Part shown: positions 1-57,420 of the stretch, one piece after another
Layout of the letters: every line of letters starts with the position of its first letter
Position numbering within the stretch: position 1 is the first letter of the stretch
Source of the DNA: Clostridia bacterium
Lineage (GTDB): Bacteria > Bacillota > Clostridia > Oscillospirales > Acutalibacteraceae
DNA length: 57,420 nt
Assembly: GCA_017618135.1 (NCBI GenBank)
Contig: JAFZUV010000006.1
Span: 1 to 57,420 of the forward strand
Direction: 5' to 3'
Notes under the pieces: generated by a model
The model's input: the letters and a program-made list of their open reading frames with translations, nothing else
What the model was told of the DNA's origin: nothing
The model's database searches: none
Made by a program: the position numbers and the translations under genes

Positions 1-48
1 TAAATTTGAACAATTTCGTAAATTAATGCGTTTTCGTGTTAGAATCAC

Positions 49-77
49 TTGATTGTTTTTGGTATTTCTGCTATAAT
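49..77 (+). promoter_or_regulatory. Promoter of the FHA/PP2C/kinase operon
   Basis: TTGATT (49-54) and TATAAT (72-77) are separated by 17 bp. TG stands two bases before the -10 box, so this is an extended -10 sigma-A type promoter. About 75 bp of leader follow before the start codon at 161, which has AGGAG just upstream. The genes to 10,810 are closely packed and I saw no other promoter this good among them. Confidence 0.72.
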
Positions 78-160
78 ACTATGTATTATGAGTGTGTTGT
101 GCGTTAGTGTAAAACGCCCTGATTACATAATAAAGATTATGTTGTATTTTAGGAGAAAAA

Positions 161-1618
161 ATGGATAACCAAATTTTATTGAAAAAGATTGTAAAAGAGC
201 CTGCTTTAATTGTTTTCTTCAGTGACAAAAACTACATCCATAAAGCACTTATTAAAAAGTATTCTACAATTGGAAGAAATACTGATAGTTCTCATGTGGA
301 TATAAGTGTCGATTCCAAGTTTTTCCCCAGGAAGAACGGAATAATTGAGTATTATGATGATGCTTATTATTATATGGCTTTAAGGAACTCTAATGCAACT
401 TACTTAAATGGAATAAAGTTAAAGGAAGAGGAAAAACACAAGTTATGCGATGGAGATGTTCTTCAGGTGTTTGAATGGGCTGACAGACAAATACAAAACG
501 CAGTGACTATGGTGTTCGTAATAGATTACATAGATAATTTTACTGTAAATTCCGTTGAGACTATAGGTGATAATTTTCGAACTGTTGTTGGAAATGATAA
601 GGCAGATGACACCATTGAGTTTTTTATGGCTAAAAATGGTTTAGCTGTTTCAGCACAAGAAAGCGCAACAAGTATTAATCTTAATGGCAAAAAACTTGAA
701 AAAGCAAAATATTTACGGATTGGCGATTGTGTAAGAATTGATAATATTTGTTTTTTCTATTCGGGCAACTCCATTGTATATCAGAATCCTGTAAATAAAA
801 ATACATCTTTCCAATCTGACTCTGATGTGCTTGATATATGCATTAAAGAGCGAAGCGTATGGCAACATTCAAAAAAACTGGTTTTATTGAAAGATATCAG
901 CATAAAAATTAACCCGGGAGAAATGGTGTTGATCCTGGGCGGCTCGGGTGCGGGTAAAACCACATTTATGAATGCGGTGATGGGTTATGAAAAGGCACAA
1001 GGAAAAATAATGCTTGGCGATACTGATATATATGCAGATTATGAATCAATCAAGAGCAAGATTGGTTTTGTTCCACAGCAAGATCTGGTTCGTGGAAGTG
1101 ATACGGTATATAACACGCTTGAGAATGCGGCAGAAATGAAATTGTCAAGAGAAATCAAAAAAGATGAGAGGAATACAATTATAGAATCAGTCCTTAAAAC
1201 TTTCAGTTTATGGGAAGTTAAGGACCATTTAATATCGAAACTTGCCGGAGGACAGAAAAAGCGAATAAGTGTCGCTATTGAATATATTGCAAATCCGAGT
1301 TTGTTTTTCTTGGATGAACCGGATTCGGGTCTTGACGGACCGGAGGCCAGTAAACTCATGCAAAATTTGCGAAGGATAGCCGATGAAGGGAAAATAGTTA
1401 TGGTTATTTCTCATATTCCGGACAGGGCATCTAATTTGTTTGATAAGGTTATTGTATTGGCAAAAAGTAAGAAAACCAACTGCGGTCACTTGGCATTCTT
1501 TGGCTCAATAAAAGAGGCGCTAAATTATTTTGAGACAGATACTCTTGAGGGCGTTGTTAAAAGAATAAATACTGACGGTCTTTCCGACTATTACATAGAT
1601 AAATATAAGAAAGGTTGA
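161..1618 (+). CDS. Tandem FHA-domain ABC transporter ATPase (ABCG/Rv1747-like)
   Basis: Predicted cytoplasmic ATPase of an exporter whose permease is the next gene. Residues about 35-105 form an FHA-like domain (IGRN, NATYLNG), and about 130-210 a second, weaker FHA-like repeat (SINLNGKKL). An ABC domain follows, with Walker A GGSGAGKTT near 260-268, signature LAGGQKKR near 361, and Walker B LFFLDEPDSGLDG near 381. The LAGGQ-type signature and short spacing fit the ABCG/ABC-2 group. FHA domains bind phosphothreonine; in the first one the GR pair is kept but the usual SxxH reads PRKN. In Mycobacterium Rv1747 two FHA domains, ATPase and permease are one chain controlled by a kinase. Here ATPase and permease are separate, with kinases and phosphatases in the same operon. 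The AGGAG site fixes the start. Regulation by phosphorylation is inferred. Confidence 0.88.
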   Translation: MDNQILLKKIVKEPALIVFFSDKNYIHKALIKKYSTIGRNTDSSHVDISVDSKFFPRKNGIIEYYDDAYYYMALRNSNATYLNGIKLKEEEKHKLCDGDVLQVFEWADRQIQNAVTMVFVIDYIDNFTVNSVETIGDNFRTVVGNDKADDTIEFFMAKNGLAVSAQESATSINLNGKKLEKAKYLRIGDCVRIDNICFFYSGNSIVYQNPVNKNTSFQSDSDVLDICIKERSVWQHSKKLVLLKDISIKINPGEMVLILGGSGAGKTTFMNAVMGYEKAQGKIMLGDTDIYADYESIKSKIGFVPQQDLVRGSDTVYNTLENAAEMKLSREIKKDERNTIIESVLKTFSLWEVKDHLISKLAGGQKKRISVAIEYIANPSLFFLDEPDSGLDGPEASKLMQNLRRIADEGKIVMVISHIPDRASNLFDKVIVLAKSKKTNCGHLAFFGSIKEALNYFETDTLEGVVKRINTDGLSDYYIDKYKKG

Positions 1619-1628
1619 GAATTATAAA

Positions 1629-2435
1629 ATGTCTGCAAGAACAAATCAAATTAAAATATATACGAAAACGTGTTTTAATGTATTCTTTAATGATCGTGGC
1701 TGGAAGGTCTTTATAAGTTCGGCAATAATAACACTTATTATTTGTAGCGTTACAAGTTCAGATATGTTTTCTGAGTATAGAGCGACTCAAAACGGTGCGT
1801 TTGCTCTTGTTTGCGCATGTATATGGATTGGTATTTTTAATTCCATACAGTCTATTTGTAAAGAACGAGACATAATTAAGCGCGAACATAGGTCGGGTAT
1901 GCATATTTCGTCATACATAACAGCTCATTTGATTTTTGAAATGGTGCTTTGCATTTTTGAATCTGTTATAGTAACGGCTATTATATGTATTGCAAACCAT
2001 AAAAGTTTACCGGATAAAGGAGTGCTATTTCCTACAATTATCGAGTTTGCAATTACTTTTTTTATTATCATTTATAGTTCCGACAGTCTGGGATTAATGG
2101 TATCAAGCATTGTAAAAACTCCAAATACCGCTATGACAGTTATGCCGTTTGTATTGATTATACAACTTGTAATGTCCGGTATGATTTTTGAGCTTAAAGG
2201 ATTTACTGAACAAATTGCTAAATTAACAATAGCAAAATGGGGGCTGAATGCTATATGCATAACCGCAAATATAAATTCGTTATCCAGCAAAATACCTATT
2301 GAAAAGGTTGTAGAGGATTATAAGCATTCTGTATCAAATTATTCAAAGATGATAATTATACTGTCTGGATTTACGGTTTTATATGCGATTATAAGTATTA
2401 TAAGCCTCAAGTTTATTGATAAAGACAAGAGATAG
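1629..2435 (+). CDS. ABC-2 type permease, partner of the FHA-ABC ATPase
   Basis: A 268-residue integral membrane protein with about six hydrophobic segments (roughly residues 27-44, 53-75, 97-122, 133-160, 167-188 and 240-262), the layout of ABC-2 membrane half-transporters. It starts 10 bp after the FHA-ABC gene, so the two should form the transporter, probably as a 2+2 complex. The segment after the fourth helix (SIVKTPNTAMTVMPFVLI) resembles the conserved ABC-2 stretch before the last helices. The substrate cannot be read from sequence. Export of a lipid, glycolipid or wall component is a guess from Rv1747, which has been linked to cell-envelope lipids. A stand-alone ABCG-type permease beside an FHA ATPase is the split version of a normally fused protein. 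Confidence 0.8.
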   Translation: MSARTNQIKIYTKTCFNVFFNDRGWKVFISSAIITLIICSVTSSDMFSEYRATQNGAFALVCACIWIGIFNSIQSICKERDIIKREHRSGMHISSYITAHLIFEMVLCIFESVIVTAIICIANHKSLPDKGVLFPTIIEFAITFFIIIYSSDSLGLMVSSIVKTPNTAMTVMPFVLIIQLVMSGMIFELKGFTEQIAKLTIAKWGLNAICITANINSLSSKIPIEKVVEDYKHSVSNYSKMIIILSGFTVLYAIISIISLKFIDKDKR

Positions 2436-2443
2436 GAGAAAGA

Positions 2444-3169
2444 ATGTTTCAATTTGCTACTGTGACTGATAAGGGCAGTCGTAAAATTAACGAAGACTCT
2501 ATAGGCGTTTTTCAAAACGGCGATAACTTTGGTTGTGTTTTATGCGACGGTTTGGGCGGTCACGGAATGGGTGACGAGGCCTCTAAACTTGTGAAAGATG
2601 TTTTTACAGATGTTTTTTATAAAACAAAGGATATCAAAAACTTCCTGAAAGCTGCATTTTGTGCTGCACAAGATATTCTTCTGCTTGAACAAAGCTCGAA
2701 AAATGCGAAGAACAAAATGAAAACAACTGCAGTTTCATTTGTTGCAAACAACAAGAATTTGTATATAGGTCACATAGGAGATTCAAGACTTTATTTGTTT
2801 AGAAAAAATAAGGTAATGCTAAGGACTATTGATCATAGTGTGCCTCAAATGCTTGCACTCTCCGGTGATATAAAAGAATCGGAAATAAGAAATCATCACG
2901 ACAGAAATATTGTTTTAAAGGTTATGGGTATAGATTGGGAAAATGAAGAGTTTGATTTAATGAAACCTATTTCTCTGAAAAAATGTCAAGCTGTTTTGTT
3001 ATGTTCAGATGGATTTTGGGAACTTATTGACGAGAAAGAAATGTGTAATTATTTGAAGTCGGCAGGTTCGGTTGATGAATGGCTTGAAATGATGCAGGAT
3101 GAAGTGAGGAGTAAAGGCACAGGAAAGAACATGGATAACTATTCTGCAATCGCAGTATGGAATATATAG
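2444..3169 (+). CDS. PP2C-family Ser/Thr protein phosphatase
   Basis: A compact single-domain PP2C/PPM phosphatase of 241 residues without membrane segments. The metal-binding motifs are intact: KINEDSIG near residue 14, CDGLGGHGMGDEAS near 34, GDSRLYLF near 112, DHSVPQML, the SDGFWELID motif near 188, and a final DNYSAIAVW. Such enzymes remove phosphate from Ser/Thr on proteins using two Mn/Mg ions, and usually oppose a kinase encoded nearby. Two kinases lie downstream. The gene follows the permease by 8 bp with a GGAG ribosome site. It is the PrpC/Stp-like half of the system; a second PP2C follows at once, and how the two share targets is unknown. Confidence 0.92.
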   Translation: MFQFATVTDKGSRKINEDSIGVFQNGDNFGCVLCDGLGGHGMGDEASKLVKDVFTDVFYKTKDIKNFLKAAFCAAQDILLLEQSSKNAKNKMKTTAVSFVANNKNLYIGHIGDSRLYLFRKNKVMLRTIDHSVPQMLALSGDIKESEIRNHHDRNIVLKVMGIDWENEEFDLMKPISLKKCQAVLLCSDGFWELIDEKEMCNYLKSAGSVDEWLEMMQDEVRSKGTGKNMDNYSAIAVWNI

Positions 3170-3183
3170 GAGATATTTTATGT

Positions 3184-3981
3184 ATGAAAAGTGATAAAGA
3201 TAATTACACTTTTTCCGAAAAGAACAAAGTGTTTGATATGATTATAACCTCTGAAATCGGAGACAGAGAAGAACAGCAGGACGCATCTGGTTTTATTGTT
3301 GAGGACAATCGCGGAATAGTAATGATTTGTGATGGCATGGGCGGTCATGATTGTGGTAAACTGGCAAGCAATCTTGCTGTTAATGATTTTTTAGAGGAAT
3401 ATGATAATTTCAATAATTATTGCAGCGTAAAAAATTTTTATTGCTCAACTGCTGAAAGTGCCAATGCAAAAATAGGCAACCTTAAAGATGCATTTGGCAA
3501 AAAACTCATGGCCGGAACCACTATTGTTTCTGTTTTTATAAATGAGCATTCTCTTTATTGGCTTTCAATAGGCGATAGTCGCATTTATTTATACAGAAAC
3601 GGCGATTTTGTGCAAATAAATACAGACCATAATTTAAAAACTCTGCTTGAAAAACAATTGTCGGTGGATGAAATAACTAAAGATGAATACAATGCTCAGA
3701 TAGTGAACGGGAACACCCTTGTCAGCTTTTTAGGAATGGGCGAATTAAAATATATCGATTCTAATGAGTCTGATTTTAAGTTGAACTCCGGAGATATAGT
3801 GATGCTCACAACGGATGGACTCTATAAAATGCTGACTGATAATACGATTAAAGAAGTGTTGGATAATTTCCCCGATGTAAGGGATATTTCCCATGTTTTA
3901 AGTATTAAAGCGAATAAATTTTCAAAAAAGAATGCAATGCAAATGGACAATACCACATTTGCTATTATTAAAATAATGTGA
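3184..3981 (+). CDS. Second PP2C-family Ser/Thr phosphatase
   Basis: A PP2C phosphatase in tandem with the previous gene but only distantly similar to it. Motifs: REEQQDASG near the start, ICDGMGGHDCGKLAS, GTTIV, SIGDSRIYLY, TDHNLK, LTTDGLYKM and MDNTTFAII. All metal-binding Asp positions seem present. The reading frame extends up to an ATG at 3157 inside the previous gene, but that codon has no ribosome site. The ATG at 3184 follows TAGGAG by 11 nt, so I chose it; this gives 265 residues and no overlap. Substrates are probably the two kinases and the FHA-bound phosphoproteins encoded around it. The function call is firm; the division of labour with its neighbour is unknown. Confidence 0.9.
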   Translation: MKSDKDNYTFSEKNKVFDMIITSEIGDREEQQDASGFIVEDNRGIVMICDGMGGHDCGKLASNLAVNDFLEEYDNFNNYCSVKNFYCSTAESANAKIGNLKDAFGKKLMAGTTIVSVFINEHSLYWLSIGDSRIYLYRNGDFVQINTDHNLKTLLEKQLSVDEITKDEYNAQIVNGNTLVSFLGMGELKYIDSNESDFKLNSGDIVMLTTDGLYKMLTDNTIKEVLDNFPDVRDISHVLSIKANKFSKKNAMQMDNTTFAIIKIM

Positions 3982-3997
3982 TTTGGGGGATAAATAA

Positions 3998-4792
3998 ATG
4001 AATGTTATTAAATGTGAGAACGGGCACCATTTTGACGGCGACAAATATGAAGTTTGCCCTATTTGCGGAGGAAAATCAGCCTCATTAGATGTGGCTACAA
4101 CTTCCGAGGAGGAAAAGCCAAATCGTATTAAGGGTCTATTTAGCAGAAAAAAAGAAAATCAAGAATCAATAATTGACGAAAAGACGACAGGTCAATTTAT
4201 AGATTCACCCTCTAAAGCCGTGCTGGTCAACGAGGATGTTGAAATTGAAGATGATCTTGACCCTGAATTCCCAAAAGAAGGAAAGTCTGAAACACCGCAA
4301 AATAAAGGAACTGAAAACTTGAGTGAATCCATTGAAAAGGTTAAATCGAATGATGAAAAAACAATGGGATTTTTCAGTTCCGGCAGTAAAAACAGTAACC
4401 CGGATAGTAGCCAAATAAAACATGATGTAGATTTCCCTGTGGGTTGGTTGGTTTGCGTCAAGGGGAATAATTTAGGAAAAACATTCCCAATTTCCGCCGG
4501 ACAGAATACGATAGGCAGAAATTCCAAATACACAATAGCACTTGAAGGTGACTCCTATGTTTCCGCCAGCAACATTCACGCAAAACTCATATATGAACCA
4601 AATGAGAGACGATTTATGCTTATGAACGGGGACAGCAGCAGCCTTACATATCTTAATGGAAATGCAGTTTATGTTCCTGCCCGATTGGAGTTATTTGATA
4701 AGATTAGTTTTGGCAATATTAAAGGCAACGAATATGTTTTTGTTCCGCTTTGCGGTGAAAATTTTTCGTGGACTGATTATGTGGAGGATTAA
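3998..4792 (+). CDS. Zinc-ribbon FHA-domain adaptor protein
   Basis: A soluble 264-residue protein in three parts. Residues 1-27 carry a zinc-knuckle of the type KCENGHHFD...CPICGG. Residues about 30-145 are charged and low in complexity, containing two DEKTxGxF-like segments (DEKTTGQF, DEKTMGFF) that could be kinase sites because each presents Thr. Residues about 150-250 form a canonical FHA domain with IGRNSK, SNIHAKL and SLTYLNG, so the phosphothreonine-binding residues look intact, unlike those in the FHA-ABC protein. It lies 2 bp before the first kinase gene, so translation is probably coupled. The likely role is to bind a phosphorylated partner, possibly itself in trans through the repeated DEKT segments; that is inference. 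Confidence 0.85.
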   Translation: MNVIKCENGHHFDGDKYEVCPICGGKSASLDVATTSEEEKPNRIKGLFSRKKENQESIIDEKTTGQFIDSPSKAVLVNEDVEIEDDLDPEFPKEGKSETPQNKGTENLSESIEKVKSNDEKTMGFFSSGSKNSNPDSSQIKHDVDFPVGWLVCVKGNNLGKTFPISAGQNTIGRNSKYTIALEGDSYVSASNIHAKLIYEPNERRFMLMNGDSSSLTYLNGNAVYVPARLELFDKISFGNIKGNEYVFVPLCGENFSWTDYVED

Positions 4793-4794
4793 GG

Positions 4795-6756
4795 ATGAAG
4801 CGGTGCTTATCTTGCTTTAAAGAATACAACGATGAATTAAATAAGTGTCCATATTGCGGTGCCAAGGAAGATATATCCGCTGATGAGCCGATACATCTTG
4901 CACCGGGAACTATCCTAAACGGGAGATATTTAATCGGTAAAGCCTTGGGCTCCGGTGGTTTCGGCATACTTTATAAGGCATGGGATTTAAAGCTTGAAGC
5001 TGTAGTCGCCGTAAAAGAATTCTTTTGCAGCAGACTTATGACGAGGGCTGTTGGTATCCCAGAGGTAATTGTTGGTAAAAAGCCAGAAACTATATCCGAA
5101 TTTTCCTACAGAAAAGACCGTTTTTTGGATGAAGCGCGCAATCTTGCAAAATTCACCGGCGGTAAGTTTATCCCAAATGTTTTCGAGTATTTTGAAGAAA
5201 ACAAAACCGCATATTTTGTAATGGAATATTTGGAGGGAACCGATTTAAGGCATTACCTTGAGCAAAATAAAAATCTAACTCCCGATTTTGCCGTATATAT
5301 TGCAAATTCTGTTGGTAATGCGTTATGCGAGTTGCATTCTAAAGGGATTGTTCACCGCGATGTTGCGCCGGATAATATTTTTATAAAATCCGATAAGGAA
5401 CTAAATGTTGTTTTACTTGATTTAGGTGCCGCTTATTTGCCCGATGCTAAAAGTGATGCAATAGATATTATTCTTAAACCGGGATACTCTCCTCCTGAAC
5501 AATATAACAGTATGAGTGATGTGGGCATATGGTCTGATATTTATGCTCTGGGTGCTACCTTATATACTGCCCTGACAGGCGTTAAGCCGGACGAATCGTC
5601 TAATCGAAAAACCGAGGACACGGTTGTTCCGCCAAACGAGTTAAATCCCGAAGTGCCTGAAAATTTAAGCAATGCTATTATGAAGGCAATGGCTATAGAG
5701 CCTCATATGAGATTCAAAAGCGTTAAAGAGTTTTTAAGAGCGATAAACGGCGAACGGAAAGTAACAACGCTTAAAAAAGAGAAAAAGCGCCGCCGCCGAA
5801 TAAGATTCGGCAGCATTATAGCCGCTTGTGTTGTATTAGCAATCTTGGGAACCAGTGTTTGGCAGGTTTATGATAAAGAAAGATCAGAACAATATCTGAA
5901 AGATGCCTATATTACTATATGGTGTAATGCACAAGAAGATTCACCTAAAGGAAAAGCCATAAAGAGCGTTGTTGATGATTTTAATACAAAGTTTGAAAAT
6001 GTAAAAACCGAATTAAAAATGATTCCGGGCGATGAATATTTTACAGAGCTTGAAAAAGCCGCTGAATCCGGGACCTTGCCGAATCTTTTTGAAAGCAGCA
6101 ATATTTCTGAAAAAGTTCTTAACAAGGCAGAAGATGTTTCAAAGATTCTTGATTCCGAGCAGGCGAAAGATTGCCTTTTCTTAGGACAGTATGATAGTTA
6201 CTACAAAACAAAAAAACAAATCCCTCTTGGCATAGAAATTCCTATGGCTTGCGTTATTACAAAAGGTGTTGCATCGGTTGATTATGAAAAAGAGTATTTT
6301 TCTTCTGTCTCTGATTTTGGCACCGCCGCTATCGCTTTGGCTGAAGGAACGGATAATCTTATTTTTAAGAATATTCAAAAAACTGATTTTGCTCCCGATA
6401 CAACTTTTTTTGATAATAGCAATAACAGCAGTGCTGTTTTGCTTACATCAACCATGCAGATAAATAAAATCAGGGAGGAACTTACTAATTATTCGAAACA
6501 TTTTGTTTTTTGTGATTCCGATAAGATTTACTGTAACTTTATTTATGAGTGGAGTATTGGCAAAGCTAATAGATCACAAACTGCCGCCTCGGAAAGATTA
6601 CTTTCATGGATGCTTGGCAATGCTTATCAAAACACTTTGATGATAAGTAAATGCAGTGACGGTCAAATACCTGTAAATAAGACATGCTTTGAAGAAAAAA
6701 CAAGCGGTAAAAACTATAAGGCAATTAAAGAAATATACGAGAAATTCGTGTTTTAA
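4795..6756 (+). CDS. Membrane Ser/Thr kinase with solute-binding-protein-like sensor
   Basis: Order of parts in 653 residues: zinc ribbon (CLSC...CPYCG, 4-22); kinase domain about 45-320 with GSGGFG at 52-57, VAVKEF with Lys74, HRDVAPDN from 187, DLG at 209 in place of DFG, and PGYSPPEQY as activation segment; a basic stretch KKRRRR; one membrane helix about 341-361; then about 290 residues outside. The outer part starts ITIWCNAQ and reads like a family 1 solute-binding protein: DFNTKF, an AESGTLPNLFE segment, PLGIEIPM, and near the end ERLLSWMLGNAYQ and GQIPVNK. Catalytic Lys and Asp are present, so an active kinase is likely despite DLG. The unusual fusion suggests a kinase that senses a sugar or oligosaccharide directly; the ligand is unknown. 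Confidence 0.88.
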   Translation: MKRCLSCFKEYNDELNKCPYCGAKEDISADEPIHLAPGTILNGRYLIGKALGSGGFGILYKAWDLKLEAVVAVKEFFCSRLMTRAVGIPEVIVGKKPETISEFSYRKDRFLDEARNLAKFTGGKFIPNVFEYFEENKTAYFVMEYLEGTDLRHYLEQNKNLTPDFAVYIANSVGNALCELHSKGIVHRDVAPDNIFIKSDKELNVVLLDLGAAYLPDAKSDAIDIILKPGYSPPEQYNSMSDVGIWSDIYALGATLYTALTGVKPDESSNRKTEDTVVPPNELNPEVPENLSNAIMKAMAIEPHMRFKSVKEFLRAINGERKVTTLKKEKKRRRRIRFGSIIAACVVLAILGTSVWQVYDKERSEQYLKDAYITIWCNAQEDSPKGKAIKSVVDDFNTKFENVKTELKMIPGDEYFTELEKAAESGTLPNLFESSNISEKVLNKAEDVSKILDSEQAKDCLFLGQYDSYYKTKKQIPLGIEIPMACVITKGVASVDYEKEYFSSVSDFGTAAIALAEGTDNLIFKNIQKTDFAPDTTFFDNSNNSSAVLLTSTMQINKIREELTNYSKHFVFCDSDKIYCNFIYEWSIGKANRSQTAASERLLSWMLGNAYQNTLMISKCSDGQIPVNKTCFEEKTSGKNYKAIKEIYEKFVF

Positions 6757-6773
6757 GTTGGAGGATAAATAAT

Positions 6774-9482
6774 ATGGACAAACGATGCATGGGCTGTATG
6801 GAAAACTTCCCCGGAGAGCTTGAAGTGTGCCCTCATTGCGGATATATTGTAGATTCTCAGGTTGAAGAAGCAATTCATATTGTCCCGGGCTCTTTATTGC
6901 ATGATAGGTATATTGTGGGTAAAGTGTTGGGTTATGGCAGCTTTGGAGTTACATATATTGCGTGGGACGGTAAACTTGAACGTAAGGTCGCTATTAAAGA
7001 GTATATGCCCAGCGAGTTTTCAACAAGAATGCCCGGGCAGTCCTGCCTTACCGTATTTGGCGGAGACAAGTCCGAACAGTTTCAGGATGGCCTTAAAAAA
7101 TTTGTTGACGAAGCAAAAAGACTTGCAAAATTCAATAATGAACCGGGTATAGTAAGCATATTTGATAGCTTTCTTGAAAACGATACTGCATATATCGTTA
7201 TGGAATATCTTGACGGTGAAACGCTGGGTGACCGCTTAAAAAGAGAAAAAGTCGAAATAAAAGGTAAAAACGGCACTGAAATAAGATCACTTCCTATACC
7301 TGAGGATGAAGCTGTATCCCTGCTTTTGCCTGTTATGAATTCGCTTATAACCGTTCATAAAGAAGGCATTATACACCGTGATATCGCGCCCGATAATATC
7401 TTTATAACCAAAGAAGGCAATGTAAAACTTATAGATTTTGGTGCCTCGCGCTATGCAACAACCTCTCACAGCCGAAGCCTTACCACAATTGTAAAACCCG
7501 GATATTCGCCTAAAGAGCAATATGATAGCCGTGGCGATCAAGGTCCGCATACCGATGTTTATGCTCTTGCGGCAACATTATATAAGATGATAACCGGGAA
7601 AACTCCGCCGGAAGCTATGGGCAGAAACGCAATCTGCGAAACAAAACACCGTGATCCTCTCATAGAACCTCATAAGATCGTTAAAAACATATCTGAGGTT
7701 ACCGAAAACGCTATACTTAATGCACTTAATATAAGAATAGAGGATAGAACTCCCGATGTTGAAACATTTATAAATGAGTTGAGTGCCACTGTGCCTGCAA
7801 AGCGCAAATATGGCAAGATAAAAAAAATAGACCTTTATAATTGGCCTTTGTGGATGAAAATTACCGTTCCTGTTATTGCCACACTTATGGTCACTTTTGG
7901 AGCACTCGTTTTAACCGGTGTTATTAAATTTAATTCTTTGTTTTCTGATAAAGTTGTAGTTCCGGACGGGATGGTTAGTGTCCCTGATGTTGAAAATCTT
8001 GATAAGGATGAAGCAATAAGTAAAATAGAGAGCACTAAATTATTAGCCGTTGCCGGAGGCAATGTTGAATCCGAGTATGTCGAAGCCGGTATTATTGTGC
8101 TTCAAACGCCGGATGGCGGCTCTTTTGCTGATATAAACAGCGAAGTAAAACTTATTGTGAGTTCGGGTGTCGGCGTTGTTGAGGTAAAAGACGGTATTGC
8201 CACAGTCCCATATGTTGTTTGGAATACCCAAGATGAGGCTGTTGCTAAACTAAAACAAGCAGGTCTTTCCGAGCCTATTGTTGAGACGAAGAGCGATGAT
8301 AATGTTGAAGCCGGTCGAGTAATCAGCCAAAGTAAATCTTCGGGTGAAAAAGTTCCCGAGGGCACTCAGATCACTATTGTTGTATCTACGGGCGCCGCAT
8401 CGTTTGATATGATAAATGTTGTTGGCAAGCCCTTATCAGATGCAAAATCATCATTAGAGAAAAAGGCACTGAAAGTTAATGTGTCATATGAGAAAAACTC
8501 TTCTGTTTCAGAGGGCACTGTTATCTCCCAAAGCATAGCGGCCGGTAAAAAAGTTAAGAAAGGTGATGCCGTAACACTCAAGGTTTCAAGCGGCAAACCA
8601 CTCGTTACCGTTGCAAATGTAGTCGGCAAAACACAAAGCACCGCAACACAAGCGTTGGAAAAACAAGGATTTAAGATTTCTGTATCTTACGGCGGATATA
8701 GTTCAAACACACCTTACGGTAGTGTTCTGTCCCAAAGCCCTGCTGCCGGTACATCTCAAATAGAGGGCTTTAATATTTCGTTGGTGTTAAGTAAAGGCCC
8801 GGATTGGTCGTCATACACAGGCACATTACCTTCAGCAGTTAATTCTAACGATTATGAAATACGGTATCAGTACAGAGATAAAATACCATATTCCGAATCA
8901 AGTTCTTCTTCTGTCGCTCCTAATAAATCGGGATATACATATGTTAATACAACTAGTGCCCTTGGTGATTATGGATCTTGGAGTTCATGGGGTACAGAGT
9001 ATCCAGAAAATATCACAGGAAGACAGATAGACCCTAAAACACAGTACGGATATTACCATTACAAATTGTATTTTTGGGATGCAGAAGATAATGTTTGGCG
9101 TTGGGGTTATTATCCTATAACTAAAGATCAGTATAATAATAGCAGTGTGCCGGGATTAAGATGTACAAAAATGGATTCTCAAAAAATTGTATGGGTGGAT
9201 AGTGAACTCAAAGCTGTAGATACACTTACATATGGTGTTACCGGAAAGGTGATTGCATACGAGCATATCTGCAATGATTGTGAAATATATGTGCCTGGTC
9301 CAGGTGATGCTAAACGTGCAAATTATCTTTATAGTTATGGCGCAAGAACCGTTTATAGGTATAGAGATAGGCAGACAATATATACTCATAATTATTATAG
9401 TTGGGGATCATGGACTAAAACTAATAGTTTGCCTTCTTCAAATAGTAACAGAGAAATACAATACAGTTATCGTAGAAAATAG
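6774..9482 (+). CDS. PASTA-repeat Ser/Thr kinase (PrkC-like) with Tyr/Trp-rich tail
   Basis: A 902-residue membrane kinase. Zinc ribbon RCMGC...CPHCG at 4-23; kinase domain about 45-335 with GYGSFG at 53-58, VAIKEY, HRDIAPDN from 201, and DFG from 221 followed by ASRY; membrane helix about 363-385; four PASTA repeats at about 400-465, 474-541, 543-607 and 610-677; then about 220 residues rich in Tyr, Trp and Ser with YQYRD, WSSWG, VYRYRD and WGSWTK. PASTA domains of PrkC/PknB kinases bind muropeptides and report wall state. The tail resembles Tyr-Arg/Trp-Ser repeats of secreted clostridial proteins and may bind wall glycans (inference). A ribosome site TTGGAGG precedes the ATG. The zinc ribbon is an addition to standard PrkC and is shared with the operon neighbours. 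Confidence 0.92.
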   Translation: MDKRCMGCMENFPGELEVCPHCGYIVDSQVEEAIHIVPGSLLHDRYIVGKVLGYGSFGVTYIAWDGKLERKVAIKEYMPSEFSTRMPGQSCLTVFGGDKSEQFQDGLKKFVDEAKRLAKFNNEPGIVSIFDSFLENDTAYIVMEYLDGETLGDRLKREKVEIKGKNGTEIRSLPIPEDEAVSLLLPVMNSLITVHKEGIIHRDIAPDNIFITKEGNVKLIDFGASRYATTSHSRSLTTIVKPGYSPKEQYDSRGDQGPHTDVYALAATLYKMITGKTPPEAMGRNAICETKHRDPLIEPHKIVKNISEVTENAILNALNIRIEDRTPDVETFINELSATVPAKRKYGKIKKIDLYNWPLWMKITVPVIATLMVTFGALVLTGVIKFNSLFSDKVVVPDGMVSVPDVENLDKDEAISKIESTKLLAVAGGNVESEYVEAGIIVLQTPDGGSFADINSEVKLIVSSGVGVVEVKDGIATVPYVVWNTQDEAVAKLKQAGLSEPIVETKSDDNVEAGRVISQSKSSGEKVPEGTQITIVVSTGAASFDMINVVGKPLSDAKSSLEKKALKVNVSYEKNSSVSEGTVISQSIAAGKKVKKGDAVTLKVSSGKPLVTVANVVGKTQSTATQALEKQGFKISVSYGGYSSNTPYGSVLSQSPAAGTSQIEGFNISLVLSKGPDWSSYTGTLPSAVNSNDYEIRYQYRDKIPYSESSSSSVAPNKSGYTYVNTTSALGDYGSWSSWGTEYPENITGRQIDPKTQYGYYHYKLYFWDAEDNVWRWGYYPITKDQYNNSSVPGLRCTKMDSQKIVWVDSELKAVDTLTYGVTGKVIAYEHICNDCEIYVPGPGDAKRANYLYSYGARTVYRYRDRQTIYTHNYYSWGSWTKTNSLPSSNSNREIQYSYRRK

Positions 9483-9529
9483 TTTATGTTCTTAATATAT
9501 CCGTGTAAATAAGAAAAAGGAGATACCTT

Positions 9530-10810
9530 ATGCATGATAGAAATAGTCCAGCCGTAAAATGTAGTAACTGTGGAAAGTTCTACAATAAAAACCTAGGATT
9601 ATGTCCATTTTGCGGAACAATTCTTTCAGAGACTTCACCGTCAACTGAAAACGGTACTGACACGCCGAAAAAAACCGATGATTCTATAAAAACAGAAAAT
9701 TATGTATCAAATATAAATAATCCTGTTAAGGCGAGCGAATTTCCTCAAAACAAGCCTTACTTATGGGCGATGCTGTTATGCTTTACAATTGCGCAGATAA
9801 TCACATGGTTTTTACCATGGACAAGATTAAGCACAAATAGTGAACTTGCCGAACTATTGGCAAATCAAAAAATACATTATTTGAATTATCTTGGTAGCCC
9901 CGCAAATGTGCTTAATAATTATTATGATATAAAAGTTCACACCGCATTTTACGATATTGCGGCATTTCTTATGATGGCATCAGTAGTAATAATATTTATC
10001 TATTTCATACTAAGTTTTTCGCAAAAATACTCCGGTAGGATTAAAGGTACTATTGCTTCGGTTTGTATGATAGTTGCAGCATTATTTGTTGAGATTTACA
10101 GACTTAGCTTGAATTCTGCACTTGAAAATGCAGGTCTGAATGAAGCTTATACATTTTCAACCAGCGGTATTTTTGTTTTTGTTATCATATTGTCAGTCGC
10201 GGCAATGATGTTCGGGAATCAAATACAAAAGCGACATAATTTAAGCACAACAAAGCCAGAAAAAATTGTAGAGCTGCCTGTGCCTGGAGACTGGCAGCAT
10301 GAAATTGAAGGACTAACAGATGATATTCTTATCGAGCGTTATCATAATGAATATGAGTGGAGTTCAGGATATAGAGAATTGTGCTATAAAGAGATTCAAA
10401 AGCGTAATCTTTTGATAGATGACACAAACGAAAAAAGTGAAAAATGGATCTGCCCTGAATGCGTACGTGAAAACGACATATTATCAGTGATCTGCAAGTG
10501 CGGATATCAAAGAAACTTTGCAAATGAAGATCCCAAGCAGAAAGAAATATTTCTTAATAGGATATTTGCCGTTTCACCGGAGTGCTTAGAGAAAAAACAA
10601 CGATATTTTCAAAATGATGATAACCAAAATATAATCATTAGATATACCAGTCCGGCAACAATACATGTCTTTCGTCGCAGCGAAAAAGACTGGGTTATTA
10701 TCCCACAGGACAATTCATATTTAAGGGAATTAATGATGGGGCAAGGGAATAATTGCATGACGGAAATATCAATTGAAAAGGCAAAAGAAATAATCGGAAG
10801 TTGGTTTTGA
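9530..10810 (+). CDS. Zinc-ribbon membrane protein of unknown function
   Basis: I do not recognise a named family. In 426 residues it shows an N-terminal zinc ribbon (CSNCGKFYN...CPFCG, residues 11-30), a Ser/Thr/Lys-rich linker, four hydrophobic helices at about 76-98, 143-166, 177-198 and 216-235, and a cytoplasmic C-terminal part with a second zinc ribbon near 306 (CPEC...CKCG). The last 100 residues (for example KDWVIIPQDNSYLREL) match nothing I know. The first ribbon is like those on both kinases and the FHA protein, which together with the shared strand ties it to the phospho-signalling operon. The 47-bp gap before it holds AAAAAGGAG but no clear promoter. It may be a membrane target or scaffold. 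Confidence 0.72.
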   Translation: MHDRNSPAVKCSNCGKFYNKNLGLCPFCGTILSETSPSTENGTDTPKKTDDSIKTENYVSNINNPVKASEFPQNKPYLWAMLLCFTIAQIITWFLPWTRLSTNSELAELLANQKIHYLNYLGSPANVLNNYYDIKVHTAFYDIAAFLMMASVVIIFIYFILSFSQKYSGRIKGTIASVCMIVAALFVEIYRLSLNSALENAGLNEAYTFSTSGIFVFVIILSVAAMMFGNQIQKRHNLSTTKPEKIVELPVPGDWQHEIEGLTDDILIERYHNEYEWSSGYRELCYKEIQKRNLLIDDTNEKSEKWICPECVRENDILSVICKCGYQRNFANEDPKQKEIFLNRIFAVSPECLEKKQRYFQNDDNQNIIIRYTSPATIHVFRRSEKDWVIIPQDNSYLRELMMGQGNNCMTEISIEKAKEIIGSWF

Positions 10811-10811
10811 T

Positions 10812-11837
10812 ATGATTTACACGGAAATGACAAAAAAAGCACTTAAACTTTGTTTTGAGGCTCATAAAAATCAGGTGGATAAATCCGGTATGCCGTATGT
10901 CTTTCACCCCTTTCATTTGGCAGAACAAATGGAAGATGAAAATACAGCGACAGTTGCTCTCCTTCACGATGTTGTGGAAGATACAGAATATTCGTTGGAT
11001 GATTTAAAAAACATGGGTTTTCCGCAACAAGTTATAGAAGCGTTAGGTCTACTTACACATGATAAATCTGTCCCTTATATGGATTATATTGCGGAAATCA
11101 AAAAGAATCCAATAGCTAAAGCTGTAAAACTTGCCGATTTAAAACATAACAGCGACTTATCCCGGCTTGATATTATTGATGAAAAGGCAACAAGCGATTT
11201 CTTTAATATTTCCAGAAATGGTCTAAAATATGGTACAAATAACGATATTGGCGAAATAGTCGGCGAGCATAACGGCAAAGCGGTTTACAGTATGCTCGGC
11301 AGAGTCAGCGATTTTGTGATGACAGATAATCATCGGACATATTACCCCGGCATAAATACTGATAACGGAAGAATCAGCAATGTTGATTTGGGTGCCGGCG
11401 AATTCCTTTTTGACATGCGTGATGTCCTGCTTAACATTGACGGTGTTATGGAGGCACAACCAATATTGTTACCTCGTGATGACGGGTCGTTAGACGGATA
11501 TCCTGTTGCCAATATCACTATTAGGCATGATTGTTCTCCCGTCGACATCTTGAAGGCAATTCACAGCCATTATAAAGAGAGGAATCATAAGTTTGTTCCT
11601 ATGGGAATCATATTCAGAACAAGATTTGCGCGTAGTCTTTCAAGTGATAAGCGTGAAGTAATATCTTTGTTGGATGTGAGAACAGGATATTACAAAATCG
11701 GTGATGACGGACAATGCTATAAAGTTCAATTCCCAAAGGGTCAAAAACCAATCAGTGAATTGATGCCAAATCCAGACGAAATAACTTGTGTTGATCCTCC
11801 CGCGCCCAAGTTAGTCTACTCGTCAATTAAAAGATAA
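10812..11837 (+). CDS. HD-hydrolase/adenylate-ligase chimera
   Basis: Residues 1 to about 125 match the small RelA/SpoT-type HD phosphohydrolases of Clostridia: FHPFHLAEQM, LLHDVVEDTEYS with His52-Asp53, and VKLADLKHNSDLSRLD. Such proteins normally end soon after that point, near 145 residues. From about 135 the chain instead reads like the C-terminal third of an AMP-forming acyl/adenylate ligase: NDIGEIV, MLGRVSDFVM, YYPG, GEFLFDMRDVLL, GVMEAQPIL and a late SSDKREVISLL. The ligase N-terminal part, with its ATP-binding motifs, is absent. The simplest reading is an in-frame deletion near 11,200 that joined two genes. The HD part keeps its catalytic residues and could still work; the ligase part could not activate a substrate alone. 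It follows the previous gene by 1 bp. Confidence 0.7.
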   Translation: MIYTEMTKKALKLCFEAHKNQVDKSGMPYVFHPFHLAEQMEDENTATVALLHDVVEDTEYSLDDLKNMGFPQQVIEALGLLTHDKSVPYMDYIAEIKKNPIAKAVKLADLKHNSDLSRLDIIDEKATSDFFNISRNGLKYGTNNDIGEIVGEHNGKAVYSMLGRVSDFVMTDNHRTYYPGINTDNGRISNVDLGAGEFLFDMRDVLLNIDGVMEAQPILLPRDDGSLDGYPVANITIRHDCSPVDILKAIHSHYKERNHKFVPMGIIFRTRFARSLSSDKREVISLLDVRTGYYKIGDDGQCYKVQFPKGQKPISELMPNPDEITCVDPPAPKLVYSSIKR

Positions 11838-11877
11838 GGAGCACACCACACTAATAACTTAAAGGTAACGTGATTAA

Positions 11878-12941
11878 ATGTTTGAAAAAGCAAAAGAAGA
11901 GTATAACAAAAAAGTATATGAACAATATAGCGACTGCCTAAATGACATTTCCGATCTGTTTGGGGACGGTCATGATGGTATGTCAAACCTGTTTTACTTA
12001 TGGAACAGGCGCTATTTGCATTGGTTAGACAACGATCCCGAAAATTCGATTTCCGTAAAAGAAATTCGGTTTCGGCGCAAGTTTTATAAGGTGCTGCAAA
12101 AAATAGGTCCCGGCGCATTAAAGTGTACCCAGGTGTTCGAGAACCGCAAGTTGCTCAATGATCCCGACTGTGCCGAAGAAGATGAGCCGGTTGTACTACC
12201 TGATAAACCGGTAATCGTTGTCTCAAATCACGGATTTCACGATGATGTACTCGCAACCACGCTTGCCGCACGCAGACACGCATATTTTCTGTGGGGCTCA
12301 CTACCGCTTCTATACAACACTTTTGACGGTTTTGCAAGCGCGCTTGTCGGTGGTGTGTGCGTAAACCGAAATCATAAAAAAGCCGTCAATCAATGCTTAA
12401 TAAGTCGCTTAAAGCTATTGAATACGGAACGGATATTATCATTTTCCCCGAAGGTGGTTGGAATAAAACTCCGAACAGACCTGTGCTTGATCTTTGGCAA
12501 GGCGTGTACTTAATTTCCAAAGCAGCTCAATGCCCGGTTGTTCCAATTGTTCACTATGTAAGGGATATGGAAATTCTTGATAAAAAGAATCTGATACATA
12601 CCGTAATTGATGATCCTATACCGTTATATGAAATGCCGCAAAAAGAGGCATTATCATATTTGCGAGATGTTCTTGCTTCCTGGACTTGGAAAATGATGGA
12701 GCGGTATGGACAATCAACAAGGTCGGCCGAAATGAAAGGTGCGGATTCTGCTGACGAGCGTTGGGATCAACTCCTCAAAGAACGCCTTAAAGGTGTTGCA
12801 AGATATGACTCCCAGATAGAGAAAAAAGCCGATTACAGGCCAAAAGATATTGTGCGAATCGAAGATGTATTTGAACCGGTCGCTAATGTGCCGGATAGCC
12901 GCATAACATTTATGACGGTTGGTTTATTTTTTCTCAGATAA
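11878..12941 (+). pseudogene. PlsC-type acyltransferase, frameshifted and truncated
   Basis: Two frames together spell one 1-acylglycerol-phosphate-type acyltransferase. The first frame, from ATG 11,878, has the HX4D motif in SNHGFHDD (His118) and the segment VCVNRNHKKAVNQ. Near 12,390 the match moves to another frame beginning MLNKSLKAIEYG, which carries the FPEGGWNKTPN motif and the rest of the domain. One missing base at about 12,388-12,393 explains it. The first frame runs on without homology to 12,513. At the 3' end the match stops at FEPVANV near 12,890, where a TnpV-like remnant on the other strand begins. Such acyltransferases often neighbour adenylate ligases, which fits the ligase remnant upstream. 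A base-calling error could mimic the frameshift, but not the truncation. Confidence 0.8.
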
Positions 12942-12991
12942 TCATAATGTCTGCGGCCGAAAATTCCTATGTCCTTTAAGTTGTCTTTCAT
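12890..12991 (-). pseudogene. TnpV-like transposon protein remnant (5' end only)
   Basis: Read on the minus strand from an ATG at 12,991, the frame gives about 34 residues with DIGIFGRRHYDYLRKNKP and NVMRLSGT, a pattern like the middle of TnpV proteins carried by clostridial transposons (GxxGxxRxxYLxxHxP...LLxSGxL). A strong ribosome site GGGAGG lies 9 nt before the ATG, so this was once a true gene start. Homology stops at about 12,890, exactly where the plus-strand acyltransferase loses its own; beyond that the frame is only antisense of the acyltransferase. The remnant therefore marks a rearrangement breakpoint. The match is from memory of the family, over few residues. Confidence 0.55.
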
Positions 12992-13164
12992 AATGCAAAA
13001 CCTCCCTTGCGGTATCATACTACCACAAGAGAGACGGGAATAAAAATGTGCGTTTTGAAAACGAATCCATCTTCCAGAAATGTCTTTTTTTCATTGGCAT
13101 TTTATTGGAGTAAAAAGTGACGGAAGGTGCATAAATACTGGACCGAATCAATTCTCTCCCACCA

Positions 13165-13208
13165 GAAAAAAGAAGTAATTTGTCTACCGACAAATTACTT
13201 CTTTTTTC
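13165..13208. terminator. Perfect 20-bp hairpin, likely bidirectional terminator
   Basis: Arms 13,165-13,184 and 13,189-13,208 are exact reverse complements around the loop TACC. The stem begins with GA6 and ends with T6C, so a U-run follows the upper stem in either direction. It separates the eroded region from the giant gene and could stop transcription both ways. Confidence 0.6.
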
Positions 13209-13343
13209 AACTAAATCCGCCCTTGCGGACGAGAGAAATCCACCTTCGGTGGGTGAAATCGGATTCGCCGGTGAAATCCGACTTTGCCGGGTTGGTGGAC
13301 GGATTTGATTTCACCGTGAGGTGGTGCCTGCTTAGTTTCACCA
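13209..13343. repeat. REP/MITE-like array of GTGAAAT-bordered mini-hairpins
   Basis: The stretch holds short hairpins set between copies of (G)GTGAAATC: TCCGC-CCTT-GCGGA (13,216-13,229), CCACC-TTC-GGTGG (13,240-13,252) and CGG-ATTCG-CCG (13,260-13,270). GTGAAATC copies lie at 13,253 and 13,271. Inverted copies close it, GATTTCACC near 13,307 and GTTTCACC near 13,335, pairing with the left GGTGAAATC. It contains no credible gene. The style resembles multicopy intergenic elements of gut Clostridia, but I cannot name the family. A single window cannot show copy number. Confidence 0.5.
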
Positions 13344-13381
13344 TATACGATTTTTATCAGTTTCTGATTTAAACAAATCTC

Positions 13382-13410
13382 TTGACAAATATTGAGGTTT
13401 ATGACAAAAT
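13382..13410 (+). promoter_or_regulatory. Possible promoter of the giant dockerin gene
   Basis: A consensus TTGACA (13,382-13,387) is followed after 17 bp by CAAAAT (13,405-13,410), a weak -10. A better -10, TAAAAT at 13,419-13,424, lies too far from that -35. The ATG at 13,480 is preceded by GAGGTG. The -35 is good but the choice of -10 is uncertain. Confidence 0.4.
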
Positions 13411-13479
13411 AAAAATGATAAAATAGGGTTGTTGTATGCAAATATATTAAAGCTTGAAAAGTATTATTGAGGTGCTGTT

Positions 13480-16400
13480 ATGTTAAGGACTAAAAAAGCA
13501 TTAAGTAAGGGAATTGCATTATTGCTTTCAGTAGTGATGATGTTCGGGGTATGTCTTAATGCCCCGTTGTCTGTCATTTCTATTGAGCCGCAGGAGGATA
13601 ACCCGGCTTACAGCGATACAGATGTGCCTGAAGCTTCACAAAATATAGCAGAAAACGAAAATGCAGAACAGCAAATCAGTGAAGATGTTGCTGATTCGGA
13701 TGTTGGGCAGAATGGTTCTATTCCCAAAAAATCTTCCGGTAAAAAAGGAGGGGCAAATCCATCAATTAATAATGATTTGATGCGCTCACTTCTTGAAGAG
13801 TTGGCGCGTCTTGATGCGCCGGGAACCAGAGATGATACGATTAGTACTATAACATATCCGGGTAATGATACAGTTCCCGTTGATCCCAATATAAAAGCGG
13901 ATTCTTCGGTTGACCCTGAAACCGATATTGATGGAAACTCCCCCTATGCACCTAAAATTATCTTCGGCACAGCGAGGGGACTTTATGCGCGCTGGGGAAA
14001 CAGTGAACTTGCAAATGAGTACTATCTTACGCCTGATGATAACGTAACAATAGCCACACAAAACGAGCCTGATGGCACAAAGGTGTATTATACAAGTCAA
14101 GACAGCGCCATTGAGGCGTATAAGGCGGATCCGGCTTTCGATTTTTCAGCGGAAAACAGCGGTTGGACCGAATACAAAGATAATGTTACCATACAATTTT
14201 CGGATAATTATGCGCATGTGGGCGCTGTTATGGCTGATGAAAGCGGAAGAGCGATAAAGGGTACATTTGTAAGCACCAATTTCTGGGAACTTGATTGTGA
14301 CAGGCGAATTGGAGTTTACGGTGAAGCCGGTAGCTATAACCTCAGAATGACCGATTACTTAAATCTTTCGGGTGCTACTGCTACAAATATTCATCAAGAG
14401 TACTATATTAAAGTTGCGGTAGACGGTGAAGCTGAACTGCCGAGTCAGGATAATTATGATTTTTGCCTTTCCGACAGCGAGCCCGGATATTTAAACGATT
14501 TTCTTGACGGTCTTACCGGAAACGCGTCGTTAAACTATAAAGGTGTTTGCGTTTACTATAATGATTATTGGGATGTGGTATACACCTCTCAAGTATACGA
14601 GAATACATATAATTTCAGTCTCACGCCGTCAATTATTTTTTCAAACTATTATGACGGTACCGATGCACTGTACTATCCTTGTAGATTGAGTGCGCGTGTT
14701 ATTTACGGCGGTAATTATGATACGGTATATTACAGCGTCGGTCAAATAGGTGATACAAAATCTAACGATGGATGGAATTACGCATCGTGGTCCTTTAGTA
14801 TTGACGGTGATATCAATGCTGATGATGTTGCGCTTTATGCCATTTTGTGGGACAGCGAAAATAATATCGGTTATACTAAGGACGACGGTTCACTGGTAAT
14901 CTTTGAAAAACCGCTTATTCGCGTAGGCGATACTGAGATTACGGGTGACGGTGACGGCGGAGACACCGCAATTTCCGCAATTACGCTCCAGAGCGTAGGA
15001 GTTCCCGAAGGTTATACTTCGCAGATATATTATACGCTTGACGGCAGCAATCCCCAGTGGTACGGTTCGTTATACAATGGACCTGTCAGCACAGCCGGTT
15101 ACGCAAAGGGCGAAATTGTTACTGTAAAAGCATACACTTATCTTGAAAAAAATTCCGGCAGTGACTATATTTACGGTAAAACAGCCGAAGCATATATTAC
15201 CGTTACCGAAACAGCGCCGATAATTTCTGTGACGGACGGTATTGTTACGCTCGAAAACGAGGAAGGAACGATATACTATACTACCGACGGCAGTAATCCT
15301 GTTTCTTCCGCCACAAGAACAGAGTATTCGGTTCCGTTTGCGCTTTCCGGACTAAATCATAGAATACAAGCCGTTAATTATAAAAACGGCAAATATTCCG
15401 CCGTGTCCGATATTGTTGTCGACGGTGGCGATTATGCGCTCGGCATGCCTTCACTGCCGTATTCTTCAGGCGATAATCTGACGGAATTCTATGTAAGCGA
15501 TATTGCGGATAAAACTGGTAATTATGCAGATGTTACCCAAAGTATTACCGTTACCCTGGCGGAACCCGGAATACTTTCGTTTGATATGAAATATAAAAAT
15601 ATCGACGAAAACGGTTACAGCGGATATAGAATTTACCGTCCGCAGATAACAAATGCCGACGGCAGCGTATCGTATACCTTTAGTCATAACGATATAGATG
15701 ACGGTTACAGTCATTATAATATATATGACTATTACCGTGGCAATAAGATATTGCCGGCGGGCGACTATACAATAACAGTTGCCGCCGACGGAGGCTGCGT
15801 ATTTAATGTAAAGATTAAGAATATCACTATAGACCGTGCCGATAAAGTATTCTTTGCGGGTTACAGATACAATGTAGGCGATACTTATTTCTCGGATTCC
15901 GGTTATTATCTCAATCTTAATACGGCTAAGGAAAACGCCGCTATTTACTATAATTACACAACCGACGGTTCGGTGCCCGAAGACCCGACGCTCGAAAGTG
16001 CGTCAATGAATCCCGGCAGCAGTATAACATATATCGGCAGCGAAAAATCCCGTGTAAAAGTCAAGGCGGCGGTTTATGATTCCGAAACGGGTGAACTTGG
16101 ACATATATATTACGGTTACTTTACATATATAGGTCAGTTTGATATTTATGCGACCGACGGCGAGGGCAACAGAACAAGAGTAGGTTATGACAACAATAAC
16201 GGTAATGACGATGTAATCTACGATAAAACAGGTCAGTTATATATAAATATGACCGACTTTAAGGAATTTTTCCCCGATTCGGACATAAGTGTTCAGTATT
16301 ACTTTGTTCCGAACGAGCGATATGCAAGCGTATTTGACCGTTATAACAACTATAAATTAAATGAAAATGCCCACGAATATATACCGGGTCAGAAGGTAAC

Positions 16401-19400
16401 ACTTGAGGACATCGGAGTTTATTCGGGCGTTGATTACAGAAATGCCTGGGGCTTTTGTGTAAGAGCGGGCGCCCGCGTTACGGTAGACGGCAAAGAATAT
16501 TTCTTTAATTCCGATAACACCGGCTATATTTACAGTATGCCCGCCCTGCCCGATGTTAAGGTAAGCGGCTCGACTATTACTCTTTCCACCGTATCGGATA
16601 ATACCAAACTTTATTATTCGTTCAGGTTCAATACATCTCTGCAACAACCGGCATACAATATGACCGAGTATACCGAGCCTATCGAGTTTGACAGGAACAT
16701 AGCCTTTACCGCTGTCGCAGTATGGGAGTCATCTGTCACATCTTACGGCATGTATTACGGTATCTCTTACAGAGAAAAAGCGCAGTTTATTGAATGTGAA
16801 GATGTGGAGTCGTTCAGTGTGCCTGAACTTACCTCTTCAAATCAATATTCCGATGAATACTATATCCCGATAATTGCGGGCGGCAAACCGCAATCGGTTG
16901 ATATAACCGTTCCGACCGATATTAAGTACCAGTTTGATTATCTTCGTACGATTAACCAAAACGGGTTTAATTCCGAGTGCGAAGCATATATCAAACTTGA
17001 AAGAAAAGTTGACGGCGTTTATGTAACGGTTGACGATTACTGGTACAACATTCCTTATAAGGATGGTATTTATTATACCGACGGTCCGTTCATAACATCG
17101 GGCGACTGGCGGCTTACATTCGTGCCCGTACCGACATCTGCCGCAGGCGAAAAAGCGATTGTTTATTTAAGATTCCGTGCCGAAAACAACACGGACGATT
17201 TCAGTTATCCGCGTCTTTCGGGCGTTAAAGTAACTCCTAAAATTTACGGTATGGAAATAGATCTAAACAACATCACCATACCCGATAAAACCGTCGACGA
17301 ACTGTTTACTTATATTACGGTAAATAAAGGTAAAACGGTTGCCGATATAGCAGGCGAGGGAGCGACAGAAGCAGACGCCAAAGCGGTTATCAGGGCATAT
17401 CTTGAGGATAACAATAATTATGATTATATAAGAGTTTGGCGCAGAGCCAGAAACAGCACCGGCACCAGTCATATACGAGATGTCAAGGCTTCAGATAACT
17501 GGCAATGGACCGATTTAAGCGATTATCTTGAGGCTAATACCGAATATGTATATATGGCGGAGATTTATCCGAAATCGACATATAATACCTGGACATACGG
17601 CGTTTTTGACCGCCACGGCAATTACGGCTGGTACAGAACCGAAAATTCCGCCCCGCTTTATGTTTTACCCGAAGACGATGAAAAACCTGTTATTACCTCA
17701 TTCTATTTCCTGCAGGTAGGCGATTTAGAGGTTGAGAAGATTTCCAAAGCCTGCACGATTTTTGCTACAGCTACCGATAATCAAAGGGTAAGAACATACC
17801 GTCTTGAATACAAACTTTCCTCTGAAAGTGATGAAAATTATAGATATATTCAGGCTTATGATGTTTCAACAAAAGAGTTTTCGTATTACAAAACACTTCG
17901 TTATGTTGATATTACCGTAGGGCAGGAATATACATTCAGATTTACCGTAACTGACGCTAATGGCAACACCGATGTCAAGACACTTACGGCGGTGGTTGAG
18001 GATATCCCCGCACCGCAGGACTTCACGGTAACGCAGGACTCCTCCAGTATTATTATTACCTGGACGCCCAAGAAAGGCTACCGCTTCTCGTATGATGTTT
18101 TAGATACAGACGGCAAATGCATAATAAGCGGCGGCTGGTATAGGTATGACAGCACTTCGCCTGAAAACGGATGTTTAAGATATTATGTTGACCCGACAAA
18201 ATATCCTACCTTTACCGTACAGCAGTATCAGGATACCTATGACTACTATGATATAAGACTTGATTATTTATACAAATATGAGCAGTCCGTAGGCGCAGAC
18301 GATGAAGTGCCGATTATAACCGACATAAGACCGTATAATGATAGCCGCGGCGGATATTCAAACAGGCAGACCAATGTTTATGCAAAAGATGACGGTCATC
18401 TTTACTGTATAGAAATAGGCTATTATACCCGCTCGGGCGAAGAGGGCAATTATATCTATACCCCTGCCGCCGGTTTCCCCGAACCTACCGTTTATTATTA
18501 TCCGACCTGCGATGTACCGTTTAACGGCGGTATGTGGTATCGTGCATACTACGATTGCCGTAATGTATTGCCGGGCAAATACTATGTCGGCGTCAGAGTA
18601 ACGGACACGGTGGGTAATACATCCGACTGGAAATACAGCGGCGAATTTACGGTAACGGCGGATCAAATCAAGCGTGATCCTATGCCGGAACTCAAAGTAA
18701 CGGCAGACAGCGACCGCTTCTACATCGAGCCTTATGTACCTTATTTCGACGAGTATACAAGGCAGAATATCTGTGATTCATTTATATCATATTGGAATGC
18801 CAGAGGCTATGAACTTACCGAGGATATAATAAACGAATTCCTCGATAATATTCTTGACTACGCAAAAATCGAATACCGTTATATCCGTATTACAGGGGAT
18901 ACTGACGAAAACATCACCGAAAGAATGGCAAACGGCGAGTTTACATATCAGTTTACAAGAGGCGATAAACTCCCGGTTTCCGACAATATTGATTTTAACT
19001 GGTATTCTCCGATACCCGACAGATACTATAGTTTCTATGTCAACCTGGTTAAAGATACCTCTAAAGATATGGAAGCATGGCAAAGCGATATATTTGACGG
19101 AAGTGATATTGTTTGGGTAACTTCGCTTCCTACAAAACCGATAAAACTGGCTGACGATTCCGGTGCGCCCGAAGTCAGCGAGATTATCAATACATCGGGA
19201 ACCGTCAGCGTAGATAATTCCTCTGTTGTATCGGTTAACGTAACCGATGACCAACTTATTAAAGAGGTTGTAATTGAATACCGCGTAAACGGCGGCAGTT
19301 GGCTTAAAGCCAATTCGGACACCTATTATCATAACGGCGGCTATTTGCTTAGTAATTATGAATCGGATAAGGTATCTTCCGTTACCGCTTCAGTCAAAAT

Positions 19401-22400
19401 AAGTTGGACGAATTACAACAATAAAGGCGATTATAACACCGATTGGAGAAATATTGAACTCCAAAACGGCGATGTTATTGAGATAATCGCTTATGCACTT
19501 GATTATAAGGGCAATAAATCTGCCGTAAAAACAGCCACATATACTTATGTTAAAATTGACCCGCCGACGGGTCTTGCCACCGCGCCCGGAAATGCCGAGG
19601 CTACGGTTAGTTGGGATAAGGTAAATCTTCCGGAAGGCGTTATTGAAGGCACGCCGGAATACGGATACAGAGTATTTGCTTACAGAGCGGATAATAACAA
19701 TCTCTTCTCCGAAACCGATGTTTTGCCCGGAGTTACGACTGCTACCATACCGCTTGATACGGTAAGATATACAGGTGCTTACTATTTCAAGGTATCTGTG
19801 CTGACTTCTACCGGCGGTCTTGGCGATAAAACCGATAAATCGGATGATATTACGCCTAATAAGGATACAACTCCGCCTACCGGAACATTTGTCGCTAAAG
19901 ATACCACATCACTTGCGGGAACAAATACGGACGGTCAGATTAGATTTAAGGTTGACGCACTTGATAATAACTATGTAAAATCACTTGTTGTAACCGTTGT
20001 TGACACATCCGGCAACATTTATGCAATATGGAATTACGACACCGAAACGGGTTATTATTGGGGCGGTTATAACTATTATTATTCAAACGCAATAATAGGC
20101 GTTACCTGCGGTGAATCGGGAGCAATAAACACACTCGATTTGGGTGATTTTGCAGGCGCTTCCGCACTTACCGACCAAAACGGCAAGAAATACATTCCCG
20201 ACGGTATTTACAAACTTACTCTTACCGTTACAGATTTCTCTGACCTTTCTTCGTATTACGAAGCCGATATAACGGTAGATAATCTGGCGCCTGATTTAAC
20301 CGGCGGGGTCCTTTCCGCCGTTATCGCCGTAAAGGGTTCTGATTCACAGTACGGTTACGAACGGTTGGTTGCCGACATCAGTTGGTCAATACCTGATAGT
20401 ATTGAAGCCTTGACTACGGTTGAGCTTCGCCGCTATGAGTTTGAAAAGCTTTCAAATGCACAAAACCTCATAGCCGACCCGGCTGTCTATGCAAATCAGT
20501 ACTACTATAATGTGGTATCCACCGATCCCGCGGCACGCGCCGCTGAAAGCGGTTTATCTTCAGGCAGATATTATGTATACCTCTTAAGCGCTGTTGATAT
20601 TGCCGGTAACCGCAGCGAATTTTTGCTTACCGATATACTGTTTACCGGTGTTCCGAAATATGATATTGCCGTTAAAGTAAACGGTTCAGATGAATTTGAC
20701 AGTATAATGCTCGGCGATAAGCTTACATTTACCGTAACCTCGCCGGTAGCAAAAGAGGGCGTTATCCTGAGACTTTACAGGGTTGTTAACAACTCTACTC
20801 GCTGGTTCGCCGACGGCAAGTTTAAAGATGACGGTACGGCTGTAATTGAATACACCGTTCCTGCGGCTGATTCAAGTTGGCTCGGTACCCAGTATTTCTA
20901 TGCCGAATACTATTATAGCGCAAACTTCGGCAGTAACACAAAAGAGCTTGAAATCGGTCTTAAGCTCTTCAAACCCGAGTATGTCAATTCCTCTTCTCAG
21001 ATCGGTAAAATCAGCATCAGCTGGGCTAATGTATCCAACAGCGAAAAATATCGCATATACAGAAGCACAAGCTTGGAAGGAATAATAAACGACAGCAACT
21101 TTATTGCGGAAACAATTTCGCGCTCACATAATGATATAACCGCCGAGATAGGAGTTAGTTATTACTACGCGGTAGTCGCCGTGGCAACTTCTGCCGGCCA
21201 GCTCATAACGAGTGAAGCCGCGGTTACTACGACCGCCGTTTCAATGATAAGGGATGATTCGGCGCCTACGATTAATTCGGTAACGCCTAAGGAAAAGACA
21301 CATATTGAAAATTCTCAGAAATTCACTATTTCGGCGTACGATAATGTCGGAGTGACAACCGTCATAGTGGAATGGAAGAGCTATGACGATGTAAACGCAA
21401 TATATGCGGAGCTGTATAGCGGTGCGTTTAACGGCACAGATGTTACAGTTGACTTTTCAAAGGTTCGTCCCGGTCCTTCACAGAATATATTTGTTCGTTT
21501 CCGTGTTATTGACCGCGCAGGCAATAAGAGTGAGTGGAAAACCAACTCTTATGCCTTTGGCGATACGCTTGCAGCGCCATCGTCGCTCCTGCCTGACCCG
21601 GGCGAGCGTAAGATTGTTCTCGGATGGCAGTCAGTACTGAGACTTGATGTTACGGGTTACCGTATTTACAGAGCGCAAGCCACCGGTGATTTTGAATTAT
21701 TGGCGGAAGTATCGGCAACCGATAGTATCTATGTTGACGAAGAGCTTGACCCGACTGTCACATACAGATATAAAATATGCGCGGTTGCAGGAGAGTCGGA
21801 AGGTGCTTTCACAGGTGAAGTAAACGCGCTTCCGGGCGAGCAGAAAACACCGCCAACCGTAATTTATCTTGATCCGCTTCGTTCTTCAAGCTTTAATGGT
21901 GATTTAACGCTTACCGCGGTAGCTTCAGATAGAATTGCGGTAAAGCGGTTTGAGTTCCAGTATGCCTATATCGGAACAAATCAGAATATTGATGCAAACG
22001 AAGATTTGCTATGGCAGCCTGCCGCTGTTATCACAGACGGAATAGCTTGCGTTGAAGTTGATATGACTATGCTTGCAGGCATAGGTCACAGCGCATTTCA
22101 GGCAACAACTGTAATTGATTTCTCAGCCCTTGCGGGACTCCAAGAGGGGGCTTGGTTCGCCGTACGCGTAAGAGCGGAGAATAACGGCGGCGCAGAGCAC
22201 GCGTCTGCTTGGTATTATGCAAAATACAAATACGATTCCTACCCTCCAGCGGCACCGAGTGATTTAAAGGCTACTGACGCGATGAGCGGCGGCTGTATCG
22301 CTATCAGCTTCAATATGCCGTCAACCGATGTATACTATACCCGCGTACTTAGGTCTACAGATCCCGAGTCCGACCCGAATACTCTTGACAGTGTGGGAGA

Positions 22401-25400
22401 GACCGCGTCGGGCAGCTTCTCGGATACCGGCCTGACAGACGGAGTCAGGTACTATTATTGGTTACAGTCGGTCGACAGGGCAGGAAATATGTCCGCGCCT
22501 GCAGGAATGGTAAGCGCAGTACCAACTTCACACTTTGAGGTTGAGTTTAAGTCTGTTATGACCGATGTCGCGGTTCCCGCCGCCGGCAAACCGATGAAAA
22601 TAACCGTTAACTTTACAAACAATGGTCCCGCTAAGGCTAAAGGTACGCTGGTGTTGAGTGTTAATACAGGCCGCGAAATTTTGACAATCGCATCTAAACC
22701 GTTTACAGGTCTTGCCACCGGCAATCACTCATATACATTTGATTTTACCGTTCCCAATGACGCTGTATTTCTTACTTTTACAGCTGAGGCTTGCTCAAGA
22801 GATATTATTACAAGCGAGTATGCCGTAAATCACGCTCCAAATCCGGTCATTACGGCAAAATCGTCAGTTGATTCTTCTGATACCGAAACATACGGAGCTG
22901 AAAAGTCAAGCGATGCGGATGACGGTGAAACCGAAAATCTGACATTTGTCTGGGATATGGGCGACGGTACAGTTAAGAACGGAAAGAGCATTTCTTACCG
23001 TTATCTGACGCCCGGTGACTACACTATAACACTCACTGCAATCGACCAGAGAGGCGCTTCGTCATCAGTTACAAAGAGTATAAGAGTAATTGATAAGAGA
23101 CCTGATTTAGCGGTGACTCAGATTGCAGTATACAGAAAAGGCGCTACCGACAGTGATTTTTCACTTGTCGACGGTGAAAATATTATTAAAGAAAATGATA
23201 CAATACGAATTGATGCTGTAGTATCTAACAGCTCTGACGCTTACGGTGAGGTTCCCGCTGATATATCCTTCCTGACAGGTTTCTACCTTAATGGCGTATA
23301 TCGCGGTTATCAGACGGTAAGCGGAGGAATTGCCGTAGGTGAAGAAAAGATTGTTTCCTTTACCTATACTGCGGAAGCAGGAGCGCAAATTATAAAGATA
23401 GTGGCTAACGATCTGCTTGATACACTTAAAGAATCAAACAAGCAGAATAACAGCAGAACGGAAAGCTATAACGCAAAACAGACGGATTTTGCCGAGATTT
23501 CACTTACAAGCGGTGATTGGCGAAACGGTACTACGCTTGATAAGACAGCGAAGCTCACATCGGAAGAAAAGGTCATTTATTCCGTAAGTGCGGCAAATAC
23601 GGGTAAAGCTGACGCAAAATTCAATATGTCCCTCTATGTGGACGGCATACTTAATGATACCGTTTCCGTAACGCTTGCCGCCGGGGCTTCAAGGGTTGTT
23701 AATTTCTATGCGACCCCGGTTCCGGGCAAGCACACAATAATAATCGCGGCTGATGACCCGCTTCTTGTGGAAACTGATTTAACCGACAACTCGGTTTCTT
23801 TTGAAACGCCTGTTTTCATTGTAGACAGAGCGGAGATTTCAACCGAGCTTACCGTTGAATATCCGACGGGTATGACGGACGGCAGAATCGCTCAAGGCGG
23901 CACACTGACGCTTACTGCAACGCTGATTCCTAACGCGGATATATCAAAGGCTGTAAATGTACGGTTCTATATTGACGGAACAATTATTAAAACCGTCAGG
24001 GTTGCCGCAGATACACTCAAAAAGGGAGTTCCGTATTCTACAGGCATTACCGCAAAGTGGGTAGTTAGTGACGGTGTTCATAATATCAGCGTGGTTACTG
24101 ACTCTGACCTTGCTGTTTTAGAAGCTGCTTCTAAAGATTCGGAAGATAGTATAAATATTACCGTAATTAAACCCGATTTGTGGCTCTCTGATGTTTCGTG
24201 GGCGCCTGCGGATACTGTCGAATGGGGCAACAGCGCAAGCTTTTTAGTTCGTGTGTCGAACAGAAGCGTTGCAACACTCTGGCAACCATATGTACTTAAA
24301 TTGTGGGCTAACAAGCTTGATTCTGACGGCGAGCCCACAAAATGGATGGCGGTAAGCTCAGGTAACTATAACGGTATTCAGGGTAACAGTACATCTGTTC
24401 AGATACTTAACTGGAAACCTTCCTCATCAGGCAAATGGCGGTTAATGATTACTCTCGAAAGAGGTAACGGCGCTGATTTCAACACAACATATTACATTCC
24501 TCTTGACTGGGAAACTGCCGATACTGATTTTGGCAGTTATGCATACAGTTACGAATTTACGGTTAGTGACGGTTTGACGCTGAAAGTTAATCCTAATAAA
24601 ACCGGTGAAGACGCTGATTTCGGCGCTAATATATTCGTAGGTTCAAGTTTTGCGATAGATGTAAGCGGCGAAATGACTTTAGCATCAATGCCGGGCAAGC
24701 TGCTTAACAGCGTTAACGACGGTGCAATTATAACTGCTCGCATTGAATGTAATTCGGACAGCAGTGTAAACGCTGAAGCAACTTTAACCGACGCCGGTAC
24801 AGGTAAGTTTACCGGCTCAATATTGACAGGCAACCTGAAAAAGGACGGAATGTATACGCTTACATTTACCGCTCAAGGCGCCGGATATACCGCTACATAC
24901 GATACGCAGGTAATGTTTATAAACGATATAGTCGGCAGTATATCCGCTTCACAGAGCACATATTTTGTAGGCGAAATTGTTACAATTACCGGTAATGCGG
25001 TTATCGGAGACCGGCCTTACAACAGTACGATTGTTCTTGATATGAATCTTGCGCCTTATTACGGCGACAGATTACCTGACGGTGCAGCGGTAAACGGCGA
25101 GGTTCCGGACGGTTATGAGTCCTACTATCGCGGAGAGAAGATTATATTCCTTAAAGCCGACGACAACGGTAATTTCTCATATTCTTTCAAAACCGTAAAA
25201 AGCGAAGCGGGTAAATGGAGTATAAACGCATATGCGCTTGAAAAATTGTTCGGAAGCGGTATTAAGGGCAGTGACATTACAATTTACGGTATGGAAACAA
25301 AGCCTACCGTTTCAACCGTTACTGCGGCTAAAAACACTGATTTCAGCACAAAAATTAATCTTTATAACAGTGCGTGGGACGGCGACGACGGAGATTTAAC

Positions 25401-28400
25401 CGGCGTTTCTGCGGTTCTGCTTAACGGTAATGATTATGACGGTATTACGGCTATCCTTGATTATTCAACTGTCAAATCAACCCTCGCCGCCGGCGAATTC
25501 TTCCCGGTAACTATCAACTTCTTTACGGATGAGGATTGCGCTGACAGTGCCGAATATGTAATTCAGTTCTCTTCGATTGAAGGCGCTTCGGCTACTGCAA
25601 CCGTAAAACTCAGTATGCGTCCGGGTGTTCCCAAGCTTTATGCAGACAGTAAGGCAATAACCGCTGCGGCAAATCCGGGAACAACAGTAACCAAGACTGT
25701 TACGGTTACAAATAAGGGTATTGCTACAATGAAAAATATTGTAGTTGAAAACGGTGATCTCGGCTTTATAAGAGCAGGAGAACCGAATAAGACTACACTT
25801 GCTCCGGGTGAGAGCCTTACATTCAATATAAGCTTAGCGCCGACATCTTCTGTCCAGTACGGAAAATACCAGGATATCGTTACCGTCACAAACGGTGTTG
25901 TATCTCTGGATATTCCGGTAGGACTTGAAGTAACGGCTTTGAAATACGGTTCAGCTCAGTTTAAGGTGTGCGACGACTTCGGAGAAGATGTTTCCGGCGC
26001 CGTAATAACTCTTTACGGTCGTGACCCGTATATACAGTATGTAAACGGAAAAGAAAACATATACTATCTCAATTATTCATTGACCACCGATGAAAACGGT
26101 ATTGCGATGATTTCGGATAAACCGATTGGCGCATACGATTTCACCGTGGCGGCAAGCGGAAAACAGACATATACCGGTGAATTTACTATTATGCCTATGA
26201 CGCAGCCGTCATATGAGGAAGTAGTGCTTACTACCAATCCGGTTGAAATCAGCTGGACTGTAACCGAAACCACCATAGTTGATGAATATGAAATAGAACT
26301 GACAATAGATTTGGGCGTTAGAATTCCCGAGCCGCAACTCGGAAGTACGATGCCTTGGTTTACTATTGCCAAAAATATGCAAAGCGCCGGAGTGCTTGAG
26401 ACTAAGATTGTAAACAACAGTCTTATTGATGTAATTGACGCTGTGGCGGTAATCGAAGGCAATGTAGGCGGCATATCGGTAGTAGGCGGAGGATATATAG
26501 GAACAATACCTGCTATGTCTTATGCCACGGTACAACTTCTTGTGCAGCCGGGACTTTATGACCTGCCTTCATTCGGCGGCAGTGACCCGACGGCTAATAA
26601 AGTGGCACTCAGGGTTACAGGCAGTTATGTAAGCTTTGATGAGGATACATTACTACCCGTATATCCGGCAAAGACTACTGAGGTTAAAGTTCCAATCTAT
26701 AATCCCGGAAAACAAAAGGTAAGTATGGATGTAGTACTGTCCAACGGCAAAAAGGAGCAACAGGAAATACAAATGCCGGATGACAGTGAGGTTGAGGAAC
26801 TTGATTATTTCATTTTCAAAAATGAAACCGGCGAGCGAATAAAGAAGGACGAATCCGCTTCAGGCGGCGTTTATGAGGTTGTAAAGCTTTCGCTTTCTCA
26901 AACGGCTTCACTTGAGCGTCAGGCGTTTGACGCGGAGCTTAAAATAACAAACAACTACCCGAATTACAGTCTTGAGAACCTTACTGCTGAGGTAGTTATT
27001 CAATACACCGATCCGCAAACTAATGAAGTGTCTTATATTACTGATAATGTTTACATTATTCAGACTCAGGGTACTGCCGCCTCCGGTGTATCCTCCGGCG
27101 GAACTTACACCGGTAAATGGAAGATTATACCCGGTATCGGTATGGGCGGCGAACAGGGAAGAAAATATCAGGTATTTGCCCGCATTACCTATACGGTAAA
27201 CGGAAAACTTGTAACAACATCTACCGATGCGGTTGAAATAAATGTTAATCCTCAGCCGCTTCTTAAAGTAGACTATTATCTGCCTCATAAGATTTATCCG
27301 AACTCAAGCTTCCGGCTTGGAGTATCGGTTACCAATGAGGGTTCGGGTACCGCAAAGAATGTCATACTTGATTCAAGCCAGCTTGATATAGTATCAAACA
27401 CATCCGGGCTTAAGTCCGTTTGGGAATTAGTAAGCTCTTCGTTTGGCTCCTATAACGCTAATTCTTTCCGTCTTGTGCTTGGCGACATACCCGGTGTCGG
27501 CAACAAACTGGCTGACGATGGCAGTGATTTGCCGAATATGGTGTGGGGATATTTTACCATAATGTGGAGAATTCCCGAGCTTCAAGAGGGCTATCTTAAA
27601 GATGTTTACGGTGTTATAAATGACTTTACCGCCACTATAACACATAAACCGTACGAGGGCGTTGAACTTGATTCGCTTATAGGCGAAGTCAATACACATA
27701 TCGTTGCGCGTGACAGTGTTAAAATCCTTGATGATACTTCGGGTCAGTATGTTGATTCAATGTCGGTAATAGTCGGTTCTGACGGACTTCCCGAGTATAT
27801 AAGAAACACCGAAACAAATGTAAGCGTTAATGTATTTGTACCTGAGGGACTCAGCGGCAACAAGAGCAAGACGGCGGAAAATGCTTATGAATTTACCGCG
27901 CCTATAAACGCAGCGGACTTAAGTGATGAAAACAAGGCTCTTCGCTATCAGATACTTATGCTCGGTGAATCAAAAGATTTTGCAAAAGAAAATATTTCAG
28001 CGGTTTACCGTTATACGGCGGCTGACTTCAGTGATGAACCCGTATCACTTTCATTCTCTAATTACTGGAAGGATACCTATACAATAGATGGTGAGGAAAA
28101 GGACCTCCTCTATGTTGTTGATGAGGTTTTGCGCGATCAAAACGGTAATATATTGCCACGCTATTACAGGGTGGTTTACGGATCGGCAACAGAAGTAACC
28201 GAAATCAAGACGAGTAAAATTACTTATCTTGAAAGTATGGACGGATTAGAGCGCAGTGCCGTATTCTATGATACCGGCAAGTACCACGATGAGGATGATA
28301 CCGTGCCGCTTGGTGTTCAGGCTACTGTATATAATTCCGGTAAAAACCCTGAAAGCGTAATGGTTTATCTCTACAGGGCACCGATAATCAGCGGAAAAAC

Positions 28401-31400
28401 CGGAGACTTTACCCTCGTAGATAAGAAATCAGTTACGGTAAACTCTTACAATACACAGCTGGTTTACTTCTATATTGACCTTTACGCTAATGCGGAAATG
28501 CCGGCGGGTCTTTATGAATTCCGAGCAGGCACATCTTCAAATCCCGAAATTTATTCGGTCAGCACTCAAACGGTTATAAATGCTCTGCCTATGGCTAACG
28601 CAGGCGTCGATTTTAATGCTACGGTCAACAAAACCGTAGTGTTTGACGGCTCGCGCAGTTATGACCCGGACGGGCAGATAAAGACCTTCCTGTGGGAGTT
28701 CGGTGACGGTTCTTCGGGCTGGGGTATTGCGCCTACTCATGTATACACATCGTCCGGAACATATATCGCAACACTGACCGTCACCGATGATAACGGCACC
28801 TCCAACGCCCTTATAACAAAGGGATATAACGCAGACGATTTGCCGACTGATTCTTACGCAATCCATAATGTTATGGTTACCGTAAACGATGACAGACCCG
28901 ATCTTATAATCGTTCCGGAAGTGCTTTCTGGGGAAATAGGAAAGGGACTCGAAATTACTATTGGCGGTGAGCCGGTTTCCAATACGAATACGGCGGATAA
29001 AGGCGAGGAAATAGTTATCTTTGCCCGCGTTATGAATGATAAGCCTGAGAATCCGATTCCTTCAAGCTTTATAGTCAGTCTTTATAAAGATGATGTCTAT
29101 CTAGGCTATCAGCGGATAACCTCCGTCTATGAAAAAGAATATGTCATAGGCGGTGAAACGCGAACTGTTCAGTGTGCGGATGTCAGGTTTACGGATATTG
29201 CCGCCGACAACGCGTCCCATGTTTATACTGTCAGGGCAAATGATGTTTCAATCGCTTTTGATGAAGCGGATATGTTTAATAATCAACGCAGCCTCATCGT
29301 ATACGGCGCTTCCGGGCGTACCGTTTTCCCGAATATCGGAATTACGGCTGTTACTTTTGAAGGCAAGTCGCTGATAAACGGCGCTACAGCGGTAAAGGGT
29401 ATGAGTATTGCCTCTGGCAAATCAATATCCTTCGATGTAACGCTTGAAAACTCGGGTGATGATGAAACCGGAGAATTTCCGCTTACCGTGAGAATCGGCG
29501 GCAAGTGGGTGACAAGCGTCAATGTCTCTTCGATAGCACCCGGCAAGTCGGTAACGATTACAGTAAGCTTTGTACCGGAGGACGGTGACTCTCAGGTCAT
29601 TGCATTTACGGCGGACGGTCCGTATCCGCGCACAGTTGATATTGACCGCACGAATAACACATGGACTTATAATGCCGGAACAATTACATTTGAGAAAGCC
29701 GACTTGACCGTAGAAGGTATTGAACTTACGGTTGACGGTTCTGATGCTGTTATTACGGCTATTGTAAAGAATATCGGTACTGCTAAAGCGGAAAACAGCT
29801 CCACAGTGACCTATTATGCCGATGAACGGTATTTAGGCGCAACCGTTGCGGGAGCTATTCTGCCCGGCGAGTCAAAAGAAGTCAAGTATGTATGGGAAAA
29901 CTATGAGGCGGCAAACAGGATTACCGCGGTTTGCGACGCTACATCCGTAGTTGACGAATCAAACGAGCTTAACAATACATATACAGATTCGGCGCTTGAG
30001 GGCAATGTTCTTGACGGTCGCCCGTTGCCGGCACTTAAAATTACAAAGCTGGAGACTCAGGGTGCGGCTTCGTTCGGCGCAAATATGCAAACCAGGATAA
30101 CGCTTAAAAACACCGGTACAGGCGAATCTACCGGCGCATTTAAGGTTTCGTTGTTCGCTCAGGGTGTTTTGGTGGGTGAATCAGTAATAAGCCGTTCAAT
30201 ACTGCCTGGCGCAGTAGCGGAGACTACGATAAACTGGGTGGCAAGCGTTCTGCCTACCGGCCGGTATACAGTTACCGCACTGGCGGATTCGGAATATAAT
30301 ATTGTTATGTCCTCACGCGCGGGCGTCAGGTATGATGAAACACTCACTATAGCTGACGGGATCAGTGTTGAGGTTGAAGATGACGCCGCATACCTTACAA
30401 AGGGCAGTGATAATAAGGTTCGCGTTAAACTCACCCGGTCTGACGGAAAAACAAATAACGACGGTGCAGTCGTAAGGATTATGGTATCCGGTACGGACAT
30501 AATGTCCAATGCGGTATATGACAGTTCTACCGACCGGTATATAGCGTATCTTGACCTTACTTCTGTATCGCTTGGCGATCATCTGATTATTGCCGCGGCC
30601 GATTTCGGCGGTATGAGTGATACCTGTACATATGTAACAAAAGTGGTTCCGGCTATTTCGGTAGCCGTAAACACTGACGCGGCGGTTTACAAGACCGGCG
30701 ATACAGTTACAGTAAACGGTGTTGCTGAAGGATTAAGTGTTGGTGATAATGTTGAAATTTCAATTATCGGCGAACAAATCTGGAAGTATACCGCGGCAGT
30801 AGAAGCGGACGGTAAATATACCCGTAAAATTGTTCTTCCCGCAAACGCGGGCGGGGCTATGAGAGTCGAGGCAACTGTAAGAAATTCCGGTGCAAACAGA
30901 ACCGCAAGCACTGATGTGTTTGTTTACGGTGCGTACTTCACCACCGGCAACGATATAAGCGTTACTGCGGGCGATGACATCGTAGTTAAAGGTTCGGTTG
31001 AGAATATCGGCTATCTTGATATGCGCGATGTTACTCTCAGCTGGTCATCAAAGAGCCTTGACGCCGGAAATACAGTTTTGCCGACAGTTAAATTCATATC
31101 CGGCGGTCACGCATATGTCTTAGACCAAAAGACTGTAAGCGTGCTTGAAGCCGTTACCGAAGGCGTATCTGTGAACGGAATGGGAATAGAGTACAATTCA
31201 CTTGACGCCGCTATGAAGATAGACGCTTCCGGCTGTAAACCGGGCGACTATGAAATAACGCTCGCTGTTACGGCAAATACCGATAAGGGCGGATATTCGG
31301 TTGAAAAGACGATAAGCGTTTCGGTTCTGGCTCCTAAGGCAATTATGGATATTACAAACCTCAATCTTGCACAAGATTATAAGGATACAATGGATCCGAG

Positions 31401-34400
31401 TGAGAATCCGCTTGCGGTAAAGACCTCCGCCGCTCCCGGCGAGGCAAAGACTTTCAGTTACAGAGTGGTTAATCTCGGCACCGGTAACCTTACAGGAATA
31501 AATGCTGTACTTGTGGATAAAAACGGTTGCTCCGTTCCGTGGGCAAGTGTTGTTATGGTTGGCGGAATTCCTTCTGAGGACGGACTGACCACTACCGTTT
31601 ACCCATACTTTAAGGGCTATAATATCGGAACCGCGGAGGGTGCCGCGAGAATATCTGTTACATTTGCGCCCGAGGAGTATGTTACCGCGAGTATGTACGA
31701 ATTGACACTTAAGATCAGTGCGGACGATGTTGACGCGGTAGAAATCCCGATGACGGTTTATGTATCCGCACATGCTATAGGCACAAAGGTTATTAAGGTC
31801 GTAACTGCGGATGGAACAGTTATTACAGACGGTAAGGTCACCATTTACGGTCCGGTATCATCTGCTTATAGCTTACAGCCGATAGATCCTAAAACTTATA
31901 CCGGCGATATAAGCTCAGCTGTAACGGTAGGCAGCAACCTCTCTAACGGAGGCACGGTACAGTTTACAAATATACCGTCAGGCACATACAATATCAGCGT
32001 TACCGGAAACGGACTTAAAGCGGTTACTTCACAAATTGAGGTCCTTCCGATAATTGATATGATACCTGAAAAAATAATAGTTGAACAACAGCTGTTCATT
32101 ATTAAATCGTCCTCATCAACCGAGAAGCGTATCGATTCATTCACCTCGAAGAATGATGCGTATGATGATGTAATGTATAAGCTTGAATTCGGCGGTGCCT
32201 ACGAATCGGAAAAACCCGATTTGCTGCCCGATTTCCCGATCGACGAAGTGGAAATCACTTATACAAACGGCAGAATTATAAGCAGATTGGCGATTATGAA
32301 CTCCGATTTAACCACCGGAAACGAAGCGCATAATGTTACCGATATAACAATCAGAATAGATCCGCATGATATTCCGGCGCAGTACATTAAGTTCAGGGGC
32401 GAAAACGGACTTACCGATACACTTCATGTAGGCACGCTTTCACCGCAGGAGACCTTTGATTTCGTATGGAATCTTGATCTCGATGCGTTGTATGTTGAAG
32501 CGGATGTTGAGGCAGACGGAATAAATTATAAGCTTACCCTGCCCGAGGGTTATAGTTGGAAAGACTATTATACCGCCTGGGATAGAGAAAACACTCACAT
32601 AGATGACAGAGGCTATTTAACTAAACATCTTTATAACAAGGTTTCTGTCTCTGAGGACGGCAGAGTGCTGACTGTTACCCCGGCAAACGAAAACGCGGGT
32701 GTGCCTGACGGCAGAGTTCCGCTTTATACCGGAAGTGTACCTAAGCTTTATAAGTTTGATATCGTAATTGAAGGCAGGAGCGCACTCGAGCTTTCTGAGG
32801 GCAGCACGACCGAGATGAAGAAAATCACTCGGACAATACCTGTCCAGGTAGACTATATACCCAATGGCTACTATCTTGATGACAATTGCGAATCAATGTA
32901 TACAACCGAACGCATTGAAGGTGCGTTCTCAACAGGCTCGAACGCCAAAACTAAGGTTTATAATAAAAAATTCCTTTCAAATTCGGGAACTACCTCTTCT
33001 GCAAAGACTTCAAATAATAACGACGGATTCCAGGTAGGCTTTGCTCAGGATATAGTAACGAGCGAGGAGTATTCAAAGCTCACTGTTGAATTTGAAAATC
33101 CGAGCAGTGTTGAATCAATAGAAGAACTTGAATTTAAGGTTATTATTTCTGATATGATGCCTGACGCAAACGGCAAGATGGCGGCAGGCGCAAGCCTTAA
33201 CAACGGTAACTTCTATGTTTCACCCTCAATAGTAAAATCTAACGGGGTAAAAGGATGGGATAATTTAAGTGAACAGGAAATTCTCGGCGAATTCGGCAGT
33301 AACAGCGGAATAAATGTCGGAACACTCCTTGCGGGCGGCAGTTTTACACTTGAATTTGAACTTGAACCTGTAGCACAGCTTTACAGCAACGATATGTTTA
33401 CCTATCTTATAGACAGCGGTTATATGACAGCCGAAGAGGCAGTTGAGATCGCCGGTCAATTAAGAGGCTCTGCGGGAACGAATTACGCATGGGTTGAATA
33501 CAGCTTTAAACGGCAGGGCAGAACAGTTACCGGTGTTACACAACCGGCAATTCAGAAAGTAAAGCTTCCGGCTGATCTTACCTCTTACGAAGAAGTGTTC
33601 CAGCTTGATCCTGATTCCGGCGTATATTATGCGGCGATAGTCTTGACTAATTCCGGTTTCGGCGATTCCGAAGAAATATTGCTTCCGGCGCCGGAAATAC
33701 CCTCCATAAACGGCGAGAGAATACGCCTTTCATCCTACAATGTAGGCAGTATGAGAGATTTCCCGGGTGATGACGCCACGCCTGAGGAGCTTGCGCGTTG
33801 GTATCAGAGTTGGCTTGATAATCCTGTACCGTCTGAAATTAAGATTGCTTCTATTCCTTCGGGCGAGAGTATTTATATTATTTACAAGCTCAATGTAATA
33901 GGAAAGGCGGATGACGGTATTACCACAACTCTGCCGCCAAAGCCCATTACCCTGCCTGAGCCACCGGAGAACAGTAATACATTCCACCCATATATCTACA
34001 TAGACGGTAAACGGGTAGGTAGCTGCACGCCTGAAGAACCTGACGGCGACAATGCGGCAAATCCGGCAAGGATAGCTGATCTTATTGACCAGATTGCCGA
34101 CGGTTTATCTATACTTATGTACTCAACCGTAGGTGATTACGGCGTAAGACTTGAAGACGCATATACAAACGCTAAGCTTATGCAGACTGCAAAGGTCATA
34201 GTCGGCGTCCAGAAGTATCTGACTTACATATCGACTGTTGTAAGCAGTGTGTTAGGTTCCGTTGGCGGTCATTTAACTGAGGTGGCATCTCTCGGAGAGG
34301 ATGACGATGATGAGCCGCTTATAACCAAGATGTTCTCCGGCACATTGTTGCTTGGCGCAGTATTTGATATGACGGATGATTTCATAGGACATATTCAGCC

Positions 34401-37400
34401 GTTTTTGAACTCCATAAAAGCGGGTAAGGCCAAGGAAAGCCAGGTTGAAGCAAATATCAGACTTATTAACGGTTTTGGCAGCATTAAACCTAATAAGAGG
34501 GTTTATGCGGAACTTGTGGGCGCGATGAGCGAACTTGACGCCGATGTTAAAGATTTCGTTGATATGTTGAATAGCGGCCTGCAGGTTTATGATAATCTTA
34601 TAAACTTGGCATGCGTCGGTACTGATAAGCTTTCTCAGCTTGAAAAGAGTATTAACGCCCTCTTGGTTGATTGGACCCGCATATCGGCGGATATAGCTGT
34701 TATGTACGGCAAAATCTTTATGACCTCTCAACAGCTGAGACTGACGGCGATGAGCTATCAGGCAGATGATGTAAATAATTCTGCGAATTATGATCAGGTT
34801 ATAAATGACCTGTACACCATCGGCGTTATTCTGAGTGACGCGGCTGATGCCTATAAAGAGCTGGGAGTTACCGTAGCTCTTGTAGAGGGTCATATTATGC
34901 TCAACCATCATTTACGCGGGGACTATGAGAAAGATGTCGAAAAGATACTTAAGGACTATAAACTTGACGGTCCGTGGGAATTGATGAAGTCCGCGTATGA
35001 TAACGAAGATATTAAGAATAACTATCTTAAAACCATCTTCAAGGATCAGGTTGACGAGATTGACAAACTAAAGGATATTTATGAGGCTAAGGAAAGCTTC
35101 CGTTCACTTAAAGATAAGGTTAAAAACTTCTCAACTGCACTTGGCGGAGCTATTGATAAGGATGCTTCCGCGGTACTTGCGGTTCTCGGCAATGAGGGAC
35201 TTGAGCTTGCAAGTGAGTTTGAAGATCTCAAGCCTTATGCGGAGTTTTTAAGCAACACACTTAAGCTTGTTCAGCTTGCTAACGAAAAAGACGAGATGAC
35301 CAAGGCAATGGGTGCGTTCGGTGACGCAACTCTCCGCCTTAATTATCATACCTACGAAGCGGTAAAGAACGATTCTTCAACAGGCGCTCTGACAAACGGC
35401 TCTTCACTTGTTACAAAGCTTATGCAGCTTATTGAAGAGGCTATAAACCTTTCAAATGCAAAGGCGCCCGGTGCATTCAAACCGCTTACGAGCAGTGATA
35501 AGGATGCGATAAAGACTTATCTTGTTAAGTATCTTAATGTTCAGCGCGCCAAATATACGCGTAGTGAACAGGCGGATTCAAATTGGATGAAAGCGCATGT
35601 AAGCGCGGTAATGGCTGCGCTCTTTGAGCAGGTTTATGTTGAGGCTGTAACCGAACAGGCGACTCCCGAGAAATTCCTTGAGTATATGCGGAACTCCGAT
35701 AAGGTAGATGCCAAGAAGAAAACTCTTAACAATTACCTTGACAAAACACTCGAAAAGCAGATTTTCCGTGATGTCAGGCAAAAGGCAATAAGCAAATTAG
35801 AAGAAGCGCAGACCATAGTAAGGCATTACAGTTCAATACTGACAAAGAATTCTTCATATCCTGTAAAGGAGATAATAAAGTATCTTGAAGAATTAGTGCA
35901 AAAGCTCAACTGCTCCGCAAATATTGAACAGACCGTAACGCGAAGATATAAGGACCTTAACATCTGGCAACTTGATTCTGTAAGCAATACACAGCTGCAG
36001 ATCAGAACAAACTATGTTCTCAGCTTCAGAGAATACCAGAAGGCACTTCTTAATACTGACCTTATCAACGCCGAGAACACAATGGCTTATGTTGATTATA
36101 TGACAGCGGGTGTTTATGATCTTATAGTCCGTTCCGCACTTATGGTGGTAACGATGAGTCCTAACGGATTTTCAGCGGCGCTCGGTGCCGTTGCATCGGC
36201 AACATGGGATGATCTTTCCGATCAGGTATTCACCAAGCTCGATGAAGAGTGGAAAACACGCTCGATGCTTACCGCTAAGTCATTGGCTGAATTAGCTCTA
36301 ATTATGGGCTCAATGGTTATGAAAGAAGCCGATGTGGCAAACGGTATCTATGATTTGATAGCGGCGCTTGATAAAGCAATCGTATTTGACCCGCCGCTTA
36401 ATACGGAACTTTTGACATACTCTATTAAAGATGTCATTATTCCGGACGGAGAAGCTACCGGCACGGGTGAAGTGCTTGTTACTTTCCGTAACGATGGTGA
36501 AAAATCGGTAGCAATAACACCTAATGTGACTATTTATACATCCGCAGGTCAGGTGGCCGCCGCTAAGTTTGACAGTAACGGCATTATTATTCCGGCAGGG
36601 CAGACGGCGGAGTTTATCGGCACATTTACCGTTAACCGTTCCGTACTGCTTGACAGCACAGGATATACCGCAGTGCTCAGCTATGCGGCAAGCGAACCGT
36701 CAACAGTTTCTATAGCCGCTGAGCAGGGACCGTTTGTGCTGCATTTCTTTGCGGGTACCGAGCGTCAGATTGCGGCTATGAGAAATAAAGTCAGTGCCGG
36801 AACTCTTGTTTCCGGTTGGTTAGAGGGCGAAGATACGCTGGAAGGCAGTATTACCGTAAAAGATGGCCAAAGCCTCAGAATTTTTGCCGCGGCTCCCGTA
36901 AACGGTAAACTGGAAGTTGAAATTATTTCACCGTCGGGCGAGGTTATTGACGCAGAGTCCTTCATAAACGAAGGCGACTATGCGATTATAACTAACTGCG
37001 AAGCCGGCACATATAAAGTCCGTGTGACAACACCTGAAGGCTTTGATAACAGAATTACGGTTGAAACAGTAGTATCATCCTTTAGTAAGGCCATAACCGC
37101 GGTTCATTACGAAAAAGAAGCGGTTATAAACTGCAATAGCGTGTCTGAGGATGGTAAACCTTTTGGTGCTGTAAGCTTCAGCGTTAGCGAAAGCGCAGGA
37201 AAAGATGCTGGTATTGTGAGTGCAACACTTGATTTTGCAAATGAAAATCTCACTGCGGTTCTTGCGGCACCGGACAATTTATCACTGAAAGCCGGCGGCG
37301 CGTTAAACGGCATATTTGTAATTAAAGCAGATCCCGATATACCTGCCGGGATTTACACCGGAACATTAAAGATTTGCTTTGACGCAAGCATTTGTGACCC

Positions 37401-38670
37401 TGTATTCTTATCACTTGCTTCTTCCGGTGATGATGCTGACAGTTGGTACACATATGGCGATAGGGTTGTTTATACGGCACCGGTCAGCATAATAGTTGAT
37501 TTGAGTGTTCCTACCGCGCCGGATATTGTCGTTACAGACGGCGAAAAAGACGGAACAGTCAAAGTTTCAGGAACGGCTTCGGGTTCGAAATTCGTAGTTA
37601 TTACCTATGAAAACGACTTCCGGGATGTTGACGATGAAGGCAAGATTGAAACCTACACTTCAAGAGTTATTGCCGCTATTGTTGATACCGACCAAAACGG
37701 TAATTTTGACATAACGCTTACTAAACCGCAACTCAATTCAAGGATAACTGCGGCGGCAGTCAATGCCGCGGGCGGTATGTCAACCGGTGCGAAAGGTGCA
37801 GTATCGGGTTATACTGAACCGCAGGAAGTAATCGAAAAAACTGTCGATTCATTCACTGCTGTAAATGTAACTCAGATTGAAGGGAAGAGAGATGTTACAG
37901 TATCAATTTCCGGCGCTCAAACCGCAGGACTTACAGTCACAGGCGATATTCTTTACAGAGTAGTTGACAGTGAACCTACTGAAAACTATATAGAGGGTGC
38001 CGAGCTTGATACTACCGGTTGGATAAGCGCCGGTGCCGTAACAAGCTTTACAGTAAAGAATGTACAGAGTGGCAAGTACATTGAAATCGTGCAGATAAGG
38101 ACTGACAATGTTTATACCGACGACGGTAATGGTAATATGGTTGTTACAGGTACTAAAAACATTGTGCTGAGGTATAGCAATGCTAATGTGGAAATAGCCG
38201 AAGTAGCCGGTTATACCGTTTCGGGCAAATTGTTATCAGACGATACGAAAGCCGACGCCTCGGGAGCAAAGATTACGCTGATCAATTCGGCTGACAGTAG
38301 CGTTACTTATACCACAGATGTTCAGATTTCCGAAGGTATTGCAGCCTATGAGTTTACCGATATCATTGCCGGAACCTATATCTTACGGCTTGACGGTAGG
38401 AAGATTAAGGCTGATGATGTCCTGGTATATGTTACAGGTAAAGATGTTACTGTGAATGTTGAAACGCAGGCATTATATGTTCCCGGTGATATAAACGGCG
38501 ACTACCTGGTTAACAATCAGGATCTTACCCTTCTGTTCCAATACCATTCCGGCTGGGATGTAACAGTGAACGAGGAAGCGCTTGATGTAAACGGCGACGG
38601 GAACAAAAACAATCAGGATATTGCAAGATTGTTCCAGTACCTGAGTGGTTGGAATGTTCAAGTGTTCTGA
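13480..38670 (+). CDS. Giant secreted multidomain dockerin protein, 8,396 residues
   Basis: One open frame of 25.2 kb. Signal peptide at 1-33, then an acidic linker to about 150. Beta-sandwich modules follow: chitobiase-C-like repeats with IYYTxDGSxP near 518, 587 and 818; FN3-like units near 1508, 2027, 2501, 2697 and 2922; a PKD at about 3118-3203 (WDMGDGT); CARDB-like units near 3207, 3335, 3450 and 3564; a carboxypeptidase-regulatory-like unit near 4157; a second PKD at about 5038-5110 (WEFGDGS); more CARDB near 5139, 5283, 5407 and 5516. Residues about 6863-7637 are all helical. After more beta modules and a CnaB-like unit near 8237 comes a dockerin at 8337-8396 with loops DINGDYLVNNQD and DVNGDGNKNNQD. 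I see no catalytic domain, so an adhesin or giant scaffold is more likely than an enzyme. No cohesin lies in the window. Confidence 0.93.
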   Translation: MLRTKKALSKGIALLLSVVMMFGVCLNAPLSVISIEPQEDNPAYSDTDVPEASQNIAENENAEQQISEDVADSDVGQNGSIPKKSSGKKGGANPSINNDLMRSLLEELARLDAPGTRDDTISTITYPGNDTVPVDPNIKADSSVDPETDIDGNSPYAPKIIFGTARGLYARWGNSELANEYYLTPDDNVTIATQNEPDGTKVYYTSQDSAIEAYKADPAFDFSAENSGWTEYKDNVTIQFSDNYAHVGAVMADESGRAIKGTFVSTNFWELDCDRRIGVYGEAGSYNLRMTDYLNLSGATATNIHQEYYIKVAVDGEAELPSQDNYDFCLSDSEPGYLNDFLDGLTGNASLNYKGVCVYYNDYWDVVYTSQVYENTYNFSLTPSIIFSNYYDGTDALYYPCRLSARVIYGGNYDTVYYSVGQIGDTKSNDGWNYASWSFSIDGDINADDVALYAILWDSENNIGYTKDDGSLVIFEKPLIRVGDTEITGDGDGGDTAISAITLQSVGVPEGYTSQIYYTLDGSNPQWYGSLYNGPVSTAGYAKGEIVTVKAYTYLEKNSGSDYIYGKTAEAYITVTETAPIISVTDGIVTLENEEGTIYYTTDGSNPVSSATRTEYSVPFALSGLNHRIQAVNYKNGKYSAVSDIVVDGGDYALGMPSLPYSSGDNLTEFYVSDIADKTGNYADVTQSITVTLAEPGILSFDMKYKNIDENGYSGYRIYRPQITNADGSVSYTFSHNDIDDGYSHYNIYDYYRGNKILPAGDYTITVAADGGCVFNVKIKNITIDRADKVFFAGYRYNVGDTYFSDSGYYLNLNTAKENAAIYYNYTTDGSVPEDPTLESASMNPGSSITYIGSEKSRVKVKAAVYDSETGELGHIYYGYFTYIGQFDIYATDGEGNRTRVGYDNNNGNDDVIYDKTGQLYINMTDFKEFFPDSDISVQYYFVPNERYASVFDRYNNYKLNENAHEYIPGQKVTLEDIGVYSGVDYRNAWGFCVRAGARVTVDGKEYFFNSDNTGYIYSMPALPDVKVSGSTITLSTVSDNTKLYYSFRFNTSLQQPAYNMTEYTEPIEFDRNIAFTAVAVWESSVTSYGMYYGISYREKAQFIECEDVESFSVPELTSSNQYSDEYYIPIIAGGKPQSVDITVPTDIKYQFDYLRTINQNGFNSECEAYIKLERKVDGVYVTVDDYWYNIPYKDGIYYTDGPFITSGDWRLTFVPVPTSAAGEKAIVYLRFRAENNTDDFSYPRLSGVKVTPKIYGMEIDLNNITIPDKTVDELFTYITVNKGKTVADIAGEGATEADAKAVIRAYLEDNNNYDYIRVWRRARNSTGTSHIRDVKASDNWQWTDLSDYLEANTEYVYMAEIYPKSTYNTWTYGVFDRHGNYGWYRTENSAPLYVLPEDDEKPVITSFYFLQVGDLEVEKISKACTIFATATDNQRVRTYRLEYKLSSESDENYRYIQAYDVSTKEFSYYKTLRYVDITVGQEYTFRFTVTDANGNTDVKTLTAVVEDIPAPQDFTVTQDSSSIIITWTPKKGYRFSYDVLDTDGKCIISGGWYRYDSTSPENGCLRYYVDPTKYPTFTVQQYQDTYDYYDIRLDYLYKYEQSVGADDEVPIITDIRPYNDSRGGYSNRQTNVYAKDDGHLYCIEIGYYTRSGEEGNYIYTPAAGFPEPTVYYYPTCDVPFNGGMWYRAYYDCRNVLPGKYYVGVRVTDTVGNTSDWKYSGEFTVTADQIKRDPMPELKVTADSDRFYIEPYVPYFDEYTRQNICDSFISYWNARGYELTEDIINEFLDNILDYAKIEYRYIRITGDTDENITERMANGEFTYQFTRGDKLPVSDNIDFNWYSPIPDRYYSFYVNLVKDTSKDMEAWQSDIFDGSDIVWVTSLPTKPIKLADDSGAPEVSEIINTSGTVSVDNSSVVSVNVTDDQLIKEVVIEYRVNGGSWLKANSDTYYHNGGYLLSNYESDKVSSVTASVKISWTNYNNKGDYNTDWRNIELQNGDVIEIIAYALDYKGNKSAVKTATYTYVKIDPPTGLATAPGNAEATVSWDKVNLPEGVIEGTPEYGYRVFAYRADNNNLFSETDVLPGVTTATIPLDTVRYTGAYYFKVSVLTSTGGLGDKTDKSDDITPNKDTTPPTGTFVAKDTTSLAGTNTDGQIRFKVDALDNNYVKSLVVTVVDTSGNIYAIWNYDTETGYYWGGYNYYYSNAIIGVTCGESGAINTLDLGDFAGASALTDQNGKKYIPDGIYKLTLTVTDFSDLSSYYEADITVDNLAPDLTGGVLSAVIAVKGSDSQYGYERLVADISWSIPDSIEALTTVELRRYEFEKLSNAQNLIADPAVYANQYYYNVVSTDPAARAAESGLSSGRYYVYLLSAVDIAGNRSEFLLTDILFTGVPKYDIAVKVNGSDEFDSIMLGDKLTFTVTSPVAKEGVILRLYRVVNNSTRWFADGKFKDDGTAVIEYTVPAADSSWLGTQYFYAEYYYSANFGSNTKELEIGLKLFKPEYVNSSSQIGKISISWANVSNSEKYRIYRSTSLEGIINDSNFIAETISRSHNDITAEIGVSYYYAVVAVATSAGQLITSEAAVTTTAVSMIRDDSAPTINSVTPKEKTHIENSQKFTISAYDNVGVTTVIVEWKSYDDVNAIYAELYSGAFNGTDVTVDFSKVRPGPSQNIFVRFRVIDRAGNKSEWKTNSYAFGDTLAAPSSLLPDPGERKIVLGWQSVLRLDVTGYRIYRAQATGDFELLAEVSATDSIYVDEELDPTVTYRYKICAVAGESEGAFTGEVNALPGEQKTPPTVIYLDPLRSSSFNGDLTLTAVASDRIAVKRFEFQYAYIGTNQNIDANEDLLWQPAAVITDGIACVEVDMTMLAGIGHSAFQATTVIDFSALAGLQEGAWFAVRVRAENNGGAEHASAWYYAKYKYDSYPPAAPSDLKATDAMSGGCIAISFNMPSTDVYYTRVLRSTDPESDPNTLDSVGETASGSFSDTGLTDGVRYYYWLQSVDRAGNMSAPAGMVSAVPTSHFEVEFKSVMTDVAVPAAGKPMKITVNFTNNGPAKAKGTLVLSVNTGREILTIASKPFTGLATGNHSYTFDFTVPNDAVFLTFTAEACSRDIITSEYAVNHAPNPVITAKSSVDSSDTETYGAEKSSDADDGETENLTFVWDMGDGTVKNGKSISYRYLTPGDYTITLTAIDQRGASSSVTKSIRVIDKRPDLAVTQIAVYRKGATDSDFSLVDGENIIKENDTIRIDAVVSNSSDAYGEVPADISFLTGFYLNGVYRGYQTVSGGIAVGEEKIVSFTYTAEAGAQIIKIVANDLLDTLKESNKQNNSRTESYNAKQTDFAEISLTSGDWRNGTTLDKTAKLTSEEKVIYSVSAANTGKADAKFNMSLYVDGILNDTVSVTLAAGASRVVNFYATPVPGKHTIIIAADDPLLVETDLTDNSVSFETPVFIVDRAEISTELTVEYPTGMTDGRIAQGGTLTLTATLIPNADISKAVNVRFYIDGTIIKTVRVAADTLKKGVPYSTGITAKWVVSDGVHNISVVTDSDLAVLEAASKDSEDSINITVIKPDLWLSDVSWAPADTVEWGNSASFLVRVSNRSVATLWQPYVLKLWANKLDSDGEPTKWMAVSSGNYNGIQGNSTSVQILNWKPSSSGKWRLMITLERGNGADFNTTYYIPLDWETADTDFGSYAYSYEFTVSDGLTLKVNPNKTGEDADFGANIFVGSSFAIDVSGEMTLASMPGKLLNSVNDGAIITARIECNSDSSVNAEATLTDAGTGKFTGSILTGNLKKDGMYTLTFTAQGAGYTATYDTQVMFINDIVGSISASQSTYFVGEIVTITGNAVIGDRPYNSTIVLDMNLAPYYGDRLPDGAAVNGEVPDGYESYYRGEKIIFLKADDNGNFSYSFKTVKSEAGKWSINAYALEKLFGSGIKGSDITIYGMETKPTVSTVTAAKNTDFSTKINLYNSAWDGDDGDLTGVSAVLLNGNDYDGITAILDYSTVKSTLAAGEFFPVTINFFTDEDCADSAEYVIQFSSIEGASATATVKLSMRPGVPKLYADSKAITAAANPGTTVTKTVTVTNKGIATMKNIVVENGDLGFIRAGEPNKTTLAPGESLTFNISLAPTSSVQYGKYQDIVTVTNGVVSLDIPVGLEVTALKYGSAQFKVCDDFGEDVSGAVITLYGRDPYIQYVNGKENIYYLNYSLTTDENGIAMISDKPIGAYDFTVAASGKQTYTGEFTIMPMTQPSYEEVVLTTNPVEISWTVTETTIVDEYEIELTIDLGVRIPEPQLGSTMPWFTIAKNMQSAGVLETKIVNNSLIDVIDAVAVIEGNVGGISVVGGGYIGTIPAMSYATVQLLVQPGLYDLPSFGGSDPTANKVALRVTGSYVSFDEDTLLPVYPAKTTEVKVPIYNPGKQKVSMDVVLSNGKKEQQEIQMPDDSEVEELDYFIFKNETGERIKKDESASGGVYEVVKLSLSQTASLERQAFDAELKITNNYPNYSLENLTAEVVIQYTDPQTNEVSYITDNVYIIQTQGTAASGVSSGGTYTGKWKIIPGIGMGGEQGRKYQVFARITYTVNGKLVTTSTDAVEINVNPQPLLKVDYYLPHKIYPNSSFRLGVSVTNEGSGTAKNVILDSSQLDIVSNTSGLKSVWELVSSSFGSYNANSFRLVLGDIPGVGNKLADDGSDLPNMVWGYFTIMWRIPELQEGYLKDVYGVINDFTATITHKPYEGVELDSLIGEVNTHIVARDSVKILDDTSGQYVDSMSVIVGSDGLPEYIRNTETNVSVNVFVPEGLSGNKSKTAENAYEFTAPINAADLSDENKALRYQILMLGESKDFAKENISAVYRYTAADFSDEPVSLSFSNYWKDTYTIDGEEKDLLYVVDEVLRDQNGNILPRYYRVVYGSATEVTEIKTSKITYLESMDGLERSAVFYDTGKYHDEDDTVPLGVQATVYNSGKNPESVMVYLYRAPIISGKTGDFTLVDKKSVTVNSYNTQLVYFYIDLYANAEMPAGLYEFRAGTSSNPEIYSVSTQTVINALPMANAGVDFNATVNKTVVFDGSRSYDPDGQIKTFLWEFGDGSSGWGIAPTHVYTSSGTYIATLTVTDDNGTSNALITKGYNADDLPTDSYAIHNVMVTVNDDRPDLIIVPEVLSGEIGKGLEITIGGEPVSNTNTADKGEEIVIFARVMNDKPENPIPSSFIVSLYKDDVYLGYQRITSVYEKEYVIGGETRTVQCADVRFTDIAADNASHVYTVRANDVSIAFDEADMFNNQRSLIVYGASGRTVFPNIGITAVTFEGKSLINGATAVKGMSIASGKSISFDVTLENSGDDETGEFPLTVRIGGKWVTSVNVSSIAPGKSVTITVSFVPEDGDSQVIAFTADGPYPRTVDIDRTNNTWTYNAGTITFEKADLTVEGIELTVDGSDAVITAIVKNIGTAKAENSSTVTYYADERYLGATVAGAILPGESKEVKYVWENYEAANRITAVCDATSVVDESNELNNTYTDSALEGNVLDGRPLPALKITKLETQGAASFGANMQTRITLKNTGTGESTGAFKVSLFAQGVLVGESVISRSILPGAVAETTINWVASVLPTGRYTVTALADSEYNIVMSSRAGVRYDETLTIADGISVEVEDDAAYLTKGSDNKVRVKLTRSDGKTNNDGAVVRIMVSGTDIMSNAVYDSSTDRYIAYLDLTSVSLGDHLIIAAADFGGMSDTCTYVTKVVPAISVAVNTDAAVYKTGDTVTVNGVAEGLSVGDNVEISIIGEQIWKYTAAVEADGKYTRKIVLPANAGGAMRVEATVRNSGANRTASTDVFVYGAYFTTGNDISVTAGDDIVVKGSVENIGYLDMRDVTLSWSSKSLDAGNTVLPTVKFISGGHAYVLDQKTVSVLEAVTEGVSVNGMGIEYNSLDAAMKIDASGCKPGDYEITLAVTANTDKGGYSVEKTISVSVLAPKAIMDITNLNLAQDYKDTMDPSENPLAVKTSAAPGEAKTFSYRVVNLGTGNLTGINAVLVDKNGCSVPWASVVMVGGIPSEDGLTTTVYPYFKGYNIGTAEGAARISVTFAPEEYVTASMYELTLKISADDVDAVEIPMTVYVSAHAIGTKVIKVVTADGTVITDGKVTIYGPVSSAYSLQPIDPKTYTGDISSAVTVGSNLSNGGTVQFTNIPSGTYNISVTGNGLKAVTSQIEVLPIIDMIPEKIIVEQQLFIIKSSSSTEKRIDSFTSKNDAYDDVMYKLEFGGAYESEKPDLLPDFPIDEVEITYTNGRIISRLAIMNSDLTTGNEAHNVTDITIRIDPHDIPAQYIKFRGENGLTDTLHVGTLSPQETFDFVWNLDLDALYVEADVEADGINYKLTLPEGYSWKDYYTAWDRENTHIDDRGYLTKHLYNKVSVSEDGRVLTVTPANENAGVPDGRVPLYTGSVPKLYKFDIVIEGRSALELSEGSTTEMKKITRTIPVQVDYIPNGYYLDDNCESMYTTERIEGAFSTGSNAKTKVYNKKFLSNSGTTSSAKTSNNNDGFQVGFAQDIVTSEEYSKLTVEFENPSSVESIEELEFKVIISDMMPDANGKMAAGASLNNGNFYVSPSIVKSNGVKGWDNLSEQEILGEFGSNSGINVGTLLAGGSFTLEFELEPVAQLYSNDMFTYLIDSGYMTAEEAVEIAGQLRGSAGTNYAWVEYSFKRQGRTVTGVTQPAIQKVKLPADLTSYEEVFQLDPDSGVYYAAIVLTNSGFGDSEEILLPAPEIPSINGERIRLSSYNVGSMRDFPGDDATPEELARWYQSWLDNPVPSEIKIASIPSGESIYIIYKLNVIGKADDGITTTLPPKPITLPEPPENSNTFHPYIYIDGKRVGSCTPEEPDGDNAANPARIADLIDQIADGLSILMYSTVGDYGVRLEDAYTNAKLMQTAKVIVGVQKYLTYISTVVSSVLGSVGGHLTEVASLGEDDDDEPLITKMFSGTLLLGAVFDMTDDFIGHIQPFLNSIKAGKAKESQVEANIRLINGFGSIKPNKRVYAELVGAMSELDADVKDFVDMLNSGLQVYDNLINLACVGTDKLSQLEKSINALLVDWTRISADIAVMYGKIFMTSQQLRLTAMSYQADDVNNSANYDQVINDLYTIGVILSDAADAYKELGVTVALVEGHIMLNHHLRGDYEKDVEKILKDYKLDGPWELMKSAYDNEDIKNNYLKTIFKDQVDEIDKLKDIYEAKESFRSLKDKVKNFSTALGGAIDKDASAVLAVLGNEGLELASEFEDLKPYAEFLSNTLKLVQLANEKDEMTKAMGAFGDATLRLNYHTYEAVKNDSSTGALTNGSSLVTKLMQLIEEAINLSNAKAPGAFKPLTSSDKDAIKTYLVKYLNVQRAKYTRSEQADSNWMKAHVSAVMAALFEQVYVEAVTEQATPEKFLEYMRNSDKVDAKKKTLNNYLDKTLEKQIFRDVRQKAISKLEEAQTIVRHYSSILTKNSSYPVKEIIKYLEELVQKLNCSANIEQTVTRRYKDLNIWQLDSVSNTQLQIRTNYVLSFREYQKALLNTDLINAENTMAYVDYMTAGVYDLIVRSALMVVTMSPNGFSAALGAVASATWDDLSDQVFTKLDEEWKTRSMLTAKSLAELALIMGSMVMKEADVANGIYDLIAALDKAIVFDPPLNTELLTYSIKDVIIPDGEATGTGEVLVTFRNDGEKSVAITPNVTIYTSAGQVAAAKFDSNGIIIPAGQTAEFIGTFTVNRSVLLDSTGYTAVLSYAASEPSTVSIAAEQGPFVLHFFAGTERQIAAMRNKVSAGTLVSGWLEGEDTLEGSITVKDGQSLRIFAAAPVNGKLEVEIISPSGEVIDAESFINEGDYAIITNCEAGTYKVRVTTPEGFDNRITVETVVSSFSKAITAVHYEKEAVINCNSVSEDGKPFGAVSFSVSESAGKDAGIVSATLDFANENLTAVLAAPDNLSLKAGGALNGIFVIKADPDIPAGIYTGTLKICFDASICDPVFLSLASSGDDADSWYTYGDRVVYTAPVSIIVDLSVPTAPDIVVTDGEKDGTVKVSGTASGSKFVVITYENDFRDVDDEGKIETYTSRVIAAIVDTDQNGNFDITLTKPQLNSRITAAAVNAAGGMSTGAKGAVSGYTEPQEVIEKTVDSFTAVNVTQIEGKRDVTVSISGAQTAGLTVTGDILYRVVDSEPTENYIEGAELDTTGWISAGAVTSFTVKNVQSGKYIEIVQIRTDNVYTDDGNGNMVVTGTKNIVLRYSNANVEIAEVAGYTVSGKLLSDDTKADASGAKITLINSADSSVTYTTDVQISEGIAAYEFTDIIAGTYILRLDGRKIKADDVLVYVTGKDVTVNVETQALYVPGDINGDYLVNNQDLTLLFQYHSGWDVTVNEEALDVNGDGNKNNQDIARLFQYLSGWNVQVF

Positions 38671-38698
38671 TGTAGGCTTTGCGTTCTAAATCAATACA

Positions 38699-38729
38699 GC
38701 GCCCGGTCGGCTTTATGCCGACCGGGCGC
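38699..38729. terminator. Terminator between the giant gene and queH
   Basis: A 13-bp GC-rich stem, GCGCCCGGTCGGC at 38,699-38,711 with its exact complement at 38,717-38,729, encloses the loop TTTAT and is followed by ATAGTTTTA. It lies 28 bp after the giant gene stop codon and 19 bp beyond the queH stop, so it can serve both convergent genes, though the U-run is modest. Confidence 0.8.
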
Positions 38730-38747
38730 ATAGTTTTATGACCTGTA

Positions 38748-39371
38748 TTATTTATCAAACCACATAGAATATTTACATCCGCAATAGTTTTGGCGGTAAA
38801 GACCAAGCTCCTTTGAAAGCTCGGTTGAGCGTTTATAGCCGTCCTTTTTCTTAAAATCCGACTGTAAAAACTTCACCTTGTATTTCTTTTCAGCTTTTAT
38901 TCCGATTTTATTTATAAGCTCAGAATTTTTGTGCGGGCTTACCGTAAGCGTTGTGCAGAAATAGTCTGCCCTGATTTCCTTTGCTTTTTTTGCGGTGTTA
39001 AAAAGCCGGAGCTCAAAGCACTTCTCACACCTCGCGCCGCCCTCTTTTTCATTTTCAAGACCTCTCACAGTGTTCTCAAACTCTTCCGGTTTATAAGCCG
39101 ATGGTATAATCTCTATATCGTTCGGCAACAACTCGCTTGAAAGAAGTATATTAAATTGTTTTCCTCTTTTCTCATATTCGTCAGTGGGATATATGTTGGG
39201 ATTGTAAAAATACATTTTGATTTTAAAATACTCTTTAAGCCTTTCAAGTACCGCGCTTGAGCACGGCGCGCAGCAACACTGCATCAGCAGTATCGGTTTA
39301 CTGCCAAGCTTTTTAATGCTCTCTATTTCGGTCTCCATTATCATTTGGTAGTTTTTATTTTGATTATCCAT
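38748..39371 (-). CDS. queH: Epoxyqueuosine reductase QueH
   Basis: QueH (formerly DUF208) reduces epoxyqueuosine in tRNA to queuosine, the last step of Q-modification of the wobble base in Asn, Asp, His and Tyr tRNAs. It replaces the cobalamin enzyme QueG in many bacteria. The 207-residue length is typical. The Cys motifs for the iron-sulfur and metal sites are present: QCCCAPCSS near residue 32, GARCEKCFELRL in the middle and NYCGCKYS at the end. The ATG at 39,371 has GAGGAG five bases upstream and shares a base with the stop codon of a possible small leader frame (TAATG). No other queuosine gene lies in the window, so substrate salvage or synthesis must be encoded elsewhere. Confidence 0.93.
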   Translation of the reverse strand: MDNQNKNYQMIMETEIESIKKLGSKPILLMQCCCAPCSSAVLERLKEYFKIKMYFYNPNIYPTDEYEKRGKQFNILLSSELLPNDIEIIPSAYKPEEFENTVRGLENEKEGGARCEKCFELRLFNTAKKAKEIRADYFCTTLTVSPHKNSELINKIGIKAEKKYKVKFLQSDFKKKDGYKRSTELSKELGLYRQNYCGCKYSMWFDK

Positions 39372-39490
39372 TAGTACTCCTCAGCGGTGTAGTATACGGT
39401 GGCGTTCTGTTCCTTTGCGTATTTATTCAAAAACTTATAAGCCCTAAGCCCGTATGCCGGGGTGGTTTTCCTGTCAAGGCTTTCATTCAC
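39371..39490 (-). CDS. Possible 39-residue leader ORF before queH
   Basis: Between the queH promoter and queH, the minus strand is open in one frame ending AEEY-stop, with the stop overlapping the queH ATG as TAATG. The only usual start codon in that frame after the expected transcription start is GTG at 39,490, and it has no good ribosome site. The residues (YGLRAYKFLNKYAKEQ and onward) look protein-like, and the overlap would allow coupling. It may instead be an untranslated leader that supplies the queH ribosome site. I know no homologue. Confidence 0.3.
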   Translation of the reverse strand: MNESLDRKTTPAYGLRAYKFLNKYAKEQNATVYYTAEEY

Positions 39491-39526
39491 ATTTTCACTT
39501 GTGGCTGTGCGCTTTTTAATATTCGA

Positions 39527-39555
39527 ATTATAGCACCTTATATGCTTTTTTTCAA
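39527..39555 (-). promoter_or_regulatory. Promoter of queH
   Basis: On the minus strand, TTGAAA (39,555-39,550) and TATAAT (39,532-39,527) are 17 bp apart, with TG in the extended -10 position. Transcription would start near 39,520, leaving a leader of about 150 nt before queH. I see no preQ1-type motif in that leader. Confidence 0.72.
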
Positions 39556-39582
39556 CCTGTTGCTCAAAATGTGTTTTTGCTG

Positions 39583-39622
39583 TTGAAAAATAAGTGTTTT
39601 AGTGTTAAAATCGCGTTATAAT
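39583..39622 (+). promoter_or_regulatory. Promoter region of the MATE gene
   Basis: TTGAAA (39,583-39,588) and TAAAAT (39,606-39,611) are 17 bp apart. A perfect TATAAT also lies at 39,617-39,622 but without a good -35 at the right distance. The queH promoter diverges just to the left, so the two genes share this control region. Confidence 0.5.
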
Positions 39623-39638
39623 ATTAGGCGAGGGTTTT

Positions 39639-41027
39639 ATGAAGAACAGATACATAGGAGACAGGATTTTTTACCGCAGGGCTTTAAGTCTTGCGGTACC
39701 CATAATGATACAGACCGGAATTACCAATTTCGTAAATATGCTCGATAACCTTATGGTCGGCTCGGTAGGCACTGAGGCGATGACCGGAGTCGCGGTTGCA
39801 AATCAGCTTATTTTTGTATTTAATCTTTGCATCTACGGCGCGATTACCGGTATAGGGATATTTACCGCGCAATATCACGGTAAGGGAGATAATTGTGGTG
39901 TGCGGTATACTTTCCGTTTTAAAATTCTTTCTTGCTTAATTGTTGCATTAATCTTTAGTGTGCTGATACTCTTTAGAAGCGATTACCTTTTGGGACTGTA
40001 TCTAAAGGGTGAGGGAAGCGCCGCGTCAGCCGCTTTGAGCGCGGACATCGGAAAGAAATACATAAAAACTATGCTGATAGGTGTTTTTCCGTTTTCGCTG
40101 GCACAATGCTTTTCAGGCACTTTAAGGGAAACCGAACGCCCAAAGGTGCCTATGTATGCGGGAGTTACCGCCGTTACCGTAAATCTTTTACTCAATTATC
40201 TTTTAATATTCGGACATTTAGGTTTACCGCGTCTTGGAGCCATAGGCGCCGCGGTTGCAACGGTCATTTCAAGATTCACAGAACTGATATTTGTGACCGT
40301 AGCGGCTAACAAGGGTAAAAAGAGCGCATTTATCAAAGGCGCTTTTAGGTCTTTTAAAATACCTGTATTATTAGTCAAAAATATTATAAAAAAAAGCACT
40401 CCCTTATTACTGAATGAATTACTCTGGAGCTCCGGGATAGTATTCATTAACCAGTGCTACAGCGTGCGCGGACTTGCCGTTGTTGCGGCTGATAATATTG
40501 CCATGACATTCTTTGACTTGTTTTCGGTGGTGTTTATGGCGGTCGGAATTTCAATAGGTATTATAATAGGACAAATGCTTGGCGCGGGTCAAACAAAAGA
40601 AAAAGTTATGGATACGGCGATTAAAATGCGCGCATTTTCGGTTTTTCTGGCGGTAGTCATCGGTACTGTGTTTGCTGTTCTTTCCGGTTTAATACCTAAA
40701 CTCTATAATACAACCGATGAGGTTCGCTATCTTGCAAAATGGATAATTATTCTTTGCGCCGCCGGTATGCCGATAGACGCTTTTGCTCAAGCTTCATACT
40801 TTACTCTCCGTTCCGGTGGCAAGGTTCTTATTACAATGATTTTTGACTCGTTTTTTGTTTGGTTCGTATCGGTACCCTTTGCGTTTATTATAAGCCGTTA
40901 TACATCTTTGCCGATATTGCCGTTTTTTGCTTTTTCGCAGGCGCTTAATATTTTGAAATGCATTCTTGGCTATTTTTATGTGAAGAAGGGCTCTTGGATT
41001 AAAAATCTTGTATCAAATGATGTATAA
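39639..41027 (+). CDS. MATE-family multidrug/metabolite exporter
   Basis: A 462-residue inner-membrane antiporter of the MATE (NorM/DinF-like) family, with about twelve hydrophobic helices in two related halves. Recognisable parts are the opening LSLAVPIMIQ, the first-helix region MLDNLMVGSVGTEAMTGVAVANQL, the ETERPKVPMY loop, and the second-half copy NQCYSVRGLAVVAADNIAMTF. Members export drugs, flavins or other cations using Na+ or H+ gradients; the substrate cannot be told here. The length is normal and no defect is visible. GAGGG precedes the ATG. It appears to be a single-gene unit, since the Fe-S/GGGtGRT pair behind it has its own promoter. Confidence 0.9.
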   Translation: MKNRYIGDRIFYRRALSLAVPIMIQTGITNFVNMLDNLMVGSVGTEAMTGVAVANQLIFVFNLCIYGAITGIGIFTAQYHGKGDNCGVRYTFRFKILSCLIVALIFSVLILFRSDYLLGLYLKGEGSAASAALSADIGKKYIKTMLIGVFPFSLAQCFSGTLRETERPKVPMYAGVTAVTVNLLLNYLLIFGHLGLPRLGAIGAAVATVISRFTELIFVTVAANKGKKSAFIKGAFRSFKIPVLLVKNIIKKSTPLLLNELLWSSGIVFINQCYSVRGLAVVAADNIAMTFFDLFSVVFMAVGISIGIIIGQMLGAGQTKEKVMDTAIKMRAFSVFLAVVIGTVFAVLSGLIPKLYNTTDEVRYLAKWIIILCAAGMPIDAFAQASYFTLRSGGKVLITMIFDSFFVWFVSVPFAFIISRYTSLPILPFFAFSQALNILKCILGYFYVKKGSWIKNLVSNDV

Positions 41028-41044
41028 AATTTAGCAATTTTCTA

Positions 41045-41073
41045 TTGTTTTTTTAAAGCTGTAATGATATAAT
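41045..41073 (+). promoter_or_regulatory. Promoter of the Fe-S scaffold/GGGtGRT pair
   Basis: TTGTTT (41,045-41,050) and TATAAT (41,068-41,073) are 17 bp apart, with TG two bases before the -10. Transcription should begin near 41,080, about 40 nt before the start codon. Confidence 0.68.
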
Positions 41074-41082
41074 TACCGTATG

Positions 41083-41096
41083 TGGTCGCAAGACCA
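41083..41096 (+). other. 5'-end hairpin with GCAA tetraloop
   Basis: TGGTC-GCAA-GACCA forms a 5-bp stem capped by a stable GNRA tetraloop, at or next to the expected 5' end of the mRNA and about 10 nt before the AAAAGGAG ribosome site. Such 5' stems often protect mRNA from decay. That is inference from position and structure. Confidence 0.45.
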
Positions 41097-41118
41097 AATT
41101 TCAAAAAGGAGTAAAGAT

Positions 41119-41820
41119 ATGATCATTTCAAAAGAAGTAGAGAATATGTGTCCTGTAACAAAGGGTCCGCATCACGGCCCTGCTCCGATCCCCGAGGAGG
41201 CAAAATGGGTACAGGCGAAGGAAATTAAAGATATTTCCGCTTATACTCACGGCGTAGGCTGGTGCGCGCCTCAACAGGGAGCCTGCAAGCTTTCTCTTAA
41301 TGTTAAAGAGGGAATTATAGAGGAGGCTCTTGTTGAGACTATCGGCTGTTCAGGTATGACTCATTCGGCGGCTATGGCGGCGGAAATTCTCCCCGGCAAG
41401 ACCGTTTTGGAGGCTCTCAATACCGACCTCGTTTGTGACGCTATAAATACCGCTATGCGCGAGCTTTTCTTGCAGATAGTTTACGGTCGTTCACAATCCG
41501 CTTTCTCTGAGGACGGTCTTTCAATAGGTGCGGGTATGGAGGACCTCGGTAAGGGTGCCCGCTCAATGGTGGGTACTATGTACGGCACCAAGCTTAAGGG
41601 TGTCCGTTATCTTGAAATGACCGAGGGATACTGTACTAAGATGGCTCTTGATGAAAATGATGAAGTTATCGGCTATGAGTTTGTGTCACTCGGCAAAATG
41701 ACCGATTTTATCAAAAAGGGTATGGAGCCTAATGAGGCTTATGAGAAATCTATCGGTCATTACGGAAGATTCAGTGAAGAAGACGGTGCGGTCAAATATA
41801 TCGACCCGCGCAAGGAATAA
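41119..41820 (+). CDS. NifU/IscU-like iron-sulfur scaffold protein, GGGtGRT partner
   Basis: A 233-residue protein related to Fe-S assembly scaffolds. It is found in anaerobes directly before the GGGtGRT protein, as here with 14 bp between them. Cys residues available for cluster binding lie in GWCAPQQGACKL, TIGCSGMTHSAAMAAE and EGYCTKMAL. The frame extends upstream to an ATG at 41,080, but that is at the expected transcription start. The ATG at 41,119 has AAAAAGGAG eight bases before it and begins MIISKEVENMCPVT, so I chose it. The exact reaction of the pair is not established; a role in an Fe-S or redox process specific to anaerobes is the common view. Confidence 0.85.
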   Translation: MIISKEVENMCPVTKGPHHGPAPIPEEAKWVQAKEIKDISAYTHGVGWCAPQQGACKLSLNVKEGIIEEALVETIGCSGMTHSAAMAAEILPGKTVLEALNTDLVCDAINTAMRELFLQIVYGRSQSAFSEDGLSIGAGMEDLGKGARSMVGTMYGTKLKGVRYLEMTEGYCTKMALDENDEVIGYEFVSLGKMTDFIKKGMEPNEAYEKSIGHYGRFSEEDGAVKYIDPRKE

Positions 41821-41834
41821 GGAGGAGAGAAGTT

Positions 41835-42845
41835 ATGGCACAGTTTGAAGGTTATGAGAGACGCGAGGCCAAGATTCTCGCCGCTTTGAAGAATTACGGA
41901 ATTTCATCTATTGACGAGTGTAAAGAAATCTGTCAGGCTAAGGGCATTGACCCGTATACCATCGTACAGGAAACTCAGCCTATATGCTTTGAAAACGCTA
42001 AGTGGGCATATACAGTAGGTTCCGCTATTGCTATTAAGGAAGCTGAGCGTACGGGTGATAAGTCTGCGGCTGCGGCTGCGGCTAATATTGGTATAGGTCT
42101 TCAGTCGTTCTGTATTCCCGGCTCGGTTGCCGAAAACCGCAAGGTCGGTCTTGGTCACGGTAACCTCGGCAAAATGCTTTTATCGGAGGAAACAGAGTGC
42201 TTTTGCTTCTTAGCAGGTCACGAGTCCTTTGCGGCGGCTGAGGGCGCAATTAAGATTGCTCTTAATGCTAATAAGGTTCGTAAACAGCCGCTTCGCGTTA
42301 TCCTTAACGGTCTCGGTAAGGATGCGGCATATATAATTTCAAGAATAAACGGCTTTACCTATGTTGAAACCGAGTTTGACCCCTATACCGAGGAGGTTAA
42401 GGTGATATATGAAAAGCCGTTCTCAAAGGGCGCTCGCGCTGATGTTAAATGTTACGGCGCCGATAATGTGCCTGAGGGCGTTGCTATTATGAAGCTTGAA
42501 AAGGTCGGCGTTTCCATTACGGGTAACTCCACTAATCCTACTCGCTTCCAGCATCCTGTTGCCGGCACTTATAAAAAGTGGTGCATTGAAAACGGAAAAA
42601 GTTACTTCTCGGTAGCTTCCGGTGGCGGCACAGGCCGTACACTTCATCCGGATAATATGGCGGCAGGCCCGTCTTCTTACGGTATGACCGATACTATGGG
42701 CCGTATGCATTCCGACGCGCAGTTTGCAGGTTCTTCTTCGGTTCCTGCCCATGTTGAAATGATGGGACTTATCGGCGCCGGCAACAACCCTATGGTTGGT
42801 ATGACTGTTGCCTGCGCGGTAGCGGTGGAAGAGGCGCTTAAGTAA
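41835..42845 (+). CDS. GGGtGRT protein
   Basis: A 336-residue soluble protein named for its signature, here ASGGGTGRTLHPDN near residue 262. It is conserved in Bacteroidetes and Clostridia and nearly always follows the Fe-S scaffold protein, as here. Other clear segments are GLGHGNLGKMLL, FLAGHESFAAAEGA, ILNGLGKDAAYIISRI and GLIGAGNNPMVGMTVACAVAVEEAL. The Gly-rich signature suggests binding of a nucleotide or phosphate, but function is undetermined. The ribosome site is AAGGAGGAGAG. Codon choice looks like that of a well-expressed gene (many CGC, GGT and AAG codons), and a strong terminator follows. I am sure of the family, not of the role. Confidence 0.9.
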   Translation: MAQFEGYERREAKILAALKNYGISSIDECKEICQAKGIDPYTIVQETQPICFENAKWAYTVGSAIAIKEAERTGDKSAAAAAANIGIGLQSFCIPGSVAENRKVGLGHGNLGKMLLSEETECFCFLAGHESFAAAEGAIKIALNANKVRKQPLRVILNGLGKDAAYIISRINGFTYVETEFDPYTEEVKVIYEKPFSKGARADVKCYGADNVPEGVAIMKLEKVGVSITGNSTNPTRFQHPVAGTYKKWCIENGKSYFSVASGGGTGRTLHPDNMAAGPSSYGMTDTMGRMHSDAQFAGSSSVPAHVEMMGLIGAGNNPMVGMTVACAVAVEEALK

Positions 42846-42863
42846 AATATATCTGATTAGATA

Positions 42864-42897
42864 ACAAAACCCAAGACCTTTGCGTCTTGGGTTTTGT
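42864..42897 (+). terminator. Terminator of the GGGtGRT operon
   Basis: A perfect 14-bp stem, ACAAAACCCAAGAC at 42,864-42,877 with its complement at 42,884-42,897, has a six-base loop and an upper-side T4 within the 3' arm. It lies 18 bp after the stop codon and also faces the end of the convergent ABC gene. Confidence 0.82.
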
Positions 42898-42929
42898 GCG
42901 TTAAAAGCAGTTTAAATTATTTTATTCTA

Positions 42930-43664
42930 TTAAACCGAAGTTTGAGTATAAAGATCGCAAACCTCATCGGTTTCTCCTATCATCTTTATTTTTCCTTTTT
43001 CTATCCACGCGACGCGGTCACAAAGCCGCTTTATCTGGTCTATGGTGTGCGATACAATAATTACCGTTGTGCCGCCGCTCATAAGCTCGTCAATTCGCTT
43101 TTCGCACTTTTCCTGGAACAGAAAATCGCCGACCGCCAGTATTTCGTCAACTATAAGAATATCCGGTTTTGTAACGGTGGCTATTGCAAATCCTACTCGC
43201 GCCACCATACCCGAAGAATAGTTCTTCATAGGAATATCAATAAACTGATGAAGCTCTGTAAAATCTACTATTTCATCAAACTTTTCGTTTATATATTCCT
43301 TTGAATAACCTAAAACGGCACCGTTTAGATATATGTTTTCTCTGGCGGTAAGGTCCATATCAAAACCGGCTCCGAGTTCTATAAGCGGTGATATAGTGCC
43401 GTTTACTTTAACAGAACCAGTGGTGGGCTTATATATGCCTGAAATGATTTTTAAAAGTGTGGATTTACCGCAACCGTTAAGACCTACAAGGCCGAAAACT
43501 TCGCCTGCCTTTATTTCAAGATTTATATCATCCAACGCGACAAATTTTTCGAAAAACAGTTGTTTTTTGAAAAATTTGATTAAATACTCCTTGATACTGT
43601 CAACCTTTTCCTTTGCCATATTAAAGTGCATTGACACATTTTTAATCTCAACAGCATTGCTCAA
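42930..43664 (-). CDS. Polysaccharide/teichoic acid export ABC ATPase (TagH/Wzt-like)
   Basis: The ATPase of a two-gene exporter of undecaprenyl-linked polysaccharide or teichoic acid. Motifs: GLNGCGKSTLLKIISG (Walker A), YSSGMVARVGFAIA (signature) and ILIVDEILAVGD (Walker B), plus the LIELGAGFDMDLTARENIYLNG stretch typical of the TagH/Wzt/RfbE group. It lacks the C-terminal carbohydrate-binding domain of long Wzt proteins. The frame opens at a GTG (43,673) that overlaps the ribosome site GGAGG. The TTG at 43,664 lies 8 bases after that site and gives MSNAVEIKNVSMHF, so I take it as the start. It is adjacent to the permease gene. No glycosyltransferases lie nearby, so the glycan is probably made from another locus. 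Confidence 0.9.
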   Translation of the reverse strand: MSNAVEIKNVSMHFNMAKEKVDSIKEYLIKFFKKQLFFEKFVALDDINLEIKAGEVFGLVGLNGCGKSTLLKIISGIYKPTTGSVKVNGTISPLIELGAGFDMDLTARENIYLNGAVLGYSKEYINEKFDEIVDFTELHQFIDIPMKNYSSGMVARVGFAIATVTKPDILIVDEILAVGDFLFQEKCEKRIDELMSGGTTVIIVSHTIDQIKRLCDRVAWIEKGKIKMIGETDEVCDLYTQTSV

Positions 43665-43679
43665 TCTTACCACCTCCGA

Positions 43680-44477
43680 TTACATATACAAAACGAATTT
43701 ATCCTGTTTAGCCTTAAATACGGCTATGCCGATTATCAGCATAACTATTGAGCAAGCCAGGCATACAACATTATCCCTAATGCCGGGAATTGTACCGTAA
43801 ACCACGACGCTTCTGAAATACTCTACAAAATAATACATAGGGTTCAATTTCATAATAAACATAAGCTTTGGATGGTCGTTGAGTATGCCGAGCGGATAAA
43901 TTATCGGCGTTGCATACATCCAAGCGGTGAGAAAGACGCTGTAGATGTGGAGAATATCCCTGAAAAACACCGTGAGTGCCGATAAAAGAAGACTCATACC
44001 TATTGAGAAAATTAAAGCGTATATGATTGGTATAAAAATCAAAACTATTGTTGCATGAAATTCAACGCGCGACACAACCATTACTATAAATACCGCTATT
44101 AGTGAAAAAAGCATATTTACAAAAGCGAACATACATTTTTCAAGCGGAAAAATGTATTTCGGTATATATACCTTCTTTATAAGCTGAGACGCTGAAAATA
44201 CCGACATCATAGATGTTGATGTTGCTTCGGATACAAAATTAAATATTGTGGCACCCGTAAGGTAATAAATATGGAACGGCACGGAAAGACCGCCGAATTT
44301 TCCGCCCATACCGAAAAGAGTGGAAAATACCGTAGATATTACCGCCATCATAAGAAGGGGATTTAAAACACTCCACAGAATGCCTAAAATCGACCTGCGG
44401 TATTTGACCTTTATGTCTCTGTTTATAAGATTAAACAACAAGTATCTGTATCTTAAAAAAGTTTGAAAGTATTTCAA
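43680..44477 (-). CDS. Polysaccharide/teichoic acid export ABC permease (TagG/Wzm-like)
   Basis: A 265-residue ABC-2 membrane protein, partner of the ATPase encoded just downstream. It has about six membrane helices, with the family segments DIKVKYRRSILGILWSVLNPL near the start (amphipathic region before helix 1), ATIFNFVSEATSTSM, FFRDILHIYSVFLTAWMYATPIIYPL and LNPMYYFVEYFRS. It should pass lipid-linked glycan across the cytoplasmic membrane. The start codon is TTG at 44,477, with GGAGG eight bases upstream; a promoter lies further up, so this gene leads the operon. Length and motifs are normal. The substrate (O-antigen-like, teichoic acid or other wall glycan) is not decidable here. Confidence 0.9.
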   Translation of the reverse strand: MKYFQTFLRYRYLLFNLINRDIKVKYRRSILGILWSVLNPLLMMAVISTVFSTLFGMGGKFGGLSVPFHIYYLTGATIFNFVSEATSTSMMSVFSASQLIKKVYIPKYIFPLEKCMFAFVNMLFSLIAVFIVMVVSRVEFHATIVLIFIPIIYALIFSIGMSLLLSALTVFFRDILHIYSVFLTAWMYATPIIYPLGILNDHPKLMFIMKLNPMYYFVEYFRSVVVYGTIPGIRDNVVCLACSIVMLIIGIAVFKAKQDKFVLYM

Positions 44478-44513
44478 GATTATACCTCCGTGAATCTTTT
44501 CAAGTCATCACAT

Positions 44514-44542
44514 ATTTTACCACAAAGAAAATCTTAATACAA
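44514..44542 (-). promoter_or_regulatory. Promoter of the TagGH-like operon
   Basis: On the minus strand, TTGTAT (44,542-44,537) and TAAAAT (44,519-44,514) are 17 bp apart, placing the transcription start about 30 nt before the TTG start codon. It diverges from the purA promoter. Confidence 0.5.
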
Positions 44543-44614
44543 GTATTTATTGTGAGTGTTTCCGGCAAAATAAGCCGCTTTGCATAATTATTATAACTGT
44601 TTTACGCTTTTTTG

Positions 44615-44643
44615 TTGAAAATAGCATGAAAATGTATTATAAT
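44615..44643 (+). promoter_or_regulatory. Promoter of purA and the downstream gene run
   Basis: TTGAAA (44,615-44,620) and TATAAT (44,638-44,643) are 17 bp apart. Start of transcription near 44,650 leaves a leader of about 30 nt, too short for a purine riboswitch, and none is visible. Confidence 0.75.
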
Positions 44644-44678
44644 ATGCAGGTAAATTTTTTATATTAGGGGATAGTTGT

Positions 44679-45956
44679 ATGGTAAAAGCAGTTGTCGGCG
44701 CTAACTGGGGCGACGAAGGAAAGGGCAAAATAACCGATATGTTATCGGGTAACGCCGATATTGTAGTGCGGTTCCAGGGGGGAGCCAATGCCGGTCACAC
44801 CATTCATAACAAGTACGGTAAATTTGCTCTTCACACTATGCCTTCCGGCGTGTTTAACGAGGGCGTGACTAATTGCATCGGCAACGGCGTGGCTTTAGAT
44901 ATTGATAAACTTTTAAAAGAGTACGACGAGATAATAAGCCGCGGTGTTCCGAAGCCCAATCTTGTTATCAGCGAGCGCTGCCAAATGGTTATGCCGTATC
45001 ATGTGCTTTTTGATGTTTATGAAGAGGAGAGACTCGGCAAGGCAAGCTTTGGCTCTACAAAATCGGGGATAGCGCCGTTTTACTCAGATAAATACGCGAA
45101 GATAGGATTTCAAGTATGTGAGCTTTTTGATGAAAAGGCTTTAAAAGAGAAAATTGACCGCGTGCTTGAAGTCAAAAATATTGTGATAGAAAATTTGTAT
45201 CATAAACCACCGATAAACGACGATGAGCTTTTTAGTAAAATGCTCGCTTGGCGTGAGGGAATAAAGGACTTTGTCGGTGACGTGCGCAAGCTCTGTTTCG
45301 AAGCTGATAAAGCCGGAAAAACAATATTGCTGGAGGGTCAGCTCGGAACATTAAAAGATACCGATCACGGAATTTATCCGATGGTGACATCATCAAACAC
45401 AACAGCCGCATACGGCGCGGTGGGCACAGGACTTCCTCCATATTCAATAAAGGAAGTTTATACTGTCGTTAAGGCATATTCCTCAGCCGTCGGAGCAGGT
45501 GCTTTTGTAAGTGAAATATTCGGAAAAGAAGCGGAAGAAATGAGAAATCACGGCGGCGACGGCGGCGAGTACGGTGCCACAACAGGCAGACCGCGCAGGA
45601 TGGGCTGGTTTGATTGCGTAGCAACCCGTTACGGATGTGATGTTCAAGGCACTACACACCCGATTCTCACTGTTGTTGACGCACTCGGATACCTTGATGA
45701 AATCAAGGTTTGTGTCGGCTATGAAATTGACGGCCTAATAACAAAAGATTTTCCCGTAACAAACAAGCTTGAAAAGGCGAAGCCGGTATTACATACCTTG
45801 AAGGGTTGGAAATGTGATATTTCCGGTATCAAAAACTATTCTGACTTACCTGAAAACTGCAAAAAATATATTGAATTTATTGAGGAACAAATTGGCTATA
45901 AATTTGCTATGATAAGTAACGGTCCGGCAAGAGAAAATATTATAATAAAGGAATAA
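44679..45956 (+). CDS. purA: Adenylosuccinate synthetase
   Basis: PurA joins IMP and aspartate using GTP to make adenylosuccinate, the first committed step from IMP to AMP. The 425-residue length is that of the family. Motifs visible: GANWGDEGKGKITD at residues 8-21 (P-loop with catalytic Asp), GGANAGHTI with the catalytic His, ERCQMVMPYH, GSTKSGIAPFYSDK, LEGQLGTLKDTDHGIYP, the TTGRPRRMGWFD stretch and the C-terminal ISNGPARENII. AGGGG precedes the ATG. It heads a run of six close genes to 50,321, the others mostly for RNA decay, tRNA modification and ribosome rescue. It may be co-transcribed with them, since only 4 bp separate it from yhaM. Confidence 0.97.
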   Translation: MVKAVVGANWGDEGKGKITDMLSGNADIVVRFQGGANAGHTIHNKYGKFALHTMPSGVFNEGVTNCIGNGVALDIDKLLKEYDEIISRGVPKPNLVISERCQMVMPYHVLFDVYEEERLGKASFGSTKSGIAPFYSDKYAKIGFQVCELFDEKALKEKIDRVLEVKNIVIENLYHKPPINDDELFSKMLAWREGIKDFVGDVRKLCFEADKAGKTILLEGQLGTLKDTDHGIYPMVTSSNTTAAYGAVGTGLPPYSIKEVYTVVKAYSSAVGAGAFVSEIFGKEAEEMRNHGGDGGEYGATTGRPRRMGWFDCVATRYGCDVQGTTHPILTVVDALGYLDEIKVCVGYEIDGLITKDFPVTNKLEKAKPVLHTLKGWKCDISGIKNYSDLPENCKKYIEFIEEQIGYKFAMISNGPARENIIIKE

Positions 45957-45960
45957 TAAG

Positions 45961-46932
45961 ATGAACTTTAATACTATTGACGATAATGGCAGAATAGAAG
46001 GCTTTTGTATCGTAAAAAGCGTTGAGAAAAAGACCTCATCCAAAGGAGATGTTTATCTTGATTTTACGCTTTCGGATTCGTCGGGTGAAATAAACGCCAA
46101 GCTTTGGCGGTATATTCCGTCGGAGCACGGGGAATATAAAGCTCAGGATATAGTTAAAGTGCGAGGCACTATAAGTGTATATAACGGTTCCGATCAGCTG
46201 CGTGTAGAGCGCATAAGGACCGTTTATGAGAGCGATAAGGTTAGAATTGAAGATTTGGTTCGCAGTGTAGGGTATTCAGGCGAAGAAATGTTTGACGAAT
46301 TATTTGCTTTGGCGGATGGTTTTTCGGACGAAGAACTAAAAACGGTGGTTACGGCAATACTTTCCGATAACAAGGAAAAGCTTCTGTATTTTCCTGCCGC
46401 ATTCAAGCTTCATCACGCGGTTCGCGGGGGACTTTTGATGCACGCGTTATCCATAGTGAGGCTGAGTGAAAGCGTATGTAAAATATATCCTTTTGTTGAT
46501 AGAGAACTCTTGATTTCGGGCGCGATACTTCATGATATTTCAAAGCTTGATGAGTTCAATGTAGGTGAACTTGGCATAGCAGAAGGCTATACCGTAGAGG
46601 GAAATTTGCTCGGCCATTTGGCAATGGGCGCTTCAAAAATTGATGAGTATGCAAAGCGTCTCGGCATAAGTCGAAAAACTTCGGTTTTGCTCCAGCATAT
46701 GATACTTTCTCATCACGGAGAGCCGGAGTTCGGCGCGGCGGTCAGACCTATGTTTATAGAGGCAGAGATTCTTGCAGAGCTTGATTTGCTGGATTCGAGA
46801 ATTTATGAAATGCGTGAGGCTGTAAGTTCGGTAAAACCTGATGAATTCTCCGGCCGGATGTGGGCTCTTAATGACCGCAAACTTTATAATCATAACAGAA
46901 AAACGCTTGAAGACAATACAAAACTGTTTTAA
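45961..46932 (+). CDS. yhaM: YhaM-type 3'-5' exoribonuclease (OB-fold plus HD domain)
   Basis: 323 residues in the two-part layout of YhaM/CBF1: an OB-fold nucleic-acid-binding domain at about 1-90 (YLDFTLSDSSGEINAKLWR, DIVKVRGTISVYNG) and an HD phosphohydrolase domain at about 140-300 with HHAVRGGLLMHALS, GAILHDISKLDEF and MILSHHGEPEFGA. YhaM of Bacillus is a Mn-dependent 3'-5' exonuclease that trims mRNA ends by a few nucleotides. All HD metal ligands appear present. It starts 4 bp after purA with AAGGA seven bases before the ATG. The family call is firm; activity on RNA versus DNA is taken from relatives. Confidence 0.9.
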   Translation: MNFNTIDDNGRIEGFCIVKSVEKKTSSKGDVYLDFTLSDSSGEINAKLWRYIPSEHGEYKAQDIVKVRGTISVYNGSDQLRVERIRTVYESDKVRIEDLVRSVGYSGEEMFDELFALADGFSDEELKTVVTAILSDNKEKLLYFPAAFKLHHAVRGGLLMHALSIVRLSESVCKIYPFVDRELLISGAILHDISKLDEFNVGELGIAEGYTVEGNLLGHLAMGASKIDEYAKRLGISRKTSVLLQHMILSHHGEPEFGAAVRPMFIEAEILAELDLLDSRIYEMREAVSSVKPDEFSGRMWALNDRKLYNHNRKTLEDNTKLF

Positions 46933-46949
46933 CGGAAAGGGAGAAAATT

Positions 46950-47150
46950 ATGAAGATTACTAAAGATATGATAATAGGTGACATTCTTGATATGGATGAA
47001 ACCGCCGGCAAGTATTTTTTTGAAATAGGCATGCATTGCCTCGGTTGTCCGGTATCGCGCGGCGAGACTGTTGAGCAGGCGTGTATGGCGCATGGTACCG
47101 ACTGTGATGCGCTTATATCCGCTCTCAACCGTCATTTTGAAGAAAAGTGA
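46950..47150 (+). CDS. DUF1858 small protein
   Basis: A 66-residue protein of the DUF1858 family, seen in anaerobes alone or fused to redox proteins such as hybrid-cluster-associated ones. The core is intact: ITKDMIIGDILDMD, YFFEIGMHCLGCPVSRGETVEQAC. The CxxC pair in HCLGCP could bind metal or act in thiol chemistry; its function is not known. GGGAG lies before the ATG. It is 17 bp after yhaM and 1 bp before trmK, so it belongs to the same run. Confidence 0.85.
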   Translation: MKITKDMIIGDILDMDETAGKYFFEIGMHCLGCPVSRGETVEQACMAHGTDCDALISALNRHFEEK

Positions 47151-47151
47151 T

Positions 47152-47844
47152 ATGAGAATTTCAAAAAGGCTTAAACTGATATCCGATATGGTGCAGTCGG
47201 GCAGTAAAGTTTGTGATGTCGGAACCGACCACGGCTATCTGTCCGCCTTTTTGTATAAATCGGGCAAATGCCTTAGTGTTTGCGCTACCGATATAAGAGA
47301 AAAACCGCTTAACAAGGCAAGACGCAACCTGTCCGCCTGCGGTGCTGATGATGTAAATCTATACCTTTGTGACGGGCTTGACGTAATCTCGAGAGATATG
47401 GCTGATACCGTTATAATTGCCGGAATTGGCGGAGAGGTTATATCGGGTATTATAGATCGTGCTTTATTTCTTAGAGACGAAACAGTGTCGCTTATTTTGC
47501 AGCCTACTACCGGTGCCGGCAGATTGCGCGACTATTTAGCGGGCGCGGGATTTGTTGTTGTGTGTGAAAAGGCGGTAGAGGATAACGAAAGAATCTACAG
47601 CGTTATGAAGTGCCATTTTGGCGGTATTTCTTATCCGATTGATTCGCTTCGCAGGACGATAGGGCTTATAAGACCCGATTATCCTGAGGGAAAAGCATAT
47701 ATTAAAAAGCAATATATCATAGCTCAAAGGCGTGCGGATGAGCTTAAGAATACCGGCAAAAATACATCTTGCTGTTTTGAAAGCCGCGATATTGCAAGTA
47801 AGCTTAAAATATTACTCGGTGAGGGGGATTCAAATGGCATTTGA
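47152..47844 (+). CDS. trmK: tRNA (adenine22-N1)-methyltransferase TrmK
   Basis: A 230-residue SAM-dependent methyltransferase of the TrmK (YqfN, DUF633) family, which methylates N1 of A22 in tRNA. Motifs: VCDVGTDHGYLSAFL (SAM loop), CATDIREKPLNKARRNL (second strand acidic residue), DTVIIAGIGGEVISGII and LILQPTTGAGRLRDYL. The open frame reaches back to 47,071 inside the DUF1858 gene. I prefer the ATG at 47,152, which begins MRISKRLKLISDMV as in the family, although its ribosome site is weak and translation may be coupled to the gene before. In many Bacillota trmK is next to a Nif3-like gene; here rqcH follows instead, overlapping by 11 bp. Confidence 0.92.
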   Translation: MRISKRLKLISDMVQSGSKVCDVGTDHGYLSAFLYKSGKCLSVCATDIREKPLNKARRNLSACGADDVNLYLCDGLDVISRDMADTVIIAGIGGEVISGIIDRALFLRDETVSLILQPTTGAGRLRDYLAGAGFVVVCEKAVEDNERIYSVMKCHFGGISYPIDSLRRTIGLIRPDYPEGKAYIKKQYIIAQRRADELKNTGKNTSCCFESRDIASKLKILLGEGDSNGI

Positions 47845-49540
47845 CGGCGCTTTTTTACATACGGTAATGCGGGAAATCAAATGCGCAGAGCTCTCTCGTG
47901 TTGAAAAAATATACCAACCGTATAAAGATGAGTTGGTACTGCATTTAAAGAAAAAAGACTTTTCATCTAAACTACATGTATCGGTAAGAAACGGTTCCGG
48001 AAGAATAGGATTTACAAACGATAAATTTGAAAATCCTGCGGCGCCACCTATGTTTTGTATGTTGGCGAGAAAGGTGTTTTCTTCCGCTTGGTTTATTTCC
48101 GCTGAGCAAAAGGGACTTGAAAGGGTAATTGAGTTAAATTTTCAAGCGGTAAACGAAATGGGTGATATAACTGAGCCTAAAATAATATGTGAGTTTATCG
48201 CCGGTTCAAATAATATAATTCTTTGCGACGAGAACGGAAAAATACTTGATGCTTTAAGCCGCAGTGATATTACCGCGAACCGCATTATAATGCCGGGTGC
48301 CGTCTACACATATCCTGAGGGTCGCGGAAAGCTCAGTATACTTGATACAAAAACAGAAAAAATCATATCAGAGGTGAAAGGCAGGGGCGGCAAAGTCGCT
48401 GACGCACTGCTTGGCGTGCTTGACGGTTTTTCGCCCCTCGTTTGCAGGGAAATTGCGTTTTCAGCTTTCGGGAGGACGGATATTGAAACAGTAGGCGCCG
48501 ATTTGACCGCTCTTACCATACCACTTGAAAATTGTCGCAGAGCTTTGACCGGAGAAGCAAAGTATACTGCTTTATATGAAAACGGTGTACCTAAAGAGTT
48601 TTCTTTTATTGATATTAACCAATATGGCGGTTTTTATCAAAAAAAGCAGTTTTCTTCCGCCGGAGAAATGTTGAATGAGTTTTACTATGAGCGCGATAAG
48701 GCTGCAAGACTTAAAAAGCAAAGCGGAGATATTTTAAGGGCGGTTAATAATCTTCTTTCGCGTGCAAAACGCAGAAAAGCCCTTAGGGAAAAGGATCTGT
48801 ACAGTACTAAAGACCGTGAAAATCTGCGAGTAAAAGGTGAATTAATAAAAGCAAATATACATGCCATAAAAACCGGTGATATGTATTGTGATGTTCAGAA
48901 TTTTTATGATGAAAACCTTAAGACGATAAGGATTAAGCTTGACCCTGCTTTAAGTCCCGCCGCAAACGCGGCTAAATATTTCAAAAATTATAAAAAAAGC
49001 TGCGTCGCATTTGCAAGTCTCGGTGATTTGATTGAACAAGATACAAAGGAAATAGATTATCTTGATTCGGTGCTTGATAGCATTGAAAGGGCACGGGGAA
49101 ATACTGACATTGCGGAAATAAGGCAAGAGCTGCAAAGCGCCGGATATTTAAGAGGGAAAAGCAGTGCGCGTAAGCAAAACTCAGTGTCGCAAATCGAACA
49201 ATACAAGTCCGAAGAGGGTTATAAAATCTTTGTAGGACATAACAATATTCAAAACGATTATATTACCACCCGTCTCGCCGATAAAAACGATATGTGGTTT
49301 CACACCAAGAATATACACGGCAGTCATGTGATAGTCAAAAGCGGCGGCAATGAGTTGAGTGAAAATACAGTGCTTTATGCCGCAAAACTTGCCGCCGAGA
49401 ATTCGCGGGCTAAGAACTCCTCAAAAGTTCCGGTAGATTATACGCCCGTAAAATATGTCAAAAAGCCGGCGGGGGCTAAAGCCGGTATGGTTGTTTACAC
49501 AACCAATAAAACTGTGTTTGTCACACCCTGGGAGGATTAA
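47834..49540 (+). CDS. rqcH: NFACT protein RqcH (ribosome quality control, Ala-tailing)
   Basis: RqcH binds stalled 50S subunits with peptidyl-tRNA and recruits tRNA-Ala to add alanine tails that mark the chain for degradation. 568 residues: NFACT-N at about 1-200 (DGAFLHTVMREI), helical middle at about 240-440, and NFACT-R near 450-565 (KIFVGHNNIQNDYITT, DMWFHTKNIHGSHVIV). The frame is open from 47,732, but the ATG at 47,834 has GAGGGGG before it and gives the usual MAFDG start, overlapping trmK by 11 bp. At the site equivalent to the Asp97-Arg98 pair of Bacillus RqcH, the sequence is GLERVI, with Glu96 for Asp. Older annotations call this family fibronectin-binding protein. Confidence 0.92.
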   Translation: MAFDGAFLHTVMREIKCAELSRVEKIYQPYKDELVLHLKKKDFSSKLHVSVRNGSGRIGFTNDKFENPAAPPMFCMLARKVFSSAWFISAEQKGLERVIELNFQAVNEMGDITEPKIICEFIAGSNNIILCDENGKILDALSRSDITANRIIMPGAVYTYPEGRGKLSILDTKTEKIISEVKGRGGKVADALLGVLDGFSPLVCREIAFSAFGRTDIETVGADLTALTIPLENCRRALTGEAKYTALYENGVPKEFSFIDINQYGGFYQKKQFSSAGEMLNEFYYERDKAARLKKQSGDILRAVNNLLSRAKRRKALREKDLYSTKDRENLRVKGELIKANIHAIKTGDMYCDVQNFYDENLKTIRIKLDPALSPAANAAKYFKNYKKSCVAFASLGDLIEQDTKEIDYLDSVLDSIERARGNTDIAEIRQELQSAGYLRGKSSARKQNSVSQIEQYKSEEGYKIFVGHNNIQNDYITTRLADKNDMWFHTKNIHGSHVIVKSGGNELSENTVLYAAKLAAENSRAKNSSKVPVDYTPVKYVKKPAGAKAGMVVYTTNKTVFVTPWED

Positions 49541-49541
49541 C

Positions 49542-50321
49542 TTGAAAATAGGCGTTTCCACATCCTGCCTTTATCCGCTTGAAACCGAAAAATCGTTGTT
49601 AAGCGTTGCAAAGGCGGGCGTTAAGACAACTGAGATATTTTTTAACGCTAACTGTGAGCTTGATAAAAGCTTTGTCTCTGAATTAAAGTCAATAGCCGCC
49701 GCATACGGCGTGTCGGTGCTGTCGGTTCATCCTACGATGTCTTTAGCGGAGTCATTTATGCTTTTTTCATCATACCAACGCAGATATGATGAAGGGATAT
49801 CACAGTATAAAAGATATGCGGAGATAGCGAATGAGCTTGGAGCAAAATATATAATTATGCACGGCGGAAAGCCAAACAGCGCACTTGATAATGAAGGCTA
49901 TTTTTGTCGATTTGCCGGTATTGCGCAATCAGTGCGTGAAAACGGTGCCACGCTTTTGCAGGAAAATGTCGTAAATTTCAGGGCGGGAAGCTTTGCGGTT
50001 CTTGAAAAAATGAAAAATTATTTAGGTGAAAGCGCCGCTTTTTGCCTCGATATCAAGCAGTGTATAAGGGGTGGATATTCTCCGTTCGATACTGTTAAAA
50101 TGCTTAAAAACAGCGTAAAACATATTCACATAAGCGATAATTCAGCGGATAACGATTGTATGCTTCCTACCAAGGGTAATTTTGATTTTAACGGGTTTTT
50201 TGAGCTTTGCGAAAAGGTTGGATATAAAGGCGACGCAGTTATTGAAGTTTATCGTGACGCTTTTAATGAAGAAAGCGAGCTTTACACATCCTATAAAAAT
50301 CTTATGAAAAGTTTAAAATAA
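49542..50321 (+). CDS. Sugar phosphate isomerase/epimerase-like TIM barrel
   Basis: A 259-residue protein of the xylose isomerase-like TIM barrel superfamily (AP_endonuc_2 type). It opens KIGVSTSCLYPLE, and has TTEIFFN, VSVLSVHPT, GAKYIIMHGGK, LLQENVV, FCLDIKQC, VKHIHISDN and AVIEVY, with Glu, Asp, His and Glu at the usual metal positions of the barrel. Relatives act on sugars, inositols or hydroxypyruvate, so the substrate is unknown. I choose the TTG at 49,542: GGAGG lies six bases upstream and two bases separate it from the rqcH stop. The longer frame from 49,455 lies inside rqcH. It closes the purA run, and the 5S rRNA promoter begins 3 bp after its stop codon. Confidence 0.82.
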   Translation: MKIGVSTSCLYPLETEKSLLSVAKAGVKTTEIFFNANCELDKSFVSELKSIAAAYGVSVLSVHPTMSLAESFMLFSSYQRRYDEGISQYKRYAEIANELGAKYIIMHGGKPNSALDNEGYFCRFAGIAQSVRENGATLLQENVVNFRAGSFAVLEKMKNYLGESAAFCLDIKQCIRGGYSPFDTVKMLKNSVKHIHISDNSADNDCMLPTKGNFDFNGFFELCEKVGYKGDAVIEVYRDAFNEESELYTSYKNLMKSLK

Positions 50322-50324
50322 CAC

Positions 50325-50353
50325 TTGACAAATAAAATATTATGTAGTATAAT
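50325..50353 (+). promoter_or_regulatory. Perfect consensus promoter of the 5S rRNA gene
   Basis: TTGACA (50,325-50,330) and TATAAT (50,348-50,353) are both exact and exactly 17 bp apart. This is the strongest promoter in the window, as expected for stable RNA. A small GCTGT/ACAGC stem (50,360-50,375) lies in the precursor between it and the mature 5S. Confidence 0.9.
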
Positions 50354-50377
50354 CGCCTTGCTGTCAAAAAACAGCGA

Positions 50378-50494
<117 letters not shown>

Positions 50495-50500
50495 TAAAAA

Positions 50501-50527
50501 GCGCTCGTCTTATGGCGAGCGTTTTTT
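50501..50527 (+). terminator. Terminator of the 5S rRNA gene
   Basis: CGCTCG (50,503-50,508) pairs with CGAGCG (50,517-50,522), extended by a G-T pair and A/T pairs, and is followed by a run of seven T. It begins 6 nt after the 5S 3' end, so the mature end must be cut from a short precursor. Confidence 0.85.
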
Positions 50528-50531
50528 TATG

Positions 50532-50560
50532 TTTACAAATCGGTAATTTGTTGTTATAAT
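50532..50560 (+). promoter_or_regulatory. Promoter of dnaD-dnaC
   Basis: TTTACA (50,532-50,537) and TATAAT (50,555-50,560) are 17 bp apart, directly after the 5S terminator. The AAGGAGG ribosome site of the first gene follows at about 50,578. Confidence 0.7.
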
Positions 50561-50591
50561 ATTTAAACCGATGCTTTAAGGAGGTAGTTTT

Positions 50592-51509
50592 ATGGAATTT
50601 TCGCTTGACTTTAAAAGTATGTCGTCTTCTTTTCCAATCCCTTGCGATGTAGCCGATAAATACATAAAGCTTGCCTCCGGTGAGCAGTTAAAGGTTTTGC
50701 TTCTGGTTATGCGTGATTTATCCAATAAAATCAGCGCGAAGGATATTGCCGAAAAAATCGGTATAAGTGAAATTTCTGCTGAGGATGCATTACTTTTTTG
50801 GGTGCGTTGCGGCATACTGAAAAAGGAAAACAGTGAACCGGAAAAGAAAGATAAAAATATTATGATAAGTGCGGAATTACCTACGAGAGAGGATGTAATA
50901 GCCCGCGGTATGGAGGATGACAAAATTCGCCTTCTTTTGCGTGAGGCACAACTTAAATTCGGCAGAAATCTCAAAAACAATGAGAGTCGGCTTCTGGTTT
51001 CGCTTTATGATGATTACGGTATGGATGTATCGGTAATACTGTTGCTTTTACAGCACGCGGTAGCTGAAAACAAAGCCAATCTTTCAAATATTCGCTCCAT
51101 TGCGGTAAAATGGATTAAAGCTGATGTTCGATCGGTGCGTGACGGAGAAAAGATGATTGCCGATGAGGCAAGAGGAAAACTGGCATTCAGCGTTGTCCGA
51201 AAAACTTTTGGTATTGAACAACGGCTTCCGAGTGAAAAGGAAATATTCCTTTCAAACCTTTGGGTAAACGAGTGGGGAATGTCTGCGGAGATGCTGAAGG
51301 CCGCATATGATGCCTGTGTTGACCAAAAGGCAAAGGTTTCATTCGCTTATATAGGTAAAATACTTGAAAAATGGCATTCGGCGGGGTATCAGACAAAAGA
51401 GGATATTAAAGTTGATAACAATAACCGTGCCGCAAAGCGGCAGAGCGTTGCCAACGATTTTGCGGGCTTTGATTTAGACGCTTTTGAGGCAAAGCTTAAC
51501 AGCGATTAG
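50592..51509 (+). CDS. DnaD-domain primosome protein
   Basis: A 305-residue protein of the DnaD/DnaB (Bacillota) primosome family, which helps load the replicative helicase at oriC or stalled forks. Residues about 1-80 look like a winged helix (LLLVMRDLSNKISAKDIAEKIGISEISAEDALLFWVRCG). Residues about 110-190 and 210-280 look like DnaD C-terminal modules: RLLVSLYDDYGMDVSVILLLL with NIRSIAVKWIK, then a second similar unit NEWGMSAEMLKAAYDACV with FAYIGKILEKWHSAG. The ribosome site AAGGAGG is strong. The DnaC-like loader follows 11 bp later, a frequent pair in Clostridia. Its place in replication is well supported by family and partner. Confidence 0.88.
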   Translation: MEFSLDFKSMSSSFPIPCDVADKYIKLASGEQLKVLLLVMRDLSNKISAKDIAEKIGISEISAEDALLFWVRCGILKKENSEPEKKDKNIMISAELPTREDVIARGMEDDKIRLLLREAQLKFGRNLKNNESRLLVSLYDDYGMDVSVILLLLQHAVAENKANLSNIRSIAVKWIKADVRSVRDGEKMIADEARGKLAFSVVRKTFGIEQRLPSEKEIFLSNLWVNEWGMSAEMLKAAYDACVDQKAKVSFAYIGKILEKWHSAGYQTKEDIKVDNNNRAAKRQSVANDFAGFDLDAFEAKLNSD

Positions 51510-51520
51510 GAGGGATGGCA

Positions 51521-52477
51521 GTGACAAGAAAAGAGTGCTATAATATTTGCCTTGAAAATAAACAAAGCTTGCTTTCAAGACAAATTGCGGCAAGGGAAAG
51601 CGCGCTGTCGCGCCTTGAGGAGAATAATCCGCGTTTTGCCGAAATTAAAAGATTGATGTCAACTTTAGGTGCAAAAATTGCCATAACAGCAATTTCCGGC
51701 GATAGAGGTAAGCTGAAAGACATGGAAAAAACTCTGTTCGAGTTAAGCAAAGAGAAAAAAGAAATAATCAAGTCTGCCGGAATTGAAGAAATTAAATATG
51801 ACTGTGAAAAATGCCGGGACACAGGGTATTATGGCGGAAAAGTATGCGATTGTATAAAAACAGCCGCTACAAAATTTTATATAACAGAGCTTTCTAAAAT
51901 CGCGCCGGTTGAGAGCTGCCGGTTTGAAACCTTTGATTTAAGCTTCTATCCCGATACCGAAACGGAGGGCGGAAATCCCAAAAAGCGTATGACCGCTATA
52001 TTTAAGCTTTGCAAAGAGTATACCATAAAGTTTAACCCTTTAAGCTCTGAAAGTCTGTTGTTTACAGGTAATACCGGGCTTGGTAAGACTCATCTGTCGC
52101 TTGCAATAGCTTATGAGCTGTTGCTTAAAGGATATAATGTTATATACGGAAGTGCGTACAATATGTTTGCAAAAATGGAAAGCGAGCATTTTGGTGAGCA
52201 TAGCGACAAAGCATATCTTGAAGCGGTTGATTGTGACTTGCTTATTATTGATGACTTGGGCGGAGAGTTTGTTTCGCCCTACATTCAGAGCTTGGTTTAT
52301 AACATAGTCAACACCCGTCTTTTAGCTCGTAAACCCACAATAATTAACACAAATTTGTCTATGGCGGAAATCAACCGTATATATACCCCTCGTGTTGCTT
52401 CAAGACTATTAGGCGAGTATAATGCAAAAAGATTTTTGGGAAATGACATCAGGCAGCAGAAAAGTGCTGCAAGATAA
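51521..52477 (+). CDS. DnaC/DnaI-type helicase loader ATPase
   Basis: An AAA+ ATPase of about 318 residues that places the replicative helicase on DNA. An N-terminal coiled helix (about 1-90) is followed by a zinc-binding segment CEKCRDTGYYGGKVCDC near 98. The AAA+ core then shows GNTGLGKTHLS (Walker A) near 188, LLIIDDLGGEF (Walker B) near 244, and the arginine-bearing PRVASRLLG near the end. The ATG at 51,515 lies directly against the ribosome site AGGAGG, too close to be used. The GTG at 51,521 has a normal 7-base gap and gives MTRKECYNICLENK, so I take it as the start. It is co-transcribed with the dnaD-like gene. No clear terminator follows. Confidence 0.9.
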   Translation: MTRKECYNICLENKQSLLSRQIAARESALSRLEENNPRFAEIKRLMSTLGAKIAITAISGDRGKLKDMEKTLFELSKEKKEIIKSAGIEEIKYDCEKCRDTGYYGGKVCDCIKTAATKFYITELSKIAPVESCRFETFDLSFYPDTETEGGNPKKRMTAIFKLCKEYTIKFNPLSSESLLFTGNTGLGKTHLSLAIAYELLLKGYNVIYGSAYNMFAKMESEHFGEHSDKAYLEAVDCDLLIIDDLGGEFVSPYIQSLVYNIVNTRLLARKPTIINTNLSMAEINRIYTPRVASRLLGEYNAKRFLGNDIRQQKSAAR

Positions 52478-52915
52478 ACTCTTACAGCAAGGAAACATAT
52501 TATAAAATAACGATTTTTCAAAATTGCACTGAGAACTTTTTTGTTTTTGGTGCTTTTTTGTCTGAAAAAGCAAAAAAAACGCCAAAATCGCAAAAATATA
52601 ATAAAAATGCGCAAAAATATAGTATACAAACTTTTGTTGATTGTGTATAATAAACTTGCAAATTTGTGTAATGTATTTTACAAATTAACAGATTCCGGAT
52701 TTTTGAAAAATTGAATTGAACTTAAAAGAATAAAAGAATAAGAGCTGTCGGCGATAGGTGCAAAAAAACACATAAAGGGTAATGTGTCACCGGGTTTGTC
52801 TTTGTGTATCCTTTTCGTGCTGTGGCTCTGCTCATTTTATTTCTTAATATACTATATTATATATTATATATTTGCATTTTACTTGAGATTTTACTTTCGG
52901 AGTGGAGGCGTAGTG
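52478..52915 (+). other. 438-bp AT-rich control region without a gene
   Basis: The gap between the replication genes and the sugar-transport genes holds a weak TGCTTTTT/AAAAAGCA stem (52,551-52,572), phased A-tracts, a direct repeat, a promoter and an inverted repeat (listed separately), and then about 230 nt of leader before the permease. The permease frame stays open leftward to 52,784, but those codons read as hydrophobic AT-rich noise with no ribosome site. CACAT/ATGTG (about 52,770-52,787) could form a small leader stem. I see no riboswitch I can name. Confidence 0.5.
52565..52686 (+). promoter_or_regulatory. Curved-DNA promoter with direct and inverted repeats
   Basis: Six A-tracts centred near 52,567, 52,576, 52,586, 52,594, 52,605 and 52,615 are spaced 8.5-11 bp apart, as in bent DNA. 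Within them CGCAAAAATATA occurs twice (52,589 and 52,610), 21 bp or two helix turns apart. Directly after are TATACA (52,623-52,628) and TATAAT (52,646-52,651), 17 bp apart. AATTTGT (52,661-52,667) and its complement ACAAATT (52,680-52,686) follow at the start of the transcript. This fits an activated and repressed promoter for the transport genes; the roles are inferred. Confidence 0.5.
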
Positions 52916-53866
52916 ATGCCGAATATCAACAAGTATAAACTTAAACGCCGTGTGGTGTGGGATGTTGCGAGTCTTTGCAGATACCTGGTTTTGATTGCTT
53001 TCGCGTACATACTTTTCTATCCTTTCCTTTTTATGGCGATCAATTCTTTTAAGACTACTGCGGATTGGCTTGATCCCACAGTTCAGTGGGTGCCCAAGAG
53101 TCTGTCTCTCAAAAATTTCAAGATATCTTTTGAGGCTCTTGATTATGTGCGTTCGATTTCAAGCACATTTTTAAATCAGGTTGCGGCGTCCCTGATATCA
53201 TTCTTTACCTGTGCGGTTGTCGGATACGGTCTTGCGAGATTTGAGTTTCGCGGCAAAAAGCTTCTGATAGGTTTTATGATACTCTGTATCCTCATACCTG
53301 ATCCTATGGTAATGATTGCGAGCTACGATAATTTCCGTCACCTTGATTTTCTTGGAATTTTAGGTTTGCTTTCAAAGCTCGTTGGTCGGGAGCTGCGCCC
53401 GAGTGTTCTCGATACGCCGCTTGTGTTCTGGCTTACATCGCTGTTTTCTGTGGGTCTTAAGAACGGCTTGTTCATCTACATATACATGCAATTTTTCAAA
53501 GGTCTGCCCAAAGAGCTTGAGGAGGCGGCATGGATGGATGGCGCCGGTCCCTGGAAAACCTTCTTAAAGATAGTTCTGCCATCATCCGGTGCGGCGGCTA
53601 TAACCGTTCTTGTGTTTGCTGTGGTATGGTATTGGAACGATTACTATCAAGCTCAGATATATCTTTCCGGCAATTACCCCGTAAGTGTGGTGCTTGCGAA
53701 CTTTACGAGCAATCTTACTTCCGAGATAACCAAGAAATTTACTTTTTCACTCGGCTCTCTCATAATAACAAGTTGTTTCCTGTCAATTTTACCGTTGCTT
53801 GCATATTTCCTTTTTATGCAGCGCAAATTTGTTCAAAGTATTTCCACCAGCGGTATCGTTGGTTAA
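52916..53866 (+). CDS. Carbohydrate ABC transporter permease (MalG/CUT1 type)
   Basis: A 316-residue inner-membrane permease of the CUT1 family (MalG/LacG-like), which imports oligosaccharides with a solute-binding protein, a second permease and an ATPase. About six helices are visible, along with the family segments INSFKTTADW and QFFKGLPKELEEAAWMDGAG, the EAA loop that docks the ATPase. KFVQSISTSGIVG at the C-terminus matches the usual MalG tail (GxxxGAVKG-like). The ATG at 52,916 has GGAGG seven bases before it; upstream codons in frame are not convincing. The usual partner permease (MalF type) and the MsmK-type ATPase are absent from the window. The solute-binding protein follows 19 bp later. 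Confidence 0.9.
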   Translation: MPNINKYKLKRRVVWDVASLCRYLVLIAFAYILFYPFLFMAINSFKTTADWLDPTVQWVPKSLSLKNFKISFEALDYVRSISSTFLNQVAASLISFFTCAVVGYGLARFEFRGKKLLIGFMILCILIPDPMVMIASYDNFRHLDFLGILGLLSKLVGRELRPSVLDTPLVFWLTSLFSVGLKNGLFIYIYMQFFKGLPKELEEAAWMDGAGPWKTFLKIVLPSSGAAAITVLVFAVVWYWNDYYQAQIYLSGNYPVSVVLANFTSNLTSEITKKFTFSLGSLIITSCFLSILPLLAYFLFMQRKFVQSISTSGIVG

Positions 53867-53885
53867 GAATTTAGGAGGAATCATT

Positions 53886-55385
53886 ATGAAAAACTACCTT
53901 ACAAAAAGCAATTTAAGCAAACTGTTATGTTTATTGCTTTGTCTTGCGCTTGCTTTATCCATTACTGCGTGCGGCAAGGCCAAAACATCGTCTTTCACCC
54001 TTGACGATGACGAGTCTTGGGATATAGAAGATGATAGCGATATCGGTCTTACTGACGAGGGAGCCGATGCTTCCGAAGCTACCAAGAGCGGCAAGTCAAA
54101 AAGCTCTAAGAGTACAAATAGCAGTAAGAGCGGAAAATCCAAAGATGCCGTTACCGCTGCCGCGGTATCCAATGCAGATGCTATGAGCCTTGATCAGCTC
54201 GCGGCAAGCATCCCCGCAGAGCTTAAAGGCAAAACATTTACCGTATTTTCATGGAACCCGGTAACCGATGTTACCGATGCCGATAAGGTAGTAAAGAAAT
54301 TTGAATCCGCTACCGGTATCAAGGTAAAGTGGACCAAGGGCAATTATGAAACATACAACACTAAGATTGCCGCTTTGCAGAATGCCGGCAAGGCGCCGGA
54401 TCTTATCCGTTATATTTCACCGGATCCTTCGAGAATGTATCTCTGCCAGAGTCTTGAAGACGCTACAGGTTACGATTTTAAAGGCGCTATCTGGGATGAA
54501 CGCGTTATGAGTGCTTATTCATATAACGGTAAACATTATGCCGCTAACCTTAAAAATACTTTCAATCAGCAGCCGACAGTCGTTATGTATAAGCCTTCAA
54601 TGATAAGCAGATACAAGCTTGAAGATCCTTATACCCTTTGGAAGAGCGGTCAGTGGACCTATGAGAAATTCAAGGAAATGTGCAGGTCATTTAAATCACA
54701 GGTAGGTCGCCCCGCATGGATGACTTCGAGGCAGATAGATCTTTTATGGCTCAACGATATTGACCTTATAACCTTTGACGGTACAAAATATATAAACAAC
54801 TTAAAGAGCCCCGCTGTTATCTCCGGCTTGCAGGAAGTAGTAGGTAATAAAGGTGAACTTTGCCCTGAGGCGGCTTCGGAAAGCGATAAGTTTGAAAACG
54901 GCACCTACCTCTTCTTTACCAGTAATATACTTGCCCTGCGCAGAACCGATTTCCACTTTACTGAGTCTAAGGCTAATAATGATATTGAGTGCGTACCTTT
55001 CCCGACTCAGGCCGGCAAGACCTATTACACTAACTTCCAGGAATTTGAGGCTTTCGGCGTACCTAAGGGTTCTAAATGCGGTGCTGCGGCATACTACTTC
55101 CTTCGCTGGTATGCTAATGCTGATAATTATGATGCAAAAACCTTCTTCAACAGTGAGAAGATACTTGAAACCTACAATTATCTTATGAGTCAGAAAAATT
55201 ATAACTATAATGTTGACCGCTTGATTACTGCGGCGGCCGGCACAGCACTTGGCGATATTGATAAAATGGTAAGGACCGGTGAAATGACAGCCGCTCAGGT
55301 TGAAACAAAACTTGATTCTGTTTCTCCGTTCTTTAATAAGGCTGTTAAACAAGCTAATGATACACTTGCCAAGTTTGACAAGTAA
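53886..55385 (+). CDS. Extracellular solute-binding lipoprotein (family 1)
   Basis: A lipoprotein of 499 residues that would capture a sugar for the permease encoded just before. The signal peptide ends in the lipobox ITAC with Cys29. An unusual linker follows: an acidic part (DDDESWDIEDDSD), then a Ser/Lys-rich part to about residue 95. The binding domain starts near 115 (KTFTVFSWNP) and shows KKFESATGIKVKW, NAGKAPDLIRY, TYENFKEMC-like and YYFLRWYAN segments normal for family 1 binding proteins. The open frame begins inside the permease gene, but AGGAGG lies before the ATG at 53,886. Ligand unknown; plant or host polysaccharide fragments are likely given the beta-helix protein next door. Confidence 0.9.
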   Translation: MKNYLTKSNLSKLLCLLLCLALALSITACGKAKTSSFTLDDDESWDIEDDSDIGLTDEGADASEATKSGKSKSSKSTNSSKSGKSKDAVTAAAVSNADAMSLDQLAASIPAELKGKTFTVFSWNPVTDVTDADKVVKKFESATGIKVKWTKGNYETYNTKIAALQNAGKAPDLIRYISPDPSRMYLCQSLEDATGYDFKGAIWDERVMSAYSYNGKHYAANLKNTFNQQPTVVMYKPSMISRYKLEDPYTLWKSGQWTYEKFKEMCRSFKSQVGRPAWMTSRQIDLLWLNDIDLITFDGTKYINNLKSPAVISGLQEVVGNKGELCPEAASESDKFENGTYLFFTSNILALRRTDFHFTESKANNDIECVPFPTQAGKTYYTNFQEFEAFGVPKGSKCGAAAYYFLRWYANADNYDAKTFFNSEKILETYNYLMSQKNYNYNVDRLITAAAGTALGDIDKMVRTGEMTAAQVETKLDSVSPFFNKAVKQANDTLAKFDK

Positions 55386-55400
55386 CCTTTAAAGGAGCGA

Positions 55401-57233
55401 ATGATGAAAAGAATACTCGCATTACTGCTTGTTCTTTGTATATTGCTGGCGTGTTGCGGTTGTAAGCTCTTCGGTGGCAAGTCTGCAAAAAAGACTTCTT
55501 CAAAGAAAAACCCCTCATCTCAGTCAGATGTTTTACCTGATGAGGATGAATGGGATGAAGACGCTGATTCCGAAGATAAAGACAATTCTTCGGGTGATGC
55601 TTCCGACTCGTCCAAAAAATCCGGTAAAGGTTCGGTTGAAGTCGGCGGTACCGCCTTCAAATCGGCAATAGAGCTTGAAGAGGAAGATTCAAGCGATAAT
55701 TTACCGCAGAGCGTCGAATCGGGAACATCGGTTAGTACGCTTAAAACTCCTTGGGATAAAGTTACGCTTTCGCATTTGAACGGTAGTAGTGACGCCGAAG
55801 CTGAGGCTATGCGCAATAGCGTGCTTGGCAGTGGCAATACAGCTGATATTTATCCCGTAACAGGTACTAAATATTATGTATCTCCGGGCGGGGATGACGC
55901 AAACGACGGTACATCTCCTTCATCAGCAATCAAAACCACAGACGCTATAGTGACTAAATTAAATCTTAAAGCCGGTGACGCCGTGCTCTTTGAGCGCGGC
56001 GGCGTATGGCGGCTTTCCAAGGCGATAAAGTGTAAGGAAGGAGTTGCTTACGGTTCTTACGGAACCGGAGAAAAACCCGCTTTTTACGGTTCGCCGCGGA
56101 ACTATGCCGATAAAAAATACTGGACCGCTTCCAACCTTAAAAATGTTTGGAAATTAAGCATCAGTGATATTGATATAGGTCTTATGGTATTTGATCACGG
56201 TGAGATGGTGGGATACAAGACCACTAAAGGCTTGTTGTCTCTCTCTAAGAACGGCGATTTTTACTATAATCGCGCGCAGAGTACACTGTATATTTATTGC
56301 GATAAAGGCAATCCCGGTAAGGCGTATAAGGATATCGAGGTTTGCCTTAATAAGGCGGCGTTTGATATCACTCGTGTTTCCGGTGTTACCGTTGATAATA
56401 TTAAAATCAAGTATTTCGGTAAATTCGGTGTTGATTTAGAGGCGGCAGATAATACAAAAGTCTCAAATTGTGAGATTGGTTTTATTGGCGGTGCTTCGCA
56501 GAATTCAACCACCAGACTCGGTAATGCTATTCAGATGTGGCAGGGATGTGACGGTCACATTGTTGAGAACTGCTGGGTATACCAGATATATGATACCGGT
56601 ATTACTTTCCAGGGCAATTCTATTGATCCCAACGCCAGGAGACTTGAGGGTACCCATGACGAGGATTACAAGAATATTATTTACCGCAATAATCTCATAG
56701 AGTACTGCGCACTATCAATAGAGCTTTGGCACGGCAATCATAACGACGGTCTGTCCGGTAATAACCATAAGAGCTATGATTATACCGACGCGGTACTGGA
56801 CAATATTCACATTGAGAATAATATAAGCCGCTTTGCGGGTTACGGCTGGTCGTCCTTTGCGGGACAGAGACCCGATCCGCACGGCGAACACCTTATAATG
56901 TATGCTCATGCTTTTCCGTATGCAAATAATGTATACATTGAAAACAATATATTTGACTTATGCGATGCGTGGATCTGTCGCTGGCAATTCACTACAAACT
57001 ATAAAGAAGATACCAATGATGCGACATGCAAAAAGATAAATGGTGTTATTCAGCCGATAGTCAATAAAAACGGTATATGGACTATCAGAAACAATACCTA
57101 CTATCACGGTAAGAACAGAACAGGCGGTCTGAACTGGTATGGCTATCAAAAAACAGGCTCGGGTCAAACAGCTCTGAACAGCGCAATCAGTTCCTTTGAT
57201 TCAAGTCCTAAAAATGTTGTTTGGGTAGATTAA
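55401..57233 (+). CDS. Right-handed beta-helix lipoprotein
   Basis: A 610-residue exported lipoprotein. The signal peptide ends LLACCGC, with Cys18 the probable lipid site. A Lys/Ser and Asp/Glu linker (DEDEWDEDADSED) runs to about 150. The domain then opens YYVSPGGDDANDGTSP near 158, the usual entry of parallel beta-helix proteins, with AVLFERGGVWR, VDNIKIKYFGKFGVDL, NCWVYQIYDTGITFQGN, IIYRNNLIEYCALSIELW and VYIENNIF as successive coils. Such folds carry polysaccharide lyases and hydrolases, and also inactive binders. No catalytic triad is obvious to me. It follows the solute-binding protein by 15 bp, with AAAGGAG before the ATG. A cell-bound enzyme or binder that works with the sugar importer is the likely role. 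Confidence 0.85.
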   Translation: MMKRILALLLVLCILLACCGCKLFGGKSAKKTSSKKNPSSQSDVLPDEDEWDEDADSEDKDNSSGDASDSSKKSGKGSVEVGGTAFKSAIELEEEDSSDNLPQSVESGTSVSTLKTPWDKVTLSHLNGSSDAEAEAMRNSVLGSGNTADIYPVTGTKYYVSPGGDDANDGTSPSSAIKTTDAIVTKLNLKAGDAVLFERGGVWRLSKAIKCKEGVAYGSYGTGEKPAFYGSPRNYADKKYWTASNLKNVWKLSISDIDIGLMVFDHGEMVGYKTTKGLLSLSKNGDFYYNRAQSTLYIYCDKGNPGKAYKDIEVCLNKAAFDITRVSGVTVDNIKIKYFGKFGVDLEAADNTKVSNCEIGFIGGASQNSTTRLGNAIQMWQGCDGHIVENCWVYQIYDTGITFQGNSIDPNARRLEGTHDEDYKNIIYRNNLIEYCALSIELWHGNHNDGLSGNNHKSYDYTDAVLDNIHIENNISRFAGYGWSSFAGQRPDPHGEHLIMYAHAFPYANNVYIENNIFDLCDAWICRWQFTTNYKEDTNDATCKKINGVIQPIVNKNGIWTIRNNTYYHGKNRTGGLNWYGYQKTGSGQTALNSAISSFDSSPKNVVWVD

Positions 57234-57278
57234 GAAACAACGGTTTGTTTCTAAAAATAAGTTTTGAGGTGGTTTTTT

Positions 57279-57420
57279 TTGAAAACTAAGAGACTATTGT
57301 CCGTAGTATTGACGCTGTGCATGGTATTCTCCATGTTCACGGTGTTAACGCTTACGGCGACCGTACCGGCGAGTGCGGAATCGGTTGAAACCGAGACGGC
57401 TATATTCATAGGCAGCACAA
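57279..57420 (+). CDS. Start of a secreted protein, cut by the window end
   Basis: A TTG start at 57,279 lies about seven bases after GAGGTGG. The 47 codons visible give a Lys/Arg-rich start, a hydrophobic core (LLSVVLTLCMVFSMFTVLTL) and a signal-peptidase site after VPASA, then ESVETETAIFIGST. The end of the gene lies outside the window, so the product cannot be named. It lies 45 bp after the beta-helix gene on the same strand, so it probably belongs to the same polysaccharide-related cluster. The gap between them shows no promoter. Confidence 0.7.
   Translation, partial: MKTKRLLSVVLTLCMVFSMFTVLTLTATVPASAESVETETAIFIGST

Follow-up and report, generated by a model that had tools for sequence, protein, structure and literature searches.

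A clostridial gene run combining a split FHA-FHA-ABC exporter with a putative phospho-relay core

The gene run that opens contig JAFZUV010000006.1 of a Clostridia bacterium (assembly GCA_017618135.1) raises the question of how an ABC exporter whose ATPase carries FHA domains relates to the Ser/Thr kinases and PP2C phosphatases encoded just behind it. The window designates hereafter the whole stretch of DNA that was analysed, 57,420 nucleotides in length. The explanation preferred here, with a probability of roughly 0.4, is built on sequence comparisons: a GarA-like switch protein would be phosphorylated by two kinases, one sensing through an SBP-like domain and the other carrying PASTA repeats, the two PP2C phosphatases would reset it and the exporter would be the probable output. 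In the literature covered (titles and abstract starts, most subscription journals lying outside the scope), no paper describing such a clostridial set was found.

Organization of the gene run

The eight genes proposed by an earlier inspection of the letters and their translations, referred to as the sequence-only reading, are all present as ORFs on the forward strand (161..10810), the strand of every feature given below. They are separated by short gaps of 10, 8, -13 (an overlap), 16, 2, 17 and 47 bases in order from A to H. The run comprises at least nine genes, with gene I coding for an HD_4-domain protein (10812..11837; ORF, Pfam) that begins one base past H and is probably in the same transcript. 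The contig starts at base 1 of the window and DNA upstream of the run therefore cannot be seen. A sigma-70-like promoter pattern, TTGATT-17-TATAAT with TG before the -10 element, lies at 49..77 and belongs to a class of sites whose number is not above chance (48 versus 46.7 in shuffles).

The Pfam matches are ABC_tran and one FHA in A, ABC2_membrane in B, PP2C in C and D, FHA in E and Pkinase in F and G. Gene A (161..1618; ORF, Pfam, family model) codes for an FHA-FHA-ABC ATPase of 485 residues made of FHA1 (266..466, alignment to the family consensus), a degenerate FHA2 (533..790, family model and alignment) and an ATPase domain (857..1570; Pfam, alignment) retaining 69 of 73 conserved positions. 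The tandem FHA arrangement was seen with the family model, Pfam detecting one FHA only. B (1629..2435; Pfam ABC2_membrane, simple hydropathy) codes for an ABC-2 permease with six TM segments. C (2444..3169) and D (3157..3981), which overlap by 13 bases, code for PP2C phosphatases (Pfam, alignment), and E (3998..4792; Pfam, alignment) for a protein with a zinc-ribbon-like N-terminus, a linker containing a threonine and an FHA domain.

Genes F (4795..6756) and G (6774..9482) both code for Ser/Thr kinases with one TM segment (Pfam, alignment). They had been recognized as membrane kinases, while the N-terminal CxxC..CxxC zinc-ribbon pattern present in both and the SBP-like ectodomain of F had been missed. 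This ectodomain (5893..6753; Pfam, profile search) is similar to sugar-binding SBPs, with a best profile match of 1.2e-11. G possesses the architecture of PASTA Ser/Thr kinases (Stk1/PknB), i.e. Pkinase and four PASTA stretches (Pfam) with one TM segment by hydropathy, followed by a C-terminal stretch without domain assignment; its NCBIfam score as a PASTA Ser/Thr kinase is 323 bits, under the cut-off of 450. The same genome contains a separate pair of PP2C and PASTA-kinase genes on contig C11. The last gene of the proposed set, H (9530..10810), codes for a membrane protein whose zinc-ribbon-like N-terminus is indicated by weak matches only. Of the 300 family genomes, the 299 others gave no match to H at 1e-6, and H was dropped as a conserved component.

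The exporter and the core in related genomes

The locus consists of two joined modules, namely the split FHA-FHA-ABC exporter A-B and the putative phospho-relay core C-G. Five further genomes of the family carry the genes C-D-E-F-G in this order (L102, L103, L104, L105 and L164), with one 97-residue ORF between F and G in L164. The window and L104 share 62% identity for C, 37% for D, 56% for F and 50% for G, and alignments with orthologues, inspected by eye, show intact catalytic motifs in the two kinases and the two phosphatases. The FHA-ABC genome search scored five ABC candidates per genome, so that its count of 13 out of 300 is a lower bound; the core genomes were therefore searched again with all candidates scored. 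The FHA-ABC gene was absent from the five core genomes and from G459, and this search did find it in the same-genus genome G343.

The exporter module was surveyed at 52 GTDB loci (L015 to L066), many of them truncated by contig ends. The split of the transporter, presented as a special feature by the sequence-only reading, turned out to be usual since the permease is a separate ORF within 1.5 kb at 48 loci; fused FHA-FHA-ABC-permease proteins are exemplified by L007, L008, L009, L011 and L014. At 33 of these loci a Ser/Thr kinase is encoded within 6 kb, in 27 cases on the strand of the A gene; a PP2C is encoded near the A gene at 16 loci and a vWA protein at three. When the loci with 4.5 kb on both sides were considered (n=27), 19 had a kinase, eight a PP2C and eight neither, while four of five control loci had no kinase or PP2C, the fifth (L070) being unscored. 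A separate E-type protein was detected at none of the 52 loci with the E model. The proposal of a single conserved eight-gene system was consequently dropped, A-B and C-G being separate in relatives, although a conserved neighbourhood exists for the parts. A triad of the TerY-P type consists of a vWA protein beside a PP2C and a kinase; it was likewise dropped for the window, where a vWA model seeded with one sequence had no match in the first 14 kb.

This distribution could mean that two unrelated modules, exporter and relay, have ended up on one transcript by chance, the exporter being now constitutive or phospho-independent. The core without an FHA-ABC gene and the A loci without an E-type protein both favor this explanation, as do the other A genes whose pockets are degraded (L050, L055, L060, L063 and L064), beside which the E model likewise detects no E-type protein. 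However, the gaps from A through E do not exceed 16 bases, and the juxtaposition recurs: A-B adjoin a PP2C and two kinases in L018 and in L066, the latter with the order A-B-PP2C-kinase.SBP-kinase.PASTA. Chance neighbourhood is regarded as a doubtful explanation, if a serious one. E and the FHA-ABC gene stand side by side in this genome only among the genomes examined, and the link that the relay reading draws between E and the exporter accordingly rests on this genome.

FHA pockets of the exporter ATPase

The sequence-only reading proposed an exporter controlled by its FHA domains in the ordinary way: F or G would phosphorylate a threonine of a partner or of A itself and the FHAs of A would bind it, thereby switching export on or off. 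The logic of Rv1747 does recur in Clostridia, where FHA-FHA-ABC ATPases mostly have intact pockets and often a kinase gene within 6 kb. The pocket residues G, R, S, H and N, as defined in PMC5549992, were compared in 65 homologue rows, of which 60 were retained (L010, L056, L058, L060 and L062 have one or both pockets all gap). Both pockets are at 5/5 in 45 of the 60 and both are degraded in L050, L055, L063 and L064; FHA2 alone is degraded (2/5) in L007, L008 and L014, and L013 is cut at its start. An N-terminal Thr is present in 47 of 55 rows. L066, with its two kinases, has FHA pockets at 4 or 5 of 5, and the same-genus copy L106 has both pockets and the KTV start intact by eye.

The A protein of the window departs from this picture. 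FHA1 still scores 37 bits in Pfam and retains G38, R39 and N78, i.e. three of the five pocket residues by alignment, with the changes S56P, H59N, D73A, S76N and G79A relative to the family consensus. FHA2 scores 46 bits with the family model, for which the median is 102 across 78 rows that mostly served to build it; the domain keeps one of five pocket residues (R145N, pocket Ser missing, H151T, D165A, N170T, G171S). The N-terminal Thr is a Gln. In the ATPase-domain tree, in which rows L002 and L026 are identical, the window falls with weak support (89/81) within a group of 17 rows, whose remaining 16 members match the consensus at 19 to 22 of 22 residues. Ordinary FHA control of this exporter is not supported because its pockets are degraded, and is judged unlikely here, even if weak phosphothreonine binding by FHA1 is possible, Arg39 and Asn78 being kept. 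The replacement of lost FHAs by another FHA protein was looked for near L050, L055 and L064 with FHA models and the E model, and with Pfam in four proteins encoded near L050 and L064; none was found and this idea is not supported.

Early decay, in which the FHA-ABC gene of a small genome (1.63 Mb) is losing constraint and the changed FHAs are on their way out, would fit the in-frame residue loss in FHA2 and the rarity of the gene within the genus, where 3 of 70 genomes (own genome counted) have it at 1e-25, but is very improbable given the conserved ATPase positions, the open frame of A, the Pfam match of the permease and the FHA2 flanks that still align.

The adaptor E as a candidate switch

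In contrast to A, E keeps most of its pocket. It is the better candidate phospho-reader on account of its linker threonine and of the PDB matches described below; E-type FHAs are without the canonical pocket Asn, and the E of the window has one extra residue between the pocket Ser and His. Its linker carries Thr122 (codon 4361..4363, alignment) in the motif KTMGFF. This threonine is found in 12 of 12 E rows, Lys121 in 11 and four columns in all reach 9/12, the rows having been chosen after the motif was seen and not including the motif-less L113 and L100. A wider set comprised 32 sequences, among which one lacks the GWLV mark and several are near copies that are not independent (L156 and L157 have the same linker); a strict pattern recognized the Thr motif in 15 of 31 and visual inspection in 24, seven having no clear motif. 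The pattern [KR]T[VILM] is present in 11 of the 15 linkers used, compared to a mean of 1.3 and a maximum of 5 in 1000 shuffles; these linkers came from 20 prefixes, excluding L096 (too short) and L091, L092, L098 and L099 (no ORF with an FHA match).

The eight best matches of the E profile in the PDB (3e-9 to 7e-7) are six entries labelled GarA or OdhI and two labelled Rv1827 and Mb1858, which we take to be GarA. The best HMMER alignment places KTVGVF on ETTSVF of GarA with a low posterior (0.3-0.4), and the second one has a different register; the conserved threonine of E lies in KT[VILM]xx[FY], not ETTS. In NCBIfam, FhaB matched all 12 E rows and OdhI eight of them, the E of the window not being among the eight; its best match is FhaB, with a score well short of the cut-off for that family. 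Since FhaB is the better NCBIfam fit, the view of E as a straightforward GarA orthologue was set aside as unproved.

In the preferred relay reading, kinase F would read an extracellular ligand through its sugar-binding-protein-like ectodomain and kinase G the cell wall through its PASTA repeats, both phosphorylating Thr122 in the E linker. The FHA of E would then bind phospho-Thr122, in cis or between copies, and change partner as do GarA and OdhI, until C and D return E to its initial state. The probable output of the C-G relay would be A-B, an ABC-2 exporter built like Rv1747; as A in this lineage would read phosphothreonine poorly by its own FHAs, the signal would arrive by way of E or some other partner. 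Such a relay would extend the SBP-kinase-FHA-switch logic of Actinobacteria to Clostridia, would point to Thr122 of E as a candidate phosphosite and to sugars as the likely class of ligand, and would show FHA-ABC exporters with kinases and phosphatases to be a recurrent clostridial kit. A further and rather unlikely step is that phospho-reading moved from cis to trans, the exporter losing both pockets and the N-terminal Thr while a GarA-like switch with a sugar-sensing kinase took over. If true, a relay of the GarA type would exist outside Actinobacteria and be connected to membrane export.

Among known systems, Rv1747 of Mycobacterium tuberculosis has two FHAs on an ABC exporter ATPase and the PknF kinase gene in the same operon (PMC3908365, PMC5549992). 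The window too has two FHAs on an exporter ATPase and kinase genes in the run, F and G being on the strand of A with small gaps. In Rv1747, a single polypeptide, FHA I has all five critical residues, whereas the window has ATPase and permease in two genes and both pockets degraded, and also encodes a pair of kinases, a pair of PP2Cs and a distinct FHA protein. The GlnH-GlnX-PknG-GarA/OdhI system of Actinobacteria has in common with the window a solute-binding sensor, a Ser/Thr kinase whose catalytic core is flanked by a rubredoxin-like module, and an FHA switch in which a threonine motif precedes the FHA (PMC6069109, PMC12321487, PMC8546545). In the window, the SBP-like domain is instead fused to kinase F through one TM segment, and E differs by its zinc-ribbon-like N-terminus, by KTMGFF in place of ETTSVF and by its clostridial host, GarA being termed unique to Actinobacteria (PMC12321487). 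G with its PASTA repeats and the PP2Cs in the same run resemble PrkC/Stk1 and PrpC/Stp1, from which the window is set apart by scores under the curated cut-offs, the zinc-ribbon patterns of its kinases and the separate pair on C11. Finally, F resembles a Streptomyces coelicolor fusion of a Ser/Thr kinase to an extracellular solute-binding domain (PMC1262709); that fusion is described as being of a Glu/Gln type, whereas F resembles sugar-binding proteins and belongs to a recurrent five-gene set.

The gene run and its surroundings

The eight genes proposed in the sequence-only reading are present at 161-10810, on a single strand with small gaps. Their content agrees with Pfam and NCBIfam, which recognise an ABC ATPase with FHA (A, 161..1618), an ABC-2 permease (B), two PP2C phosphatases (C and D), an FHA protein (the adaptor E), a kinase (F) and a kinase with PASTA domains (G). 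The last gene, H, codes for a membrane protein whose zinc-ribbon-like matches are weak. The gene of an HD_4-domain protein (I, 10812-11837) starts one base past H and is probably a member of the same run, in whose transcript it would perhaps supply a nucleotide hydrolase. Since the window starts at base 1 of contig C16, genes upstream of A lie outside the view. The promoter-like TTGATT-17-TATAAT at 49-77 suggests a transcript start before A, sites of this type being as a class no more frequent than in shuffled sequence.

Past the run, an acyltransferase-like gene (11878-12941; PF01553, weak match) is spread over two overlapping frames, 11878-12513 and 12393-12941, which looks like a frameshift or an assembly error. 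A single ORF of 8396 aa (13480-38670), directly past the operon, resembles by eye a giant surface protein with a signal-like start, numerous repeats and a dockerin-like end.

The source genome encodes a further PP2C and PASTA-kinase pair on contig C11 and a further zinc-ribbon PASTA kinase on contig C12, so that the run in the window is an accessory set. The two FHA genes detected in this genome with the FHA model both lie inside the run.

Two modules and their occurrence in relatives

Gene content across relatives indicates that the locus is composed of two modules, the FHA-ABC exporter A-B and a PP2C-PP2C-E-F-G core. The order of the core is conserved at loci L102 to L105 and L164, and L161 has a looser version of it, interrupted by other genes. 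Identity between the window and L104 is 62% for C, 37% for D, 56% for F and 50% for G. The FHA-ABC gene was absent from all six core genomes when all candidates were scored with the family profile, which among the seven genomes searched detected it only in the same-genus G343; the single A protein gave only ATPase-domain matches in the six (1e-21 or weaker). A gene of the E type is present in 28 of 398 genomes of the family, source genome included. Of 20 stretches retrieved around such genes, 18 gave matches to both a kinase and a PP2C.

In L154 (5825-11405) and L152, one run codes for an FHA-less ABC-2 exporter pair, a LytTR regulator, an E-type FHA protein, a 114-aa FHA protein, a zinc-ribbon kinase and a PP2C (Pfam on four proteins of L154), i.e. 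an exporter whose FHA readers sit in trans. Membrane proteins combining a trypsin-like or vWA domain with a C-terminal FHA domain also sit within kinase and PP2C gene sets (L112:5077-8908, L115:8943-10352, L044:13717-15447, L116:13082-14824).

Relatives of the FHA-ABC gene were detected in at least 13 of 300 family genomes at 1e-40, with five candidates scored per genome, and in 3 of 70 genus genomes at 1e-25, both counts including the source genome. GTDB contigs returned 57 loci, 52 of them clear (L015-L066). Among these 52, a permease lies within 1.5 kb of the FHA-ABC gene in 48; a distance of 6 kb takes in a kinase gene in 33, sharing its strand in 27, and a PP2C gene in 16. The order is variable (PP2C-kinase-A-B, PP2C-A-B-kinase or A-B-PP2C-kinase-kinase). 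Genes for vWA, kinase and PP2C proteins are found near the FHA-ABC pair in L044 (4118-12594, PP2C checked by Pfam), L053 and L028. In L044 and L053 these neighbours include a membrane FHA protein with a zinc ribbon. A ClpP/NfeD-like gene stands immediately ahead of the FHA-ABC gene in L019 (9200-9922, assigned by Pfam) and L020 (9172-9921, assigned by clustering).

FHA pockets, adaptor and kinases

The interpretation of the operon as one built around an FHA-controlled exporter was half right: an Rv1747-like kit is recurrent, and control through FHA domains is doubtful for this copy. In an alignment of window A with 65 homologues, most rows have two canonical FHA domains. Window A departs from strongly conserved positions at 5/14 in FHA1 and 6/11 in FHA2, and at just 4/73 in the ATPase. 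PMC5549992, in excerpt, names five residues critical to FHA1 of Rad53 that FHA I of Rv1747 also has; by this measure, window A keeps 3/5 in FHA1 and 1/5 in FHA2. Among 60 comparable rows, 45 have all five in both domains and 52 at least four in both. The N-terminal threonine of 47/55 rows is replaced by Gln in window A. The motifs of the same-genus copy L106 are intact by eye. Pocket loss was found elsewhere in both domains (L050, L055, L063, L064), partially (L060) or in FHA2 (L007, L008, L014). In the ATPase tree, window A falls among rows with intact FHA domains, in a weakly supported group.

In the adaptor E, a zinc-ribbon-like N-terminus is followed by a variable linker and then by the FHA domain. 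In a 12-row set picked after the linker motif (KTMGFF in the window) had been noticed, Thr122 is present in 12/12 rows and Lys121 in 11/12, and just two more linker columns reach at least 9/12. A wider set of 31 sequences contains 15 with the strict Thr pattern, 24 with the Thr by eye and 7 without. All 12 rows have the Gly, Arg, Ser and His of the pocket; the canonical Asn is missing from window E. GarA and OdhI rank first when the E profile is compared with solved structures. The best HMMER alignment places KTVGVF on GarA ETTSVF with low posterior, and a second alignment does not place them so. NCBIfam matches FhaB in 12/12 rows and OdhI in 8/12, the top match of window E being FhaB, far under cut-off. 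From these resemblances, E is a putative GarA-like protein that plausibly works as GarA does.

Both kinases show a zinc-ribbon pattern at the N-terminus, and their catalytic motifs are intact, with DLG replacing DFG in F as in L104 and L066. With a profile of the F ectodomain, the matches were to sugar-binding proteins (7v09, 1.2e-11). In L066, the E zinc ribbon is fused ahead of an F-type kinase (29 bits), no E gene was found in 11.5 kb starting 48 bases ahead of A, and the exporter keeps 4 or 5 of the 5 pocket residues per FHA domain. This single fusion hints that E and F may act together.

A candidate relay and known systems

The best-supported reading is a relay in which F and G would sense ligand and wall and signal through Thr122 of E, by a presumed phosphorylation and switch, with resetting by the phosphatases C and D. 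The exporter A-B, now probably a poor phosphothreonine reader itself, would be the likely output through a putative link to the relay. Conservation supports the predicted parts of this relay.

Searches by title or abstract opening returned nothing specific on a clostridial set of FHA-ABC, kinase and PP2C. The exporter logic is supplied by Rv1747-PknF (PMC3908365) and the sensor-to-FHA logic by GlnH-GlnX-PknG-GarA (PMC6069109), as excerpts of these papers present them. Excerpts likewise describe a rubredoxin-like module next to the catalytic core of PknG (PMC8546545), GarA as unique to Actinobacteria (PMC12321487) and kinase-SBP fusions as already known (PMC1262709). Five proteins among the relatives resemble Rv1747 in joining FHA, FHA, ATPase and permease in a single chain.
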